Origin: a virus
Strand: one strand, 5' to 3'
IMG/VR virus record: IMGVR_UViG_3300035701_000049
Coordinates: 1-49,570 of that record
Length of the DNA stretch: 49,570 bases
Shown here: positions 1 to 49,570 of the stretch, one piece after another
Layout: each line of letters begins with the position of its first letter
Numbering within the stretch: position 1 is the first letter of the stretch
Program-made: the position numbers and the translations under genes
The notes under the pieces: generated by a model
The model's database searches: none
What the model was told of the DNA's origin: nothing
What the model saw: the letters and a program-made list of their open reading frames with translations, nothing else

Positions 1-4
1 TATA

Positions 5-103
5 ATGATAATAATATTCGGTACTTTTATATTCGTAGTTGGTTTTATTGCTGGATTCCTTGCAGGAAGAGAACACGAAAAGGAGAAAAGAAATGGCTGT
101 TGA
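5..103 (+). CDS. Small single-span membrane protein (possibly 5'-partial)
   Basis: A 32-residue reading frame opens with an ATG five bases into the window. It encodes one strongly hydrophobic segment (residues about 2-20, rich in Ile, Phe, Val and Gly) followed by a short charged tail with Arg, Glu, His and Lys. This is the layout of a small N-in membrane anchor. Its last codons overlap the ribosome binding site and start of the next gene at 93, so the two are probably translationally coupled. The real start may lie left of the window. No function can be assigned. Confidence 0.45.
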   Translation: MIIIFGTFIFVVGFIAGFLAGREHEKEKRNGC

Positions 104-329
104 TCTGAATAAAATAGACAAACTGGGAAAGACATTACAGTCCTTGAAGCTTGAACTTGCAGGATTGGAGGGACAGCAAACCCAGATACTTGATGCTTTG
201 AAGAAAGACTATGGGATCAAAAACATTGAGGAGGCCAAGAAAGAATTACAATCTATGGAGGTGGAGTCTGAAGAGTTACAAGAGAAAATAGCATCCTTGC
301 TTGTGAAAGCAGAGGACATTCTTAAATGA
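93..329 (+). CDS. Small coiled-coil protein
   Basis: The ATG at 93 is preceded by AAGGAG with a 7-nt spacer, which favours it over in-frame starts further upstream. The 78-residue product is almost entirely heptad-like helix (Leu, Lys, Glu and Gln rich; LGKTLQSLKLELAGLEGQQ region), so it should form a coiled coil. It ends in an ATGA overlap with the next gene. It lies two genes before a Rad50/SbcC-like ATPase half, whose family uses coiled-coil arms, so a partner role is possible but is only inference. Confidence 0.7.
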   Translation: MAVDLNKIDKLGKTLQSLKLELAGLEGQQTQILDALKKDYGIKNIEEAKKELQSMEVESEELQEKIASLLVKAEDILK

Positions 330-565
330 AACCAATAGAATTCAAAGGATTCAATGTGGTCTATGCCAAAGATCAACCTGAATATCTTCCTCTACCTGTT
401 CATAGAGGAATAACTGGGGAAGTTACCTCATGTTGGTTATTAAATTGGAAAGAACGAATCCAGCTTCTTTTCACAGGCAAAATATATTGGACAATTCTTA
501 CTTTCAATCAACCTTTACAACCACAACTTCCATCAATTAAAAATCCAATAAGGCTAAGAAAATGA
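326..565 (+). CDS. Conserved phage protein of unknown function
   Basis: The 79-residue product starts at an ATG that overlaps the previous stop (ATGA). I recognise its pattern from many uncultured tailed phages: an N-terminal region with VVYAKDQPEYLPLP, a central TSCW followed by LNWKERIQLLFTGKIYW, and a C-terminal TFNQPLQPQ. It has no signal peptide or clear catalytic motif. Its function is unknown to me. It sits in a run of overlapping small genes, so it is very likely a real gene in the same operon. Confidence 0.75.
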   Translation: MKPIEFKGFNVVYAKDQPEYLPLPVHRGITGEVTSCWLLNWKERIQLLFTGKIYWTILTFNQPLQPQLPSIKNPIRLRK

Positions 566-1194
566 CACTCTCAGAACTTCAAACATATGTGGTATCAAAG
601 AAGGGTGAATTTTCTCTATTACAGAAACAACTTGAAGAGAAAAAAGGTGAAGTAGGGAACACACAAGAGGAATGGGAAAATCATACGAAGGCAAGATGGC
701 TCCTGTCTGAAGCACAAATCAGAACACAAACTAGATTTAAGGAAGCTGTAGAATCATTAGTATCATTAGCCTTACGTTCCGTTTATGATAGACCGTTCTC
801 ATTCATATTAGATTTTTCCAGGGTTAGGAACAAACTGGAATGCACACCAAGCCTACAAGAAGGGGATGTGATCTACAATGACATCAGAGATTGTCAAGGT
901 GGAGGATTGGTTGATATTATAGCACTTGCCTTTAGATTAGTTCTTTGGCATCTCAAAAAGCCTCACAGTAGAAACACAATATTGTTGGATGAGCCTCTGC
1001 GATTTTTAGGTAGTTTAACAGAGAAGGCAGGCGAGATGCTGCGGGAGATTTCACACCGTTTGGGAATACAAATCGTAATGGTATCACATTCCGAGGAATT
1101 AATCGACATGGCCGACAGATCATTCAATGTCACTCACAATGGAACATTTTCTACAGTTAAACAAATAGGAATAAAGGACAAAATAAATGAGTGA
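562..1194 (+). CDS. Rad50/SbcC-like ATPase, C-terminal half (no Walker A)
   Basis: The 210-residue product begins with a coiled-coil stretch (about 1-75). It continues with the C-terminal half of an ABC-type DNA repair ATPase: a signature-like CQGGG at 111-115, a Walker B ending in Asp143-Glu144 (ILLDEP), and an H-loop His176 (VSHSEE). No P-loop (Walker A) is present, so by itself it lacks half of the nucleotide site. In SMC/Rad50 proteins the two halves come together across a dimer. A separate upstream gene outside the window may supply the N-terminal half, or the protein may act as a regulatory relic. Its start overlaps the previous stop. Confidence 0.75.
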   Translation: MTLSELQTYVVSKKGEFSLLQKQLEEKKGEVGNTQEEWENHTKARWLLSEAQIRTQTRFKEAVESLVSLALRSVYDRPFSFILDFSRVRNKLECTPSLQEGDVIYNDIRDCQGGGLVDIIALAFRLVLWHLKKPHSRNTILLDEPLRFLGSLTEKAGEMLREISHRLGIQIVMVSHSEELIDMADRSFNVTHNGTFSTVKQIGIKDKINE

Positions 1195-1381
1195 TCCCAT
1201 ACACAAGAGGAAGGATGGTTGGTGGTATTTCTGGGACGAGACATGGGCAGATGTCTATGGACCATACTTAAGTAGGAAAGAAGCCTTGAAAAAATTGAAT
1301 GAATATGTTAAACTTTATTTGTCAGATCGTAAAAACCCTGAAAAGGAGGAAGAAAACAATGTCAAGAATCCCGAAATATAG
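1187..1381 (+). CDS. Small aromatic-rich phage protein
   Basis: This 64-residue protein overlaps the end of the ATPase-half gene by 8 nt and runs 23 nt past the start of the next gene. The N-terminal part is dense in aromatic and charged residues (DGWWYFWDETWADVYGPY), followed by a lysine/leucine helix and a Glu/Asn-rich tail. Short proteins of this WYFWDETW type are common in phage accessory regions. I know of no characterised function. Confidence 0.65.
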   Translation: MSDPIHKRKDGWWYFWDETWADVYGPYLSRKEALKKLNEYVKLYLSDRKNPEKEEENNVKNPEI

Positions 1382-1742
1382 AGTATGGCACAAGGGCAAA
1401 AAAATGTTTCAGGTGTCTGAACTTCATTGGGTTGATGGTGGTTTAAGATGGAATAGTACAGAGGCAGATGGTTGGATTCATGTTGAACCTCAATATAAGA
1501 AAGAACTCAAAGTAAATTCTATCCTCATGACATTTACAGGTGTATATGATCGTTTAAAACAAGAGGTGTGGGAGGATGATATACTAATCTGGCCTGAAAG
1601 TAATAGAAAGAAATATTATCGTGTGGAATGGGATGAGAATGAACATTGTTGGGCTGCGAATAGGAAGGGTGATAGTAATTGGTTATTTGGTAGTTTTGAA
1701 GTGGTAGGTAATGTGCATGAGCTTCCTGATTTAGTAAAATAA
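1359..1742 (+). CDS. YopX-family phage protein
   Basis: The start at 1359 is chosen because AAGGAGG lies 9 nt upstream. The product is 127 residues. The opening IPKYRVWHKGKKMF, the later LMTFTGVYD...VWEDDIL segment and the closing GSFEVVGNVHE match the YopX family of small beta-rich proteins found in phages and prophages. The biochemical role of the family is not established. Neighbours are other small accessory genes upstream of the terminase. Confidence 0.85.
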   Translation: MSRIPKYRVWHKGKKMFQVSELHWVDGGLRWNSTEADGWIHVEPQYKKELKVNSILMTFTGVYDRLKQEVWEDDILIWPESNRKKYYRVEWDENEHCWAANRKGDSNWLFGSFEVVGNVHELPDLVK

Positions 1743-1752
1743 GGAGGGGGTA

Positions 1753-2094
1753 ATGACAAAACGATTGGAGAACAAACAACAAATAAAAAGGGCAGCTGAA
1801 CAAATTATCACAACGATGAGTCCGTTTATACATCAAACGGCACATAATCCATGGACTAGTGATAAAGAAACAAAGAAAGAAATATCTAAAATACTAAAGA
1901 AGGAATTTGGAATATATAACGAACTTTCTACTAAATGCAGATTACAAATAAAAGGAATATGCACTTGTTCAGAACTTAAAGATCCGTGGGATTTTGGATA
2001 TGATGAATGTCCTGGATGGTGTCCACTTTGTGGGAAACCATGGCAACATGTAAGACCAGGGAAAAGTCAACCAGTTTGTAGATGTCAAGAGTAA
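1753..2094 (+). CDS. Small cysteine-rich, probable zinc-binding protein
   Basis: The 113-residue product starts at an ATG preceded by AAGGAGGGGG. The N-terminal half is a basic helical region. The C-terminal half has several Cys pairs (CTCSEL, ECPGWCPLCGKPW, CRCQE), which could hold one or two zinc ions in a ribbon-like fold. It may bind nucleic acid or protein, but there is no specific family match. The gene follows the YopX gene closely and precedes a small acidic gene. Confidence 0.65.
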   Translation: MTKRLENKQQIKRAAEQIITTMSPFIHQTAHNPWTSDKETKKEISKILKKEFGIYNELSTKCRLQIKGICTCSELKDPWDFGYDECPGWCPLCGKPWQHVRPGKSQPVCRCQE

Positions 2095-2106
2095 AAGGAA
2101 AATAAT

Positions 2107-2253
2107 ATGAACGAGCCAGTTATAGATTCATTCGAACTTATTGAATTATTGGAAGATTCTGAGGAACTAAAAAAAATGATAAACAGTTCTGACGGTGAAC
2201 TGTTGGTTGAGCAGGGACCTAAGCCGTCAAGTGATGCTAACTCTCAAAAGTAA
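2107..2253 (+). CDS. Small acidic protein, 48 residues
   Basis: A short frame starts at ATG 2107 with AAAGGAA 6 nt upstream. The product is acidic and helical in its first half (SFELIELLEDSEELKKM) and polar at its end. The spacing, ribosome binding site and fit between the Cys-rich gene and the small terminase support it as a real gene. The function is unknown. Its last codons contain the left arm of a perfect 10-bp inverted repeat. Confidence 0.5.
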   Translation: MNEPVIDSFELIELLEDSEELKKMINSSDGELLVEQGPKPSSDANSQK

Positions 2254-2298
2254 CACAGACTTCCCTCCTTTCGAGGTCCCTGCTTTATTTTTTTATAT
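2211..2298 (+). terminator. Candidate long-loop terminator or RNA element
   Basis: GCAGGGACCT at 2211-2220 and its perfect reverse complement AGGTCCCTGC at 2274-2283 form a 10-bp stem, followed at once by a T-rich run (TTTATTTTTTT). The loop is long (53 nt), unusual for a simple rho-independent terminator, and the left arm is inside the preceding gene. It could attenuate transcription before the small terminase gene or be a regulatory fold. Confidence 0.35.
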
Positions 2299-2328
2299 GT
2301 CGGGAATAACTGATACATGGGAGATTAA

Positions 2329-2997
2329 ATGGAACAAAGAACCGTCCTGTGGGGACGACAAAAGAAATTCGTTGAAGCTTATTTGTCTTATGGCTGTAAA
2401 GACGTTTTTAAAGCATATAAGGAAGCGGGGTATAAAGCAAGGGGAGATAATGGAGTTGAATCAGCCTCACGATTATTAGCACAACCACAGATTCAAGCTG
2501 AAATTCAAAGAAGAATAGATGAGGTTGAAAAAAAGGCCAATATCTCTCTTCTTGATCTTGTTGAACGTCTAAAGAAAATCTGTACATTTGATATACGTGA
2601 CCTTTATACTGTTGATGGAAATCTTCGTCCAGTACATGAACTAAATGATAAAGCTGTTTTAATGGTTGAAAATATTGAAATAACAGAAACTGAAGGGGGT
2701 AAATATGAAGGAACAACAACAAAAGTTAAACTATGGAAAATTAAAGAAGCCTATGAAACTCTTATTAAAATATTAGGTGGAGGTAGTTCCACTCTTAAAG
2801 TTACTGTTGATGGTGAGGTGAAACATGATGTTGAAGTTAAAGGTGGAGTATTGATGATTCCAGGAGCGAGATCATTAGCTGATTGGACAACATTAATTGG
2901 GGAAGTAAACCGAAACAGGGATATAAAAAGACTTGCTGTTGAAGCAAGGATATTAGAGGCTGATCAACTGCCTATTGAGGAAGAGGAAGATGAGTAA
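2329..2997 (+). CDS. terS: Terminase small subunit
   Basis: The 222-residue product matches the Terminase_2-type small subunit. The N-terminal helix-turn-helix region (WGRQKKFVEAYLSYGCKDVF, then AGYKARGDNGVESASRLLAQPQIQAEIQRRIDE, residues about 8-70) recognises packaging-initiation DNA, followed by helical oligomerisation and tail segments. It should form a ring that delivers phage DNA to the large subunit. The ATG has GGGAG 5 nt upstream. In typical phages the large subunit follows directly; here an IscB gene and one small gene intervene. The C-terminus is very acidic (EEEEDE). Confidence 0.88.
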   Translation: MEQRTVLWGRQKKFVEAYLSYGCKDVFKAYKEAGYKARGDNGVESASRLLAQPQIQAEIQRRIDEVEKKANISLLDLVERLKKICTFDIRDLYTVDGNLRPVHELNDKAVLMVENIEITETEGGKYEGTTTKVKLWKIKEAYETLIKILGGGSSTLKVTVDGEVKHDVEVKGGVLMIPGARSLADWTTLIGEVNRNRDIKRLAVEARILEADQLPIEEEEDE

Positions 2998-3246
2998 ACT
3001 ACTCCTTTCTTTTAAGGTATGTTAGGTAACTAACATGGTAACAGTTGACTAGGGGGCTTATTTATGCAGAAGATTATGTTAGAGTTAAAGAACACACCTA
3101 CAGATGTACAATTACTCCAAGTCTGTAGCTCTGTAAGTTCTGTATTAAACAAGGTTGAAAGACCTAGTGTACAGGACAAAGTACTGGACATAATCAATCC
3201 CGAAGGAGTTCATTCTCAACATACAGAGAGGTCATTAAAACCATTA
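2998..3246 (+). ncRNA. Candidate HEARO / omega-RNA of the IscB nuclease
   Basis: About 250 nt separate the small terminase stop from the first codons that resemble IscB. They contain: a 7-bp hairpin with a GTAA (GNRA) tetraloop at 3019-3036; a 7-bp stem CTACAGA/TCTGTAG at 3098-3104 and 3122-3128; a 7-bp stem CTCTGTA/TACAGAG at 3129-3135 and 3222-3228 that begins immediately after it; and, nested inside, AGGTT-GAAA-GACCT at 3152-3165. IscB families are known to have such RNAs just 5' of or overlapping the gene. The element may start after ATGA at 2990-2993. Helices were read by eye, not computed. Confidence 0.42.
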
Positions 3247-4407
3247 GTGTATGTCCTTTCAAAGGAAGGAAACCCTTTGATGCCTTGTACTCAGGCAAAA
3301 GCAAATCGAATGGTAAAAAAAGGAAGTTGTAAAATTATTAAAAGATTTCCATTTACTATCCAACTTAATTTTGAATGTGAGAATAAAACACAAGAAGTAA
3401 CACTTGGTATTGATTCAGGATATGAAAATATTGGATTTAGTGCTGTATCTGAAACAAAAGAATTAATATCTGGAACAGTTAAATTAGATGGAAGAACATC
3501 AAAAAGAATACAAGAAAAATCTATGTACCGAAAATTAAGAAGAAACAGACTTTGGTATAGGGAGCCTAGATTTTTAAATAGAACTAAACCTGAGGGATGG
3601 TTACCCCCAAGTATTCAAAGGAGATATGATACTCATTTAAATATAATTAATAGACTGAAAAAAATTCTTCCAATTTCTCAAGTTATTGTTGAAGTAGCAA
3701 ATTTTGATATTCAGAAGATTATGAATCCAGATATTCAAGGAAAAGAATATCAACAAGGGTCTTTATATGGTTATCAGAATATGAGAAATTATCTTATGGC
3801 AAGGGAGAAAGGAAGATGCCAACTTTGTAAAAAAATTTTTGAAAAAGGACAACCTTCCCATATACATCATTGTAAACCAAGAAAAGAAATTGGAAGTAAC
3901 AGACCAGAGAATCTTGCTATTTTACACAAACCTTGTCATGAAAAACTACACAAACAAGGTTTGAAATTATCAAAACCTAAAAGTTATAAACCTAATACTT
4001 TTATGTCCATAATTCATAAACGATTCTGGAATGATATTCCTGATTTAAAGGTTGTTTATGGATATGAGACCTTTATAAAAAGAAATGAATTAAATCTTGG
4101 AAAATTCCATAGGAATGATGCTTTTGTAATAGCAAATGGTACAATTCAAAAAAGATTCAGATCATGGAATGTGAAACAGAAACATAGACATAATCGAGCA
4201 ATACAAATGAATAGAAAAGGATTTAAACCTTCTATAAGAACATCAAGGTATAAAATTCAACCAAATGATTTAGTAAAGATACAGGGACTATGGAAAGAAA
4301 CATCTGGTATTCATTGTAAAGGGACAAGACTTTTAGTGGATAAAAAGTCAATTAATATTAAACGAGTAGCTTCTATTTATAATTTTGGTGGGTTATCATG
4401 GAATTAA
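3064..4407 (+). CDS. iscB: IscB-like RNA-guided nuclease (RuvC plus HNH)
   Basis: The 447-residue product carries the IscB layout: a PLMP domain (VYVLSKEGNPLMP, about 62-105); RuvC-I with Asp117 (LGIDSGYENIG); an arginine-rich bridge helix (about 155-180); RuvC-II with Glu210 (VIVEVANF); an HNH domain from Cys252 with a His266-Ile-His-His cluster; and RuvC-III with His349 and Asp352 (HRNDAF). All expected catalytic residues are present. The first 61 residues do not resemble IscB and overlap the predicted RNA. ATG 3064 has AGGGGG upstream, but a GTG at 3247 would give a family-like N-terminus. It lies between the terminase genes and could act as a homing-type element. Confidence 0.9.
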   Translation: MQKIMLELKNTPTDVQLLQVCSSVSSVLNKVERPSVQDKVLDIINPEGVHSQHTERSLKPLVYVLSKEGNPLMPCTQAKANRMVKKGSCKIIKRFPFTIQLNFECENKTQEVTLGIDSGYENIGFSAVSETKELISGTVKLDGRTSKRIQEKSMYRKLRRNRLWYREPRFLNRTKPEGWLPPSIQRRYDTHLNIINRLKKILPISQVIVEVANFDIQKIMNPDIQGKEYQQGSLYGYQNMRNYLMAREKGRCQLCKKIFEKGQPSHIHHCKPRKEIGSNRPENLAILHKPCHEKLHKQGLKLSKPKSYKPNTFMSIIHKRFWNDIPDLKVVYGYETFIKRNELNLGKFHRNDAFVIANGTIQKRFRSWNVKQKHRHNRAIQMNRKGFKPSIRTSRYKIQPNDLVKIQGLWKETSGIHCKGTRLLVDKKSINIKRVASIYNFGGLSWN

Positions 4408-4420
4408 AAAACAACGAAGA

Positions 4421-4714
4421 ATGAGAAAGTATCTGTACTTTCGCATTACTGGAACCTGTGAAGGAAAACAATTGTCTTATGAGGATTGTTTATCCTATAT
4501 TGAGTCTTTCCAATTTTTGGAAAGACGAATACCAACAGCCATTGTCAAAAATGATAAACCAAAACATGGTCATTCTGAATGGGCTGTTTGGGTTTGGAAG
4601 AAAGAACATGCTGAATCGTTTCCAAACAGTGAAGAATTAAAGGGGGACATAAGAATGTCCTTCTTTGGTTTTAAGGAGTTATATGTTCAAGATAAAAGAA
4701 ACAGAAAAATCTAA
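4421..4714 (+). CDS. Hypothetical protein between IscB and large terminase
   Basis: The 97-residue product begins MRKYLYFRITG and continues with mixed helix and strand, including SYEDCLSYIESFQFLERRIP and a WAVWVWKKEHAESFP segment. No family is recognised. The ribosome binding site at this ATG is weak; the frame extends upstream into the IscB 3' end through a TTG at 4385. The gene overlaps the large terminase start by about 30 nt, a normal phage arrangement. The weak initiation context would be explained if IscB insertion separated it from its original leader. Confidence 0.55.
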   Translation: MRKYLYFRITGTCEGKQLSYEDCLSYIESFQFLERRIPTAIVKNDKPKHGHSEWAVWVWKKEHAESFPNSEELKGDIRMSFFGFKELYVQDKRNRKI

Positions 4715-6113
4715 TTATGTCTGGTACCCGATGGCAGGAAGTCAGCTCGCTTTTCTTACCTGTCCTTTACCAGAAGTATTATATGAGGGAACAAGAGGAA
4801 ACGGAAAAACCATTTGTTTACTAGCTGATTTTGCACAGCATGTAGGACAAGGTTATGGTCCTTCCTGGAGAGGTATTCTTTTTAGGAAAAGTTATAAAGA
4901 ATTAGAAAAAGATATCATTCCTAAAAGTATGGCGTTTTATAAACAAGTTTTTGGTGAGAAAGCAAAATGGAATGGTGGAGATAAAACATGGACTTGGGAT
5001 ACTGGGGAAAAACTATATTTAGCATACTATGAAAGAGTAGAAGATTATTGGAATTATCATGGATCTGAATTTCCCTGGATTGGATGGGAAGAGCTAACAA
5101 CTTGGGGATTTTCAGATGGTTATGATGATATGAAAACTATCTGGAGATCTCCTAATCCTGCTGTCCCTAGAAAATACAGAGCAACAACTAATCCATTAGG
5201 TCCAGGACATAACTGGGTTAAAAAGCACTTTGCAATAGGGGAAGTTCAGCCAGGAGAGATTCTCACAGACAAACAAGGATTACAAAGAACACACATTCAT
5301 GGTGAATTGTGGGAAAATCCTTTCCTTATGGAAAATGATCCTCAATATTTTCAACAATTATTAGCAACAAAGGACCCAAATAAAAGAAAAGCCTGGCTTG
5401 AAGGTAGATGGGATATAGTTGCAGGCGGTGCTTTAGATGATCTTTGGGATGCTGATGTTCATGTGATACCTGCTTTTTCAATTCCTTCAACTTGGCATGT
5501 AGATAGATCATTTGACTGGGGTTCATCAAAGCCTTTTTCAGTTGGGTGGTGGGCAGAATCAGACGGAAGTGCTGTTCTCATTTATGACAAAAAATCTGGA
5601 AAGAATGTATTTCAATCATTTCCTCCAAAAACTTTATTTAGGATAGCAGAATGGTATGGATGGAATGGGAAAGAAAATCAAGGATTAAGAATGACTTCTG
5701 CTGAAATAGCACGGAAAATTCATGATGCAGAAATGAGACTCCCTTATCATGTTCATCCAGGTCCTGCTGATCCTTCAATATTTAAAGTTGAAGATGGTCA
5801 TTGTATTGCTGATGAAATGTCAATACAAGGAGTTACTTGGGAGAGAGGAGATAATAGTCCAGGAAGTAGGGCAAATGGATTAGAGGTATTGAGAAACAGA
5901 CTTGAGGCATCAACGCAAAGACCTATGGAAAATCCAGGGATATTTATATTTGAAAATTGTAGACATTTTATGAGAACAGTTCCAAACCTTCCAAGAGACA
6001 CTAAAAAGATGGACGATATAGACACAAGTGCAGAAGATCATGTGTACGACGATTCACGTTACCGTGTTCTTTATAGGAAACAAGAAGGAGCAATGGTGCA
6101 CGCTAGAATATGA
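4683..6113 (+). CDS. terL: Terminase large subunit (packaging ATPase and nuclease)
   Basis: The start at 4683 is supported by AAGGAG 4 nt upstream; the product is 476 residues. The N-terminal ATPase domain has a Walker A GTRGNGKT at 36-43 and a Walker B region ending in Glu136-Glu137 (FPWIGWEE). The C-terminal part is an RNase H-like nuclease: an acidic strand around DRSFDWGSS, a middle HPGPADPSIF segment, and the closing DDIDTSAEDHVYDD typical of large terminases. It docks on the portal, pumps DNA and cuts it. It runs on the plus strand, opposite to the tail genes. Its stop overlaps the next start (ATGA). Confidence 0.95.
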   Translation: MFKIKETEKSNYVWYPMAGSQLAFLTCPLPEVLYEGTRGNGKTICLLADFAQHVGQGYGPSWRGILFRKSYKELEKDIIPKSMAFYKQVFGEKAKWNGGDKTWTWDTGEKLYLAYYERVEDYWNYHGSEFPWIGWEELTTWGFSDGYDDMKTIWRSPNPAVPRKYRATTNPLGPGHNWVKKHFAIGEVQPGEILTDKQGLQRTHIHGELWENPFLMENDPQYFQQLLATKDPNKRKAWLEGRWDIVAGGALDDLWDADVHVIPAFSIPSTWHVDRSFDWGSSKPFSVGWWAESDGSAVLIYDKKSGKNVFQSFPPKTLFRIAEWYGWNGKENQGLRMTSAEIARKIHDAEMRLPYHVHPGPADPSIFKVEDGHCIADEMSIQGVTWERGDNSPGSRANGLEVLRNRLEASTQRPMENPGIFIFENCRHFMRTVPNLPRDTKKMDDIDTSAEDHVYDDSRYRVLYRKQEGAMVHARI

Positions 6114-6307
6114 TAGTATATATAACCGCTACAAAAGATTTAGACATTGATTGTAATGCACTTTTAAAAAAGGCTTTAAAGCAATGCGGAGGAAAGGGAG
6201 GAGGATCAAAATTCTCAGCCTCAGGACAAACTGATAATCTTCAAGAGGTAATAGAATTCATACTGAAGGAAGTAGGAGTAAATCAACTTGATAAATCTAA
6301 TAATTGA
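6110..6307 (+). CDS. Stand-alone DHHA1-like mini protein
   Basis: This 65-residue protein resembles the C-terminal DHHA1 nucleic-acid-binding domain of alanyl-tRNA synthetase and DHH phosphoesterases. It has an N-terminal strand, a helix (CNALLKKALKQC), the glycine signature GGKGGGSKFSASG at about 27-39, and a final helix (NLQEVIEFILKEVG). No catalytic DHH part is present, so the likely role is RNA or DNA binding. It overlaps the terminase stop and should be co-translated with it. The domain match is from recalled family patterns, not a search. Confidence 0.6.
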   Translation: MIVYITATKDLDIDCNALLKKALKQCGGKGGGSKFSASGQTDNLQEVIEFILKEVGVNQLDKSNN

Positions 6308-6422
6308 ATATTACTGGAAAATAAAAGTTGCAATATGGAGGTATAAATATAAACACATGTCTCCAGAGAAAAAGAAAGAGAGTGAAAAACTATTAGATAA
6401 TCTTTTTAGAGATAACTATTAA
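6288..6422 (+). CDS. Small basic/hydrophobic protein at the end of the plus-strand operon
   Basis: A 44-residue frame starts with TTG at 6288, preceded by AGGAG about 8 nt upstream, and overlaps the previous gene. The first half is hydrophobic and aromatic with lysines (INLIIEYYWKIKVAIWRYKYK); the second is a charged helix (SPEKKKESEKLLDNLFRDNY). An ATG at 6357 would give only 21 residues. The start codon choice is uncertain. It is the last plus-strand gene before the minus-strand block. Confidence 0.4.
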   Translation: MINLIIEYYWKIKVAIWRYKYKHMSPEKKKESEKLLDNLFRDNY

Positions 6423-6456
6423 TGTTCAATTATCCAACTAAGAAACAATTAGCTAA

Positions 6457-6756
6457 TTATTTCTGTTCCTCTGAAAATAATTCTTCTTTCATCGCTTGAC
6501 GTTGTTTCAATTCTTTAAAAGGAATCCTATCTTTTTCCTTGAAACATTTATTGTGTCTTTCATTCATACACATGTAACAGGAGCACGGAACTCTAGTCTT
6601 TTTATAAACTCCCAATGAACGTTGAATCCAATCCTTATCATCCCATCTACTCAGATATTCTTGTGGAAAGTGAGTCGGGTGACATCCATAATATTTGGAA
6701 AATGTTCTTAACGCTAAATGTGTTACATGAGGGTCATGAAATCTTTTCCAATTCAC
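6457..6756 (-). CDS. Small Cys-rich phage protein (CSCYMC type)
   Basis: The 99-residue product is basic and contains PCSCYMCMNERHNKCF at about residues 57-72, close to the CSCxMCGNPR motif of many short phage and prophage proteins of unknown function. The cysteines could bind a metal. The final residues are a Lys/Glu helix. It is the last gene of the minus-strand block and ends 35 nt from the plus-strand operon, so the two transcription units converge here. It overlaps the next minus gene by 4 nt. Confidence 0.65.
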   Translation of the reverse strand: MNWKRFHDPHVTHLALRTFSKYYGCHPTHFPQEYLSRWDDKDWIQRSLGVYKKTRVPCSCYMCMNERHNKCFKEKDRIPFKELKQRQAMKEELFSEEQK

Positions 6757-6953
6757 ATTTTTCTTACCTCCTCAATTGATACTATCTTTGGTTTTCCACG
6801 ATCATAGCATCTTCGACACAAGCCTTTAACGTGGATCTCTTTTGGTTCTGAACAGCCCTTACAAATACCAACAACATGTGTTCTTTTCCTCTTAGAAAGA
6901 TCCTTAACAATTAAATTGTCTAGCCAAAAAGTAATAAGATCTTTCTGACTCAT
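6753..6953 (-). CDS. Small zinc-finger-like protein
   Basis: This 66-residue basic protein has two Cys pairs, CKGC at about 31-34 and CRRC at about 46-49, spaced as in a treble-clef or ribbon zinc site. A nucleic-acid or ribosome-associated role is possible, but no family can be named. It lies directly between the transglycosylase gene and the CSCYMC gene and overlaps the latter by 4 nt, so it belongs to the same transcript. Confidence 0.6.
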   Translation of the reverse strand: MSQKDLITFWLDNLIVKDLSKRKRTHVVGICKGCSEPKEIHVKGLCRRCYDRGKPKIVSIEEVRKM

Positions 6954-6954
6954 T

Positions 6955-7464
6955 CTAAATTACCATTTTGCATTTGCTTATATTCCTTTTAATGTTCCTA
7001 ACATATTTTGTTTCTTTCCCACCAACATAAAGTTGAAGACCCCCATCCAGTCCTTTACCTTGTTTAATGTACTTGTAAAGTATTTCACAACCTACATCAT
7101 AACCATGGTTAAGACTGAATAAATCAGACTTTTGTAATCTTCTTCTCTTAAGTTTATCTTTATGAGCAGATGGAAGCACCTGCATAACACCCAACGCACC
7201 CTTGTTACTATACGCTGTGTTATCAAAGTCTGACTCTTGAAAGGCCACCGAAACTACTATTTCTGGTTGAATGCCGTAAGTTTTTGAATATTGGTTAATA
7301 TACTTTGAGTGAATTGCCACAATTTCTGGATCAAGATTTGGTCTTAATTTTTGGATCATTAGATCAATGGTTCTGGGGGTCGGCTTGCTATACTGTTGGT
7401 TGTAACTGTTTACATCGGTGAAGAGAATCAATACCAGCAGCAGAGCAATGGCTCTCATCTTCAT
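6955..7464 (-). CDS. Exported lytic transglycosylase (SLT family)
   Basis: The 169-residue product starts with AAGGAG 6 nt upstream. An N-terminal signal peptide (about 1-20, AIALLLVLILF) is followed by an SLT-type lysozyme fold (about 45-155) with the catalytic Glu77 in AFQESDFD and the family motif GALGVMQVLPSAH at about 89-101. It should cleave the glycan backbone of peptidoglycan from the outside of the membrane. It lies in the lysis/accessory block with two lipoproteins. The signal peptide suggests host secretion, so it may be a second, SAR- or Sec-exported wall enzyme beside the NlpC/P60-like gene. Confidence 0.85.
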   Translation of the reverse strand: MKMRAIALLLVLILFTDVNSYNQQYSKPTPRTIDLMIQKLRPNLDPEIVAIHSKYINQYSKTYGIQPEIVVSVAFQESDFDNTAYSNKGALGVMQVLPSAHKDKLKRRRLQKSDLFSLNHGYDVGCEILYKYIKQGKGLDGGLQLYVGGKETKYVRNIKRNISKCKMVI

Positions 7465-7537
7465 GATCGTCTCCTTATTTAGTTAAAAGTTATTTGGGCC
7501 TCCTTTCATTTGGTATTTTTTGAAACAATATTTATTC

Positions 7538-7566
7538 ATTGTATCATACTTTTCTTGCATATGCAA
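7538..7566 (-). promoter_or_regulatory. Candidate sigma70-type promoter upstream of the transglycosylase gene
   Basis: On the minus strand, TTGCAT (complement of 7561-7566) and TACAAT (complement of 7538-7543) are separated by exactly 17 nt. The TG two bases before the -10 makes it an extended -10 box. It lies about 75 nt upstream of the transglycosylase start in the 109-nt gap, the right place for a separate promoter. Confidence 0.45.
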
Positions 7567-7573
7567 ATTATTC

Positions 7574-7801
7574 TTATTTTTTAGCAGGTTGATAAACATC
7601 AAAATTTCCAGAGGCTTTCTTTAAGGAATAACAATTAATCTCCACCCACTTCCCATTATGATAAACAAAGCAATTCTGACAACTAGTATCATGTGTATGA
7701 AATACTATTCCAATATCTCCTTCATTTCCAGGTGTTTCTACTGAAGGAGGCTGACATGAAGTAAAAAACAATAAAAGAAGTATGACTGATAGTTTCATCA
7801 C
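7574..7801 (-). CDS. Small lipoprotein
   Basis: The 75-residue product has a lipoprotein signal: MMKL, a hydrophobic core and a lipobox LFFTSC with Cys at about 16. The mature part is short, with a Cys-x2-Cys (SCQNC) and a WVEINCY segment. It should be anchored in the outer leaflet of the cytoplasmic membrane or in the outer membrane. It overlaps the next lipoprotein gene by 4 nt. Candidate roles are outer spanin or superinfection exclusion; the sequence does not decide. Confidence 0.75.
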   Translation of the reverse strand: MMKLSVILLLLFFTSCQPPSVETPGNEGDIGIVFHTHDTSCQNCFVYHNGKWVEINCYSLKKASGNFDVYQPAKK

Positions 7802-8040
7802 TCACCCCCACTCGTCTCTTCAACAGTCACACCATCAGGATCACCATTCACATCGTCTGCATACATGGCTGCATAATCGCCTGTACCTGAGCACTTTGTC
7901 TCTGATTTGGTGTGATCATAATTCCAATATGTTTTGCAGGTGACAGATCCGTGAGGGGTGGTTACTGTGTTAGTTTCATGATCATCATCCCTACACCCCA
8001 ACAATAAAACCAATAAAATAAGACACAATATCTTCTTCAT
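7798..8040 (-). CDS. Small lipoprotein
   Basis: The 80-residue product begins MKKILCLILLVLLLGC, a clear lipoprotein signal with the lipid-attached Cys at residue 16. The mature region is acidic and polar, has two more cysteines (TCKTYW, TKCSG) and ends in a Gly/Glu tail. The tandem of two lipoprotein genes overlapping by 4 nt resembles lysis or exclusion modules. It has no proline-rich spanin feature that I can see. Function unknown. Confidence 0.75.
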   Translation of the reverse strand: MKKILCLILLVLLLGCRDDDHETNTVTTPHGSVTCKTYWNYDHTKSETKCSGTGDYAAMYADDVNGDPDGVTVEETSGGE

Positions 8041-8501
8041 TCTTTTTCTCCTTTCACTACTTCCACAACCATATCAAGGAAAATATCAATTCCCGCAACA
8101 ATAATATCACCTGTTAATCTTAAAGCTGTTCCTTTTGAAAAGCAAATTTTATCCAAAAGGAGTGTGGGTTTTTGTTCTTCTTTGGCTTTTCTGGTATATT
8201 TTCTTTTCTCAATATTCTTGACAATGGTTTCTGTTTTCTGTCTCTTCCTAAAAGTTGCTGTCATATCATCCACTGTCATTACTTTCTTAGGAATATAATA
8301 CAACCAAGGCATAACAGATTTATCAATTTGAATAATTTCCCTTAATTCAGGAACCCTGGTCAACATACTAAGAGTACCACTTACTGTTTTGAAGTTTAAA
8401 CTCAAAGAGTCAGCCAATGCCGGTGAAGTGATAGGAACGTGTGATTGGAATAAGTATTCCAATATCCTTCTTTGTGCCGATTGTTCATACGTTTTAACCA
8501 T
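8037..8501 (-). CDS. Winged-helix DNA-binding protein
   Basis: The start at 8501 is chosen because AAGGAG lies 9 nt upstream; the product is 154 residues. Residues about 1-75 form a winged helix: YEQSAQRRILEYLFQSHVPITSPALADSLSLNFKTVSGTLSML fits two helices plus a recognition helix, followed by a wing. The middle is very basic (RKRQKTETIVKNIEKRKYTRKAK) and the C-terminus is a hydrophobic beta/helix region that may dimerise. It could regulate the surrounding lysis/accessory genes. It overlaps both neighbours. Confidence 0.65.
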   Translation of the reverse strand: MVKTYEQSAQRRILEYLFQSHVPITSPALADSLSLNFKTVSGTLSMLTRVPELREIIQIDKSVMPWLYYIPKKVMTVDDMTATFRKRQKTETIVKNIEKRKYTRKAKEEQKPTLLLDKICFSKGTALRLTGDIIVAGIDIFLDMVVEVVKGEKE

Positions 8502-8793
8502 TTGATTTTTCTCCTTTTTTTGAATCAATTTCTCTCCATGCAAAAAAGCCACCTAAAAATAACAAGGGATTGTCCTCATCAAACTTTTCCTCAAATGAGG
8601 AAAGTAAATATGCTTTATATTCTGGTTCTATTTTACCCAAAGTATATTCATCTTTTGTATCAGTAATAATTTTACGACCATCCATAATAACAACAGGACC
8701 GGTTTTAACTATTTCTCCATCTTCATAACACATTCCTTTCAAGGAAATGGTTAATGCGGATCCTGTCACATACCAATTTTCTAATCTCTTCAT
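8494..8793 (-). CDS. Hypothetical protein, first gene of the 8.8-6.5 kb transcript
   Basis: The 99-residue product (MKRLENWYVTGSALTISLKG...) looks beta-rich in its first half (GMCYEDGEIVKTGPVVIMDGRKIIT) and ends in an aromatic and charged tail. No family is recognised. It starts after AAGGAAAC and lies directly downstream of a predicted extended -10 promoter, so it should be the first gene of the rightmost lysis/accessory transcript. It overlaps the winged-helix gene by 8 nt. Confidence 0.65.
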   Translation of the reverse strand: MKRLENWYVTGSALTISLKGMCYEDGEIVKTGPVVIMDGRKIITDTKDEYTLGKIEPEYKAYLLSSFEEKFDEDNPLLFLGGFFAWREIDSKKGEKSNG

Positions 8794-8810
8794 TTTGTTT
8801 CCTTTTTCAT

Positions 8811-8819
8811 ATTATAACA
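8811..8819 (-). promoter_or_regulatory. Candidate extended -10 promoter
   Basis: The minus strand reads TGTTATAAT here: a consensus TATAAT with a TG extended element. No good -35 is visible. It lies just after a strong terminator and about 20 nt before the start at 8793, so it probably re-initiates transcription for the 8.8-6.5 kb genes with a very short leader. Confidence 0.5.
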
Positions 8820-8849
8820 CACTTTTGTAAATTTCTTTGAGTTTAAATT

Positions 8850-8890
8850 AAAAAAAAGCCTGCTAAGAGAAAGGAGGAAACTTAGCAGGC
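8850..8890 (-). terminator. Rho-independent terminator
   Basis: GCCTGCTAAG (8858-8867) and CTTAGCAGGC (8881-8890) form a perfect 10-bp stem with a 13-nt loop. On the minus strand the stem is followed by eight U residues (complement of 8850-8857). It ends the transcript that comes from the tail genes through the NlpC/P60-like endolysin gene. Confidence 0.9.
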
Positions 8891-8907
8891 AATTGAAGAA
8901 AAACGAA

Positions 8908-9360
8908 TTATATTAATCGTCCTACGTATAATATTCTACTTACTGGAAAAGACTCAATACTGATCTTGTCACCTTGATTCCCACCAAGACCAAGGAAATG
9001 ATCAGCGCCATCCATCCCTGAGAACCAAGTGAAATGTCCTGGAGCATTCTTGACTTCTCTGCCAGGTTGATCACCTCCTCCTCTTTGCAATACTACAAAA
9101 TCATAGCCTATTTTGGCTTCGGTGATAGTAATTTCAGTCCCTGCATCAATCCATGATCGTGCAGCAGCAGACCTTGAACCTTTGATGCCTGCAAGTTTAC
9201 AACAACCAACACCAAAAGCAGAACACCAAGCAGTCTCATCATGAAAAGGGCCGGGAACATCAGTTAAAGATAGACACCAAAGAACAAAATAATTATCTTG
9301 ATTTCCTGGTTCTTCATGTAATCCAAGTAAATTTTTAGCTATATCATAAGGGGCTATCAT
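8908..9360 (-). CDS. NlpC/P60-like peptidase, probable endolysin (TIGR02594 type)
   Basis: The 150-residue product starts after AAGGAGG. Its pattern matches the TIGR02594 group of NlpC/P60-like cysteine peptidases found as phage endolysins: an N-terminal helix (APYDIAKNLLGLHEEPG), the catalytic Cys46 in DETAWCSAF, SRSAAARSW, a probable catalytic His109 in PGHFTWF, and a late LGGNQGDKISI. It should cut peptide bonds in host peptidoglycan. There is no signal peptide, so it needs a holin or similar; the membrane protein immediately upstream is a candidate. A strong terminator follows. Confidence 0.82.
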   Translation of the reverse strand: MIAPYDIAKNLLGLHEEPGNQDNYFVLWCLSLTDVPGPFHDETAWCSAFGVGCCKLAGIKGSRSAAARSWIDAGTEITITEAKIGYDFVVLQRGGGDQPGREVKNAPGHFTWFSGMDGADHFLGLGGNQGDKISIESFPVSRILYVGRLI

Positions 9361-9381
9361 AATTCCTCCTTCACTATGTCT

Positions 9382-9738
9382 TTAATATCTTAGTTCCATA
9401 CGATAGTTCCAATAGGCTGATCCAAACTTAATACCGGTGACAATTCCTAAGAACCATTTTCTATAGTAGGTAGGAAATAAATGAGCGACTATTGTTACTG
9501 TTACCATATTAGCAAAGGAAAACAAAACTAACTTTCTATCAGATGGATGTTCCCCTAATAGAGGATTAGTCTCATACGTATCCTCATGCTTAAGACTTTC
9601 ATGAGTAGTAACTGAGTCAGCAGTGATTGACACTAATGTAAGAGCCAACAAATACTTATCAGTATTGTCCCATGAATCATAAGCAAAAGCAAAATTGGAA
9701 AGTAAAGGAATGAATAAAAAAATAAGGAGGAAGTTCAT
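9382..9738 (-). CDS. Membrane protein next to the endolysin, possible holin
   Basis: The 118-residue product has an N-terminal signal or anchor (MNFLLIFLFIPLLSNFAFA) and two further hydrophobic segments around LLALTLVSITADSVTT and LVLFSFANMVTVTIVAHLF. The motif ETNPLLGEHPSDRK is one I know from many conserved small phage membrane proteins in lysis regions. Its position next to the endolysin fits a holin-like or lysis-accessory role, but this is inference. Its start overlaps the stop of the upstream SPS-repeat gene (ATGA), and its ribosome binding site lies in that gene's repeat end. Confidence 0.68.
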   Translation of the reverse strand: MNFLLIFLFIPLLSNFAFAYDSWDNTDKYLLALTLVSITADSVTTHESLKHEDTYETNPLLGEHPSDRKLVLFSFANMVTVTIVAHLFPTYYRKWFLGIVTGIKFGSAYWNYRMELRY

Positions 9739-10160
9739 AATCCCTCCGAAGGTGATTCCGAAGGTGATTCCGAAGGTGATTCCGAAGGTGATTCCGAAGG
9801 TGATTCCGAAGGTGATTCCGAATGACTCTTTTTGGGTGAAGGGGATTTAGATGGTGATGCAGAGGCACTGGGAGATAATGATGGAGACTCACTTGGCGAG
9901 AGACTGGGGGATACTTCAATATCATCCGTGTTCAAAGCATTGGCCTTGGCCTTCAGTTTCTTTATTTGCCACTTTATATCAGCACGCTTGCTCGTTCCCT
10001 CAGGAGGAAGATTGTCCCATCCGGACTCGTCGATGTCGGCCGTCGGGTCGGCTACCTCCTGGCCGGGGTCGATGGCGCACAGCTGGGCCTTAAGAGATTT
10101 TACCTCATCCATCAGTTTATTGTACTTGTCTATCAGATCGACGAGGTCTTTTATTAGCAT
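9735..10160 (-). CDS. Coiled-coil protein with a C-terminal SPS repeat tail
   Basis: The 141-residue product starts after AGGAG. Residues 1-30 are a coiled coil (LVDLIDKYNKLMDEVKSLKAQL), residues 31-82 are an acidic then basic linker, and residues 83-141 are Ser-Pro-Ser-X repeats ending in consecutive SPSE units. It is the shortest of five SPS proteins and follows the tail-tip gene by 8 nt, so it may be a small fibre or a fibre-associated protein. The segment for residues about 27-50 is unusually GC-rich (44 of 60 bases G/C at 10,021-10,080). Confidence 0.7.
   Translation of the reverse strand: MLIKDLVDLIDKYNKLMDEVKSLKAQLCAIDPGQEVADPTADIDESGWDNLPPEGTSKRADIKWQIKKLKAKANALNTDDIEVSPSLSPSESPSLSPSASASPSKSPSPKKSHSESPSESPSESPSESPSESPSESPSEGL
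9745..9822 (-). repeat. Perfect 12-bp tandem repeat (about 6.5 copies)
   Basis: The plus-strand unit TCCGAAGGTGAT is repeated six times without a mismatch and then half a time. It encodes SPSE units on the minus strand. Perfect identity implies recent expansion, unlike the codon-diverged SPS tracts elsewhere. Confidence 0.95.
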
Positions 10161-10168
10161 GTCATCTC

Positions 10169-13100
10169 CTAGTAGACAGTCATGTCCCTGGTGATCCCGG
10201 ACAGTGGGTACATAGCTGGGTCGATGTAGGTACCTTCAACCAAGACTGCCTGATCAAAGTAAGCAACCTGACTTGAAGCATTGTATCGTATATAACACAA
10301 CACAGAAAGTGATGTAGCGGCCGCATCTATTGTAGCTGTTACCGTCATCCATTGCCAATTACTTGTCCCAGTATGCCAATTAGGTGGGGAGGTCAAAACA
10401 CCGTCCATCACAATTAACTCCGCAGTTGAGCCGACAGCACACCATACCCAAGCCCCAAAAGTTATTGTCTTCCCTTTCCAGTAATCAATACCTAACACAG
10501 TATGAACATCCTGATATAGATAGCCATCCACAGTCCCACAGGTAAGCTTGGCTGAGTAGGATCCATTCTTTACCATATTGGCAGTGCGTTCACATTTGAA
10601 GTCTTTTATATAGAAGACATCATCACCACCAGCATCCTGAAAGACAGCGGCATTGTTTCCGTAAATCATGAAGCCTGTTTCCTGGCAGGTGAAGTCAACT
10701 GTATATACTGTGGCGGTATTAGTTATTGCCAAACCAGACACGGCACTAATATTATAAGTGCCAGTACCACTATTGACAGTCAGAGCCGACAGAATGCTAT
10801 TTGAAGTTGGGATGTAGTAGGTAAAAGTTAATCTGTAACTTTCTCCAACCACCATAGTTGCCAAAGCTCTATTCAATCTATGAACAGCATTGGCAGCATT
10901 ACATGTATATCTCAACCAGTCATTTAATCCACCTATTGAGTCGATGTTACCTGCTGCTGTACCTTGAGTGGCTGTCCAGCTATCCTCTCCTGCTGAAAAA
11001 TCACTGTTATACAAAGAGAGACCATCTTCTCTAGCAATAGCAGGACCAATTGAACCACCCAACGTCCAACTATCTGGATGATGTGCTGCCCCTCCTGACC
11101 ATGTTTCCATGTTGCCGTTCAGTATGTGATTGGTGGGAACGGTAAGATAGTATTGCGTCTGCAATGCCCTGAACGTGATCATTGCCTTCTCGAAGTCTGG
11201 CATGACCGAGATCACACGCCAGAGCTGGTTCCGCAATGGTGACCCGAGCTTGTCATAGAGAGAGTCAGCAGAATAGGCTATTACGTCGCCCACATCCACA
11301 TACAACCTCTTGAGCGACTGGTCCTGCACCTCTATCTCATAGCACGGGTCTTTATATCTAGACACGATGATGTCCTGCATCTTCTTAACGGATGTTATAT
11401 CACGGCACCACGGGAACTCGTACGGATCAGGCTCCCTAATGCCGAAGACACCCTGGCTCACCAAGTCCCTACAGTCTGTAGTCTCGCTCTGTATGCTAAA
11501 TTCACTATCCAAATAATTGTATGCGAAATCCCCCCTAATCTGATTAATTAGGTTCTCCCTTCTCATGCGGGCCTCAACCAACGGGGCCTCACTCCTGGGA
11601 ACTACAATTGCCCCGGCCTGGCTGGTGACCCCATCATCTATGGAAAGAGTGGGGACACCCTCCCCGTTCATGTAGCACCAGCCCAGGAAGCTCCCCATCA
11701 TCTCCGTCATGATGTCCCAGTATGTCATATCTTCCTGCTGAACCCCCGCTGCGGTATACTGTTGGGAAGTGAATAATTGTTTAGTTGCAGCCTTGGAAGA
11801 AGCATCTAGGTCAATCTCAGCCATCTCATAAAGGGTAAAGGTCTCTGTCTTCCAACTTACCGCAACGGAATCTACAACCTCTAAGTGGTCAGATCCAGCA
11901 ATGGCTATAAAGTAAATATTTACTTCCTCATAGCGACCTGTATAGGCACATCCCCCACCTAATTCCTGAATACGAGTGTGGTCTACAGCACACATATAGA
12001 AGGTAGGCCAGGCCCCTGAGGCCCCTGAGATCCTTTTAATATTACAAGTTAATTTATATCTCTTACCAGTAGAAAGATAAAGAGAATTAGAGCACGCATA
12101 CGCTTCTCCCACAGACCAGATTGCTGAGGTTACATTAGGTCCCGAGGTTGTGAACGTACCATAGGACACATTTGTCCAACCAGTCAATAAATTGGAAGCC
12201 CCTTCTATAATATCAGCCATACCACATTCCACAGCGAGGAAGTCATCCAGTATGTCCACTATATTGTCCGTGCATTCCCCTGTCACCCCATTCCATTTGC
12301 CTGATCCCTGAGCACTAATGGTAGAAGTGCCTTGTGATGTGGAAAATGTGATGAGAGCAAAAGTAATACCACCCCATGAATAGCATGGGTAGAAATTATA
12401 TGCGGATCCCAGCAAGGCAACTCCATCCTTATATATGATTACCTCATTACCCCCATTGACTGACATAACAGTGTGAGCGGCATAGGCGTACCAGAACATG
12501 GACGTTGTTGCTCCTATGAATGGGCATTTCCATATTGGTTTACTTCCGTCTATTAAGGCTCCATATACAATAGGAACTGGTTCCGTGCTTGTTGCTGGGA
12601 GAGAATACCAGATATAGGAGTTATTACAAATTACACCTAAACTTTTTCCATCATCACTAACACAAGTCCCATAACAATTCGCCGAAGATATGCCCGAAAT
12701 CGCCCAGGAGTCACCACCATCCAGGGACATCCAGGCAGACCCTAGATTCCGAGCTATATAAATAACCTGAGCATCCCAAGAGCATTCTATGGCGTACCAA
12801 GGGTAATCGGCAGCAGCCTCTACCACCACCTCAGCCCATGTCACTCCACCATCTAATGACCTATAAACACGTCCATTATATATAGTGACATACATAATCA
12901 GCCCGTCATTAGAAATGCAACACCGCCACCAGGCTTTCGTCAAATAATCCCCAATGGGGGATCTCTCTACCCAAGTGTCAGCACAATCATTGGTGATAAA
13001 TAACCTACCAGTATAGGAAGCTGCTATCATATACTCGCCATCAGTATTGACGGCAAGATTCTTCCAGTTCCCATTAGCTTCCCCCGCAGGTTTAGTTTCT

Positions 13101-13570
13101 GCCCAAGTAGTCCCTCCATCCTTACTTAGCCATAGCTTCGCAGCCGCCGTACCCAGAAGGATGACTAAACCATCCCCACTCATTCGAACCCGCGCCCAAA
13201 CCTCTACCCCAGTCGTCCCTGTCGGATCCAGCTCCGTCCAATCCACCCCTCTATTAGTAGAACACCACACATGACCGTTGTTCGTGACTGCTATGATTTT
13301 ATTCCCTATATAATCACAACAAACTGAAATCCAATTTTCAGCAGTGTCCCCCGTAGGATAGAACACTTTCCAGGAAGTCCCAGAGAACCAATACCACAAG
13401 CGCCCGGCCCCTCCTGAAGATTCAGCAACTACAAAAGTTGACCCATCATGATTCATGCAGCAGTCTTGCCAACTGGTGGATGAAAAAGGAGAGGTAATCC
13501 AGACATATCCTACTCTTGGAAACATCTCGTTCACCTTAGGGATCTGGAAGGTGTCACTGAGATCAATCAT
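10169..13570 (-). CDS. Tail tip/fibre protein with beta-propeller and jelly-roll modules
   Basis: This is a 1,133-residue virion protein. Residues about 25-340 form a BNR/Asp-box propeller with at least five boxes (STNRGVDW, SKDGGTTW, TNDCADTW, SLDGGVTW, SLDGGDSW). The middle has a tail-hub-like part with VDVGDVIAYSADSLYD and LWRVISVMPDFEKAMITF, as in baseplate/Tal proteins. The end carries a carbohydrate-binding-like jelly roll (NHILNGNMETWSGG...YWKGKTITFGAWVWC...AYFDQAVLVEG) interrupted by a second jelly roll. Asp-box propellers and jelly rolls are common glycan binders, so host-surface recognition is likely. No sialidase catalytic set was identified. Confidence 0.78.
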   Translation of the reverse strand: MIDLSDTFQIPKVNEMFPRVGYVWITSPFSSTSWQDCCMNHDGSTFVVAESSGGAGRLWYWFSGTSWKVFYPTGDTAENWISVCCDYIGNKIIAVTNNGHVWCSTNRGVDWTELDPTGTTGVEVWARVRMSGDGLVILLGTAAAKLWLSKDGGTTWAETKPAGEANGNWKNLAVNTDGEYMIAASYTGRLFITNDCADTWVERSPIGDYLTKAWWRCCISNDGLIMYVTIYNGRVYRSLDGGVTWAEVVVEAAADYPWYAIECSWDAQVIYIARNLGSAWMSLDGGDSWAISGISSANCYGTCVSDDGKSLGVICNNSYIWYSLPATSTEPVPIVYGALIDGSKPIWKCPFIGATTSMFWYAYAAHTVMSVNGGNEVIIYKDGVALLGSAYNFYPCYSWGGITFALITFSTSQGTSTISAQGSGKWNGVTGECTDNIVDILDDFLAVECGMADIIEGASNLLTGWTNVSYGTFTTSGPNVTSAIWSVGEAYACSNSLYLSTGKRYKLTCNIKRISGASGAWPTFYMCAVDHTRIQELGGGCAYTGRYEEVNIYFIAIAGSDHLEVVDSVAVSWKTETFTLYEMAEIDLDASSKAATKQLFTSQQYTAAGVQQEDMTYWDIMTEMMGSFLGWCYMNGEGVPTLSIDDGVTSQAGAIVVPRSEAPLVEARMRRENLINQIRGDFAYNYLDSEFSIQSETTDCRDLVSQGVFGIREPDPYEFPWCRDITSVKKMQDIIVSRYKDPCYEIEVQDQSLKRLYVDVGDVIAYSADSLYDKLGSPLRNQLWRVISVMPDFEKAMITFRALQTQYYLTVPTNHILNGNMETWSGGAAHHPDSWTLGGSIGPAIAREDGLSLYNSDFSAGEDSWTATQGTAAGNIDSIGGLNDWLRYTCNAANAVHRLNRALATMVVGESYRLTFTYYIPTSNSILSALTVNSGTGTYNISAVSGLAITNTATVYTVDFTCQETGFMIYGNNAAVFQDAGGDDVFYIKDFKCERTANMVKNGSYSAKLTCGTVDGYLYQDVHTVLGIDYWKGKTITFGAWVWCAVGSTAELIVMDGVLTSPPNWHTGTSNWQWMTVTATIDAAATSLSVLCYIRYNASSQVAYFDQAVLVEGTYIDPAMYPLSGITRDMTVY

Positions 13571-15222
13571 TCCGTCCCTCCCTGCTCTGCTGATAATGTA
13601 AGGGTATTTAATACAGAGAGTTCAGTCACTATCCCTGAGAACAAGCTTATATGCTCCGCTCGGGATTCAGATTCAAATCCAGCATATACTGAGATTGGTC
13701 TCCCCAGGAAAGGTTCCTTGGGAAACATCTTGGCGAAGTAGTCATCCGAGTTGTCCAGCTCGATGTCCATATTCTGTATCTGCTTTCCCGTGTAGGATTC
13801 CAATACCGTGTCCCTCCAGGGCTGGAGGGTTCTCTCGAAGGATCCAAAATTGAGAACCCGAGCAGACTGCTCAAGAGTTGGCCAGGTCTCATAGGAGGAC
13901 GTTATATTGGTATGCTCCACTAGTTCTGCCCCGTCAAAGTAAGCAACGTGGACAGCAGCATCTCTAAATAGAATGCAAGAGCATAAGACATATGTGGCTG
14001 CTGGAGCAATGGTAAGGGTTGCCGTTATCCATTGCCATCCACTTAATACGGAATTATATGTTGTAGCCGATCCTACCTCATCCCCAATGGCGATACCCGC
14101 CACACCATTTGCTGCACACCAAACCCAGACACCAACTGTGACTGTTTTCCCTACCCAATAAGGAAGACCCAAAGGATCTTGTATTAACTGATAAATTTGA
14201 GAATAATCTCCCGCTGTATCCGCGCAAGTTATCGCAGCAGAATAAGTGCCATTGCGTATAGTTGTGCTTTCTCTAGCGATAGAACCGATATGACCTCCCC
14301 AAGAGTATATCCAATTATCCGGTGCTGCCGCCGCCCCTGCCGACCATGTCTCCATGGTCCCATTCACGAGGTGGTTCGTAGACTTTTCCCCACTGCTCTC
14401 AACAACCACAGCACCGTCCATGTAGGCCGTGTTTGTTGCACCTGCACCTGCTAAAAAATAAAAAGTAAAAGTTGTCGCATCTGCTGGTACCGAATAGGGT
14501 GCAACCGTCAGCCATTCCCACGTGCCACTACCTGTATGATAACCACTATAATGGGTATGTCCTCCTGTTCCATTTGATTGCAGAGCGAGATATAATCTAT
14601 CCTTTTCAGTAGCTAACACCCAGGCACCTGCTATAAAAGTCTTTCCCACATAAGAGGCTATTCCTCCATTAACATTTAATGCTTGATATGTACCATAGAC
14701 ATAAAAAGCGCCCTCGACCAAGACAGCCTGATCGAAGTAGGCAATTGTATTGTCATCTCCACATGTAAGCAATATATAAAAATCTGTCGCTGCTCCAGAT
14801 AATGTTTTTGAAACAGTAAGATATTGCCAAGTGGAATTACCGGTATGATATGAACTATCGGTTGAGGTGACATTATCTCCTATAGTTATATATGCTGAAC
14901 TAGCCGAAGCACACCATACCCAACATCCTGCTATAACAGTCCTGCCCTTCCAATAATCAATACCCAATGGACTATAAAGATGTTGATGTATTTGGTTATA
15001 ATTTCCAGCAGTCGTTCCTGATGTTAATTTAGCGGAGTACAAATTATCATGTATTTTCACAGACTCTTTTGCTATAGATCCAGTCGCCCCACTTTCATAA
15101 TACTCCCAATTATCAGGGGCAGACGAATCCCCTGCCGTCCACGCCTCCATGGTTCCGTTCTGCACATGATTTCCACTCGCAGGCTGTATCTTAACACAAT
15201 AGTCACCGTTCTTTGGATACAT
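13567..15222 (-). CDS. Tail protein with three jelly-roll repeats
   Basis: The 551-residue product starts with AGGAG upstream and overlaps the next gene by 4 nt. It contains three related jelly-roll modules (about 18-170, 170-280, 285-435), two of them opening with NGTMEtW..aPDNW and all having a GxWVW or GAWV strand and an AYFDQAVLVE-type closing strand. The C-terminal 100 residues (FGSFERTLQPWRD...IELDNSDDYFAKMF...LFSGIVTELSVL) look like a tail-hub or distal-tail docking domain. The modules resemble carbohydrate-binding families (CBM4/9-like). It probably sits in the tail tip with the propeller protein. Confidence 0.72.
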   Translation of the reverse strand: MYPKNGDYCVKIQPASGNHVQNGTMEAWTAGDSSAPDNWEYYESGATGSIAKESVKIHDNLYSAKLTSGTTAGNYNQIHQHLYSPLGIDYWKGRTVIAGCWVWCASASSAYITIGDNVTSTDSSYHTGNSTWQYLTVSKTLSGAATDFYILLTCGDDNTIAYFDQAVLVEGAFYVYGTYQALNVNGGIASYVGKTFIAGAWVLATEKDRLYLALQSNGTGGHTHYSGYHTGSGTWEWLTVAPYSVPADATTFTFYFLAGAGATNTAYMDGAVVVESSGEKSTNHLVNGTMETWSAGAAAAPDNWIYSWGGHIGSIARESTTIRNGTYSAAITCADTAGDYSQIYQLIQDPLGLPYWVGKTVTVGVWVWCAANGVAGIAIGDEVGSATTYNSVLSGWQWITATLTIAPAATYVLCSCILFRDAAVHVAYFDGAELVEHTNITSSYETWPTLEQSARVLNFGSFERTLQPWRDTVLESYTGKQIQNMDIELDNSDDYFAKMFPKEPFLGRPISVYAGFESESRAEHISLFSGIVTELSVLNTLTLSAEQGGTE

Positions 15223-15231
15223 ACATCTCTC

Positions 15232-16590
15232 CTATGGATTCAGTGCCACTGCAAAGGCATGTTTGTGTATCTCGGAGGTGCTTATTGTGATGTCCATATT
15301 TCCTGTCCATCCATAAACTGTCCATTCAAGGTGGTTGAAAGACGGATAAAAACTCGATAAGCTTGCATCATAATCAACATCCTCCGTAAACGTAGCAGGA
15401 GCGGTTGGAGGACTTACAGTTACTGCATCATGACAGCCCCCAATAACTATAAGAGTCTTACCACTAGGTGAAGAAACATTCATGGTCGCTGCTCTAATAT
15501 GGTGATCTGACGTCGTATAAGCTGTATTAGAGATTACATGTATTGGGTCTGCCGGATCGAATCCTCCCCTATATGTAGCAATGGTGATGGAGGTTGGTGC
15601 TGCAACGGCCCATTCCCAAGTGTATGTTGCTCCTTCACTACTTGCAACTCTCCAATATAACCACCACCCATCAGGGGCACCACCTGATGGATTCTTTATA
15701 GGGCTTCCAAACGCATTCCATCCTGCTGGGGCTGTGGTTGGATTGGTAGTCAGACCATTCCTGAATACCAAGGCGAACATGATGTCATCATCTAAGGTAT
15801 CGGTTGGCTTGTCGCAAGGAGCTGATGTGTCGGATGCAGAGTCAAAATAAGCGTAGTTAGTGAACACCGTATTACTTCCACGGGACGGCGAAGGTGATTC
15901 TGAAGGACTCTTTGAAGCAGAAGGACTCAAACTTGGTGAAGCTGAAGGACTCTTTGAAGCAGAAGGACTCAAACTTGGTGAAGCTGAAGGACTCTTGGAG
16001 GCTGATGGACTTAATGAAGCAGAAGGACTCAAACTTGGTGAAGCTGAAGGACTCTTGGAGGCTGATGGACTTAATGAAGCAGAAGGACTTAAAGAAGGTG
16101 ATTTAGATGGACTCTTTGATGCAGAAGGACTGTAGCTCGGTGATTCACTAGGGCTCTTACTAGGTGATACACTAGGACTGACCGAATACGATGGGCTGGC
16201 TGAAGGTGATTTAGATGGACTAATGCTTGGACTCTTACTTGGAGATTTAGATGGTGATTTAGATGGACTCTTTGAAGCAGATGGAGACAATGATGCAGAT
16301 GGAGACAATGATGCAGATGGACTCATTGTAAGACTATCCCCAACTTTCCCAGCACTTACATACGAATTACTATCATACAATGCCCACCCAGGAGGAACCG
16401 TGTATAAACCATCATCCCATTGCTCAAAATCACCATTCAGTAAGAAGTTCCTTTCTTCCGTTGTTCGAAGAAACATCGTTTTCTTAGCAAATACTCTATC
16501 TCCCATGTGAGTGGAGATAACAGAGTAGACAATTGGGACCTCACCACGAAGCAGCCTATCATAAGTAGCCTTTCGTATCCTATTAGACAC
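15232..16590 (-). CDS. SPS-repeat tail/fibre protein
   Basis: The 452-residue product starts at GTG with GGAGG 9-10 nt upstream. Residues 1-88 hold an attachment segment (RIRKATYDRLLRGEVPIVYSV) and the first half of a jelly-roll module (LLNGDFEQWDDG...PPGWALYDS). Residues about 88-236 are SPS repeats and 237-452 a beta-sandwich domain (LDDDIMFALVFRNG...PAGWNAFG...WLYWRVASSEG). That last domain resembles the two globular domains of the SPS protein at 34,969-37,986. The jelly roll seems cut off where the repeats start. It overlaps the upstream gene by 8 nt. Confidence 0.72.
   Translation of the reverse strand: MSNRIRKATYDRLLRGEVPIVYSVISTHMGDRVFAKKTMFLRTTEERNFLLNGDFEQWDDGLYTVPPGWALYDSNSYVSAGKVGDSLTMSPSASLSPSASLSPSASKSPSKSPSKSPSKSPSISPSKSPSASPSYSVSPSVSPSKSPSESPSYSPSASKSPSKSPSLSPSASLSPSASKSPSASPSLSPSASLSPSASKSPSASPSLSPSASKSPSASPSLSPSASKSPSESPSPSRGSNTVFTNYAYFDSASDTSAPCDKPTDTLDDDIMFALVFRNGLTTNPTTAPAGWNAFGSPIKNPSGGAPDGWWLYWRVASSEGATYTWEWAVAAPTSITIATYRGGFDPADPIHVISNTAYTTSDHHIRAATMNVSSPSGKTLIVIGGCHDAVTVSPPTAPATFTEDVDYDASLSSFYPSFNHLEWTVYGWTGNMDITISTSEIHKHAFAVALNP
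15885..16327 (-). repeat. SPSX-coding repeat tract
   Basis: About 440 bp of 12-bp coding units on the minus strand encode SPSA, SPSL, SPSK and related units. A longer near-identical block (AAGGACTCaaacttggtgaagc context) recurs four times between about 15,915 and 16,060, so this tract shows both 12-bp and higher-order periodicity. Confidence 0.85.
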
Positions 16591-17689
16591 TGGTTAACAC
16601 CTCCTCCATCTCCAATGCCATTGAGAAATAGAGATATGTATCCTGATTAGTTACTGATAAAGAGGATATTATCACAGGCCAAAATGAGGCCACATCTGCA
16701 GAGTCCTTGTTAAAGTAAAAGAATTTCCTCACGCCAGTCGTCCTACTCGTAGTGCTACTAACTAGAGTATTCATACTCGTAATGTCTGCTTCAAGAAGAT
16801 TCCTGAACTCATAACTAAACATATACTGAGTGTTATAAAAATGGGATCTCCCAACACCATAGGGAGTCTTGTTTATTTCCGCAATCAGATTTAGATCCCT
16901 CTTGTACCCAGTGATGAAGTTTCGAGAAAGCTCAAGATATGTACCTAGGAAAAGTTCACCAATTTCGATGAATCCGTTTGGGTTGGCAGCATCCGTGACA
17001 TTCAAGCGCCAGTATTGTCTTGTCCTGATTGCAGTAGTGTGTGTGGCATCACTGCTCCCTATATAATAGAGAATCTTTCCTGATGCCCAAGGAATTGTTT
17101 CAACATGATAGTTTCCACCAGTAAATGCCGTAGAGGAATCAAACTCCAGAGTGATTGTGGCACCACTACTAAAGTTGTGATCCAGAATAGCGATGGCCTG
17201 TCCCTCAAGGGCAGATCCCAGAGAGATGGTCACTGTATTCGGGGCATCTAGATGACCGGAGCGGAACCTACAATCCCTATCATAATTTATCATCTTTCCA
17301 GGATTAAATGGATTGACTCCCCGGAAATACCATGTGTCATCCATAACAAAGTCCGCACCAACCCCATGCAGGGGCCAGCAGATATAGACACCATTATTCA
17401 ATAAGGTAGCTGTATGAGAAGTAAACACACCTGTGGCATCCCAAGTTAACCCTCCATCATCCGACCACTTAAATGTAGATGATCCTATTTCCCCAGTACC
17501 CAATGAATCTATCCTGATCACATATTCCAGGTCCGTAGTGCCTGAATAATTTCCCGAAGTGGTTATAGAAGCGGACCCAGTTCCCTCCTTATTTGCGGAA
17601 GATACTATCCCAGATCTCAAAGAAGATACTGCAAGCATGGACTCAGCTGTGATGTAATTATTATAAAGAAATCTCGCTCTCGTTGCCAT
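16583..17689 (-). CDS. Distal tail-like structural protein
   Basis: The 368-residue product follows the tape measure gene by 1 nt. It is beta-rich: an N-terminal region with SASITTSGNYSGTTDLEYVIRIDS and a TFKWSDDGGLTWD strand pair, a galactose-binding-like middle (NTVTISLGSALEGQAIAILDHNFSSG...QYWRLNVTDAANPNGFIEIGELFLG) and a C-terminal part (FEFRNLLEAD...FFYFNKDSADVASFWPVIISS). Position directly after the tape measure and before the tip proteins fits a distal tail protein. The middle segment resembles discoidin-type folds, but this is from pattern only. Confidence 0.72.
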   Translation of the reverse strand: MATRARFLYNNYITAESMLAVSSLRSGIVSSANKEGTGSASITTSGNYSGTTDLEYVIRIDSLGTGEIGSSTFKWSDDGGLTWDATGVFTSHTATLLNNGVYICWPLHGVGADFVMDDTWYFRGVNPFNPGKMINYDRDCRFRSGHLDAPNTVTISLGSALEGQAIAILDHNFSSGATITLEFDSSTAFTGGNYHVETIPWASGKILYYIGSSDATHTTAIRTRQYWRLNVTDAANPNGFIEIGELFLGTYLELSRNFITGYKRDLNLIAEINKTPYGVGRSHFYNTQYMFSYEFRNLLEADITSMNTLVSSTTSRTTGVRKFFYFNKDSADVASFWPVIISSLSVTNQDTYLYFSMALEMEEVLTSV

Positions 17690-17690
17690 C

Positions 17691-20600
17691 TTAATGCCCC
17701 CTATCTTCGAGCTTCTTTATTTCTGCGTAAGCCAGACGTGCTATGGCTACACCTGCCTTCTTCTCCTCAATCACTGTTCCATGGTAATGTATGTGCAATG
17801 TAATATTTCTTCCATTGTCATTCCCTTGTGTCTTCACTCCTAGCTTGCCTGAACTATCTCTAGCCAATGGAAGAATCACTTCAGGACCAGTTTCAGCCAT
17901 ACGACCAATTCTATTTGGCATTATCGGGAAACTGGTAGGTTTATCGAAAATACCACCGGAAGAAAAGGCAATTGGAATAGATTTATCAATTACATCTCCG
18001 AAAGCAAAGGAAGTTAGTTTTCCTCTCTGGAAAATATTTCCTTTAGAATCCCTAGTCAGTTTAGTACTCTCTTTAATAAACGTAGAATCCTTAGTCAATT
18101 TAGCAATTGCACTAAGTTTGGATTCCTTACTAAGTTTTGTGTCCTTTCCAAATTTAATAATCTCTTTAGTAAGTTTACTATCACTAAACTTGGACATCTC
18201 CTTAAAAAGATTTAAATCCACTCCTAATTTGCCATCCTTTCCTCTTGCGAGAGGAAGAATAGTATTATCTTGTGTTTTTACCCCAAGCTTTCCAGACTTA
18301 TCCTTGGACAATGGCATTATTGCTTCCGGTCCTGCTTCTCCCAAAAGACCCAAACCTTTCTTCATTGGGAAATAGGTGGGTTTATTAAAAATATCACCAT
18401 AAGCAAAGGGAGTGATCATATCCTTCCAGAAAACATCCCCTTGAGCAAAGCGACGGTGTGGATGTGTGTGAGGAACTGTCACTGGAGGAGGAGGAGGAGG
18501 TGGTGCTACTACTGGTGTGGTAGACTTGGCAAAGAACTCCCAAGTTGCTGGTATTCTAGCAACAACCGGAACAAGTGCTTCAAGTGCATCATCGACAACA
18601 CCCAAACTTTTCTTGACTCCTCCCATGACTGTTATGAAAGCCGCCATAGGTCCTTCCAAACTGGAGATCCCAGCGTTTAATATAGCGAGGGGAAGTTTCA
18701 TAGCAGCTAGGAAAGTAGTGGTATTGAAATTCCCTCCCACAGTGGCGTTGGCGATCTCAGTGTTCATCGTAGCTAGGAACGGTTGTATGTACTGCTGGAT
18801 CAATGCTGAATTTGCAAAGGCATCAATCATAGCTCCTGAGATGCTGTCATACATCTGCTTTCTCAACGAAGTCATACTATCAGCGACCTTCCCAGATGCG
18901 ATACCAGCAGAAAGGGCACTGGAAATTATTCCTGCTGCCTGATCCTTCCATTTTTCATCAAATACCCCTGATGCTTTATCAAATTCTTCCTGATATATTT
19001 TCATATTTGCTACATATGGCTTTAATTCATTTGCAGCTGTAACAGCCATATCTTTTAGTTTTGCAGGATCAAGATATTTATTAAATAAATCCAGAGAAAA
19101 ATCAGATGTATCTGCTGAAGCAACAGCATCTTCAAATCCAACATTTGCTTTTTCAACATAACCATCCCAAACTTTCTTAAATTCTTCTGGTCCTTTCGTC
19201 ATTGCCTCTGATAATACTTTTGGATCAAAGATGCCTTTAAAATATGCATCATATTCGTCAAAATTAAAAGTTGAGGCGTCCTTACCCTGTTCCTTAAAAG
19301 AAGTTCTTATAGCTTCATTTTGTGATTCTACCCATAAATTTATCTGCTCTTGAACTGCTGTTTGTTGTCCTGTTTTATCAAATGCTTTAGGAGAAGTAGT
19401 GCGTTCCCTATCACCACTACCTGTTGTTATTGACTTAGTAGAATAAAATTGACTAAGATCAATTCCTTGAATTCCTGCTTGTAAATTACTGAGGTTCAAT
19501 CCTCCTTTTTTATATGTTGGGATAGTCGCCCCAGTAACAGCATCTTCAAATCCAGTATTTACTTTTTCAACATAACCATCCCAAACTTTCTTAAATTCTT
19601 CAGGTCCTTCTTTAGCTGCATCTGCTAATGCTTTTGGATCAAAAACACCTTTTAAAAATTTATCATATTTCTTAAAATCAAACTTAATATCTCCTGTTGC
19701 TATTCCTTGTTCATTAAATCCCTTGATCACAGCCTGGTTCTGTGTTTCTACCCATAAATCTATTTGCTTTTGAACTGCTGCATTTTGTCCTTCCACATCA
19801 AATACAGTACTTGTTTCCCTATTATCCTTATTTCCTGTTGTTTGTATTTTAGTTGTAGTAAAATCAATCCCTTGAATTCCTGCTTGTAAATTACTAAGTC
19901 CCCCTATCTCCTTAACAGGACTTGAAGGTACTTCTGTAAAAGAAGTCCTATATTCTCTTATATCAAAGCCCATAGAAGCATCTTTGACAGCAGTATCAAC
20001 GATTGTTTTAATCCCATTTGTAATATTAAGAACGGTATTACTTTTTAGAAAAGCATCAGTAATAGTAGTCACTATACTATCATAAAATGACTTTTTAAAA
20101 GTGGAAACAAAATTATCTGTTGCAGAATTAACACTAGGAGAACCAAAGGCAGCACTAAGAGCACTCCCCATTAAATTTTGTGTGTAAGTCATTAATTCTT
20201 GATAGTATTGCTCCATCTGTTGTTTCCATGCATCAAGTCCTTCTGTCAAACTCTTTGACAATGCTGTATCTATTTGCTTTCCTGCTTTGGCAAAACTTGT
20301 TGCTGTTACAGGCATGTCTCCAATTTGCTTATGTATTTGTTCTGTAAGGACCCCTAATTGTTTTTGTCCCATAGAAGTAGGAAGAGTATTCAAAGTTTTT
20401 GTATAATTTTTAAATACATCTGATGACTTAGTTAAAACTTGAACAGCTTGTCTTGATCCTTCTGTCCAGGCTTGTCCATTTTTCTTTAATTCTTCAATCA
20501 TTAATTTATTCTGTTTAATTGAAGACTCTTGGCTTGTTTTTGAATAAGTATCAGCACCATAAAAAGTGCCTGCAGTGTAGGAATATTCTTTCTTTGTTCT

Positions 20601-23600
20601 CCCTCCTATCAAACCCCCTATAACCGAACCTAAAGCAGTTCCAATTGCTGTTCCTATTCCTGGTAATATAAATGTTCCTATTGTACCTCCGACTGTCCCC
20701 CCTATCTGAATAGACTTTTGATCATATTTCGGCATTAAATAATGACCAATTGTTCTAGCTCCAAGGTAACTTGCTGCTGCATATGGGGCATATTGTCCCA
20801 TCATCTCTGCCATAGGAGGAGCACCTCCAACAGAGCCCATACCATACATAGCACTTGGGTTTGTAAGTCCAGTTAAAGCACCGCTACCAAATTGAGTCGC
20901 TAATCCTGAGATACCTTTCCCAAGAGTTACCATACCAGCACCAATTCCCGCTATTCCTGTCATTGCTCCTGTTGTTGCTGTTCCTGCCTCTGCTGTCACT
21001 GCTGCTGCTCCTGAAGGGACACCCCATTCAGGACCAAGAGATAATACAGGAGAAGCCATACCCGCATAATTACCAGCACCTGTAGGTGCAGCTCCACCTG
21101 CACCAAACACATCACCAAGTATATTATCAAGACCAAGGGATTTCATCAGACCGCCTCCAATCTGACTCAATCCTTTGCCTACCATACTTCCAGCAATACT
21201 TGCTCCTATATTCACCACTACTTTCTGAGCGGCTATATCAGCAATCATTCTCATAATACTTTGTTTTAAATTAACAAAGAAAGATTTAATAATATCACTG
21301 AGAGAATGCATCTTACCCATCAACACATTATAAAAGAGATCAGAAAAGGATTGTTGCATCATCCCAAATACATTAGTCCATGTTTCATACATCTTCCTAC
21401 CAGGAGTAGTATCTTTTGATGCTTCTTCAAATCCTTCCCATGCTAGTGCAAGTGCTTCAATTGGATTAGAGGTGACATAGGATGCTTTTTCTCTCTCTAT
21501 TCTTGCTTCGGCCCTTGCTGCTGCAGCCTCACTAAACTCTACTTTCTTTTTGTCAATCTCTTGTAACTCCTCTAAATTGTCTACTGCAACACTATCTAAG
21601 GCATTTCCCGCTTTCTTTAACTTATTTATTGTCTCAAGGTCTTCTATAATACTGACTGGAGATACTCCATATCCATATGGGGATAGTTGCCCTACAGAAG
21701 GCCTTGTGGAAGGTACGGTTGTTTTTACTGTTTGTCCTGTTCCTGTTCCTTTCCCATCCATATTCTTACGAGCTTCTTTAACAGTACCCTTAAACTTCTC
21801 TTGCGATTCAGATAGTACCTCCTCATATTCTCTAGCAGCAGCAGAAAATGAAAATAGATCTATTTCTGTTGCTTTAGCTGTTTCTTTAAATTGCTTAATT
21901 ACTTCTGGAATAGTTCCTTGACTCATCCCAATAGTTTTCACAGGAGATGGTTCTGTTGCAGCCTCCCTACTTCCTGTAACTCCTTTTGGTCTAGATATTG
22001 TTCCTTTTTGTTTCTGTTTAGTAGCATCTAAATTAGCTGTAGCTATTCCAAGTGGAATAAGACCACTAAGTCCTTTTATATATTCTAGTAAATTACTAAC
22101 CCCTAATTTTACTTGAGTGTTGCTTCCTTTCCAAAGGTCTCCTGGACGAGAGGCTTCCATTGCATACTTCTCAAAAGCAGAACCTACTTTCTCAAATGTA
22201 GGAGCTAACTTCTCAATCTGAGCCTCATATTTTGCTGGTGCTGTAGAATCAGGACCTAACAATCCTAATGTAGCAATGAAACCAAGTATACTTGCATCTC
22301 TTTTAGCCATAGACTCACTTGCACCTAAGTGAGAAGCAATATATTCAAATTTTGGCTTCACATCCCCTTCTATTAAGGCCGTAATAGGAGATGTTATTAC
22401 TTGTACTAATCCTTCAAGTGGAATTTGAGGAGCTATAGTTTTATTCCTCTCCATAATCTCATTTAATGAAAGTCCTTTAGTTCCTAGGTATCCAGTGAAC
22501 ATTTTCTGAATTCCTTCAGAAAATTCTTTCTTCATTATATCCCATTGCAGTTCAATTCCCTGTTTTTCACGTTCAGGTTCAGTTCTTATCGTTCCATATG
22601 TTTCTGATCTTGCTTCCAAAAGAATACTTTCTTTCATTGTATCATCAAGATCTGTAAGAGGTTTATACATATACTGTTGAATAATATCTTTTAGATCTCC
22701 TGTTACTTGTGTTGTTCCCATTGTTCCACCAGCAACATTACTTAAACCATATCCTGTTCCTTTAGGAATTGTTTCTGCCTGTGCTTTTCCAGGCAATAAG
22801 GAAGCTAGAGCAGCTAAAGTAACTCCTCCTATCACTAAAGGAATTCCCACTTTCCCCATTCCTTTTGAAGCCTCACCCGCTTCAGCAATGCTGCTAACAC
22901 TATTTTTAAATCCCTCTACATATTCTAATAATTTACTAGCACCTGATTTTAAAGGAGCTTCAATTTTTGCTATAGATAACTCTTCTAAACCAATTAAATG
23001 TCCACTTGGAATAGCACTCTGTATTTTAGGGGGTAATGCTTTTCCTCCATATGATTTTGGATCGAGAACAAAAACATCTATAGGTTGGACTGTTTGTGTC
23101 ATTGTAGCAGAACCAGCAATACCTCCTCTACCAAATGACATACTTTCATTATTCTTAATCAATAATGTTACAGTATCTTTCATCTGAGCAGCAAATGGTT
23201 TAAGTTCTTGCCATCCTGCACTATTACTTTCTTTTGTAAGCCGAGCATCATTAAGTGTATTCCAAGAAAATAGAAGAGGAGGCTGTCTTCCAGGTCCTGG
23301 TCTAGCTTCTAATCCTTTATCAAATATACTTTTAAGTGTAGAAACAAGTTTATCAGTCCGATGAAGAGAATACTCTCCTACCACAACTTTTTGAGAACTA
23401 AACTCTGTTTCTGAAGCTCCCTTGGTCAGGAGTCCTAGCTTTTCACCATATCCACCAAAAGTTTTAACAACTGCATCAATCCCTTTTTGTTGAATATCAC
23501 CAAGGATTTTACCAATGGAAATTATTTGATCTGTTTCAAGAAGTGGCTTAGGGCCTTGAATTTTCGTTGTCTCAAGTACCTTTTCAAAATCTTTTACTAC

Positions 23601-26600
23601 ATTTCCTAAATTATCTACTATTCTATTTATAGTAATATCTGCAGGATTATAAGCTACAATGTTTTTATATTGAGAATCTTTAATTCCTGATAAAGTACCA
23701 GATGGATACTCCATTCCTGTAATTCCTGCTCTATTAAGGAATTTAGAAGCCTGTTGTTCTGCAGAAGGAATAGCTTTTTCTATTTCAGGAGCATATCTAT
23801 ACCAATCACCTCCAGTCCATTTTGCCGTCTCTTTAGCAGCCGCTTCAATTTCTCCTTGAATAGATGTTACAAAAAAGGTTGTTATTCTATTATAAAGAGC
23901 TTCTCCAGTCATCTGCTGCGAAGCTACCTTCTGAAGGTTGGGGAAAAAGTTTGTCAGTTCCTTTAAAGGATTAACCCATCCTTCTTTCTGTGCTTGTGTA
24001 ATTACTTTTCCAAGCTGTTCAGGAGAAACTGCTTCTGCCCATTTTAATAAATCATGTTCTGCACCTTTACTAAGAGTTGCTTCAACAATGTATCCTTTTT
24101 CTTTTCCTAGATCTTTTCCGAATGTATCTTTTACATAATCGAACATCTTTTCTAAATCTTCAGGGTACTTATTAAGCAAATCTCTGGTATATGGGCTTAG
24201 ATCATATTCAGAACTTCCTCTGTAAGGATTGATTCCCTCTACTTTTCCTGTTTCTAAGAGTCTACTAGAAATTGTACTTGCAAGGTTGTCTAAAAGTAAG
24301 TCAATTTTTTCAATTGGTGTCTTGAGTTCTAGATTTGCTTTTTCAAATTCCTTTGCAAGTATGTTTCCAAACTCCATCCAATCTACTACTTGTCCTTTAT
24401 AAGTCATTCCCCCATTCATTGTGTAGTCCGCAGCTATTTCTTTTCCCTGTGTTAAATAATGACCATATCCAAATACTTGACTTCCTTCTCCTGATCCAAT
24501 GTATTTGTCCTCAAACTTATTATCTTTAAATAAAGCCATAGAACCATGATACAACTTCTCAATCTGCATTCCTATTTTTTCTTCTTTTGTATTGAAAACA
24601 GCAAATTCTTTTGCTAGATTTTCTATTCCCTTCTCTTCAGATGCGCTTCTAAAGTAATTCTCTATCTCTTTAATAATATATTTTGTTTTCCTTTCTGGAT
24701 CAGCTGGTATCCAACCTTCACTTTCAGACTTATTTAATCCTCCCTGTAGATTAAATCTAATCTCTCCACCAAGACTATCTATTACTTCTTTGATAGTCTT
24801 ATATTGGGCACTGGTTGGTTCTTTAGCAATATCCATATACCCTTCTCTGCCACGACCCATAAACCCAGCGCCTTTACCCGACTCCATTCGGATAAAGCCC
24901 TCTTCTAGGAATTTCTGTAAAGATTCATATCCTGCTTGATGAGCATACATAGAATGCATTATATCTCTCATCCCTTCCTTTCCACCTGATAAGTCTATCA
25001 TCTTTCCTGAAGGGGCTACAAATCCTGCTTCTTTAATATCAGTAGTAGTCTTGAATACTTTTTTAATCTGCATTCCAATGTTTTCATCTTTTGAATTGAA
25101 AACAGTCAATTCTTTTATTACATTCTCTAAACTCTTGGCCAATGCTTCAAACTCTCTATCTCTTATCTTACTCTCTGCTATCGTACTCGCTTCAGGATTA
25201 TATTCAAGCTTTCGGTAAAAATCTTTTATATCTGTAAGAATATCGTTTGTTTTCTTCCATGGATCAGCTTCTAAATACCATCTGTATTTACCTTTAATAA
25301 GATCAACGTCAACCCCACCACCACTTTCGTCTATTACTTTCTTCATAATATCGTATTGAGGTTTAGTTGGTGAAGAACCAATTTCCAGATATCCTCTATT
25401 GGCACTAGGTTTATTAATAAATGAAGGTCCCTCCCCCGCACCACTTTGCATCCGAATAAAGCCCTTCTCTATAAATTTTTCTAAACTTTCAAATCCATGC
25501 CTAATAGCATAGTCGTAATGAGTAAATGTTCTCTTTCCTTCTACTCCTCCTGATAAGTCTATCATCTTTCCTTGAGGAGTAATGAATCCAGCTTCTTTAG
25601 TATCAGTGGTATACTTTTTAAGTGACATTCCAAAAGGAAGAAATGCACCCATAAATGCAGTTTCAATTGCACTAGTAAGTTCTCGTGTATCCTCATCCTT
25701 TGTTGTTTTTTCAGGACTTTTTGTAGAAAGATTAAGAAGAATACTTTCTTTCATTGTATCATCAAGATCTGTAAGAGGTTTATACATATACTTTTTTATA
25801 ATATCTTGTAGTTCAGAAAAATCTTGTGTAGGAGCAAGAGCACCAGTTACCATTGTTCCTTTAGCAATATTAGTTAAACCATATCCTGTTCCTGTAGTAG
25901 ATGAAGGTGTTCCTGTAGGACTAATAGAACCACCCCCTCCAGTAGCCCCTCCACCACCCCCTCCTTTAGGGGTCTTCCCAGCTAAGATATTGCTTATATC
26001 TTTAGCACCAGTAACAAAAATATCACTAATTTTCGTGGCGCCGTCAACAAATTTAGTACTTAAATCTTTTGACCCTGTAAGAAAAAGATCTGTCATCTTT
26101 TCTGGTACAGTTTTTTCTCCTTTTACTTCTTCTCCCCCTTTTCTCATGTCTATTTCTTTCTGTCTTAATGCAATTCTATCCAATATTTGTTTTTTCTGAA
26201 GTGCATAGTTTGCTTTCGTAGATTCTAATTGTGCGTCCCAATATTCTCTACTGCCTTTTGGAAGTTCTTGGGCAATAGAGGAAAGTTCAGACAATGCTTT
26301 TTGTTTCTCTACAAGCATTGCATTTTCACCAGATTGCTGTATTTCAAGAAGTTTTAACTGATGTTGAATATTTGCTTCTTGTTCTTGAGCATGTGCTTGT
26401 TGTAATTGTTTAGAAAGTAATCCTACTTGATCTGGTCTTGATGTTTTAGCTTTATCAATAAGTTCATTGATACGAAGTTCATGAGTTTGTATTTCCTGGA
26501 TTTGTTTATCAAATCTTCGATTTTCCTCTAAAGTTTGTATATCATAATACTGTGGAATTAATTTATTCATATCCTTTGAAAGTGTGGCCCATTCATCATT

Positions 26601-29600
26601 AATTGCTTTTATCATTCCCCCATTATCAATAATAGCTTCCTTAATTTGCTCAATGACACCTGACCTCATGGATTCAAAGCCCACTTTGGGAGCTTGAATT
26701 GCTATCTTTCTCCATTCAGCAAATAGTTTATCAGCTTTCTGTTCCTGATCTTCTCCATGTATAAGAATTTCATCTATTTCGTTTTGATATTTTTCAGCCT
26801 CAGAAGCAACTCGAGCAGTAAGTTTCAGATCCGGAAGGGTTCCGGTGTCAACTGTTTTCTTGGTCTGAACAACTTCCTTAAACTTTAAAGCAGGATTATT
26901 CGCCATAGAGAAGGCTGCGTTTACATTCATGATGGCTGTTCCAAGAGTATTCAGAGTTGCTGCTTGTTCTTTAGTTGGATTTTTAATAGAATCAAGCTGA
27001 TCGTACCAAGATTTCATATTAGCCAACGTTTGCTCAGTTACTAATCCTCCTACCTTTTTATAATCAGGCAGTTTATCAAATTCCTCTCTAGATAACCTAT
27101 TATTTCTAATAGTATCTTGAAGGGTTTTAGTGTTTGCAGCAGCATAAGAAAGTTCAATCCTCTGTTGAGCAGCAAGTTGTTTTTCCCTGTCTCCTGCTCC
27201 CGATTCTGTTGCTATATATGGCAATACCGCTCCGGCCTTCTCATATGCTCTTGCTGTAAACACACTCTGTTTCTGAGCATATTTTTCTTGAATTTGTTTA
27301 CTTAATTCTTCGGATGTAGGAGGAACATAAACCTCTATTCCAAGTAAATCCCCCCAGGCCTTCATATTAATTTTGAATTGTCTAGCAAACTGAGCACCGG
27401 AGCCAGGGGTCTCCATTGCTGCCTTCATTTTAATCAACTTGGCGAGGGCATCATCCAGGTCCTTTAATAATTCCTCGAATCCATTGCCAGTCGAAAGTTT
27501 GGCTGCAAGATTAATAGGATCTAAGTTTTTAAGGGTCTCCCATCTGTCTGCCACTTCCTTTTGGGCTTGTTGCAACTCATTGAAAGCGGTCACCTGTTCA
27601 TATACATATGTAGCAAACTTCATGGCTGCATATGCAGCCAATAATGGCCACCAGGTTTTAAATAATGCAACGACACCACTTAAGGCTTGTCCCAATCTAA
27701 ACCCAGCGGCAGTAAAAATACTAGTGGATGCAGTTGTTGAAACCATGGCAGCTTCGAGGACAGCTAATTGACTAGCATTTTGCATCAAAGCTGTTCCCCA
27801 AAGAAAAGAGAGCCCTTTCCACAAAGCAAAACTGGCTGCAAGATCAACTCCTATTTTAATTAAACTACCTATACTTGTTACAAGTAAAATTATCCCTTCT
27901 TCATTTCTCTGGAAAAATTCAATAGTATTCCTTAGTGTTTCTTTTAGTGATTCAGAATATTGTTCAAATGCTCCAATTGCTATATTTGCTATAACCGCCC
28001 CTAAACGTTTAAATGTCATCTGTGTTTCTTGTAATCTTGCTACAAATGTGTCTGTTGCCCCAGCAGCATTCTGGGCTGATCTTAAAAGATTTTCATATTG
28101 TGCTATATTATTCTTCAAGACCAAAACATCTTTAGTTGCTTCTCTTCCAAAGAGCTTAGCGATTGCTACAGGTCCAATATGCTGCTCATCAAGTTTCTTA
28201 AGAACACTAATTAAATCGGAATCCAGTGACATTCCAAGTGCTTTTGCTGCTTTAGAAGTATTCAAAAATGCAGCTTGAAGACCTCTTCCTGCAATTCCAC
28301 CTTTCAACCCTGCCTGTGAAAGTTGGCCTAACATTGCTGTTACTTCTTCAAGCGTATATCCTAGTTGGCCGCCTAAAGGTCCTGCAAATTTAAAAGCCTG
28401 TCCTAATTCTTCAACTTGAGTCACTGTTCTAATGGAAACATCAGTTAAGACATTACAAGCTCGTTCAAGCTCACCAACACTCATATCCATACTAAGAAGG
28501 ACGTTGGTTGCTATCTCTGTTGCTTTTGCAACATCCATTTCACCTACAAGAGCTAAATTAAGAACCTTAGGTAACATTTCAATAGATTGCATTGCTGTAA
28601 ATCCGGCAAATCCTAAATATTTTAATGCATCAGCAGCTTCAGTGGCTTTAAATGCCGTAGTATCCCCCATTTCTTTAGCTGCATTTTTCAACAAAAGTAA
28701 TTCTTGAGTTGTAGATCTAGTAGCGGCACCAACCCATGCCATCTTTTGTTCAAATGCAACACTTTCTGTAAAGGAGCTTATTATTGCACGAAGAGTAGCT
28801 CTCATAGCCATATAGGAAGCAGTGACTTCAAGGACATGAGGAATCAATCCAGCAAAACCTTTCCCACTCTTTTCAGTATGTTCCGTTAACTGTTTCGTTT
28901 CCGCTGTTACTTTTTTAGTTTCTTCTTTATGTTGTTCAAGTGCTTTTGTTGCTGATTGAACTGGTGCCTTCATTTTTTCAAAACCTTGTGTTGTATTTAC
29001 AAAAAAGGACTCACCAGAACCAAGACCAGCTAAAGCTTGTTTTGTCTGGCCCATAATGGAAGCGGCATCTTTAGATTTTTTTGAAATATTTGTAAGGTAT
29101 TGATCATAAGCTTGGACTGAACCTTTGTCAAATCCTTGAGGAAGACCTGCAGCCCCAGGATAATAATAAAGGGTAGAAGCAGCACTTTGAAATCCTTCTT
29201 TCTCTTGTTGTGTTCGGTAACCTAAAGGAGCATTTATTCCAGATTTTCCAGTTGCTGAAGCCCCAAGCATACCTGCTGTATTAAGAACAGACATGGACGT
29301 CCCTAACTTAGTTAACGAGACCTGAAGTGCGCTTACCTCAGCAGTTGCAGTACCTAACGATGTTTTTACCGCTATTCCTAATTCTTTAAACTGTCCTATA
29401 GCAGTCATAATTGGTGCTGTAAGTTTCGCTATCTCTTTGTCCTTCATCCCCAAAGCACTTAAAGAAGCATTTAAATTATCTATTACAGATTTAAATCCTG
29501 CTGCATCTGCCTGAAGTGTCTTTGGAATCATCTTTGCAATCTTAGACTCTAATCCCCCTACAATTGTTTCAATGTCTTTAACACTAAGTCCAAGAGACCT

Positions 29601-29672
29601 AAGTAAAGATTTTAAATCTTCAATAGAAGCTTTTGCATTTGTAATTGAAAAATTGAGGGAGAATGTCTTCAT
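17691..29672 (-). CDS. Tape measure protein with embedded effector-like cassette
   Basis: This is a 3,993-residue protein. Residues about 300-500 match the phage tail tape measure core (TTAFKATEAADALKYLGFAG...GGIAGRGLQAAF). A hydrophobic stretch lies near 600-680, coiled coils near 1,000-1,180, and glycine zippers near 3,000. The C-terminus has the usual LLGEAGPEAIMPL and ETGPEVILPL motifs. Residues about 1,312-2,332 form a cassette: two copies of a domain (about 1,355-1,490 and 1,543-1,677), an ADP-ribosyltransferase-like domain (about 1,705-2,015: Tyr1708-His-Gly-Ser, GSGEGSQVFGYGHYLT), and a second ART-like segment near 2,095-2,240 (LHRTDKL, SIFDKGLEARPG). Tape measures set tail length and are ejected with DNA, so the cassette may reach the host. 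Confidence 0.9.
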   Translation of the reverse strand: MKTFSLNFSITNAKASIEDLKSLLRSLGLSVKDIETIVGGLESKIAKMIPKTLQADAAGFKSVIDNLNASLSALGMKDKEIAKLTAPIMTAIGQFKELGIAVKTSLGTATAEVSALQVSLTKLGTSMSVLNTAGMLGASATGKSGINAPLGYRTQQEKEGFQSAASTLYYYPGAAGLPQGFDKGSVQAYDQYLTNISKKSKDAASIMGQTKQALAGLGSGESFFVNTTQGFEKMKAPVQSATKALEQHKEETKKVTAETKQLTEHTEKSGKGFAGLIPHVLEVTASYMAMRATLRAIISSFTESVAFEQKMAWVGAATRSTTQELLLLKNAAKEMGDTTAFKATEAADALKYLGFAGFTAMQSIEMLPKVLNLALVGEMDVAKATEIATNVLLSMDMSVGELERACNVLTDVSIRTVTQVEELGQAFKFAGPLGGQLGYTLEEVTAMLGQLSQAGLKGGIAGRGLQAAFLNTSKAAKALGMSLDSDLISVLKKLDEQHIGPVAIAKLFGREATKDVLVLKNNIAQYENLLRSAQNAAGATDTFVARLQETQMTFKRLGAVIANIAIGAFEQYSESLKETLRNTIEFFQRNEEGIILLVTSIGSLIKIGVDLAASFALWKGLSFLWGTALMQNASQLAVLEAAMVSTTASTSIFTAAGFRLGQALSGVVALFKTWWPLLAAYAAMKFATYVYEQVTAFNELQQAQKEVADRWETLKNLDPINLAAKLSTGNGFEELLKDLDDALAKLIKMKAAMETPGSGAQFARQFKINMKAWGDLLGIEVYVPPTSEELSKQIQEKYAQKQSVFTARAYEKAGAVLPYIATESGAGDREKQLAAQQRIELSYAAANTKTLQDTIRNNRLSREEFDKLPDYKKVGGLVTEQTLANMKSWYDQLDSIKNPTKEQAATLNTLGTAIMNVNAAFSMANNPALKFKEVVQTKKTVDTGTLPDLKLTARVASEAEKYQNEIDEILIHGEDQEQKADKLFAEWRKIAIQAPKVGFESMRSGVIEQIKEAIIDNGGMIKAINDEWATLSKDMNKLIPQYYDIQTLEENRRFDKQIQEIQTHELRINELIDKAKTSRPDQVGLLSKQLQQAHAQEQEANIQHQLKLLEIQQSGENAMLVEKQKALSELSSIAQELPKGSREYWDAQLESTKANYALQKKQILDRIALRQKEIDMRKGGEEVKGEKTVPEKMTDLFLTGSKDLSTKFVDGATKISDIFVTGAKDISNILAGKTPKGGGGGGATGGGGSISPTGTPSSTTGTGYGLTNIAKGTMVTGALAPTQDFSELQDIIKKYMYKPLTDLDDTMKESILLNLSTKSPEKTTKDEDTRELTSAIETAFMGAFLPFGMSLKKYTTDTKEAGFITPQGKMIDLSGGVEGKRTFTHYDYAIRHGFESLEKFIEKGFIRMQSGAGEGPSFINKPSANRGYLEIGSSPTKPQYDIMKKVIDESGGGVDVDLIKGKYRWYLEADPWKKTNDILTDIKDFYRKLEYNPEASTIAESKIRDREFEALAKSLENVIKELTVFNSKDENIGMQIKKVFKTTTDIKEAGFVAPSGKMIDLSGGKEGMRDIMHSMYAHQAGYESLQKFLEEGFIRMESGKGAGFMGRGREGYMDIAKEPTSAQYKTIKEVIDSLGGEIRFNLQGGLNKSESEGWIPADPERKTKYIIKEIENYFRSASEEKGIENLAKEFAVFNTKEEKIGMQIEKLYHGSMALFKDNKFEDKYIGSGEGSQVFGYGHYLTQGKEIAADYTMNGGMTYKGQVVDWMEFGNILAKEFEKANLELKTPIEKIDLLLDNLASTISSRLLETGKVEGINPYRGSSEYDLSPYTRDLLNKYPEDLEKMFDYVKDTFGKDLGKEKGYIVEATLSKGAEHDLLKWAEAVSPEQLGKVITQAQKEGWVNPLKELTNFFPNLQKVASQQMTGEALYNRITTFFVTSIQGEIEAAAKETAKWTGGDWYRYAPEIEKAIPSAEQQASKFLNRAGITGMEYPSGTLSGIKDSQYKNIVAYNPADITINRIVDNLGNVVKDFEKVLETTKIQGPKPLLETDQIISIGKILGDIQQKGIDAVVKTFGGYGEKLGLLTKGASETEFSSQKVVVGEYSLHRTDKLVSTLKSIFDKGLEARPGPGRQPPLLFSWNTLNDARLTKESNSAGWQELKPFAAQMKDTVTLLIKNNESMSFGRGGIAGSATMTQTVQPIDVFVLDPKSYGGKALPPKIQSAIPSGHLIGLEELSIAKIEAPLKSGASKLLEYVEGFKNSVSSIAEAGEASKGMGKVGIPLVIGGVTLAALASLLPGKAQAETIPKGTGYGLSNVAGGTMGTTQVTGDLKDIIQQYMYKPLTDLDDTMKESILLEARSETYGTIRTEPEREKQGIELQWDIMKKEFSEGIQKMFTGYLGTKGLSLNEIMERNKTIAPQIPLEGLVQVITSPITALIEGDVKPKFEYIASHLGASESMAKRDASILGFIATLGLLGPDSTAPAKYEAQIEKLAPTFEKVGSAFEKYAMEASRPGDLWKGSNTQVKLGVSNLLEYIKGLSGLIPLGIATANLDATKQKQKGTISRPKGVTGSREAATEPSPVKTIGMSQGTIPEVIKQFKETAKATEIDLFSFSAAAREYEEVLSESQEKFKGTVKEARKNMDGKGTGTGQTVKTTVPSTRPSVGQLSPYGYGVSPVSIIEDLETINKLKKAGNALDSVAVDNLEELQEIDKKKVEFSEAAAARAEARIEREKASYVTSNPIEALALAWEGFEEASKDTTPGRKMYETWTNVFGMMQQSFSDLFYNVLMGKMHSLSDIIKSFFVNLKQSIMRMIADIAAQKVVVNIGASIAGSMVGKGLSQIGGGLMKSLGLDNILGDVFGAGGAAPTGAGNYAGMASPVLSLGPEWGVPSGAAAVTAEAGTATTGAMTGIAGIGAGMVTLGKGISGLATQFGSGALTGLTNPSAMYGMGSVGGAPPMAEMMGQYAPYAAASYLGARTIGHYLMPKYDQKSIQIGGTVGGTIGTFILPGIGTAIGTALGSVIGGLIGGRTKKEYSYTAGTFYGADTYSKTSQESSIKQNKLMIEELKKNGQAWTEGSRQAVQVLTKSSDVFKNYTKTLNTLPTSMGQKQLGVLTEQIHKQIGDMPVTATSFAKAGKQIDTALSKSLTEGLDAWKQQMEQYYQELMTYTQNLMGSALSAAFGSPSVNSATDNFVSTFKKSFYDSIVTTITDAFLKSNTVLNITNGIKTIVDTAVKDASMGFDIREYRTSFTEVPSSPVKEIGGLSNLQAGIQGIDFTTTKIQTTGNKDNRETSTVFDVEGQNAAVQKQIDLWVETQNQAVIKGFNEQGIATGDIKFDFKKYDKFLKGVFDPKALADAAKEGPEEFKKVWDGYVEKVNTGFEDAVTGATIPTYKKGGLNLSNLQAGIQGIDLSQFYSTKSITTGSGDRERTTSPKAFDKTGQQTAVQEQINLWVESQNEAIRTSFKEQGKDASTFNFDEYDAYFKGIFDPKVLSEAMTKGPEEFKKVWDGYVEKANVGFEDAVASADTSDFSLDLFNKYLDPAKLKDMAVTAANELKPYVANMKIYQEEFDKASGVFDEKWKDQAAGIISSALSAGIASGKVADSMTSLRKQMYDSISGAMIDAFANSALIQQYIQPFLATMNTEIANATVGGNFNTTTFLAAMKLPLAILNAGISSLEGPMAAFITVMGGVKKSLGVVDDALEALVPVVARIPATWEFFAKSTTPVVAPPPPPPPVTVPHTHPHRRFAQGDVFWKDMITPFAYGDIFNKPTYFPMKKGLGLLGEAGPEAIMPLSKDKSGKLGVKTQDNTILPLARGKDGKLGVDLNLFKEMSKFSDSKLTKEIIKFGKDTKLSKESKLSAIAKLTKDSTFIKESTKLTRDSKGNIFQRGKLTSFAFGDVIDKSIPIAFSSGGIFDKPTSFPIMPNRIGRMAETGPEVILPLARDSSGKLGVKTQGNDNGRNITLHIHYHGTVIEEKKAGVAIARLAYAEIKKLEDRGH
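22620..22675. repeat. 56-bp direct repeat, copy 1 (cassette boundary in the tape measure gene)
   Basis: This 56-bp stretch is identical to 25,737-25,792. On the minus strand it encodes the YMYKPLTDLDDTMKESILL peptide. Together the two copies bracket about 3.06 kb that encodes the ART-like and duplicated domains. Confidence 0.93.
25737..25792. repeat. 56-bp direct repeat, copy 2
   Basis: Identical to 22,620-22,675 and in the same orientation and reading frame. Neighbouring residues are also alike (GTGYGLTNIAKGTM against GTGYGLSNVAGGTM), so the duplicated segment extends beyond the perfect match at protein level. Confidence 0.93.
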
Positions 29673-29677
29673 TGCAA

Positions 29678-29866
29678 TTATTTACCTCTCATCTTAGATA
29701 AAGTCTTTGCTAAATTGGCCCTTCTCTTCATTGTACTTGATGCTTTACTTCCCTTTTTCAATACCTTGGTTGCGTATGCTGCTGTGGACATATGTGCCCT
29801 TTTTGCTGCCCGAGAAAAGGCTCCTTTATTTTTCGTGGCCCCAGCAATCCAATTCTTCTTTGCCAT
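29678..29866 (-). CDS. Small basic conserved phage protein
   Basis: The start at 29,866 is chosen because AGGAGG lies 9 nt upstream; the product is 62 residues and strongly basic. The pattern KNWIAGATKNKGAFSRAAKRAHMSTAAYA...KRRANLAKTLSKM is one I know from many uncultured tailed phages, often near structural genes. It is mostly helical and may bind nucleic acid, but no function is established. It lies between the tail chaperone and the tape measure. Confidence 0.75.
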   Translation of the reverse strand: MAKKNWIAGATKNKGAFSRAAKRAHMSTAAYATKVLKKGSKASSTMKRRANLAKTLSKMRGK

Positions 29867-29879
29867 AAAAAATATCCTC

Positions 29880-29936
29880 CTATTTCCCTTTCTTACCGCC
29901 CTTCTTCTTCCCCCCACACTTTTTATTCCTATCCAT
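29880..29936 (-). CDS. Tiny Lys/Gly peptide (18 residues)
   Basis: ATG at 29,936 follows AAGGAG by 4 nt and gives MDRNKKCGGKKKGGKKGK before TAG. The good ribosome binding site and position between two genes make translation plausible. Very short basic peptides like this recur in phage tail regions. Expression is unproven. Confidence 0.3.
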   Translation of the reverse strand: MDRNKKCGGKKKGGKKGK

Positions 29937-29944
29937 ACTTCTCC

Positions 29945-30750
29945 TTATTGTTGCATTTCTTTATTTTTTCTTTCCATTTCTTCCTGATTCCTTTTCTGTT
30001 CCATCTCCTCATATTTAATAGATAAAAAGATATTGTCTATATATAAAATCTTTTCATAATCATCAAAATTACCATCGTAGTCAAAAACTACACCTTTAGC
30101 TGCTTCAGGCATTATTGGCATAATTCCTTCAAACGCTGCTGGTCTACAACGTAAGGAACATAATCTGAAAAGATCCCAGGCCCTCATATTACTTTGTACT
30201 ATCTCCCTCTTGGGCTTAGGACAAGTTGTATCACATGGAGGTTCGTCGTTGTTTATTTTGTAGACTCTCCTGCAATCTTCACAGTCGTTGACTCGTCCTC
30301 CTCGGAACTCCCAGTCTGCCCACTCTCTAAGTTTTTTAGATCATCCTCTTTAATCTTCTGTTGCTTCTTTTGGATTTCCTCAGCAAAGTCAACCACCGCA
30401 TCAAAAACAGATGAGTTGTTAAGAAATAAAAGTTGTTTCATTTGATCTGTGCAGGGGATCACTTCACCAGTGTCCTCATTTACTACCCCTTTCCAATCCT
30501 GAAACATCTTCTTGATCTTCTGTGTTTTCAGCTTAAGCCAATTAGGCTTATCAAACCTCTGATTCCTTTCCCACTCATGCTCAATAGCATTATCAATAAG
30601 TGAGTAAGAATCTTTGGGATCAAGAAGATCAATTAAAAACATACATTCCCCATCCCCCAGTTTATAATCCTCTTCTATTTTCTCACAATGTAAATTTTCA
30701 TTTACGAGAACCCAAAAACTAACTTTTTTTGTCTTTAACTTTAATGCCAT
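29945..30750 (-). CDS. Tail assembly chaperone GT-like product made by -1 frameshift
   Basis: The zero-frame gene (start 30,750) contains CTA AAA AAC at codons 138-140, a canonical A AAA AAC slippery heptamer (30,337-30,331). A -1 shift there continues LREWADWEFRGGRVNDCEDCRRVYKINNDEPPCDTTC (in pieces of under 20 residues: REWADWEFRGG, then CEDCRRVYKINNDEPPCDTTC-type Cys sites) through RAWDLFRLCSLR to a stop at 29,945. The predicted product is 268 residues: 140 from the zero frame and 128 from the -1 frame. Lambda G/GT-type chaperones made this way bind the tape measure and recruit the tail protein. The conserved-looking part begins before any ATG in that frame. Confidence 0.82.
30253..30750 (-). 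CDS. Tail assembly chaperone, short (G-like) form
   Basis: The 165-residue zero-frame product starts after AAAGGAG. It begins with beta structure (ALKLKTKKVSFWVLVN) and then becomes helical (DSYSLIDNAIEHEWERNQRFDKP...FQDWKGVVNEDTGEVIPCTDQMKQLLFLN), ending in an acidic Ser/Glu tail. Position between the major tail protein and the tape measure is the standard place of the G gene. The tail after residue 140 appears disordered, consistent with an overlap whose main use is the alternative frame. Confidence 0.8.
   Translation of the reverse strand: MALKLKTKKVSFWVLVNENLHCEKIEEDYKLGDGECMFLIDLLDPKDSYSLIDNAIEHEWERNQRFDKPNWLKLKTQKIKKMFQDWKGVVNEDTGEVIPCTDQMKQLLFLNNSSVFDAVVDFAEEIQKKQQKIKEDDLKNLESGQTGSSEEDESTTVKIAGESTK
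30331..30337 (-). other. Programmed -1 ribosomal frameshift site (A AAA AAC)
   Basis: The minus strand reads A AAA AAC with zero-frame codons CTA, AAA, AAC. The -1 frame is closed by TGA just upstream and open for 128 codons downstream, so its reading makes sense only after slippage. A GC-richer stretch follows that could form a stimulatory fold. Confidence 0.82.
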
Positions 30751-30828
30751 GATAATTCTCCTTTAACTATTTTTATTTACACTACATCACTTTTCTAGTG
30801 ATGAAAATGTTAAGAAGAGGTATAACAT

Positions 30829-30936
30829 TCATTTATCCTCAAACTTCTTAAGTTTCTTCCTCTTTTTAATCGAATGTCTTTGATTCTCTTTCAACCTTCT
30901 GTCTTTATCTGTTCCCCTATTTGGTTTCCCACCCAT
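30829..30936 (-). CDS. Small highly basic protein (35 residues)
   Basis: ATG at 30,936 lies 6 nt after AAGGAG. The product starts MGGKPNRGTDKDRRLKENQ and is almost all Lys, Arg, Glu and polar residues, likely disordered or helical. It sits between the terminator behind the major tail protein and the chaperone gene, with its own ribosome binding site. It may bind nucleic acid. The function is unknown. Confidence 0.45.
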   Translation of the reverse strand: MGGKPNRGTDKDRRLKENQRHSIKKRKKLKKFEDK

Positions 30937-30951
30937 AAAATTCTCCTTAAG

Positions 30952-31011
30952 AAAAAAAATGGGAGGCAGGGGTGTCGGGGGAGCCCTTTTCGGCTTACGC
31001 CTATCCTCCCA
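30952..31011 (-). terminator. Rho-independent terminator after the major tail protein gene
   Basis: TGGGAGG (minus strand, complement of 31,005-31,011) pairs with CCTCCCA (complement of 30,960-30,966) and is followed by eight U residues. Inside is a small GGC-GTAA-GCC hairpin. It would reduce read-through from the very highly expressed tail protein into the chaperone genes. Confidence 0.85.
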
Positions 31012-31035
31012 AATATTTGACTCTAACTGACCTCC

Positions 31036-32580
31036 TTAAATGAAGCTCAGCTCAAGTGAGTCCTCACCTAATGTTCCAAGTGCTTTCATTGGCATTGACA
31101 ACTCAACTGCAGGAGCCGCCGGTGTTACTGTAGGCACTTGAAGTTTGACCTTTGGCATATACACTAAACACTTATAACCGTCTGTATCTCCGAACAACAT
31201 TTTAACTTTAACATTGTTACCAGCATAGCCATCAGTGAAATATTTGGCATCTGCTTCACGGAAGTAAAGGCCTGCTGTAGAGGAAATGTCTCTTTTACCT
31301 TCCATGAACATTGTTGGATATGTAGTTCCAACCTCATCAGTTACATACTGTTTTGGACAGTTCACTGTAAGGTCAGCAGACTTAATAACGGCTGCTACAC
31401 CGTTAAAGTAGATTAAAGAATCTCTGGCTTCAATAGCAGTACCTACTGTAGTTTCAATAGGTAAGAAGCCTTTGATTACATCACCTGTTGCCCACCAAGC
31501 TGTCTTCCTTGGAGTAACCACAATATAGTTATTTGTTGCATTTACAGCAGTAATAGTATAACCCGTTACACTATTTGAATCTACTGCTAATGGGGGTGAT
31601 ACACTAAGACCAGACTTCGGACTTTGATTACAGATTCGTGCTTGTTTACTGAACAACTTAGCATCAGTCACATACAAGGTACCATAAGAGTTAACACCAA
31701 CTGCGGTACCTCTAGAAAGATGACCATCACTTGCTAATGTTGAATAACCAGCCCAAACCATTTGCATACCTTGTCCTGTAAAATCAAACTGTAAACCACC
31801 CTGGTTAGCTACCTTCAGAACTCCCTGATTGCATGATGCACCTGCAATTCCCTGAACAAAGAAATCAGACTCAATCCAAAGGGAGAAAGAACATGCCTTA
31901 GTAGCCATCGCATAAAGCTGCGACTTTAGTGTGATTTGACTATTTGTTGCGTTATGTCCAATAGCTGGAGCTGTAGTACTATTATACGATGTTCTTGTTG
32001 GACCACAACATAATGTTCCATGAGAGCCCACTCCCTGAATCATGGATGGTGACGCCCTATCATATCGCTCATAAAAGACTGTCTCGGAACCCCCAGCCGC
32101 GGAGGTTATTGTGAAAACCCCCTTCTGAGGGAACTCACCACCCTGAACATATCCTCCAACTACCCCTCCTGTACCTACATGAGTACGTCCGGTTAAAACA
32201 GCACCTTGATAATAAGATCCAAGGCCAAACTGTGTTGCTGTTGCAGCATTATGTGTTGCAAGACTTGCTGTAGTAGCAACATTCACTCCAAGGAGAGATT
32301 TAAAAAGAATATCTCCTTGAGGAGCATTACCAAGACCATTGGGTCTTGCATACATACTTAATTTCCATTCAGCAGCAGGTACCGCTGATGGAAATTGATC
32401 AAGAACGTCAAGGGAAGCACTCAGTTCAAGAGAATCTGCAAATGCAGGATTCTGATTCACAGTTGCATTACCTACCGGTCTAATAAAATCTGTAGTACCG
32501 ACAGGCCATGCAAAAGTTCCCTTGGTAGGCTCCTTCACAGCGAAAACTCTTTGTTTTGATGCTAATGCTATGTTTGGCAT
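31036..32580 (-). CDS. Major tail protein
   Basis: The 514-residue product starts after AGGAGG. The N-terminal region (ALASKQRVFAVKEPTKGTFAWP...FIRPVGNATVNQNPAF) resembles tail tube proteins, and the C-terminus (VKVKMLFGDTDGYKCLVYMPKVKLQVP...MPMKALG) has the strand pattern of the tube family. The central 300 residues appear to be an extra beta-rich, Gly/Ser/Thr-rich insertion, making it long for a tube protein. Position before the G/GT chaperone and a dedicated strong terminator behind it both fit a highly expressed tail tube subunit. Confidence 0.8.
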   Translation of the reverse strand: MPNIALASKQRVFAVKEPTKGTFAWPVGTTDFIRPVGNATVNQNPAFADSLELSASLDVLDQFPSAVPAAEWKLSMYARPNGLGNAPQGDILFKSLLGVNVATTASLATHNAATATQFGLGSYYQGAVLTGRTHVGTGGVVGGYVQGGEFPQKGVFTITSAAGGSETVFYERYDRASPSMIQGVGSHGTLCCGPTRTSYNSTTAPAIGHNATNSQITLKSQLYAMATKACSFSLWIESDFFVQGIAGASCNQGVLKVANQGGLQFDFTGQGMQMVWAGYSTLASDGHLSRGTAVGVNSYGTLYVTDAKLFSKQARICNQSPKSGLSVSPPLAVDSNSVTGYTITAVNATNNYIVVTPRKTAWWATGDVIKGFLPIETTVGTAIEARDSLIYFNGVAAVIKSADLTVNCPKQYVTDEVGTTYPTMFMEGKRDISSTAGLYFREADAKYFTDGYAGNNVKVKMLFGDTDGYKCLVYMPKVKLQVPTVTPAAPAVELSMPMKALGTLGEDSLELSFI

Positions 32581-32604
32581 ACCATTAAATCCTCCTACTT
32601 TTTT

Positions 32605-33048
32605 CTATTCCCCGATCCAACATGAAAATGGGATATTAACCATAAACCTATAAAACGACCGATTTGCAGATTGATGTTTTTCGTGTAACTCCCCGATGTC
32701 AATTGTGTACGGCTCTCCAATCTGAACGCCGTTCAGATCCTTTAGACGGAAAGCAGCTTCCATCCTATCAGTAAGCTGATTTCCTATCTTTGTTCCTGTG
32801 CTTAGTGGTTGGTTTATTTCTATCATCAGTACACCGTACCGAAGACCAACTCCTCGTATTTCCTTTGTTGCGGCATTTCCAATCCTAATATAATACTTAA
32901 TGAAGCAAGATGGTTGTGTATAATTACTGTCTACTGAATCAGCAGAAGGAGGTTCAAACTCATAGTTGGGACGAGCTATAGGAGTGCAAGTAGCCCAAGA
33001 TCCACTTATTTGATTGACCAATGATTCCCTTACTTTTTCATTCGTCAT
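32605..33048 (-). CDS. Tail terminator-like protein
   Basis: The 147-residue product has a helix (NEKVRESLVNQISGSW) and then strands and helices with FIKYYIRIGNAATKEIRGVGLRYGVLMIEINQP, GTKIGNQLTDRMEAAF and a final YRFMVNIPFSCW. This is the pattern of tail terminator/DUF4128-type proteins that cap the tube. It directly precedes the major tail protein and overlaps the upstream neck gene by ATGA, as expected. The call is by order and fold pattern. Confidence 0.7.
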   Translation of the reverse strand: MTNEKVRESLVNQISGSWATCTPIARPNYEFEPPSADSVDSNYTQPSCFIKYYIRIGNAATKEIRGVGLRYGVLMIEINQPLSTGTKIGNQLTDRMEAAFRLKDLNGVQIGEPYTIDIGELHEKHQSANRSFYRFMVNIPFSCWIGE

Positions 33049-33707
33049 TCTCCACCACCTATATCAAAACTCCAGTTACCTCCATGTTTCAGAATTTCTT
33101 CTTCAAGAATTTCTGAAAGTTCAACAGAAGCAAGAGTATAAACCCCTTGAGGAGCTTGTGCTGAATATCCTCCTCTGCTCTTAATAACAAACCTCTTCTC
33201 TCTTTTAACATATGAACCTTGAACAGGATCTAAAGGATACCCACCATATTCAATAATTTCTGCATATGGTTGATTATTATAAAAAACAATTTCACTAACT
33301 CCATCCCAATGCCATGACTGTGCTTTTTCTATTGCTTTTTGAGCAGCGAGAACCCCATTAAGAACAGCAATTCCACCTTCAGATTCAGATAATCCTGTTC
33401 CTTTCTCCACACTCCCAGGATTACTTCCATTTGCAATTCCATGACTAGCTATATAAGCACCTGAATCAGCAGGAGAATTATTAATAACAGCAGCCTCAAA
33501 TTTCAATGCAGCATTCTCAACGATATTATTAATATCTTGCTCAACAAAAGTACCCCACTCTTCCAATTGTATCGCAAACTGATCAGCAGAGTCAGTTACA
33601 GTAGATTCAGGTGGAGGTGGTGTTTCTCTACGTGGAATACTAAAGGGATGGACTCTCCCACTAATTGGTCCTGGTGCTGGAAAAGGGGTTCCTTTTCTAT
33701 TAGCCAT
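33045..33707 (-). CDS. HK97 gp10-like neck protein
   Basis: The 220-residue product has a proline-rich N-terminal arm (about 1-40), a helical part and then FEAAVINNSPADSGAYIASH, NNQPYAEIIEYGGYP and a C-terminal GGYSAQAPQGVYTLASVELSEILEE. These are the marks of HK97 gp10-like head-tail joining proteins. It should sit in the neck ring between head and tail. It overlaps the tail terminator gene by 4 nt. Confidence 0.82.
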   Translation of the reverse strand: MANRKGTPFPAPGPISGRVHPFSIPRRETPPPPESTVTDSADQFAIQLEEWGTFVEQDINNIVENAALKFEAAVINNSPADSGAYIASHGIANGSNPGSVEKGTGLSESEGGIAVLNGVLAAQKAIEKAQSWHWDGVSEIVFYNNQPYAEIIEYGGYPLDPVQGSYVKREKRFVIKSRGGYSAQAPQGVYTLASVELSEILEEEILKHGGNWSFDIGGGE

Positions 33708-34091
33708 TTATGACCTCGCTTGTATCTTATAAAGAATCACTGTTCCTCCTGGACAAACAGGAAAAATATTTACCGGAATCCAAACTCTTGATTGAACCTT
33801 AATTGTAAGCTTTCTGCTTGTTCCTTTTGATATATCTAATCTAGGAAGATCAGCAGAATTAGAATCAATTCCAGGAATAATAAAGGTCCTATCTCCTGAC
33901 ATTACTGAATCTCCAAAATCACTAAGTTTACATTTAGTATCCAAATAAGGTAAACTCCATGCCAAGGAAGTATTCGTAAATGAATCAGTAGCTGTAATAT
34001 ATGTTCCCATAGTAATATATGTCAAGGTTAATAATGTCCCATATTCTGAAATCATATCATACGCTGTTTTCTGATCAGTTGTATAATCCAT
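33708..34091 (-). CDS. Head-tail joining (neck) protein
   Basis: The 127-residue product is beta-rich: EYGTLLTLTYITMGTYI, then LDTKCKLSDFG, MSGDRTFIIPGID and a C-terminal VWIPVNIFPVCPGGTVILYKIQAR. The size and order, between the DnaT-like connector and the gp10-like protein, match the head-closure or stopper protein of siphoviruses. Assignment is mainly by gene order. Its start overlaps the stop of the upstream gene (TAATG). Confidence 0.65.
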   Translation of the reverse strand: MDYTTDQKTAYDMISEYGTLLTLTYITMGTYITATDSFTNTSLAWSLPYLDTKCKLSDFGDSVMSGDRTFIIPGIDSNSADLPRLDISKGTSRKLTIKVQSRVWIPVNIFPVCPGGTVILYKIQARS

Positions 34092-34621
34092 TATGTTCTT
34101 ACCACCTTTACTATGGTGCTATCCATTAATAAAGTTCTGAGATGACCATCTATCTGTGGATATGTTTCTACAATTCCTGATACAGTTCCTGAAACAGGTA
34201 ATTTATATTCAACCTCAAGGACATCTATCTTTTTTCTAGTAATAAAATCGTCTCTTGATGTTCCTTCCTGAAGACATCCTGCAACAAGAGATTCTTCATA
34301 AGCTGCTCGGCAAACCGCTAATTTCAATCCAAGAGGAATGACTCCTTCGTAATCAATAATATCATAAGCTGATACATTCGTTGGTTGATACCAATTTACT
34401 CTAGGCCATTCTAATGGATTATCGAAGAATGACTTTCCTCCTTTAAATGGTTTTGTTTCTATAAAATCCATTCCTCTAAGAAGAGAAGCTTCTTTAATTT
34501 CATCACCAAGAGAATCCCATGAAGTCAATCCTCTATTCTCACAGTAGGTATCCACCTCCGCAACAGTCACATAACTATTTGCATTTGCTACTAATGTTCC
34601 ATCTTCAACTATGATAGCCAT
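34091..34621 (-). CDS. Head-tail connector, DnaT-like family
   Basis: The 176-residue product starts AIIVEDGTLVANANSYVTVAEVDTYC and continues with a helical bundle (GDEIKEASLLRGMDFIETKPFKG, PLGLKLAVCRAAYEESL). This opening, VEDGT...ANSYVsvaeADaY, is the hallmark of phage connector proteins labelled putative DnaT-like in domain databases. It should form the ring under the portal. It starts after AAGGAGG. Confidence 0.78.
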   Translation of the reverse strand: MAIIVEDGTLVANANSYVTVAEVDTYCENRGLTSWDSLGDEIKEASLLRGMDFIETKPFKGGKSFFDNPLEWPRVNWYQPTNVSAYDIIDYEGVIPLGLKLAVCRAAYEESLVAGCLQEGTSRDDFITRKKIDVLEVEYKLPVSGTVSGIVETYPQIDGHLRTLLMDSTIVKVVRT

Positions 34622-34633
34622 GTGTCATCCTCC

Positions 34634-34993
34634 TTATAAACTACCGTAAATATTTACTGGATAGAAAAGGAATGGATATTTCCCTCCACTATCTGTAGAT
34701 ATATTTATTCTTAGTGTGCATTTCTTTCCTGAGTCACCTGGATCCGTTCCAGGGTGTTGAAGTTTTAATTGGATATGGTGACTACTGGTGCATAAGGTCC
34801 CTGCTTCTATAAGGGTGGCACAGGAAGTGAAAGAACTAATATCACTCTTTGGCTTCATATTACCATAATATGCCTGCACAGAGACTGTGGCTATTGTCTC
34901 ACCTGCGGGAAGGGCATCTATAAAGTCAAAATCAAAAGGACCCCAGGAATCTGTATTATATCTGATCTCTATACTGCCTGTGCCAAAGTCCAT
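34634..34993 (-). CDS. Small Ig-like beta-sandwich virion protein
   Basis: The 119-residue product begins with GSIEIRYNTDSWGPFDFDFID, followed by alternating strands (TIATVSVQAYYG, HHIQLKLQHPGTD, KKCTLRINISTDSGGKYPF). This fits a small immunoglobulin-like domain as found in head decoration or fibre-base proteins. It starts after AGGAGG and overlaps the end of the upstream SPS gene by 25 nt. A 7-bp hairpin with a 3-nt loop (35,017-35,033) lies just upstream of its ribosome binding site. Confidence 0.55.
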   Translation of the reverse strand: MDFGTGSIEIRYNTDSWGPFDFDFIDALPAGETIATVSVQAYYGNMKPKSDISSFTSCATLIEAGTLCTSSHHIQLKLQHPGTDPGDSGKKCTLRINISTDSGGKYPFLFYPVNIYGSL

Positions 34994-37986
34994 ATTTTCC
35001 TCCTATCTATAACAAGATCTTCTAATAGAAGATATTCTTGTCTATTATTATAATAATATGAAGTGTTATAAGAAAACAATGGAAAAATAAATTTATAGGT
35101 ATATATAATCTTATCTGCCAGAAATGTTTCTACAAAGGAGGTGCATTTTATAGCCTCACTTGGTGAGGCACTTGGTGAGGCACTTGAAGAGACAGACGGA
35201 CTAAGACTAGCCGAAGGACTAAGTGATGGACTCTCACTCGGGGATAATGATGGAGAAAGAGAAGGACTCTTACTCGGACTCATGCTTGGTGAACGAGAAG
35301 GACTTTTACTTGGTGACAAGCTTGGAGAAAGAGAAGGACTAATACTAGCTGAGGGACTGAGACTGGGAGACAAACTTGGGGATAGACTTGGAGATTTTGA
35401 CGGACTCAAACTAGCCGAGGGACTGATACTCGGACTTATACTTGGAGATAATGATGGAGATAATGATGGTGATTTGCTAGGTGACAGACTTGGACTCAGG
35501 CTGGGTGATAAAGAGGGACTCAATGAAGATGATGGTGAAATACTTGGAGATAATGATGGAGATAATGAAGGGCTTAAACTAGGAGATAATGAGGGAGAAA
35601 GACTTGGTGATTCTGATGGACTAAGACTTGCTGATCCTATAGATCCTGTGGATGGTGATGGTGAAATACTTGGTGACAATGATGGTGACAATGATGGGGA
35701 GGCACTTGGACTCTTACTTGGTGATAATGAAGGAGAAAGACTTGGAGATTTAGAAGGACTCAAGCTTGGTGAAAGTGAGGGGCTCTGACTTGGAGACTTA
35801 CTAGGACTCAATGAAGCACTCGGTGAAATACTTGGAGATAATGAAGGACTTAAACTAGGTGATAAACTAGCAGACGGACTTAAGCTAGGGGACTGTGATG
35901 GTGAAATACTTGGAGATAATGATGGTGAAATAGAAGGAGATAATGAAGGACTCTTGCTTGGTGACTTACTCGGACTGATGCTGGCTGAGGGACTCAAGCT
36001 AGGACTCAAACTAGCACTTGGTGAGATGCTTGGACTAGCTGAAGGACTCTTACTTGGAGACAAGCTTGGAGAAAGTGATGGAGAAAAGCTTGGAGATAAA
36101 CTTGCACTCGGGGATAGTGATGGACTGATACTCGGACTGATACTTGGGGACAGTGATGGTGATAAGCTAGCCGAAGGACTGATACTTGGGGACAGGCTCG
36201 GACTCAAACTAGGAGATAATGAAGGACTTAAACTTGTAGAAGGACTCAAACTAGGTGAAGCAGAAGGACTTAAAGAAGCTGATCCAATAGAAGGACTGAG
36301 ACTAGGGGAAATACTTGGAGATACACTTGGTGATTTACTCGAAGAGACTGAAGGAGATAATGATGGTGAAATACTTGGACTAATACTTGGAGACTTACTC
36401 GGACTCAAACTTGGTGAAATTGATGGTGACAGACTTGGAGAAATTGATGGAGAAGGACTTAAACTAGGACTCAGACTTGGTGAAATTGATGGACTTAAAC
36501 TAGCACTCGGACTCAAACTTGGTGAAATTGATGGTGACAGACTTGGAGACTTACTAGGACTCAGACTTGGACTCATTGAGGCTGATGGACTGAAACTAGG
36601 AGAGGAGGAAGGACTTAAAGATGCTGATGGGCCTCCTTCCACTGAAAGAAACGTAGCAATGAAGGCTACAAAGCCATCTTCCCCACCTGTGTCCGATCCA
36701 TAATCGTAAGACCCTGATACAGATATTCTATCCCCAAATTGATTGTTGTGATAGGTTGAGCGAGAAGTATATCCAGTTGGGTTCGTTACTGATCCTGCTG
36801 AAATGATACAACCAAAGATAAGTTGATCGGATGCAGATGGAGTTATGTTCCCTGTAGTCCAAGGATCCATATAAGTTGATCCAGATCCATTAGAAACATC
36901 AAGAATCCCAACGCCCGAATATTCAAATATTATGAAATCGGCTTCAGCCGAATTAGCATCCCAATGGACGGTTGTTGATCCCGCTGCACAACTATTGCAA
37001 TAATACAACCTACCAGAGAAATTATCTACTGCAAACTGTTCAACTGTATGAATTTGTGTCCAGGTATTAACACCATCAACAGGACCATGTATAAAGTTTA
37101 TATCTGACCCAGTATGCCCACAAAAAGCAATAAGGGTGTTCCCTGCTGTTGGGGTAAATGTAATACTATTTACAGTATCATAATAATTAGTTATATAAAC
37201 AAAGGAGGGTAGTCCCGAAGGACTCAAACTTGGAGATAATGAAGCTGAGGGACTCAAACTTGGAGATAATGAAGGACTTAAACTAGGTGATAAACTAGCA
37301 GACGGACTTAAGCTAGGGGACTGTGATGGAGAAGCTCCTTGTGGAATCAATGCTCCAGACCACATTGCCTTCCTACAATTCCTAGCCACTGTTACATCAG
37401 TTGCACTATATGTTCCTGCTACTTCCTTTATCCCTGTAGCAGCACCGATAGCCCCACCATTGCCTGCGGTGCGGTAATTGTCTATCTGCTCGTCACATGA
37501 GGCAAGGGAAGCATTTGTCCAAGAGTCAAAATCACCTGTGCCATCTGACCCTACATCTATGCCGTGGCTTATAGCAGCAACGATCATGCAGTTATCATAT
37601 GTAGTTACAGCACCTGGTATTGACCCAGAAGTATCGGAAGATGTATCAGTTCCTGCAGCAGTTATGTTCCAAGGATCTCCATCAGCACGACAGCCACTGA
37701 AGGCTATGATTCTTCCTATTTGGTGATTACCTGAGTCTGAAGTAACCCTACCTACAGGGGATCCTGAGTCATACCTGCACCAGAAAACTGATAAGCGTGT
37801 TGCGTCCGTGGTCTCTGATACAGGACTACTATCACACTCAGTCCATCCATCAACTGTGATTGCCTGATTATAAGTTTCAATAATATATACAAGGATGTCA
37901 CCAGTGGCTGCACCGGAAGGTAATCCTGCGGTAATTGCATTTATCGAAGATGCGATTGTCCCAACTGATCTTACAGCAATAGCCAT
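34969..37986 (-). CDS. SPS-repeat virion protein with two beta-sandwich domains
   Basis: This is a 1,005-residue protein. Residues 1-214 form a beta-sandwich domain (GDILVYIIETYNQAITVDGW...FSGCRADGDPWN), 215-262 a first SPS linker, 263-448 a second domain of the same kind (TAGNTLIAFCGHTG...FEYSGVGILDVSNG), 449-945 a long SPS tract, and 945-1,005 a C-terminal segment (FVETFLADKIIYTYKFIFPLF). The last segment recalls the FLADQGSFIFE repeats of the neighbouring giant protein. It probably forms a head or neck fibre or another extended surface structure. No enzyme motif is seen. Confidence 0.75.
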   Translation of the reverse strand: MAIAVRSVGTIASSINAITAGLPSGAATGDILVYIIETYNQAITVDGWTECDSSPVSETTDATRLSVFWCRYDSGSPVGRVTSDSGNHQIGRIIAFSGCRADGDPWNITAAGTDTSSDTSGSIPGAVTTYDNCMIVAAISHGIDVGSDGTGDFDSWTNASLASCDEQIDNYRTAGNGGAIGAATGIKEVAGTYSATDVTVARNCRKAMWSGALIPQGASPSQSPSLSPSASLSPSLSPSLSPSLSPSASLSPSLSPSGLPSFVYITNYYDTVNSITFTPTAGNTLIAFCGHTGSDINFIHGPVDGVNTWTQIHTVEQFAVDNFSGRLYYCNSCAAGSTTVHWDANSAEADFIIFEYSGVGILDVSNGSGSTYMDPWTTGNITPSASDQLIFGCIISAGSVTNPTGYTSRSTYHNNQFGDRISVSGSYDYGSDTGGEDGFVAFIATFLSVEGGPSASLSPSSSPSFSPSASMSPSLSPSKSPSLSPSISPSLSPSASLSPSISPSLSPSLSPSPSISPSLSPSISPSLSPSKSPSISPSISPSLSPSVSSSKSPSVSPSISPSLSPSIGSASLSPSASPSLSPSTSLSPSLSPSLSPSLSPSISPSASLSPSLSPSISPSISPSLSPSASLSPSFSPSLSPSLSPSKSPSASPSISPSASLSPSLSPSASISPSKSPSKSPSLSPSISPSLSPSISPSQSPSLSPSASLSPSLSPSLSPSISPSASLSPSKSPSQSPSLSPSLSPSKSPSLSPSLSPSKSPSASPSLSPSLSPSISPSPSTGSIGSASLSPSESPSLSPSLSPSLSPSLSPSLSPSISPSSSLSPSLSPSLSPSLSPSKSPSLSPSLSPSISPSISPSASLSPSKSPSLSPSLSPSLSPSASISPSLSPSLSPSKSPSRSPSMSPSKSPSLSPSLSPSESPSLSPSASLSPSVSSSASPSASPSEAIKCTSFVETFLADKIIYTYKFIFPLFSYNTSYYYNNRQEYLLLEDLVIDRRKIWTLAQAV
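35150..36640 (-). repeat. SPSX-coding repeat tract
   Basis: About 1.5 kb encodes consecutive SPSX units (X mostly L, I, A, K; also S, E, M, Q, F, R) on the minus strand, interrupted by short GSIGSASLSPS-type breaks. The same codon pairs are not strictly kept, so the protein repeat is better conserved than the DNA repeat. Confidence 0.9.
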
Positions 37987-37989
37987 CTT

Positions 37990-40900
37990 TTACACAACCT
38001 TATCCACTGAGAAATTAAATAGGAGCGAATCTGCTTCAAATATAAAAGAACCTTGCTCTGCAAGAAACTTATTTGTAAGTGGAACTGCTTCAAATATAAA
38101 AGAACCTTGATCTGCAAGAAACTTATTTGTAAGCGGGTCTGCTACAAAATCGATTATCTGATCATTCCATTCAGCCGTAGGTGAAGCACTTGGAGATATT
38201 GAAGGTGATAATGAAGGGCTATATGATGGACTGAGTGAAGCACTTGGACTAATACTCGGGGAAATACTTGGACTATATGATGGGGATAATGATGGTGAAA
38301 TACTAGGTGATGCAGAAGGACTTATACTAGGACTATAAGATGGAGAAATACTTGGAGATAATGAAGGGCTGATTGAGGGTGACTCACTTGGAGAAACAGA
38401 AGGGGAAACACTTGGAGAAACAGAAGGAGAAACACTTGGTGAAGCACTAGGGCTCTTACTAGGTGATACAGAAGGACTTATACTAGGACTTACGCTCGCA
38501 GATGGACTAATACTTGGAGACTTACTTGGAGACTTACTTGGACTAATACTTGGAGAAATTGAAGGTGAAATACTTGGTGAAGCACTAGGGCTTACGGAAG
38601 CTGAAGGACTCAAACTCGGTGAAACACTTGGACTCTTAGAAGGAGATAATGAAGCTGATGGTGATAAAGATGGACTTATGCTAGGAGATACACTAGGAGA
38701 TATACTAGGTGATACTGATGGACTAACACTAGGACTAAGAGATGCTGAAGGTGAAATACTAGGTGAAATACTTGGTGAAGCGCTAGGACTCAAACTAGGA
38801 CTTACACTTGGACTGGCAGATGGAGAAACTGAAGGACTAGCGCTTGGTGAAATAGATGGACTGGCACTAGGACTCTTTGAAGCTGATGGACTAATACTTG
38901 GTGATTCACTAGGACTCTTACTTGGAGAAACACTTGGAGAAACAGATGGAGAAACTGAAGGACTTACCGAAGCTGATGGTGAAATACTTGGGCTAATACT
39001 AGGACTAAGTGAAGGACTAATACTAGCTGATGGGCTTAAGCTTGGTGAAGCACTTGGTGATATTGAAGGACTAATACTGGGTGAAACACTAGGAGATTTA
39101 CTTGGGCTCACACTTGCAGATGGACTTACACTTGGAGATAATGAAGGTGATTCAGATGGACTGATACTTGGAGATAATGAAGGTGATTCAGATGGAGATA
39201 ATGAAGGAGATAATGACGGACTAACACTTGCTGATGGACTCCAGCTTGGTGAAGCTGAAGGACTCAACGAAGGAGATACACTAGGTGAAACACTTGGAGA
39301 AACAGATGGACTTACACTAGCACTAGGACTAATGCTTGGAGAGATACTAGGACTCCCACTCGGGGAAACAGAAGGACTAATACTTGGAGACTTACTTGGA
39401 CTTAGACTTGGAGAAGCTGATGGTGACAAGCTTGGGGACACACTAGGTGATGCAGAAGGACTTACACTTGGTGATGCACTGGGAGAAACACTTGGACTTA
39501 AGGATGCAGATGGACTGATACTTGGGGATGCAGATGGACTTATACTTGCTGATGGTGACAAGCTAGGTGAACCAGAGGGAGATAATGAAGCTGAGTTCCC
39601 ACTTGGTGAGGCACTTGGAGATATAGAAGCACTTGGGGAAAGTGAAGCACTCGGTGAAAGAGAGGGACTCACTGATGGAGACTTACTTGGAGACTTACTT
39701 GGACTCACACTAGGAGAAATTGAAGGACTAATACTTGGTGAAACTGAAGGTGATACACTAGGTGATACACTTGCACTAGGTGACAGACTTGGACTTGCAC
39801 TAGGACTAATACTAGGTGAAACTGAAGGTGATACACTAGGAGATACACTAGGACTAATACTAGGTGATACTGAAGGTGATACACTAGGTGATACACTAGG
39901 ACTAATACTAGGTGATATACTAGCAGAAGGTGATATACTAGGTGATACAGATGGACTAGCTGATGGTGACACACTAGCACTAGGTGATAATGAAGGTGAT
40001 ACAGACGGACTAGCTGATGGACTCTTTGAAGCACTAGGGCTAAGAGATGGACTAATACTTGGAGATACTGAGGGACTAACACTAGGTGATTCACTAGGAG
40101 ACTTACTTGGACTCACGCTTGCAGATGGTGATAGTGAAGGACTAATTGAAGGTGATACACTTGGACTTATAGAAGGTGATATACTAGCGCTTGGTGAAAT
40201 ACTAGGTGATATAGATGGACTTCCACTAGGTGATAATGATGGACTAACACTAGCACTAGGACTAATACTTGGTGATAATGAAGGTGATACAGATGGACTA
40301 ATACTTGGTGATACACTAGCTGATGGTGAGAGTGAAGGACTTGCAGATGGAGATAAAGAAGGACTAACACTTGGTGATACAGAAGCACTAGGGCTTACAC
40401 TTGGAGACAGCGATGGAGATACTGAAGGACTTAAAGAAGGAGATAAAGAAGGACTTACAGAAGGTGAAATACTTGGTGAAATACTTGGTGAAATACTTGG
40501 TGAAATACTTGGACTTATACTTGCTGACGGACTCAGGCTCGGAGATAATGAAGGAGAAATACTAGGAGAAAGACTAGGACTCAGACTTGGAGAAGCACTA
40601 GGTGAAATAGAAGCACTTGGACTAATGCTTGGAGAAATTGAAGGACTCTTTGAAGGTGAAATACTAGGTGAAGCACTTGGGCTTACACTTGGACTCAATG
40701 AAGGTGAAATACTTGGAGAAACTGAAGCAGAAGGACTCAAAGATGGAGATATACTAGGGCTTGCGCTTGGTGAAGCACTAGGGCTTTTTGATGGAGACAT
40801 ACTCGGTGAAGCTGAAGGACTAACACTTGCTGAAGGTGATAAAGATGGGGATGCTGAAGGAGATAGGCTTGCAGAGTTTCCACTTGGACTTGCACTTGGT

Positions 40901-43900
40901 GACACACTTGCAGATGGACTCAAACTAGGTGAAGCTGAGGGACTCTTTGAAGCAGAAGGACTATAACTTGGTGATTCACTAGGGCTCTTACTAGGAGAAA
41001 GAGAAGGAGATAATGACGGAGAAACACTTGGAGATAATGAAGGACTGAAACTCGGACTCAAACTAGCAGAAGGGCTAATACTTGGTGATATACTAGGGCT
41101 TATACTAGGTGATATAGAAGGACTTATACTAGGGCTAATACTGGGTGATATAGAAGGACTAACACTAGGTGACACACTAGGTGATAATGATGGACTGACT
41201 GATGGAGATAGTGAAGCAGACGGACTTAAACTTGGTGAAGCTGAAGGACTTACTGATGGACTTATACTAGGAGATACTGATGGACTCTTACTAGGACTCA
41301 AAGATGGCGATATACTTGGGCTTATACTTGGGGATAACGATGCACTAGGACTAATAGACGGACTAATAGACGGACTAATAGATGGACTCAAACTAGGAGA
41401 TAAAGAAGGAGAAACACTTGGAGATAATGAAGCACTAGGACTAATACTTGGAGATAATGAAGGTGATGCAGATGGACTAATACTTGGTGATACTGAAGGT
41501 GATGCACTTGGTGAACCAGATGGTGAAATACTAGGGCTTATACTAGGTGATACACTAGCAGATGGACTAATACTTGGTGACATACTAGGACTAGCTGATG
41601 GTGAAATGCTAGGAGAAATTGATGGTGATATTGATGGAGATACACTAGCAGAAGGTGATATACTGGGACTAGCACTAGGACTTAAACTAGGAGAAATACT
41701 TGGACTCAGAGAAGGAGAAACACTTGGTGATACACTTGGTGAAACACTAGGGCTCTTACTTGGAGAAACAGAAGGACTCAAACTAGGAGAAATGGATGCT
41801 GATGGAGAAAGACTGGGAGATAATGAAGGAGATAATGAAGCAGATGGAGATAATGATGGAGATGCAGATGGGCTCAGGCTTGCTGAACCTAGTGAAGGAC
41901 TCAAGCTTGGAGATAATGATGGAGACATACTAGGGCTAAGTGAAGCACTTGGAGATAATGAAGGTGATATAGAAGGACTTAGGCTAGGACTCTTACTTGG
42001 TGAGACAGAAGGAGAAATTGATGGTGAAATACTAGCACTCGGACTCAGTGAAGGAGATACTGATGGAGAGATACTTGGTGAAATACTAGGTGAAACACTA
42101 GGGCTCACACTAGGAGACTTACTAGGGCTTAGACTTGGAGATACTGAGGCTGATGGAGATAGTGAAGGACTTATACTAGGACTTAGACTAGGTGATACAG
42201 ATGGAGACAAGCTAGGTGATACACTAGGACTTAATGAAGGGGATACACTAGGGCTCAAACTAGCACTAGGGCTAAGTGATGGAGAAAGGGATGGGCTTAA
42301 TGAAGGTGATACTGACGGACTCAGACTTGGTGACTTACTAGGAGAAACACTTGGTGAAGCACTAGGAGAAACACTTGCTGATGGACTCAAACTTGGACTC
42401 AAACTTGGACTCAAGCTTGGTGACTTACTTGGACTCAAACTTGGAGAAATGCTTGGACTCAAACTAGCAGAAGGGCTGATACTTGGTGATACAGAAGGAC
42501 TTATACTTGGACTCTTGCTTGGAGACAAACTCGGACTAATTGAAGGTGATACAGAAGGACTGAATGAAGGAGATAAAGACGGACTTAAACTTGCAGAACC
42601 CGCCGAAGGGCTCAAAGAAGGAGATTCTGAAGGAGATAATGAAGGTGATTCAGATGCAGAAGGACTCAAGCTGGGGCTTAAAGAAGGTGACACAGAAGGT
42701 GACATACTAGGACTAATAGAAGCTGAAGGACTCAATGATGGTGATATAGATGGAGAAATGCTTGGACTCTTACTTGGAGAAATACTTGGACTCACCGATG
42801 GTGACATTGAAGGTGAAGCAGAAGGAGAAACACTTGGAGATAATGAAGCACTAGGACTAATACTTGGAGATGCACTTGGAGATACTGATGGAGATTTAGA
42901 TGGTGATACAGAAGGGCTGATACTAGGACTTATAGATGGAGATAATGATGGACTAACACTAGGACTAACTGATGGAGATAAAGAAGGACTTAAACTAGCT
43001 GATGGAGATATTGAAGGACTAGCTGATGGAGATATTGAAGGACTAGCACTTGGTGAAATGCTAGGACTTACACTTGGAGAAACACTAGGACTTACACTTG
43101 GAGAAACAGATGGAGATGCAGATGGACTCTTACTAGGAGACATACTAGCACTAGGTGATAATGATGGAGATGCCGATGGAGATAAACTTGGACTTAAACT
43201 AGGAGAAACTGAAGGAGATAATGAAGGAGACAATGAAGCACTTGGAGATAATGAAGGTGATGCACTTGGAGAAATTGAAGGACTTATACTTGGAGAAGCT
43301 GAAGGAGATTTACTAAGCGATATAGAAGGAGACATACTGGGGGAAACAGAAGGACTCACAGAGGCACTTGGAGAAATTGAAGGACTTATACTTGGACTCT
43401 TAGAAGGAGACAATGATGGACTTAAACTAGGGCTAAGTGAAGGTGATAAACTAGCTGAAGGACTAATACTTGGACTAAGAGAAGGGCTCAAACTTGGAGA
43501 AGCTGATGGAGATTTGCTTGGAGACAGTGATGGAGATAAACTTGGACTAAGTGAAGGACTCAAACTTGGAGACAAGCTAGGTGACTTACTAGGACTGAGA
43601 CTAGCACTTGGACTGAGGCTTGGAGAAATACTAGGTGAAAGTGAAGGACTCAAACTAGGAGACAGACTCGGTGAGAGACTTGGACTAAGTGATGGACTCA
43701 GTGAAGCTGATGGTGACAAACTTGGTGAAGCTGATGGTGATAATGAAGCTGAACCAATACTAGGACTTATACTTGGGGAAATACTTGGAGATAATGAAGG
43801 ACTAACCGAAGGAGAAACACTAGTAGCACTAGGACTTAATGATGGAGATGCAGATGGAGATATACTAGCACTAGGTGATATAGATGCAGATGGGCTAGCT

Positions 43901-45225
43901 GATGGAGATACACTAGGACTAGCACTAGGACTAGGACTAGGATAGTATTGTAAATATGCAAAACCACTAGAACAAGAACCACCAGCAACCCAAGACCAAT
44001 CACCAAGAGATAAATACTCAAATGCTCCTATGTCCCAGAGGGCTCCTTTAGGCCTTGCTGAACCTATAATATCCAATGACTGCATAACAGCAGAGAGATC
44101 GTTTCCTGTATTTATAAGATCAGAACCTGCAACTAGTGCAAAATTACCTCCTGCAGCATTAACAAAAAGTTGGGCATCTGTTTGAGTAGTAATAAAAGAA
44201 TTATTACCAGATATATCACCTGTAACATCAGAAACACAATAATAAGCTGTTCCAGTAAAACTAAGAAATCCATCTATACAACCTATTACTGCTGTATTAT
44301 AGACATTACAAGCATCTGAAATAATTCCATAACAACAATTATATATTGTACAATTTCTTACATGGGTTGAATATCTTGTTCCACCGTCTCCACCAATATT
44401 TATGGCACTATCACCTGTTGCAGTAAAACCATAAATAATACAATTTATTACAAAGTTAGGATTTGTAGATGTATATGGTTGTTGAATACCGCATCTAATA
44501 GTAATATCTGTTCGATTTTCTTTAATTATACAATTTTTAACTGTGTTATTAACTGCTGTATAAAATCCTACTGCAGTAGCATATTGATCTGCACTAGATG
44601 ATGGTGATATTTGTAAACCATTAATTACTGTATAATTATCATTTAAAGTTATTGTAGATGTCAATCCAGTACTAATTATTGTATATTTGTGGTCATCCCA
44701 TACTCCAGAGTGCCTTTGATTATTGATACTTTCATTGAAAGCCAGTCCTCTTGGAGTATAAATTTCTAGGTATCTTGTAGCATCTGTAATATAACCATTA
44801 ACATCTACAAGAGTTGTATCAATTGTATAATCATCATGATCATAATAACAACAAAAATTTAATTTAATATCAGCAGTTGTAAGCAGAGTGGCTGGATCAC
44901 CAGCAGCTTCAGCATCACTTAAAGAAGCATAAGCATGACCAATTGATGTTACAGCTACTTTTGAATGATTTGGTACATAAAGACCACCACCACCAGTTTG
45001 CATTTGTAAATTAAAAGAAGTGGAGGAATTTACTAGTTCAATAAAACGAGTACTTCCATCAAAGGTAATCTGACAACCCTGTCCTATATTTCCTGTTTGT
45101 GGACATGGTGTAGTCCCATCACTTTCTGTGATAGTAGCTACACCATTTGCTACAGTGATATAAGGAGTACCAGTTTTTATATCACCAGTACCAAATTTAC
45201 TGACTGAACGATAACAATTAAACAT
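37990..45225 (-). CDS. Giant beta-helix protein with about 1,920 residues of SPS repeats
   Basis: The product is 2,411 residues. Residues 1-427 form a beta-helix-type domain, with successive rungs such as NDNYTVINGLQISP, NNTVKNCIIKEN, FVINCIIYGF and HVRNCTIYNC, ending in the DIGAFEYL motif typical of such domains. Residues about 428-2,348 are near-continuous SPSX units (X mostly A, L, I, V, K; rarer M, E, Y, F, G, W). The C-terminus has 18-residue repeats with NKFLADQGSFIFEA. The N-terminal domain may attach to or bind glycans, and the repeats would form a long extended or glycosylated stalk. It directly precedes the second SPS gene. Confidence 0.8.
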   Translation of the reverse strand: MFNCYRSVSKFGTGDIKTGTPYITVANGVATITESDGTTPCPQTGNIGQGCQITFDGSTRFIELVNSSTSFNLQMQTGGGGLYVPNHSKVAVTSIGHAYASLSDAEAAGDPATLLTTADIKLNFCCYYDHDDYTIDTTLVDVNGYITDATRYLEIYTPRGLAFNESINNQRHSGVWDDHKYTIISTGLTSTITLNDNYTVINGLQISPSSSADQYATAVGFYTAVNNTVKNCIIKENRTDITIRCGIQQPYTSTNPNFVINCIIYGFTATGDSAINIGGDGGTRYSTHVRNCTIYNCCYGIISDACNVYNTAVIGCIDGFLSFTGTAYYCVSDVTGDISGNNSFITTQTDAQLFVNAAGGNFALVAGSDLINTGNDLSAVMQSLDIIGSARPKGALWDIGAFEYLSLGDWSWVAGGSCSSGFAYLQYYPSPSPSASPSVSPSASPSASISPSASISPSASPSLSPSATSVSPSVSPSLSPSISPSISPSIGSASLSPSASPSLSPSASLSPSLSPSLSPSLSPSLSPSLSPSISPSLSPSASLSPSKSPSLSPSLSPSLSPSLSPSLSPSKSPSASPSLSPSLSPSISPSASLSPSLSPSLSPSLSPSKSPSISPSISPSASVSPSVSPSMSPSISLSKSPSASPSISPSISPSASPSLSPSASLSPSLSPSVSPSLSPSLSPSASPSLSPSASMSPSKSPSASPSVSPSVSPSVSPSVSPSISPSASPSISPSASPSISPSASLSPSLSPSVSPSVSPSLSPSISPSISPSVSPSKSPSVSPSASPSISPSASLSPSVSPSASPSMSPSVSPSISPSKSPSISPSISPSLSPSASISPSMSPSVSPSLSPSLSPSASESPSLSPSESPSLSPSAGSASLSPSLSPSFSPSVSPSISPSLSPSKSPSISPSVSPSISPSASLSPSISPSLSPSKSPSLSPSLSPSLSPSASVSPSASPSVSPSKSPSLSPSVSPSLSPSLSPSLSPSASLSPSVSPSLSPSVSPSLSPSVSPSLSPSISPSLSPSASVSPSLSPSKSPSVSPSVSPSISPSISPSVSPSLSPSASISPSISPSVSPSKSPSLSPSISPSLSPSASLSPSMSPSLSPSLSPSLGSASLSPSASPSLSPSASLSPSLSPSLSPSASISPSLSPSVSPSKSPSVSPSVSPSVSPSLSPSISPSLSPSASPSISPSASVSPSISPSISPSISPSASPSMSPSISPSASVSPSISPSISPSGSPSASPSVSPSISPSASPSLSPSISPSASLSPSVSPSLSPSLSPSISPSISPSISPSASLSPSISPSISPSLSPSKSPSVSPSISPSVSPSASPSLSPSASLSPSVSPSLSPSVSPSVSPSISPSISPSISPSISPSISPSISPSISPSASLSPSFSPSLSPSVSPSLSPSLSPSKSPSESPSYSPSASKSPSASPSLSPSASVSPSASPSGNSASLSPSASPSLSPSASVSPSASPSMSPSKSPSASPSASPSISPSLSPSASVSPSISPSLSPSVSPSASPSISPSKSPSISPSISPSASISPSASPSLSPSLSPSISPSLSPSLSPSASISPSISPSISPSISPSISPSVSPSLSPSLSPSVSPSLSPSVSPSASVSPSVSPSLSPSASPSLSPSASVSPSISPSVSPSLSPSISPSASVSPSLSPSGSPSISPSISPSASISPSISPSVSPSISPSLSPSASVSPSKSPSESPSVSPSVSPSISPSLSPSASKSPSASPSVSPSLSPSASVSPSASPSVSPSISPSASISPSISPSVSPSVSPSVSPSISPSVSPSVSPSVSPSISPSASPSLSPSASVSPSVSPSVSPSISPSISPSVSPSKSPSKSPSVSPSLSPSASLSPSASISPSASPSGNSASLSPSGSPSLSPSASISPSASPSISPSASLSPSVSPSASPSVSPSASPSVSPSLSPSASPSLSPSKSPSISPSVSPSGSPSISPSISPSASVSPSVSPSVSPSVSPSLSPSASPSWSPSASVSPSLSPSLSPSESPSLSPSISPSESPSLSPSVSPSASVSPSKSPSVSPSISPSISPSASPSLSPSASISPSLSPSISPSISPSASVSPSVSPSVSPSVSPSKSPSESPSISPSASKSPSASPSISPSASPSVSPSASPSVSPSLSPSASPSISPSISPSASLSPSVSPSVSPSISPSVSPSISPSLSPSASLSPSKSPSVSPSLSPSASVSPSASPSISPSISPSISPSKSPSKSPSISPSASVSPSISPSVSPSKSPSASPSVSPSVSPSVSPSVSPSESPSISPSLSPSISPSYSPSISPSASPSISPSLSPSYSPSISPSISPSASLSPSYSPSLSPSISPSASPTAEWNDQIIDFVADPLTNKFLADQGSFIFEAVPLTNKFLAEQGSFIFEADSLLFNFSVDKVV
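38033..38140. repeat. 54-bp tandem repeat, two copies
   Basis: 38,033-38,086 and 38,087-38,140 are near-identical (differences near the end and at one internal base). They encode an 18-residue unit ending NKFLA[DE]QGSFIFEA. A third, diverged unit follows at the C-terminus of the same protein. Confidence 0.92.
38180..43945 (-). repeat. 5.8-kb SPSX-coding repeat tract
   Basis: A near-continuous run of 12-bp coding units encodes Ser-Pro-Ser-X. Ser codons alternate among AGT, TCA, TCT and TCC and Pro between CCA and CCT, so exact DNA periodicity is blurred. Rare breaks read GSASLSPS, GNSASLSPS and ATSVSPS. Locally identical runs, e.g. near 40,470-40,510, show more recent duplication. Confidence 0.95.
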
Positions 45226-45241
45226 TATGGTTTAGCCTTCT

Positions 45242-45715
45242 CTATACCTTTACATTTAAATCATCAACTGCCACTTTGTTTTCCTCTATTTCTTTTAAGT
45301 TAATAATAGCCTTTAATTCCAAGATTATAGCCTTAGATGATACAGATCCCATTTCATCTTGGAGGTCTGCAATATCAGTGTCATTAATAGATGCCAAGTT
45401 GATTTGATACTTAGGAAGAATAGCAAGATCACGCCATGTTTCTCCATCCTTCCATACCTGCTTTTCCTCTGGTCTATCAAATCCCCACTTATTAGCTTCA
45501 GCACCAGTCTTGAATACTCTAGTCTGTTCTGGCATAAGTGATCTAATTTTATCCTGTACTTCTTTAGCTGTCATACCCTTGACCTGGATTATCTTGAATG
45601 GCTCATATCCTACCCCTGACAACTCAACGTCATCATCATGGATGGATACAACATCACCTATGGCTGCAAGTCCTGGCCTTACTGTTCCTTCTGCTATCAT
45701 TACTATCTGGGCCAT
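45242..45715 (-). CDS. Conserved virion-region protein of unknown function
   Basis: The start at 45,715 is chosen because AAGGAG lies upstream. The 157-residue product begins AQIVMIAEGTVRPGLAAIGDVVSIHDDDVELSG, a beta-rich start that I associate with phage structural-region proteins, then has GYEPFKIIQVKGMTAKEVQDKI and an acidic C-terminus (DEMGSVSSKAIILELKAIINLKEIEENK). A minor structural or assembly role is likely from the context between fibre genes, but no specific function is known. Confidence 0.6.
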   Translation of the reverse strand: MAQIVMIAEGTVRPGLAAIGDVVSIHDDDVELSGVGYEPFKIIQVKGMTAKEVQDKIRSLMPEQTRVFKTGAEANKWGFDRPEEKQVWKDGETWRDLAILPKYQINLASINDTDIADLQDEMGSVSSKAIILELKAIINLKEIEENKVAVDDLNVKV

Positions 45716-45735
45716 AAAATACTCCTTATTTAATT

Positions 45736-46839
45736 CTATACAATTGGAGGATATCCTGTTGTATCTAATTCTCTCCATTGACCAGCTAAAACAGAATTAT
45801 ACCATACTTCAATATACCAATATTCTCCATCTCTATACATTTTAACTTCAACAAGACCAGATACATAATTCCATAAATATGGAGTAGCTGTTTTAGCTAC
45901 ATGATAAGTACCATTTAAACTTGAACACGAATACCCGTCACAAGTACCAGTCATATTTTCTATTACAACATTGTAATCATCATTACACTCATCAAAAGTA
46001 GGAGATGGAGATGCAGATGGGCTAACACTAGGTGATTTAGATGGACTTGTACTAGGTGATTTAGATGGACTTATACTACCTGAAGGAGATACAGACGGAG
46101 ATAATGATGGAGATATACTAGGTGAACCAGATGGAGATTTAGATGGAGACATGGACATAGAGTATGTCCATGTGATAACAATTTTACCTACACCACCAGT
46201 ACCACCAATAAAATTTGCATTACCACCACCAGCACCACCACCACCAGCTTGAAGACCATCACCTCCAGCAGTAGCCTTATTAGCTCCTCCACCTGTACCT
46301 CCACCATTACCAGATCCTGCTCCTCCACCAGCAGCATTTAAAGTATTAGCTCCTTGAGTACCTGCACCTGTACTACCTCCACCTCCACCACCAGAACCTG
46401 GTTGAGTTGCAGCAGAAGCATTATAATTAGCTCCATTACCACCACCCCATTCTACATCACCAATACTATTTGCATTTCCACCTAAACTATTAGCAGCGTT
46501 TCTTGGTCTATATCCTCTTGCTCCTGCTTCAGCCAAAGCAAGGGTTGTATTATTGGAAGATTCATAACGAAATATTGTATTGGTTCCATTTACACCATTA
46601 GCATTAGTTCCTCCACCAGCACCACCATTACCAACAAAACATACATGCGACTGACCAGGAACAACAGCAAAGGCATTAACCTGAGCAAATCCACCACCAG
46701 CACCACCTGTACCACCAACTGTGGCATTACCACCACCTCCACCGCCTCCTCCTCCCCATAACTCAACTTTGACTAGAGTTACACCATTAGGGACGGTCCA
46801 GGTCCAGGCGCCAGTTACTGTCCTATTATTCTCACCCAT
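45736..46839 (-). CDS. Polyglycine tip protein with SPS linker
   Basis: The 367-residue product starts with a short strand segment (TWTVPNGVTLVKVELWGGGGGGG) and a long glycine-rich part to residue about 225 (GGAGGGFAQVNAF, GGGGGGSTGAGTQ, GGAGSGNGGGTGGGANK). This is the pattern of polyglycine-II tip domains in phage receptor-binding or adhesin proteins. Residues about 229-280 are SPS repeats, then a Cys-containing C-terminal domain (CDGYSCSSLNGTYHV...VKMYRDGEYWYIEVWY). It may be an adhesin. Its start overlaps the radical SAM stop. Confidence 0.75.
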   Translation of the reverse strand: MGENNRTVTGAWTWTVPNGVTLVKVELWGGGGGGGGGNATVGGTGGAGGGFAQVNAFAVVPGQSHVCFVGNGGAGGGTNANGVNGTNTIFRYESSNNTTLALAEAGARGYRPRNAANSLGGNANSIGDVEWGGGNGANYNASAATQPGSGGGGGGSTGAGTQGANTLNAAGGGAGSGNGGGTGGGANKATAGGDGLQAGGGGAGGGNANFIGGTGGVGKIVITWTYSMSMSPSKSPSGSPSISPSLSPSVSPSGSISPSKSPSTSPSKSPSVSPSASPSPTFDECNDDYNVVIENMTGTCDGYSCSSLNGTYHVAKTATPYLWNYVSGLVEVKMYRDGEYWYIEVWYNSVLAGQWRELDTTGYPPIV

Positions 46840-47758
46840 ATTGTTCCTTAAACTTATTTATCAATGACTTCTTTCTATGTAAGTCATTCATCAGGTGGGG
46901 CTCGTTGAAATCATTCTCATTGATGGTTAAATACATACCATATCTGTATGCAATGGCATTCCTGTACTGCATGTCCTTGTAAGACGCCAGAGGCTCCATC
47001 TCATCCACCTGTTGCAAATCATGAAGATTATACTTCTCATCCTCAACTTTGTGAGAGAACCCTTGCAATCTCCTCACGTTCTTGAACGATATGTCGTCGA
47101 TCTCATTATCCACGGAAAGTCTTCTCTTCAGTCTCAAAGCCCCCCCACACCTTGGACACCACTTTTCTATCTGATCCTTGTAATCCTTCGGTGTTCTCCA
47201 CCACCAACCAGGCTTCACCTTCCATCCCTCACCATCATCGAACAGCATGCTCATGGAGGCTGCTATCTCGCAGAAGAAGGCCCCATGAGGGTTTATAGAG
47301 GCACTCCACCACTCCTGGAAAGGACACCTGTTTATTTCAACAAACATCTGGTCCTTGTTTCTTATGACTTCCTCTATGCCTACGAGGAATGGGTGATGAT
47401 GGATGTCCCATCTTGAATGATCATTCACGAATATGTTGCCAAAGGTATTGCAGATAACCTCCCTATAGTGCTCATAACCAACGGGAAAAGAAGTCCAGAG
47501 ACCAAGTTGTCTCCTGGGTATCCGTGACAACATATACTCACAGAATTCAGCAAACTTTGGATGGAGTAATGGTTCCCCTCCCATCATACCTGTCATCTTC
47601 GGGTATCCCTCCATTGAATCAACTGCCCTCTTGAACTGCTCAAGACTCATGAAGAAAGGTGTTCTATGACCCACGAACCTGGTGCAGTTGGCACACCTCT
47701 GCTGGCAGGCATTGGTGATCTCTATCTGCACCGTGTCGTTGTCGTAGATGCTCTTCAT
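46832..47758 (-). CDS. Radical SAM enzyme
   Basis: The 308-residue product starts at ATG 47,758, in an ATGA overlap with the upstream gene. It carries the radical SAM iron-sulphur motif Cys18-x3-Cys22-x2-Cys25 (CQQRCANC), a GGEPLLHPKF motif for SAM binding at about 60-70, and further Cys groups (INRCPFQEWW, FFCEIAAS, WCPRCGG), which could hold an extra cluster as in SPASM-type enzymes. Its substrate is unknown. Overlap with glycosyltransferase and epimerase genes suggests a role in a modified sugar or modified virion protein. Confidence 0.85.
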   Translation of the reverse strand: MKSIYDNDTVQIEITNACQQRCANCTRFVGHRTPFFMSLEQFKRAVDSMEGYPKMTGMMGGEPLLHPKFAEFCEYMLSRIPRRQLGLWTSFPVGYEHYREVICNTFGNIFVNDHSRWDIHHHPFLVGIEEVIRNKDQMFVEINRCPFQEWWSASINPHGAFFCEIAASMSMLFDDGEGWKVKPGWWWRTPKDYKDQIEKWCPRCGGALRLKRRLSVDNEIDDISFKNVRRLQGFSHKVEDEKYNLHDLQQVDEMEPLASYKDMQYRNAIAYRYGMYLTINENDFNEPHLMNDLHRKKSLINKFKEQYG

Positions 47759-48450
47759 GCCACCTTCCATTTCTCGATGATGTTCTTCATCTCCGTTATT
47801 TTCACTTCAGTAGGAATTGTGTACTGATGCCAGAAGAACCATGATTGAGGAAACTTCTCAGCAATTATATCAGATAGACACTTAAACTTCAAACCAAATT
47901 TTGCTATATTCCTACTCATAAGGAAGTCATCAATTAGATGATAAGGAGTAACCATCTGTGTCAACTCTTCCTCCACTGTAGGGAAACATCTAGACATCGT
48001 CTCTTTTGGTGAAAGGTCATCTGCAGGATGCCAGAAGTCTATACACCAATCACTAGCCATAGAAAACCAGTTGCAGCTTGATATATCCCTCCCGTCACGC
48101 AGGAAGAACCTGTCAAACTTCCACCTCAAAGTTGCCTTGTCCACACCTACATGGGCTACTGTATCCTTATTTAAATAATAAGTAAAATCAGGAGTCTCCG
48201 GATGCACCAAGGCATCAGCGTCGATATAGATATTCCAATCATTCTCATCCTCCTGACCCAACTCATATATTTGAAACTTCTCGTACGTTATAGGCCAGTC
48301 TGGAAAGTTTCTATTACCGATTACCACGAAGTCCGCTCCTATCTTTGCTGCATACCTCTTCAAAAGAGGGAAGGTGATGTCACATATTTCCGGTTCCCAG
48401 TTGTTTATGGCCAATGTATAAATGGTTTTCTTAAGTCCTTTTTCCCACAT
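47755..48450 (-). CDS. GT-A-like glycosyltransferase
   Basis: The 231-residue product has the layout of a GT-A nucleotide-sugar transferase: an N-terminal Rossmann-like part (KTIYTLAINNWEPEICDITFPLLKRYAAKIGADFVVIG), a DxD metal and nucleotide-sugar motif Asp77-Ala-Asp79 in NIYIDADALVHPETPDF, and a second half with an acceptor-type loop (NWFSMASDWCIDFWHP). It should transfer a sugar to a protein or glycan. It overlaps the epimerase and radical SAM genes, forming one translational unit. Confidence 0.75.
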   Translation of the reverse strand: MWEKGLKKTIYTLAINNWEPEICDITFPLLKRYAAKIGADFVVIGNRNFPDWPITYEKFQIYELGQEDENDWNIYIDADALVHPETPDFTYYLNKDTVAHVGVDKATLRWKFDRFFLRDGRDISSCNWFSMASDWCIDFWHPADDLSPKETMSRCFPTVEEELTQMVTPYHLIDDFLMSRNIAKFGLKFKCLSDIIAEKFPQSWFFWHQYTIPTEVKITEMKNIIEKWKVA

Positions 48451-49270
48451 ATCTCCCCCGAAAGTATTTTACTGTCTTCTCTATCCCATCATTGAAAGAA
48501 ACCCTTGGAATCCAGAAGTTGTCCTGTGGATTCTCCTGACTAGGAAAAATCATTGTTCTATCTGATAGCACTACACTTGAAATAGAACGAGCCTTATCTA
48601 TAATAATACTGGCAACATTCTTAATCCTTATCTCCTCACTTCCGAATATGTCCACAACCTCCTTGTTAGAAGCCATGAGGGAGATGAGGGCGTCTACCAT
48701 ATCGTCAACATAGCAATATGACCTGGTTTGCTCACCATCCCCAAATAACTCAATATCCTCACCACACAAAGCTTTCTGTACAAATACAGGAATAACCCTG
48801 CCATCGTCATCCGCCATTCCTGGGCCATACGAGTTGAACATCCTGGCTATTTTCACAGCCACCCCAAACTGGCGAGAGTAATTCAGACAAAGTTCCTCCG
48901 CTGCTATCTTTCCCTGACGATAACAGGAACCCGTACTCATCCTACCATTGGCATTGTACACGTCCCCAGTCGAGGCCAAAAGCACCCTGGAACCACACTG
49001 CCTGGCAAGCTCTAGCACATTTATCATACCAAGAACGCTAGCCTTTAATGTATAAACTGGATCAGCCATATACTTCACTGGAGATGGTGTCCCTGCCATG
49101 TGATAAATTTCATCAACTCTGATTTTTGGGAGAGGATCCATTACATCATGGAGAATATGAAATCCATGCACAGGAACTCTATCCAGACAGATCACTTCGT
49201 CACTGGACAACCTAGTACACAATGCTCGTCCCAGGAATCCAGCACCACCTGTTACCAATATCCTCTTCAT
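48431..49270 (-). CDS. NAD-dependent sugar epimerase/decarboxylase (UDP-xylose-synthase-like)
   Basis: The 279-residue product has an N-terminal Rossmann fold with GGAGFLG at 8-14, a Thr101 in LLASTGDVY and the catalytic Tyr117-x3-Lys121 (CYRQGK). Later SYGPGMADDDGRVIPVFV and FGDGEQTRSYCYVDDMVDAL match the sugar-nucleotide SDR family, closest to UDP-glucuronate decarboxylases by eye. It would make a nucleotide sugar for the glycosyltransferase that overlaps its 3' end. It starts with GGAGAG close upstream. Confidence 0.82.
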   Translation of the reverse strand: MKRILVTGGAGFLGRALCTRLSSDEVICLDRVPVHGFHILHDVMDPLPKIRVDEIYHMAGTPSPVKYMADPVYTLKASVLGMINVLELARQCGSRVLLASTGDVYNANGRMSTGSCYRQGKIAAEELCLNYSRQFGVAVKIARMFNSYGPGMADDDGRVIPVFVQKALCGEDIELFGDGEQTRSYCYVDDMVDALISLMASNKEVVDIFGSEEIRIKNVASIIIDKARSISSVVLSDRTMIFPSQENPQDNFWIPRVSFNDGIEKTVKYFRGRYVGKRT

Positions 49271-49355
49271 TCACTCTCCATTTATCCCACCTGATAAACT
49301 CTACATACTCATAGACTCACCGTGCCTTTATCATCTACATTAAGTATTCCTTTTA

Positions 49356-49570
49356 TTACGGAGTTACTATTATAGTAATCGTGTTCACACCAGCAGGAGG
49401 AATAGTATCAATCCCTACAAGTGTAAGTTCATTTGAGTCAGGACATTTAGCACTAGCATTTCCTGCAGCATCCGTGACCGTTGCATAAAACTTAACCTTC
49501 TTCACAGTATTGTCAGGAACAGCAATGGTAACATCCGGCATTACTAAAGCAGAAACAGGACTTGATGTAG
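49356..49570 (-). CDS. C-terminal end of an Ig-like-domain protein (5'-truncated by the window)
   Basis: The frame is open to the right edge; about 70 residues are visible before the stop at 49,356. They include VSALVMPDVTIAVPDNTVKKV and FYATVTDAAGNASA, typical of bacterial Ig-like/Big domains (xxVTDAAGN). An in-frame ATG at 49,541 is probably internal, since homologous-looking sequence continues upstream. Such domains are common in phage fibres and decoration proteins. Confidence 0.65.
   Translation of the reverse strand, partial: TSSPVSALVMPDVTIAVPDNTVKKVKFYATVTDAAGNASAKCPDSNELTLVGIDTIPPAGVNTITIIVTP

What the first reader, a model, noticed from the sequence alone, without database searches (positions are those of the whole stretch)
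2998..4407. IscB nuclease with its own candidate omega-RNA between the terminase genes
The sequence shows a complete PLMP/RuvC/HNH protein with intact catalytic residues and, 5' to its conserved part, about 250 nt with four possible helices, two of them capped by GNRA tetraloops and two sharing an exact junction. IscB with a guide RNA is known in bacteria; a copy at the packaging locus of a phage could act as a homing endonuclease against related phages, whose terminase genes would be the natural target.
Basis: partly seen in the sequence, partly recalled or inferred. Interest (0 to 1): 0.8.

Follow-up and report, generated by a model that had tools for sequence, protein, structure and literature searches.

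The report
Phage IscB with terminase-derived guide
A phage carries, between its two DNA-packaging genes, a small Cas9-ancestor nuclease (IscB) with its own guide RNA, whose guide is copied from the end of the neighbouring packaging gene, so it is probably a selfish element that cuts and converts related phages lacking it.

Summary
Rfam HEARO (the omega-RNA family) matches 2994-3215 above its curated cut-off. The next ORF is an intact IscB (NCBIfam guided_IscB, 297 bits against a cut-off of 175). The guide is the 16 nt before 2994, which is the 3' end of terS, not terL. In 14 related omega-RNAs, 44 of 64 base pairs show changes on both sides. Two Desulfamplus copies are 98% identical, yet their guides differ, and identity starts exactly at scaffold base 1. 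An IscB-less copy of the same family has empty sister sites reading guide|ATAAA, which supports the guide/target-motif (TAM) layout. The window record and the relatives of the same IscB subfamily lack a TnpA transposase, and the window also lacks the right-end hairpin of transposon-type copies. The best reading is a stand-alone, RNA-guided, homing-type element. Homing into related phages is inferred: no exact empty terS site was found, and the right end is unresolved. Two additions: (i) a C-to-A change at scaffold base 3 supplies terS's stop codon; (ii) the IscB frame stays open through the omega-RNA in this subfamily. IscB and HEARO are known; this is a variant.

The parts
2329..2997 (+). terS, terminase small subunit (222 aa), the gene that supplies the guide; its stop TAA is 2995-2997, inside the omega-RNA
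   Evidence: Pfam Terminase_2 71.2 bits; PHROG 51
2978..2993 (+). guide (last ~16 nt of terS: AGGAAGAGGAAGATGA)
   Evidence: lies directly 5' of HEARO model position 1; in relatives the element identity starts exactly at scaffold base 1 and the bases before it differ. The 16-nt length is from knowledge of OgeuIscB, not tested
2994..3215 (+). omega-RNA scaffold (HEARO)
   Evidence: RF02033 84.7 bits, full model 1-211; covariation
2996..2996 (+). scaffold base 3, A where the 13 relatives have C; breaks one pair of the first helix and makes the terS stop codon TAA
   Evidence: alignment, pair 3-64, codons
3064..3246 (+). in-frame extension of the IscB reading frame inside the omega-RNA (61 codons from ATGCAG)
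   Evidence: open in about 30 relatives; ATG-to-core length always a multiple of 3
3247..4407 (+). IscB core protein (386 aa, GTG start; PLMP, RuvC, HNH)
4419..4447 (+). imperfect hairpin just after IscB; possible remnant of a right end, not the canonical right-end hairpin
   Evidence: fold z -2.45; canonical motif not found
4421..4714 (+). 97-aa ORF between IscB and terL, no relatives found; may be flank or partly element
4683..6113 (+). terL, terminase large subunit
   Evidence: Pfam Terminase_6N; many relatives up to 52% identical

Best explanation
This is a stand-alone, transposase-less IscB element inserted at the end of terS. Shown: an intact IscB; an intact HEARO omega-RNA; a scaffold that, in relatives, starts exactly where the element starts; a guide that is therefore the last bases of terS. 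Inferred: transcription from the terminase operon makes the omega-RNA; IscB loaded with it cuts the uninterrupted terS of a related phage, where the same 16 bases are followed by a TAM (in this subfamily ATAAA, here probably the last codon and stop GA|A TAA A). Repair from the carrier genome copies the element across. The carrier is spared because its guide sequence is followed by scaffold, not by the TAM.
For: HEARO and IscB matches and covariation. In sister phage lineages terS abuts terL with no IscB between. Desulfamplus L220/L221: bodies 98.4% identical, guides 5 of 16, so the guide is taken from each site. IscB-less copies with the same omega-RNA end at ATAAA, and the empty allele of one, in two sister genomes, reads guide|ATAAA with nothing lost. 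L082: joining guide|ATAAA reopens the interrupted NUDIX frame (joined by eye). Staphylococcus phages: three sites for elements about 81-92% identical, exact 1545- and 1546-bp inserts against empty sisters, no transposase seen nearby. No Y1 TnpA in the window record nor beside IscB in the relatives of its subfamily; no right-end hairpin in the window. IscB is lower in G+C (about 30%) than its surroundings (about 37%).
Against: No empty terS site of a close relative was found, so target and TAM are extrapolated. The right end is unresolved (4402, 4407 or about 4450). The scaffold change makes GTAAA follow the guide in the carrier, closer to ATAAA than the usual GTCAA, which could invite self-cutting. 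One pair of the first helix is lost. I found no report of homing activity for any IscB in the papers I could search.
Confidence: 0.62

Rival explanations
1. It is an ISC (IS200/IS605-type) transposon copy that landed by TnpA supplied in trans; the IscB only protects the copy by re-cutting the excised site, as proposed for TnpB.
For: Relatives of the same subfamily keep an IS605-like right-end hairpin followed by ATAAA (L082, L182, L234), L220 carries what looks like a TnpA C-terminal remnant, and IscB-less MITE-like copies exist in Desulfamplus.
Against: The window has no TnpA and no canonical right-end hairpin, so TnpA could hardly move it now.
Confidence: 0.2
2. It is a resident weapon of the phage: IscB uses the terS guide to cut DNA of co-infecting related phages (exclusion), without being a mobile element any more.
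For: Same cutting prediction; the terS stop kept by the scaffold change suggests long co-existence with the host gene.
Against: Not separable from homing by sequence; a guide from the terS end would only hit very close relatives.
Confidence: 0.1
3. It is a decaying, inactive remnant.
For: One broken pair in the first helix, lowest HEARO score of the four closest elements, missing right end.
Against: Open reading frame, all catalytic residues and nearly all RNA pairs kept.
Confidence: 0.08

Closest known systems
IscB / OMEGA systems (OgeuIscB, PDB 7XHT, 7UTN)
   Same: Protein family, catalytic residues, HEARO omega-RNA upstream, guide 5' of the scaffold
   Different: Shorter (386 aa core), in a phage structural locus, no transposase, reading frame open through the omega-RNA
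HEARO in Staphylococcus Silviavirus phages (PMC13346280; L089)
   Same: Omega-RNA plus HNH/IscB protein in a phage, with empty sisters
   Different: Very distant IscB branch, different site; the paper lists HEARO but the passages I read propose no homing
ISC transposons with TnpA (L206, L207, L208, L210, L213)
   Same: Related IscB protein
   Different: They have TnpA next to IscB and no open frame through the omega-RNA
Free-standing phage HNH homing endonucleases (intronless homing)
   Same: Inserted beside the gene it would target; works the same way if the model is right
   Different: Target chosen by RNA, not by protein-DNA contacts

Membership tests
IscB | PLMP N-terminus, split RuvC with HNH insertion, intact catalytic residues | tested here: met
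IscB | HEARO omega-RNA directly 5' of the gene | tested here: met
IscB | Guide is flank sequence at the scaffold's 5' end | tested here: met
   in relatives; for the window by homology of the boundary
IscB | TAM 3' of the target | tested here: inconclusive
   ATAAA in relatives; no empty site for the window
IscB | RNA-guided DNA cleavage | not testable with these tools
   needs bench work
ISC / IS200-IS605 transposon | Y1 TnpA gene | tested here: not met
   none in the window record (record may be a fragment)
ISC / IS200-IS605 transposon | Subterminal right-end hairpin | tested here: not met
   an unlike imperfect hairpin at 4419-4447
Homing endonuclease element | Empty allele in relatives at the same place | tested here: inconclusive
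   gene order empty in distant relatives; exact empty site not found
Homing endonuclease element | Super-Mendelian inheritance in mixed infection | not testable with these tools
   needs bench work

The most novel reading that the evidence does not exclude
Phages host a transposase-free lineage of IscB that spreads as an RNA-guided homing element: the guide is renewed from each insertion site, the TAM ATAAA can overlap a stop codon so that insertion at a gene's end is nearly harmless (here the scaffold itself supplies the stop), and the omega-RNA doubles as translated 5' coding sequence of its own nuclease.
Probability: 0.45. Interest if true: 0.75.

Novelty: new variant of a known kind. Interest (0 to 1): 0.58.

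Why it matters
IscB is the ancestor of Cas9, and what it does in nature is mostly discussed in terms of transposons. A phage lineage without transposase, with a guide taken from an essential packaging gene, would make RNA-guided homing directly testable. It would also give compact nucleases with a predicted TAM.

Tried and rejected
A first right boundary (4396|4397) with four of four joined frames open was rejected: the window's last residues SWN align to VWN in L082 and L184, so that stretch belongs to the element. Exact search for the guide region in viral contigs: none. Relatives of the 97-aa ORF to place the right end: none. L083's portal relatives as empty sites: mostly 60-70% identical, but their C-terminal ends are too diverged to show the junction. 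Amino-acid conservation of the 61-residue extension: no excess of third-position change inside the RNA (p 0.71), and AlphaFold leaves residues 1-59 at pLDDT about 28. So the frame is kept but the sequence seems to be set by the RNA.

Full report
1. What is there. The window is a 49,570-base virus record, linear, with no named host. terS (2329-2997) and terL (4683-6113) are separated by an IscB gene and a 97-aa ORF without relatives. Rfam HEARO matches 2994-3215 over its full length at 84.7 bits, just above the gathering score of 83. The three closest viral relatives score 96-118. The protein matches RRXRR, HNH and the NCBIfam equivalog guided_IscB, and it aligns to OgeuIscB with the RuvC and HNH catalytic residues in place. 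IscB relatives at about 48-68% identity are found in some 25 viral contigs and in several bacterial and archaeal genomes.

2. The RNA is under selection. In 14 omega-RNAs of the subfamily, 64 pairs are predicted. 94.8% of cells pair, 44 pairs have changes on both sides, and sliding or shuffling the partners destroys this. In the first helix the window alone breaks pair 3-64, because scaffold base 3 is A instead of C. That A creates the TAA that ends terS (GAT GAG TAA). With the usual C, terS would read on for several codons to the next in-frame TAA. Sequence shows this directly; that it was selected is inference.

3. Where the element begins and where the guide comes from. Two Desulfamplus copies (L220, L221) are 98.4% identical over 1336 bases from scaffold base 1, while the 16 bases before it match at 5 positions and the 60 before it at 18. 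So the left end is scaffold base 1 and the guide is local sequence. In the window those bases are the end of terS. Many relatives also sit in or at the end of a gene read in the same direction.

4. The target motif. Desulfamplus genomes carry IscB-less copies: guide, the same omega-RNA, a right-end hairpin, then ATAAA. For one of them (L275) two sister genomes have the empty site, and it reads guide|ATAAA without loss or duplication. The same motif follows the right-end hairpin in L082, L182, L234 and others, though not in all (L190, L195). In L082, joining guide and ATAAA reopens the interrupted NUDIX gene; the join was read by eye. By extension the empty window site would read GAT GA|A TAA A, with the terS stop inside the TAM, and TerS would end in Asp-Glu-stop in both alleles. 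This is inference; no empty terS was found. terS ends of relatives are likewise acidic.

5. How it moves. No Y1 transposase is in the window record, nor beside IscB in any of the subfamily's viral records tested. A weak, partial, distant hit occurs in one (G020), and all five records of the other type tested have a match, four of them a full-length TnpA beside IscB. The canonical right-end hairpin is missing from the window. Staphylococcus phages give an independent case from a very distant IscB branch: elements about 81-92% identical at three sites, with exact inserts against many empty sisters. Together these favour spread by guided cutting and recombination for phage copies without a right-end hairpin, but TnpA-borne ancestry is likely.

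6. An unexpected feature. From a conserved ATGCAG inside the omega-RNA to the core start of IscB, the frame is open in about 30 relatives. The 20 measured lengths (174-207, eight distinct values) are all multiples of three, while lengths upstream of that ATG fall in all three classes. There is no codon-position signal inside the RNA, and the extension is predicted disordered (overall model quality is modest, mean pLDDT 62). So translation through the omega-RNA is likely, but its amino acids do not appear to matter. The tree shows the trait clustered but not in a single clade. I did not find this described in the papers searched; the founding HEARO and IscB papers were not held, so novelty is unverified.

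7. Limits. The right end, TAM, cutting and inheritance for this element are not shown. The record may be incomplete.

Noticed in passing
window 3064-3246: The IscB reading frame stays open through the 3' part of the omega-RNA in about 30 relatives, with indels only in multiples of three.
   Followed up: partly
L272, L274, L276-L279, L273, L275: IscB-less, MITE-like omega-RNA elements with different guides in Desulfamplus genomes, ending at ATAAA; could act with IscB in trans.
   Followed up: partly
L089 2713-4258: In Silviavirus, the insert's right end carries a recoded start of the resolvase gene (TNSKKK kept, AGT changed to TCG), as if to escape its own guide.
   Followed up: no
window 30945-31011, - strand: Rfam int-alpA RNA, 38.1 bits against a gathering score of 35.8.
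   Followed up: no
L185 from 4001: IscB frame reads on for 759 aa into another gene; possible fusion.
   Followed up: no
L014 7032-7454: Permuted / alphaproteobacterial tmRNA on a viral contig.
   Followed up: no
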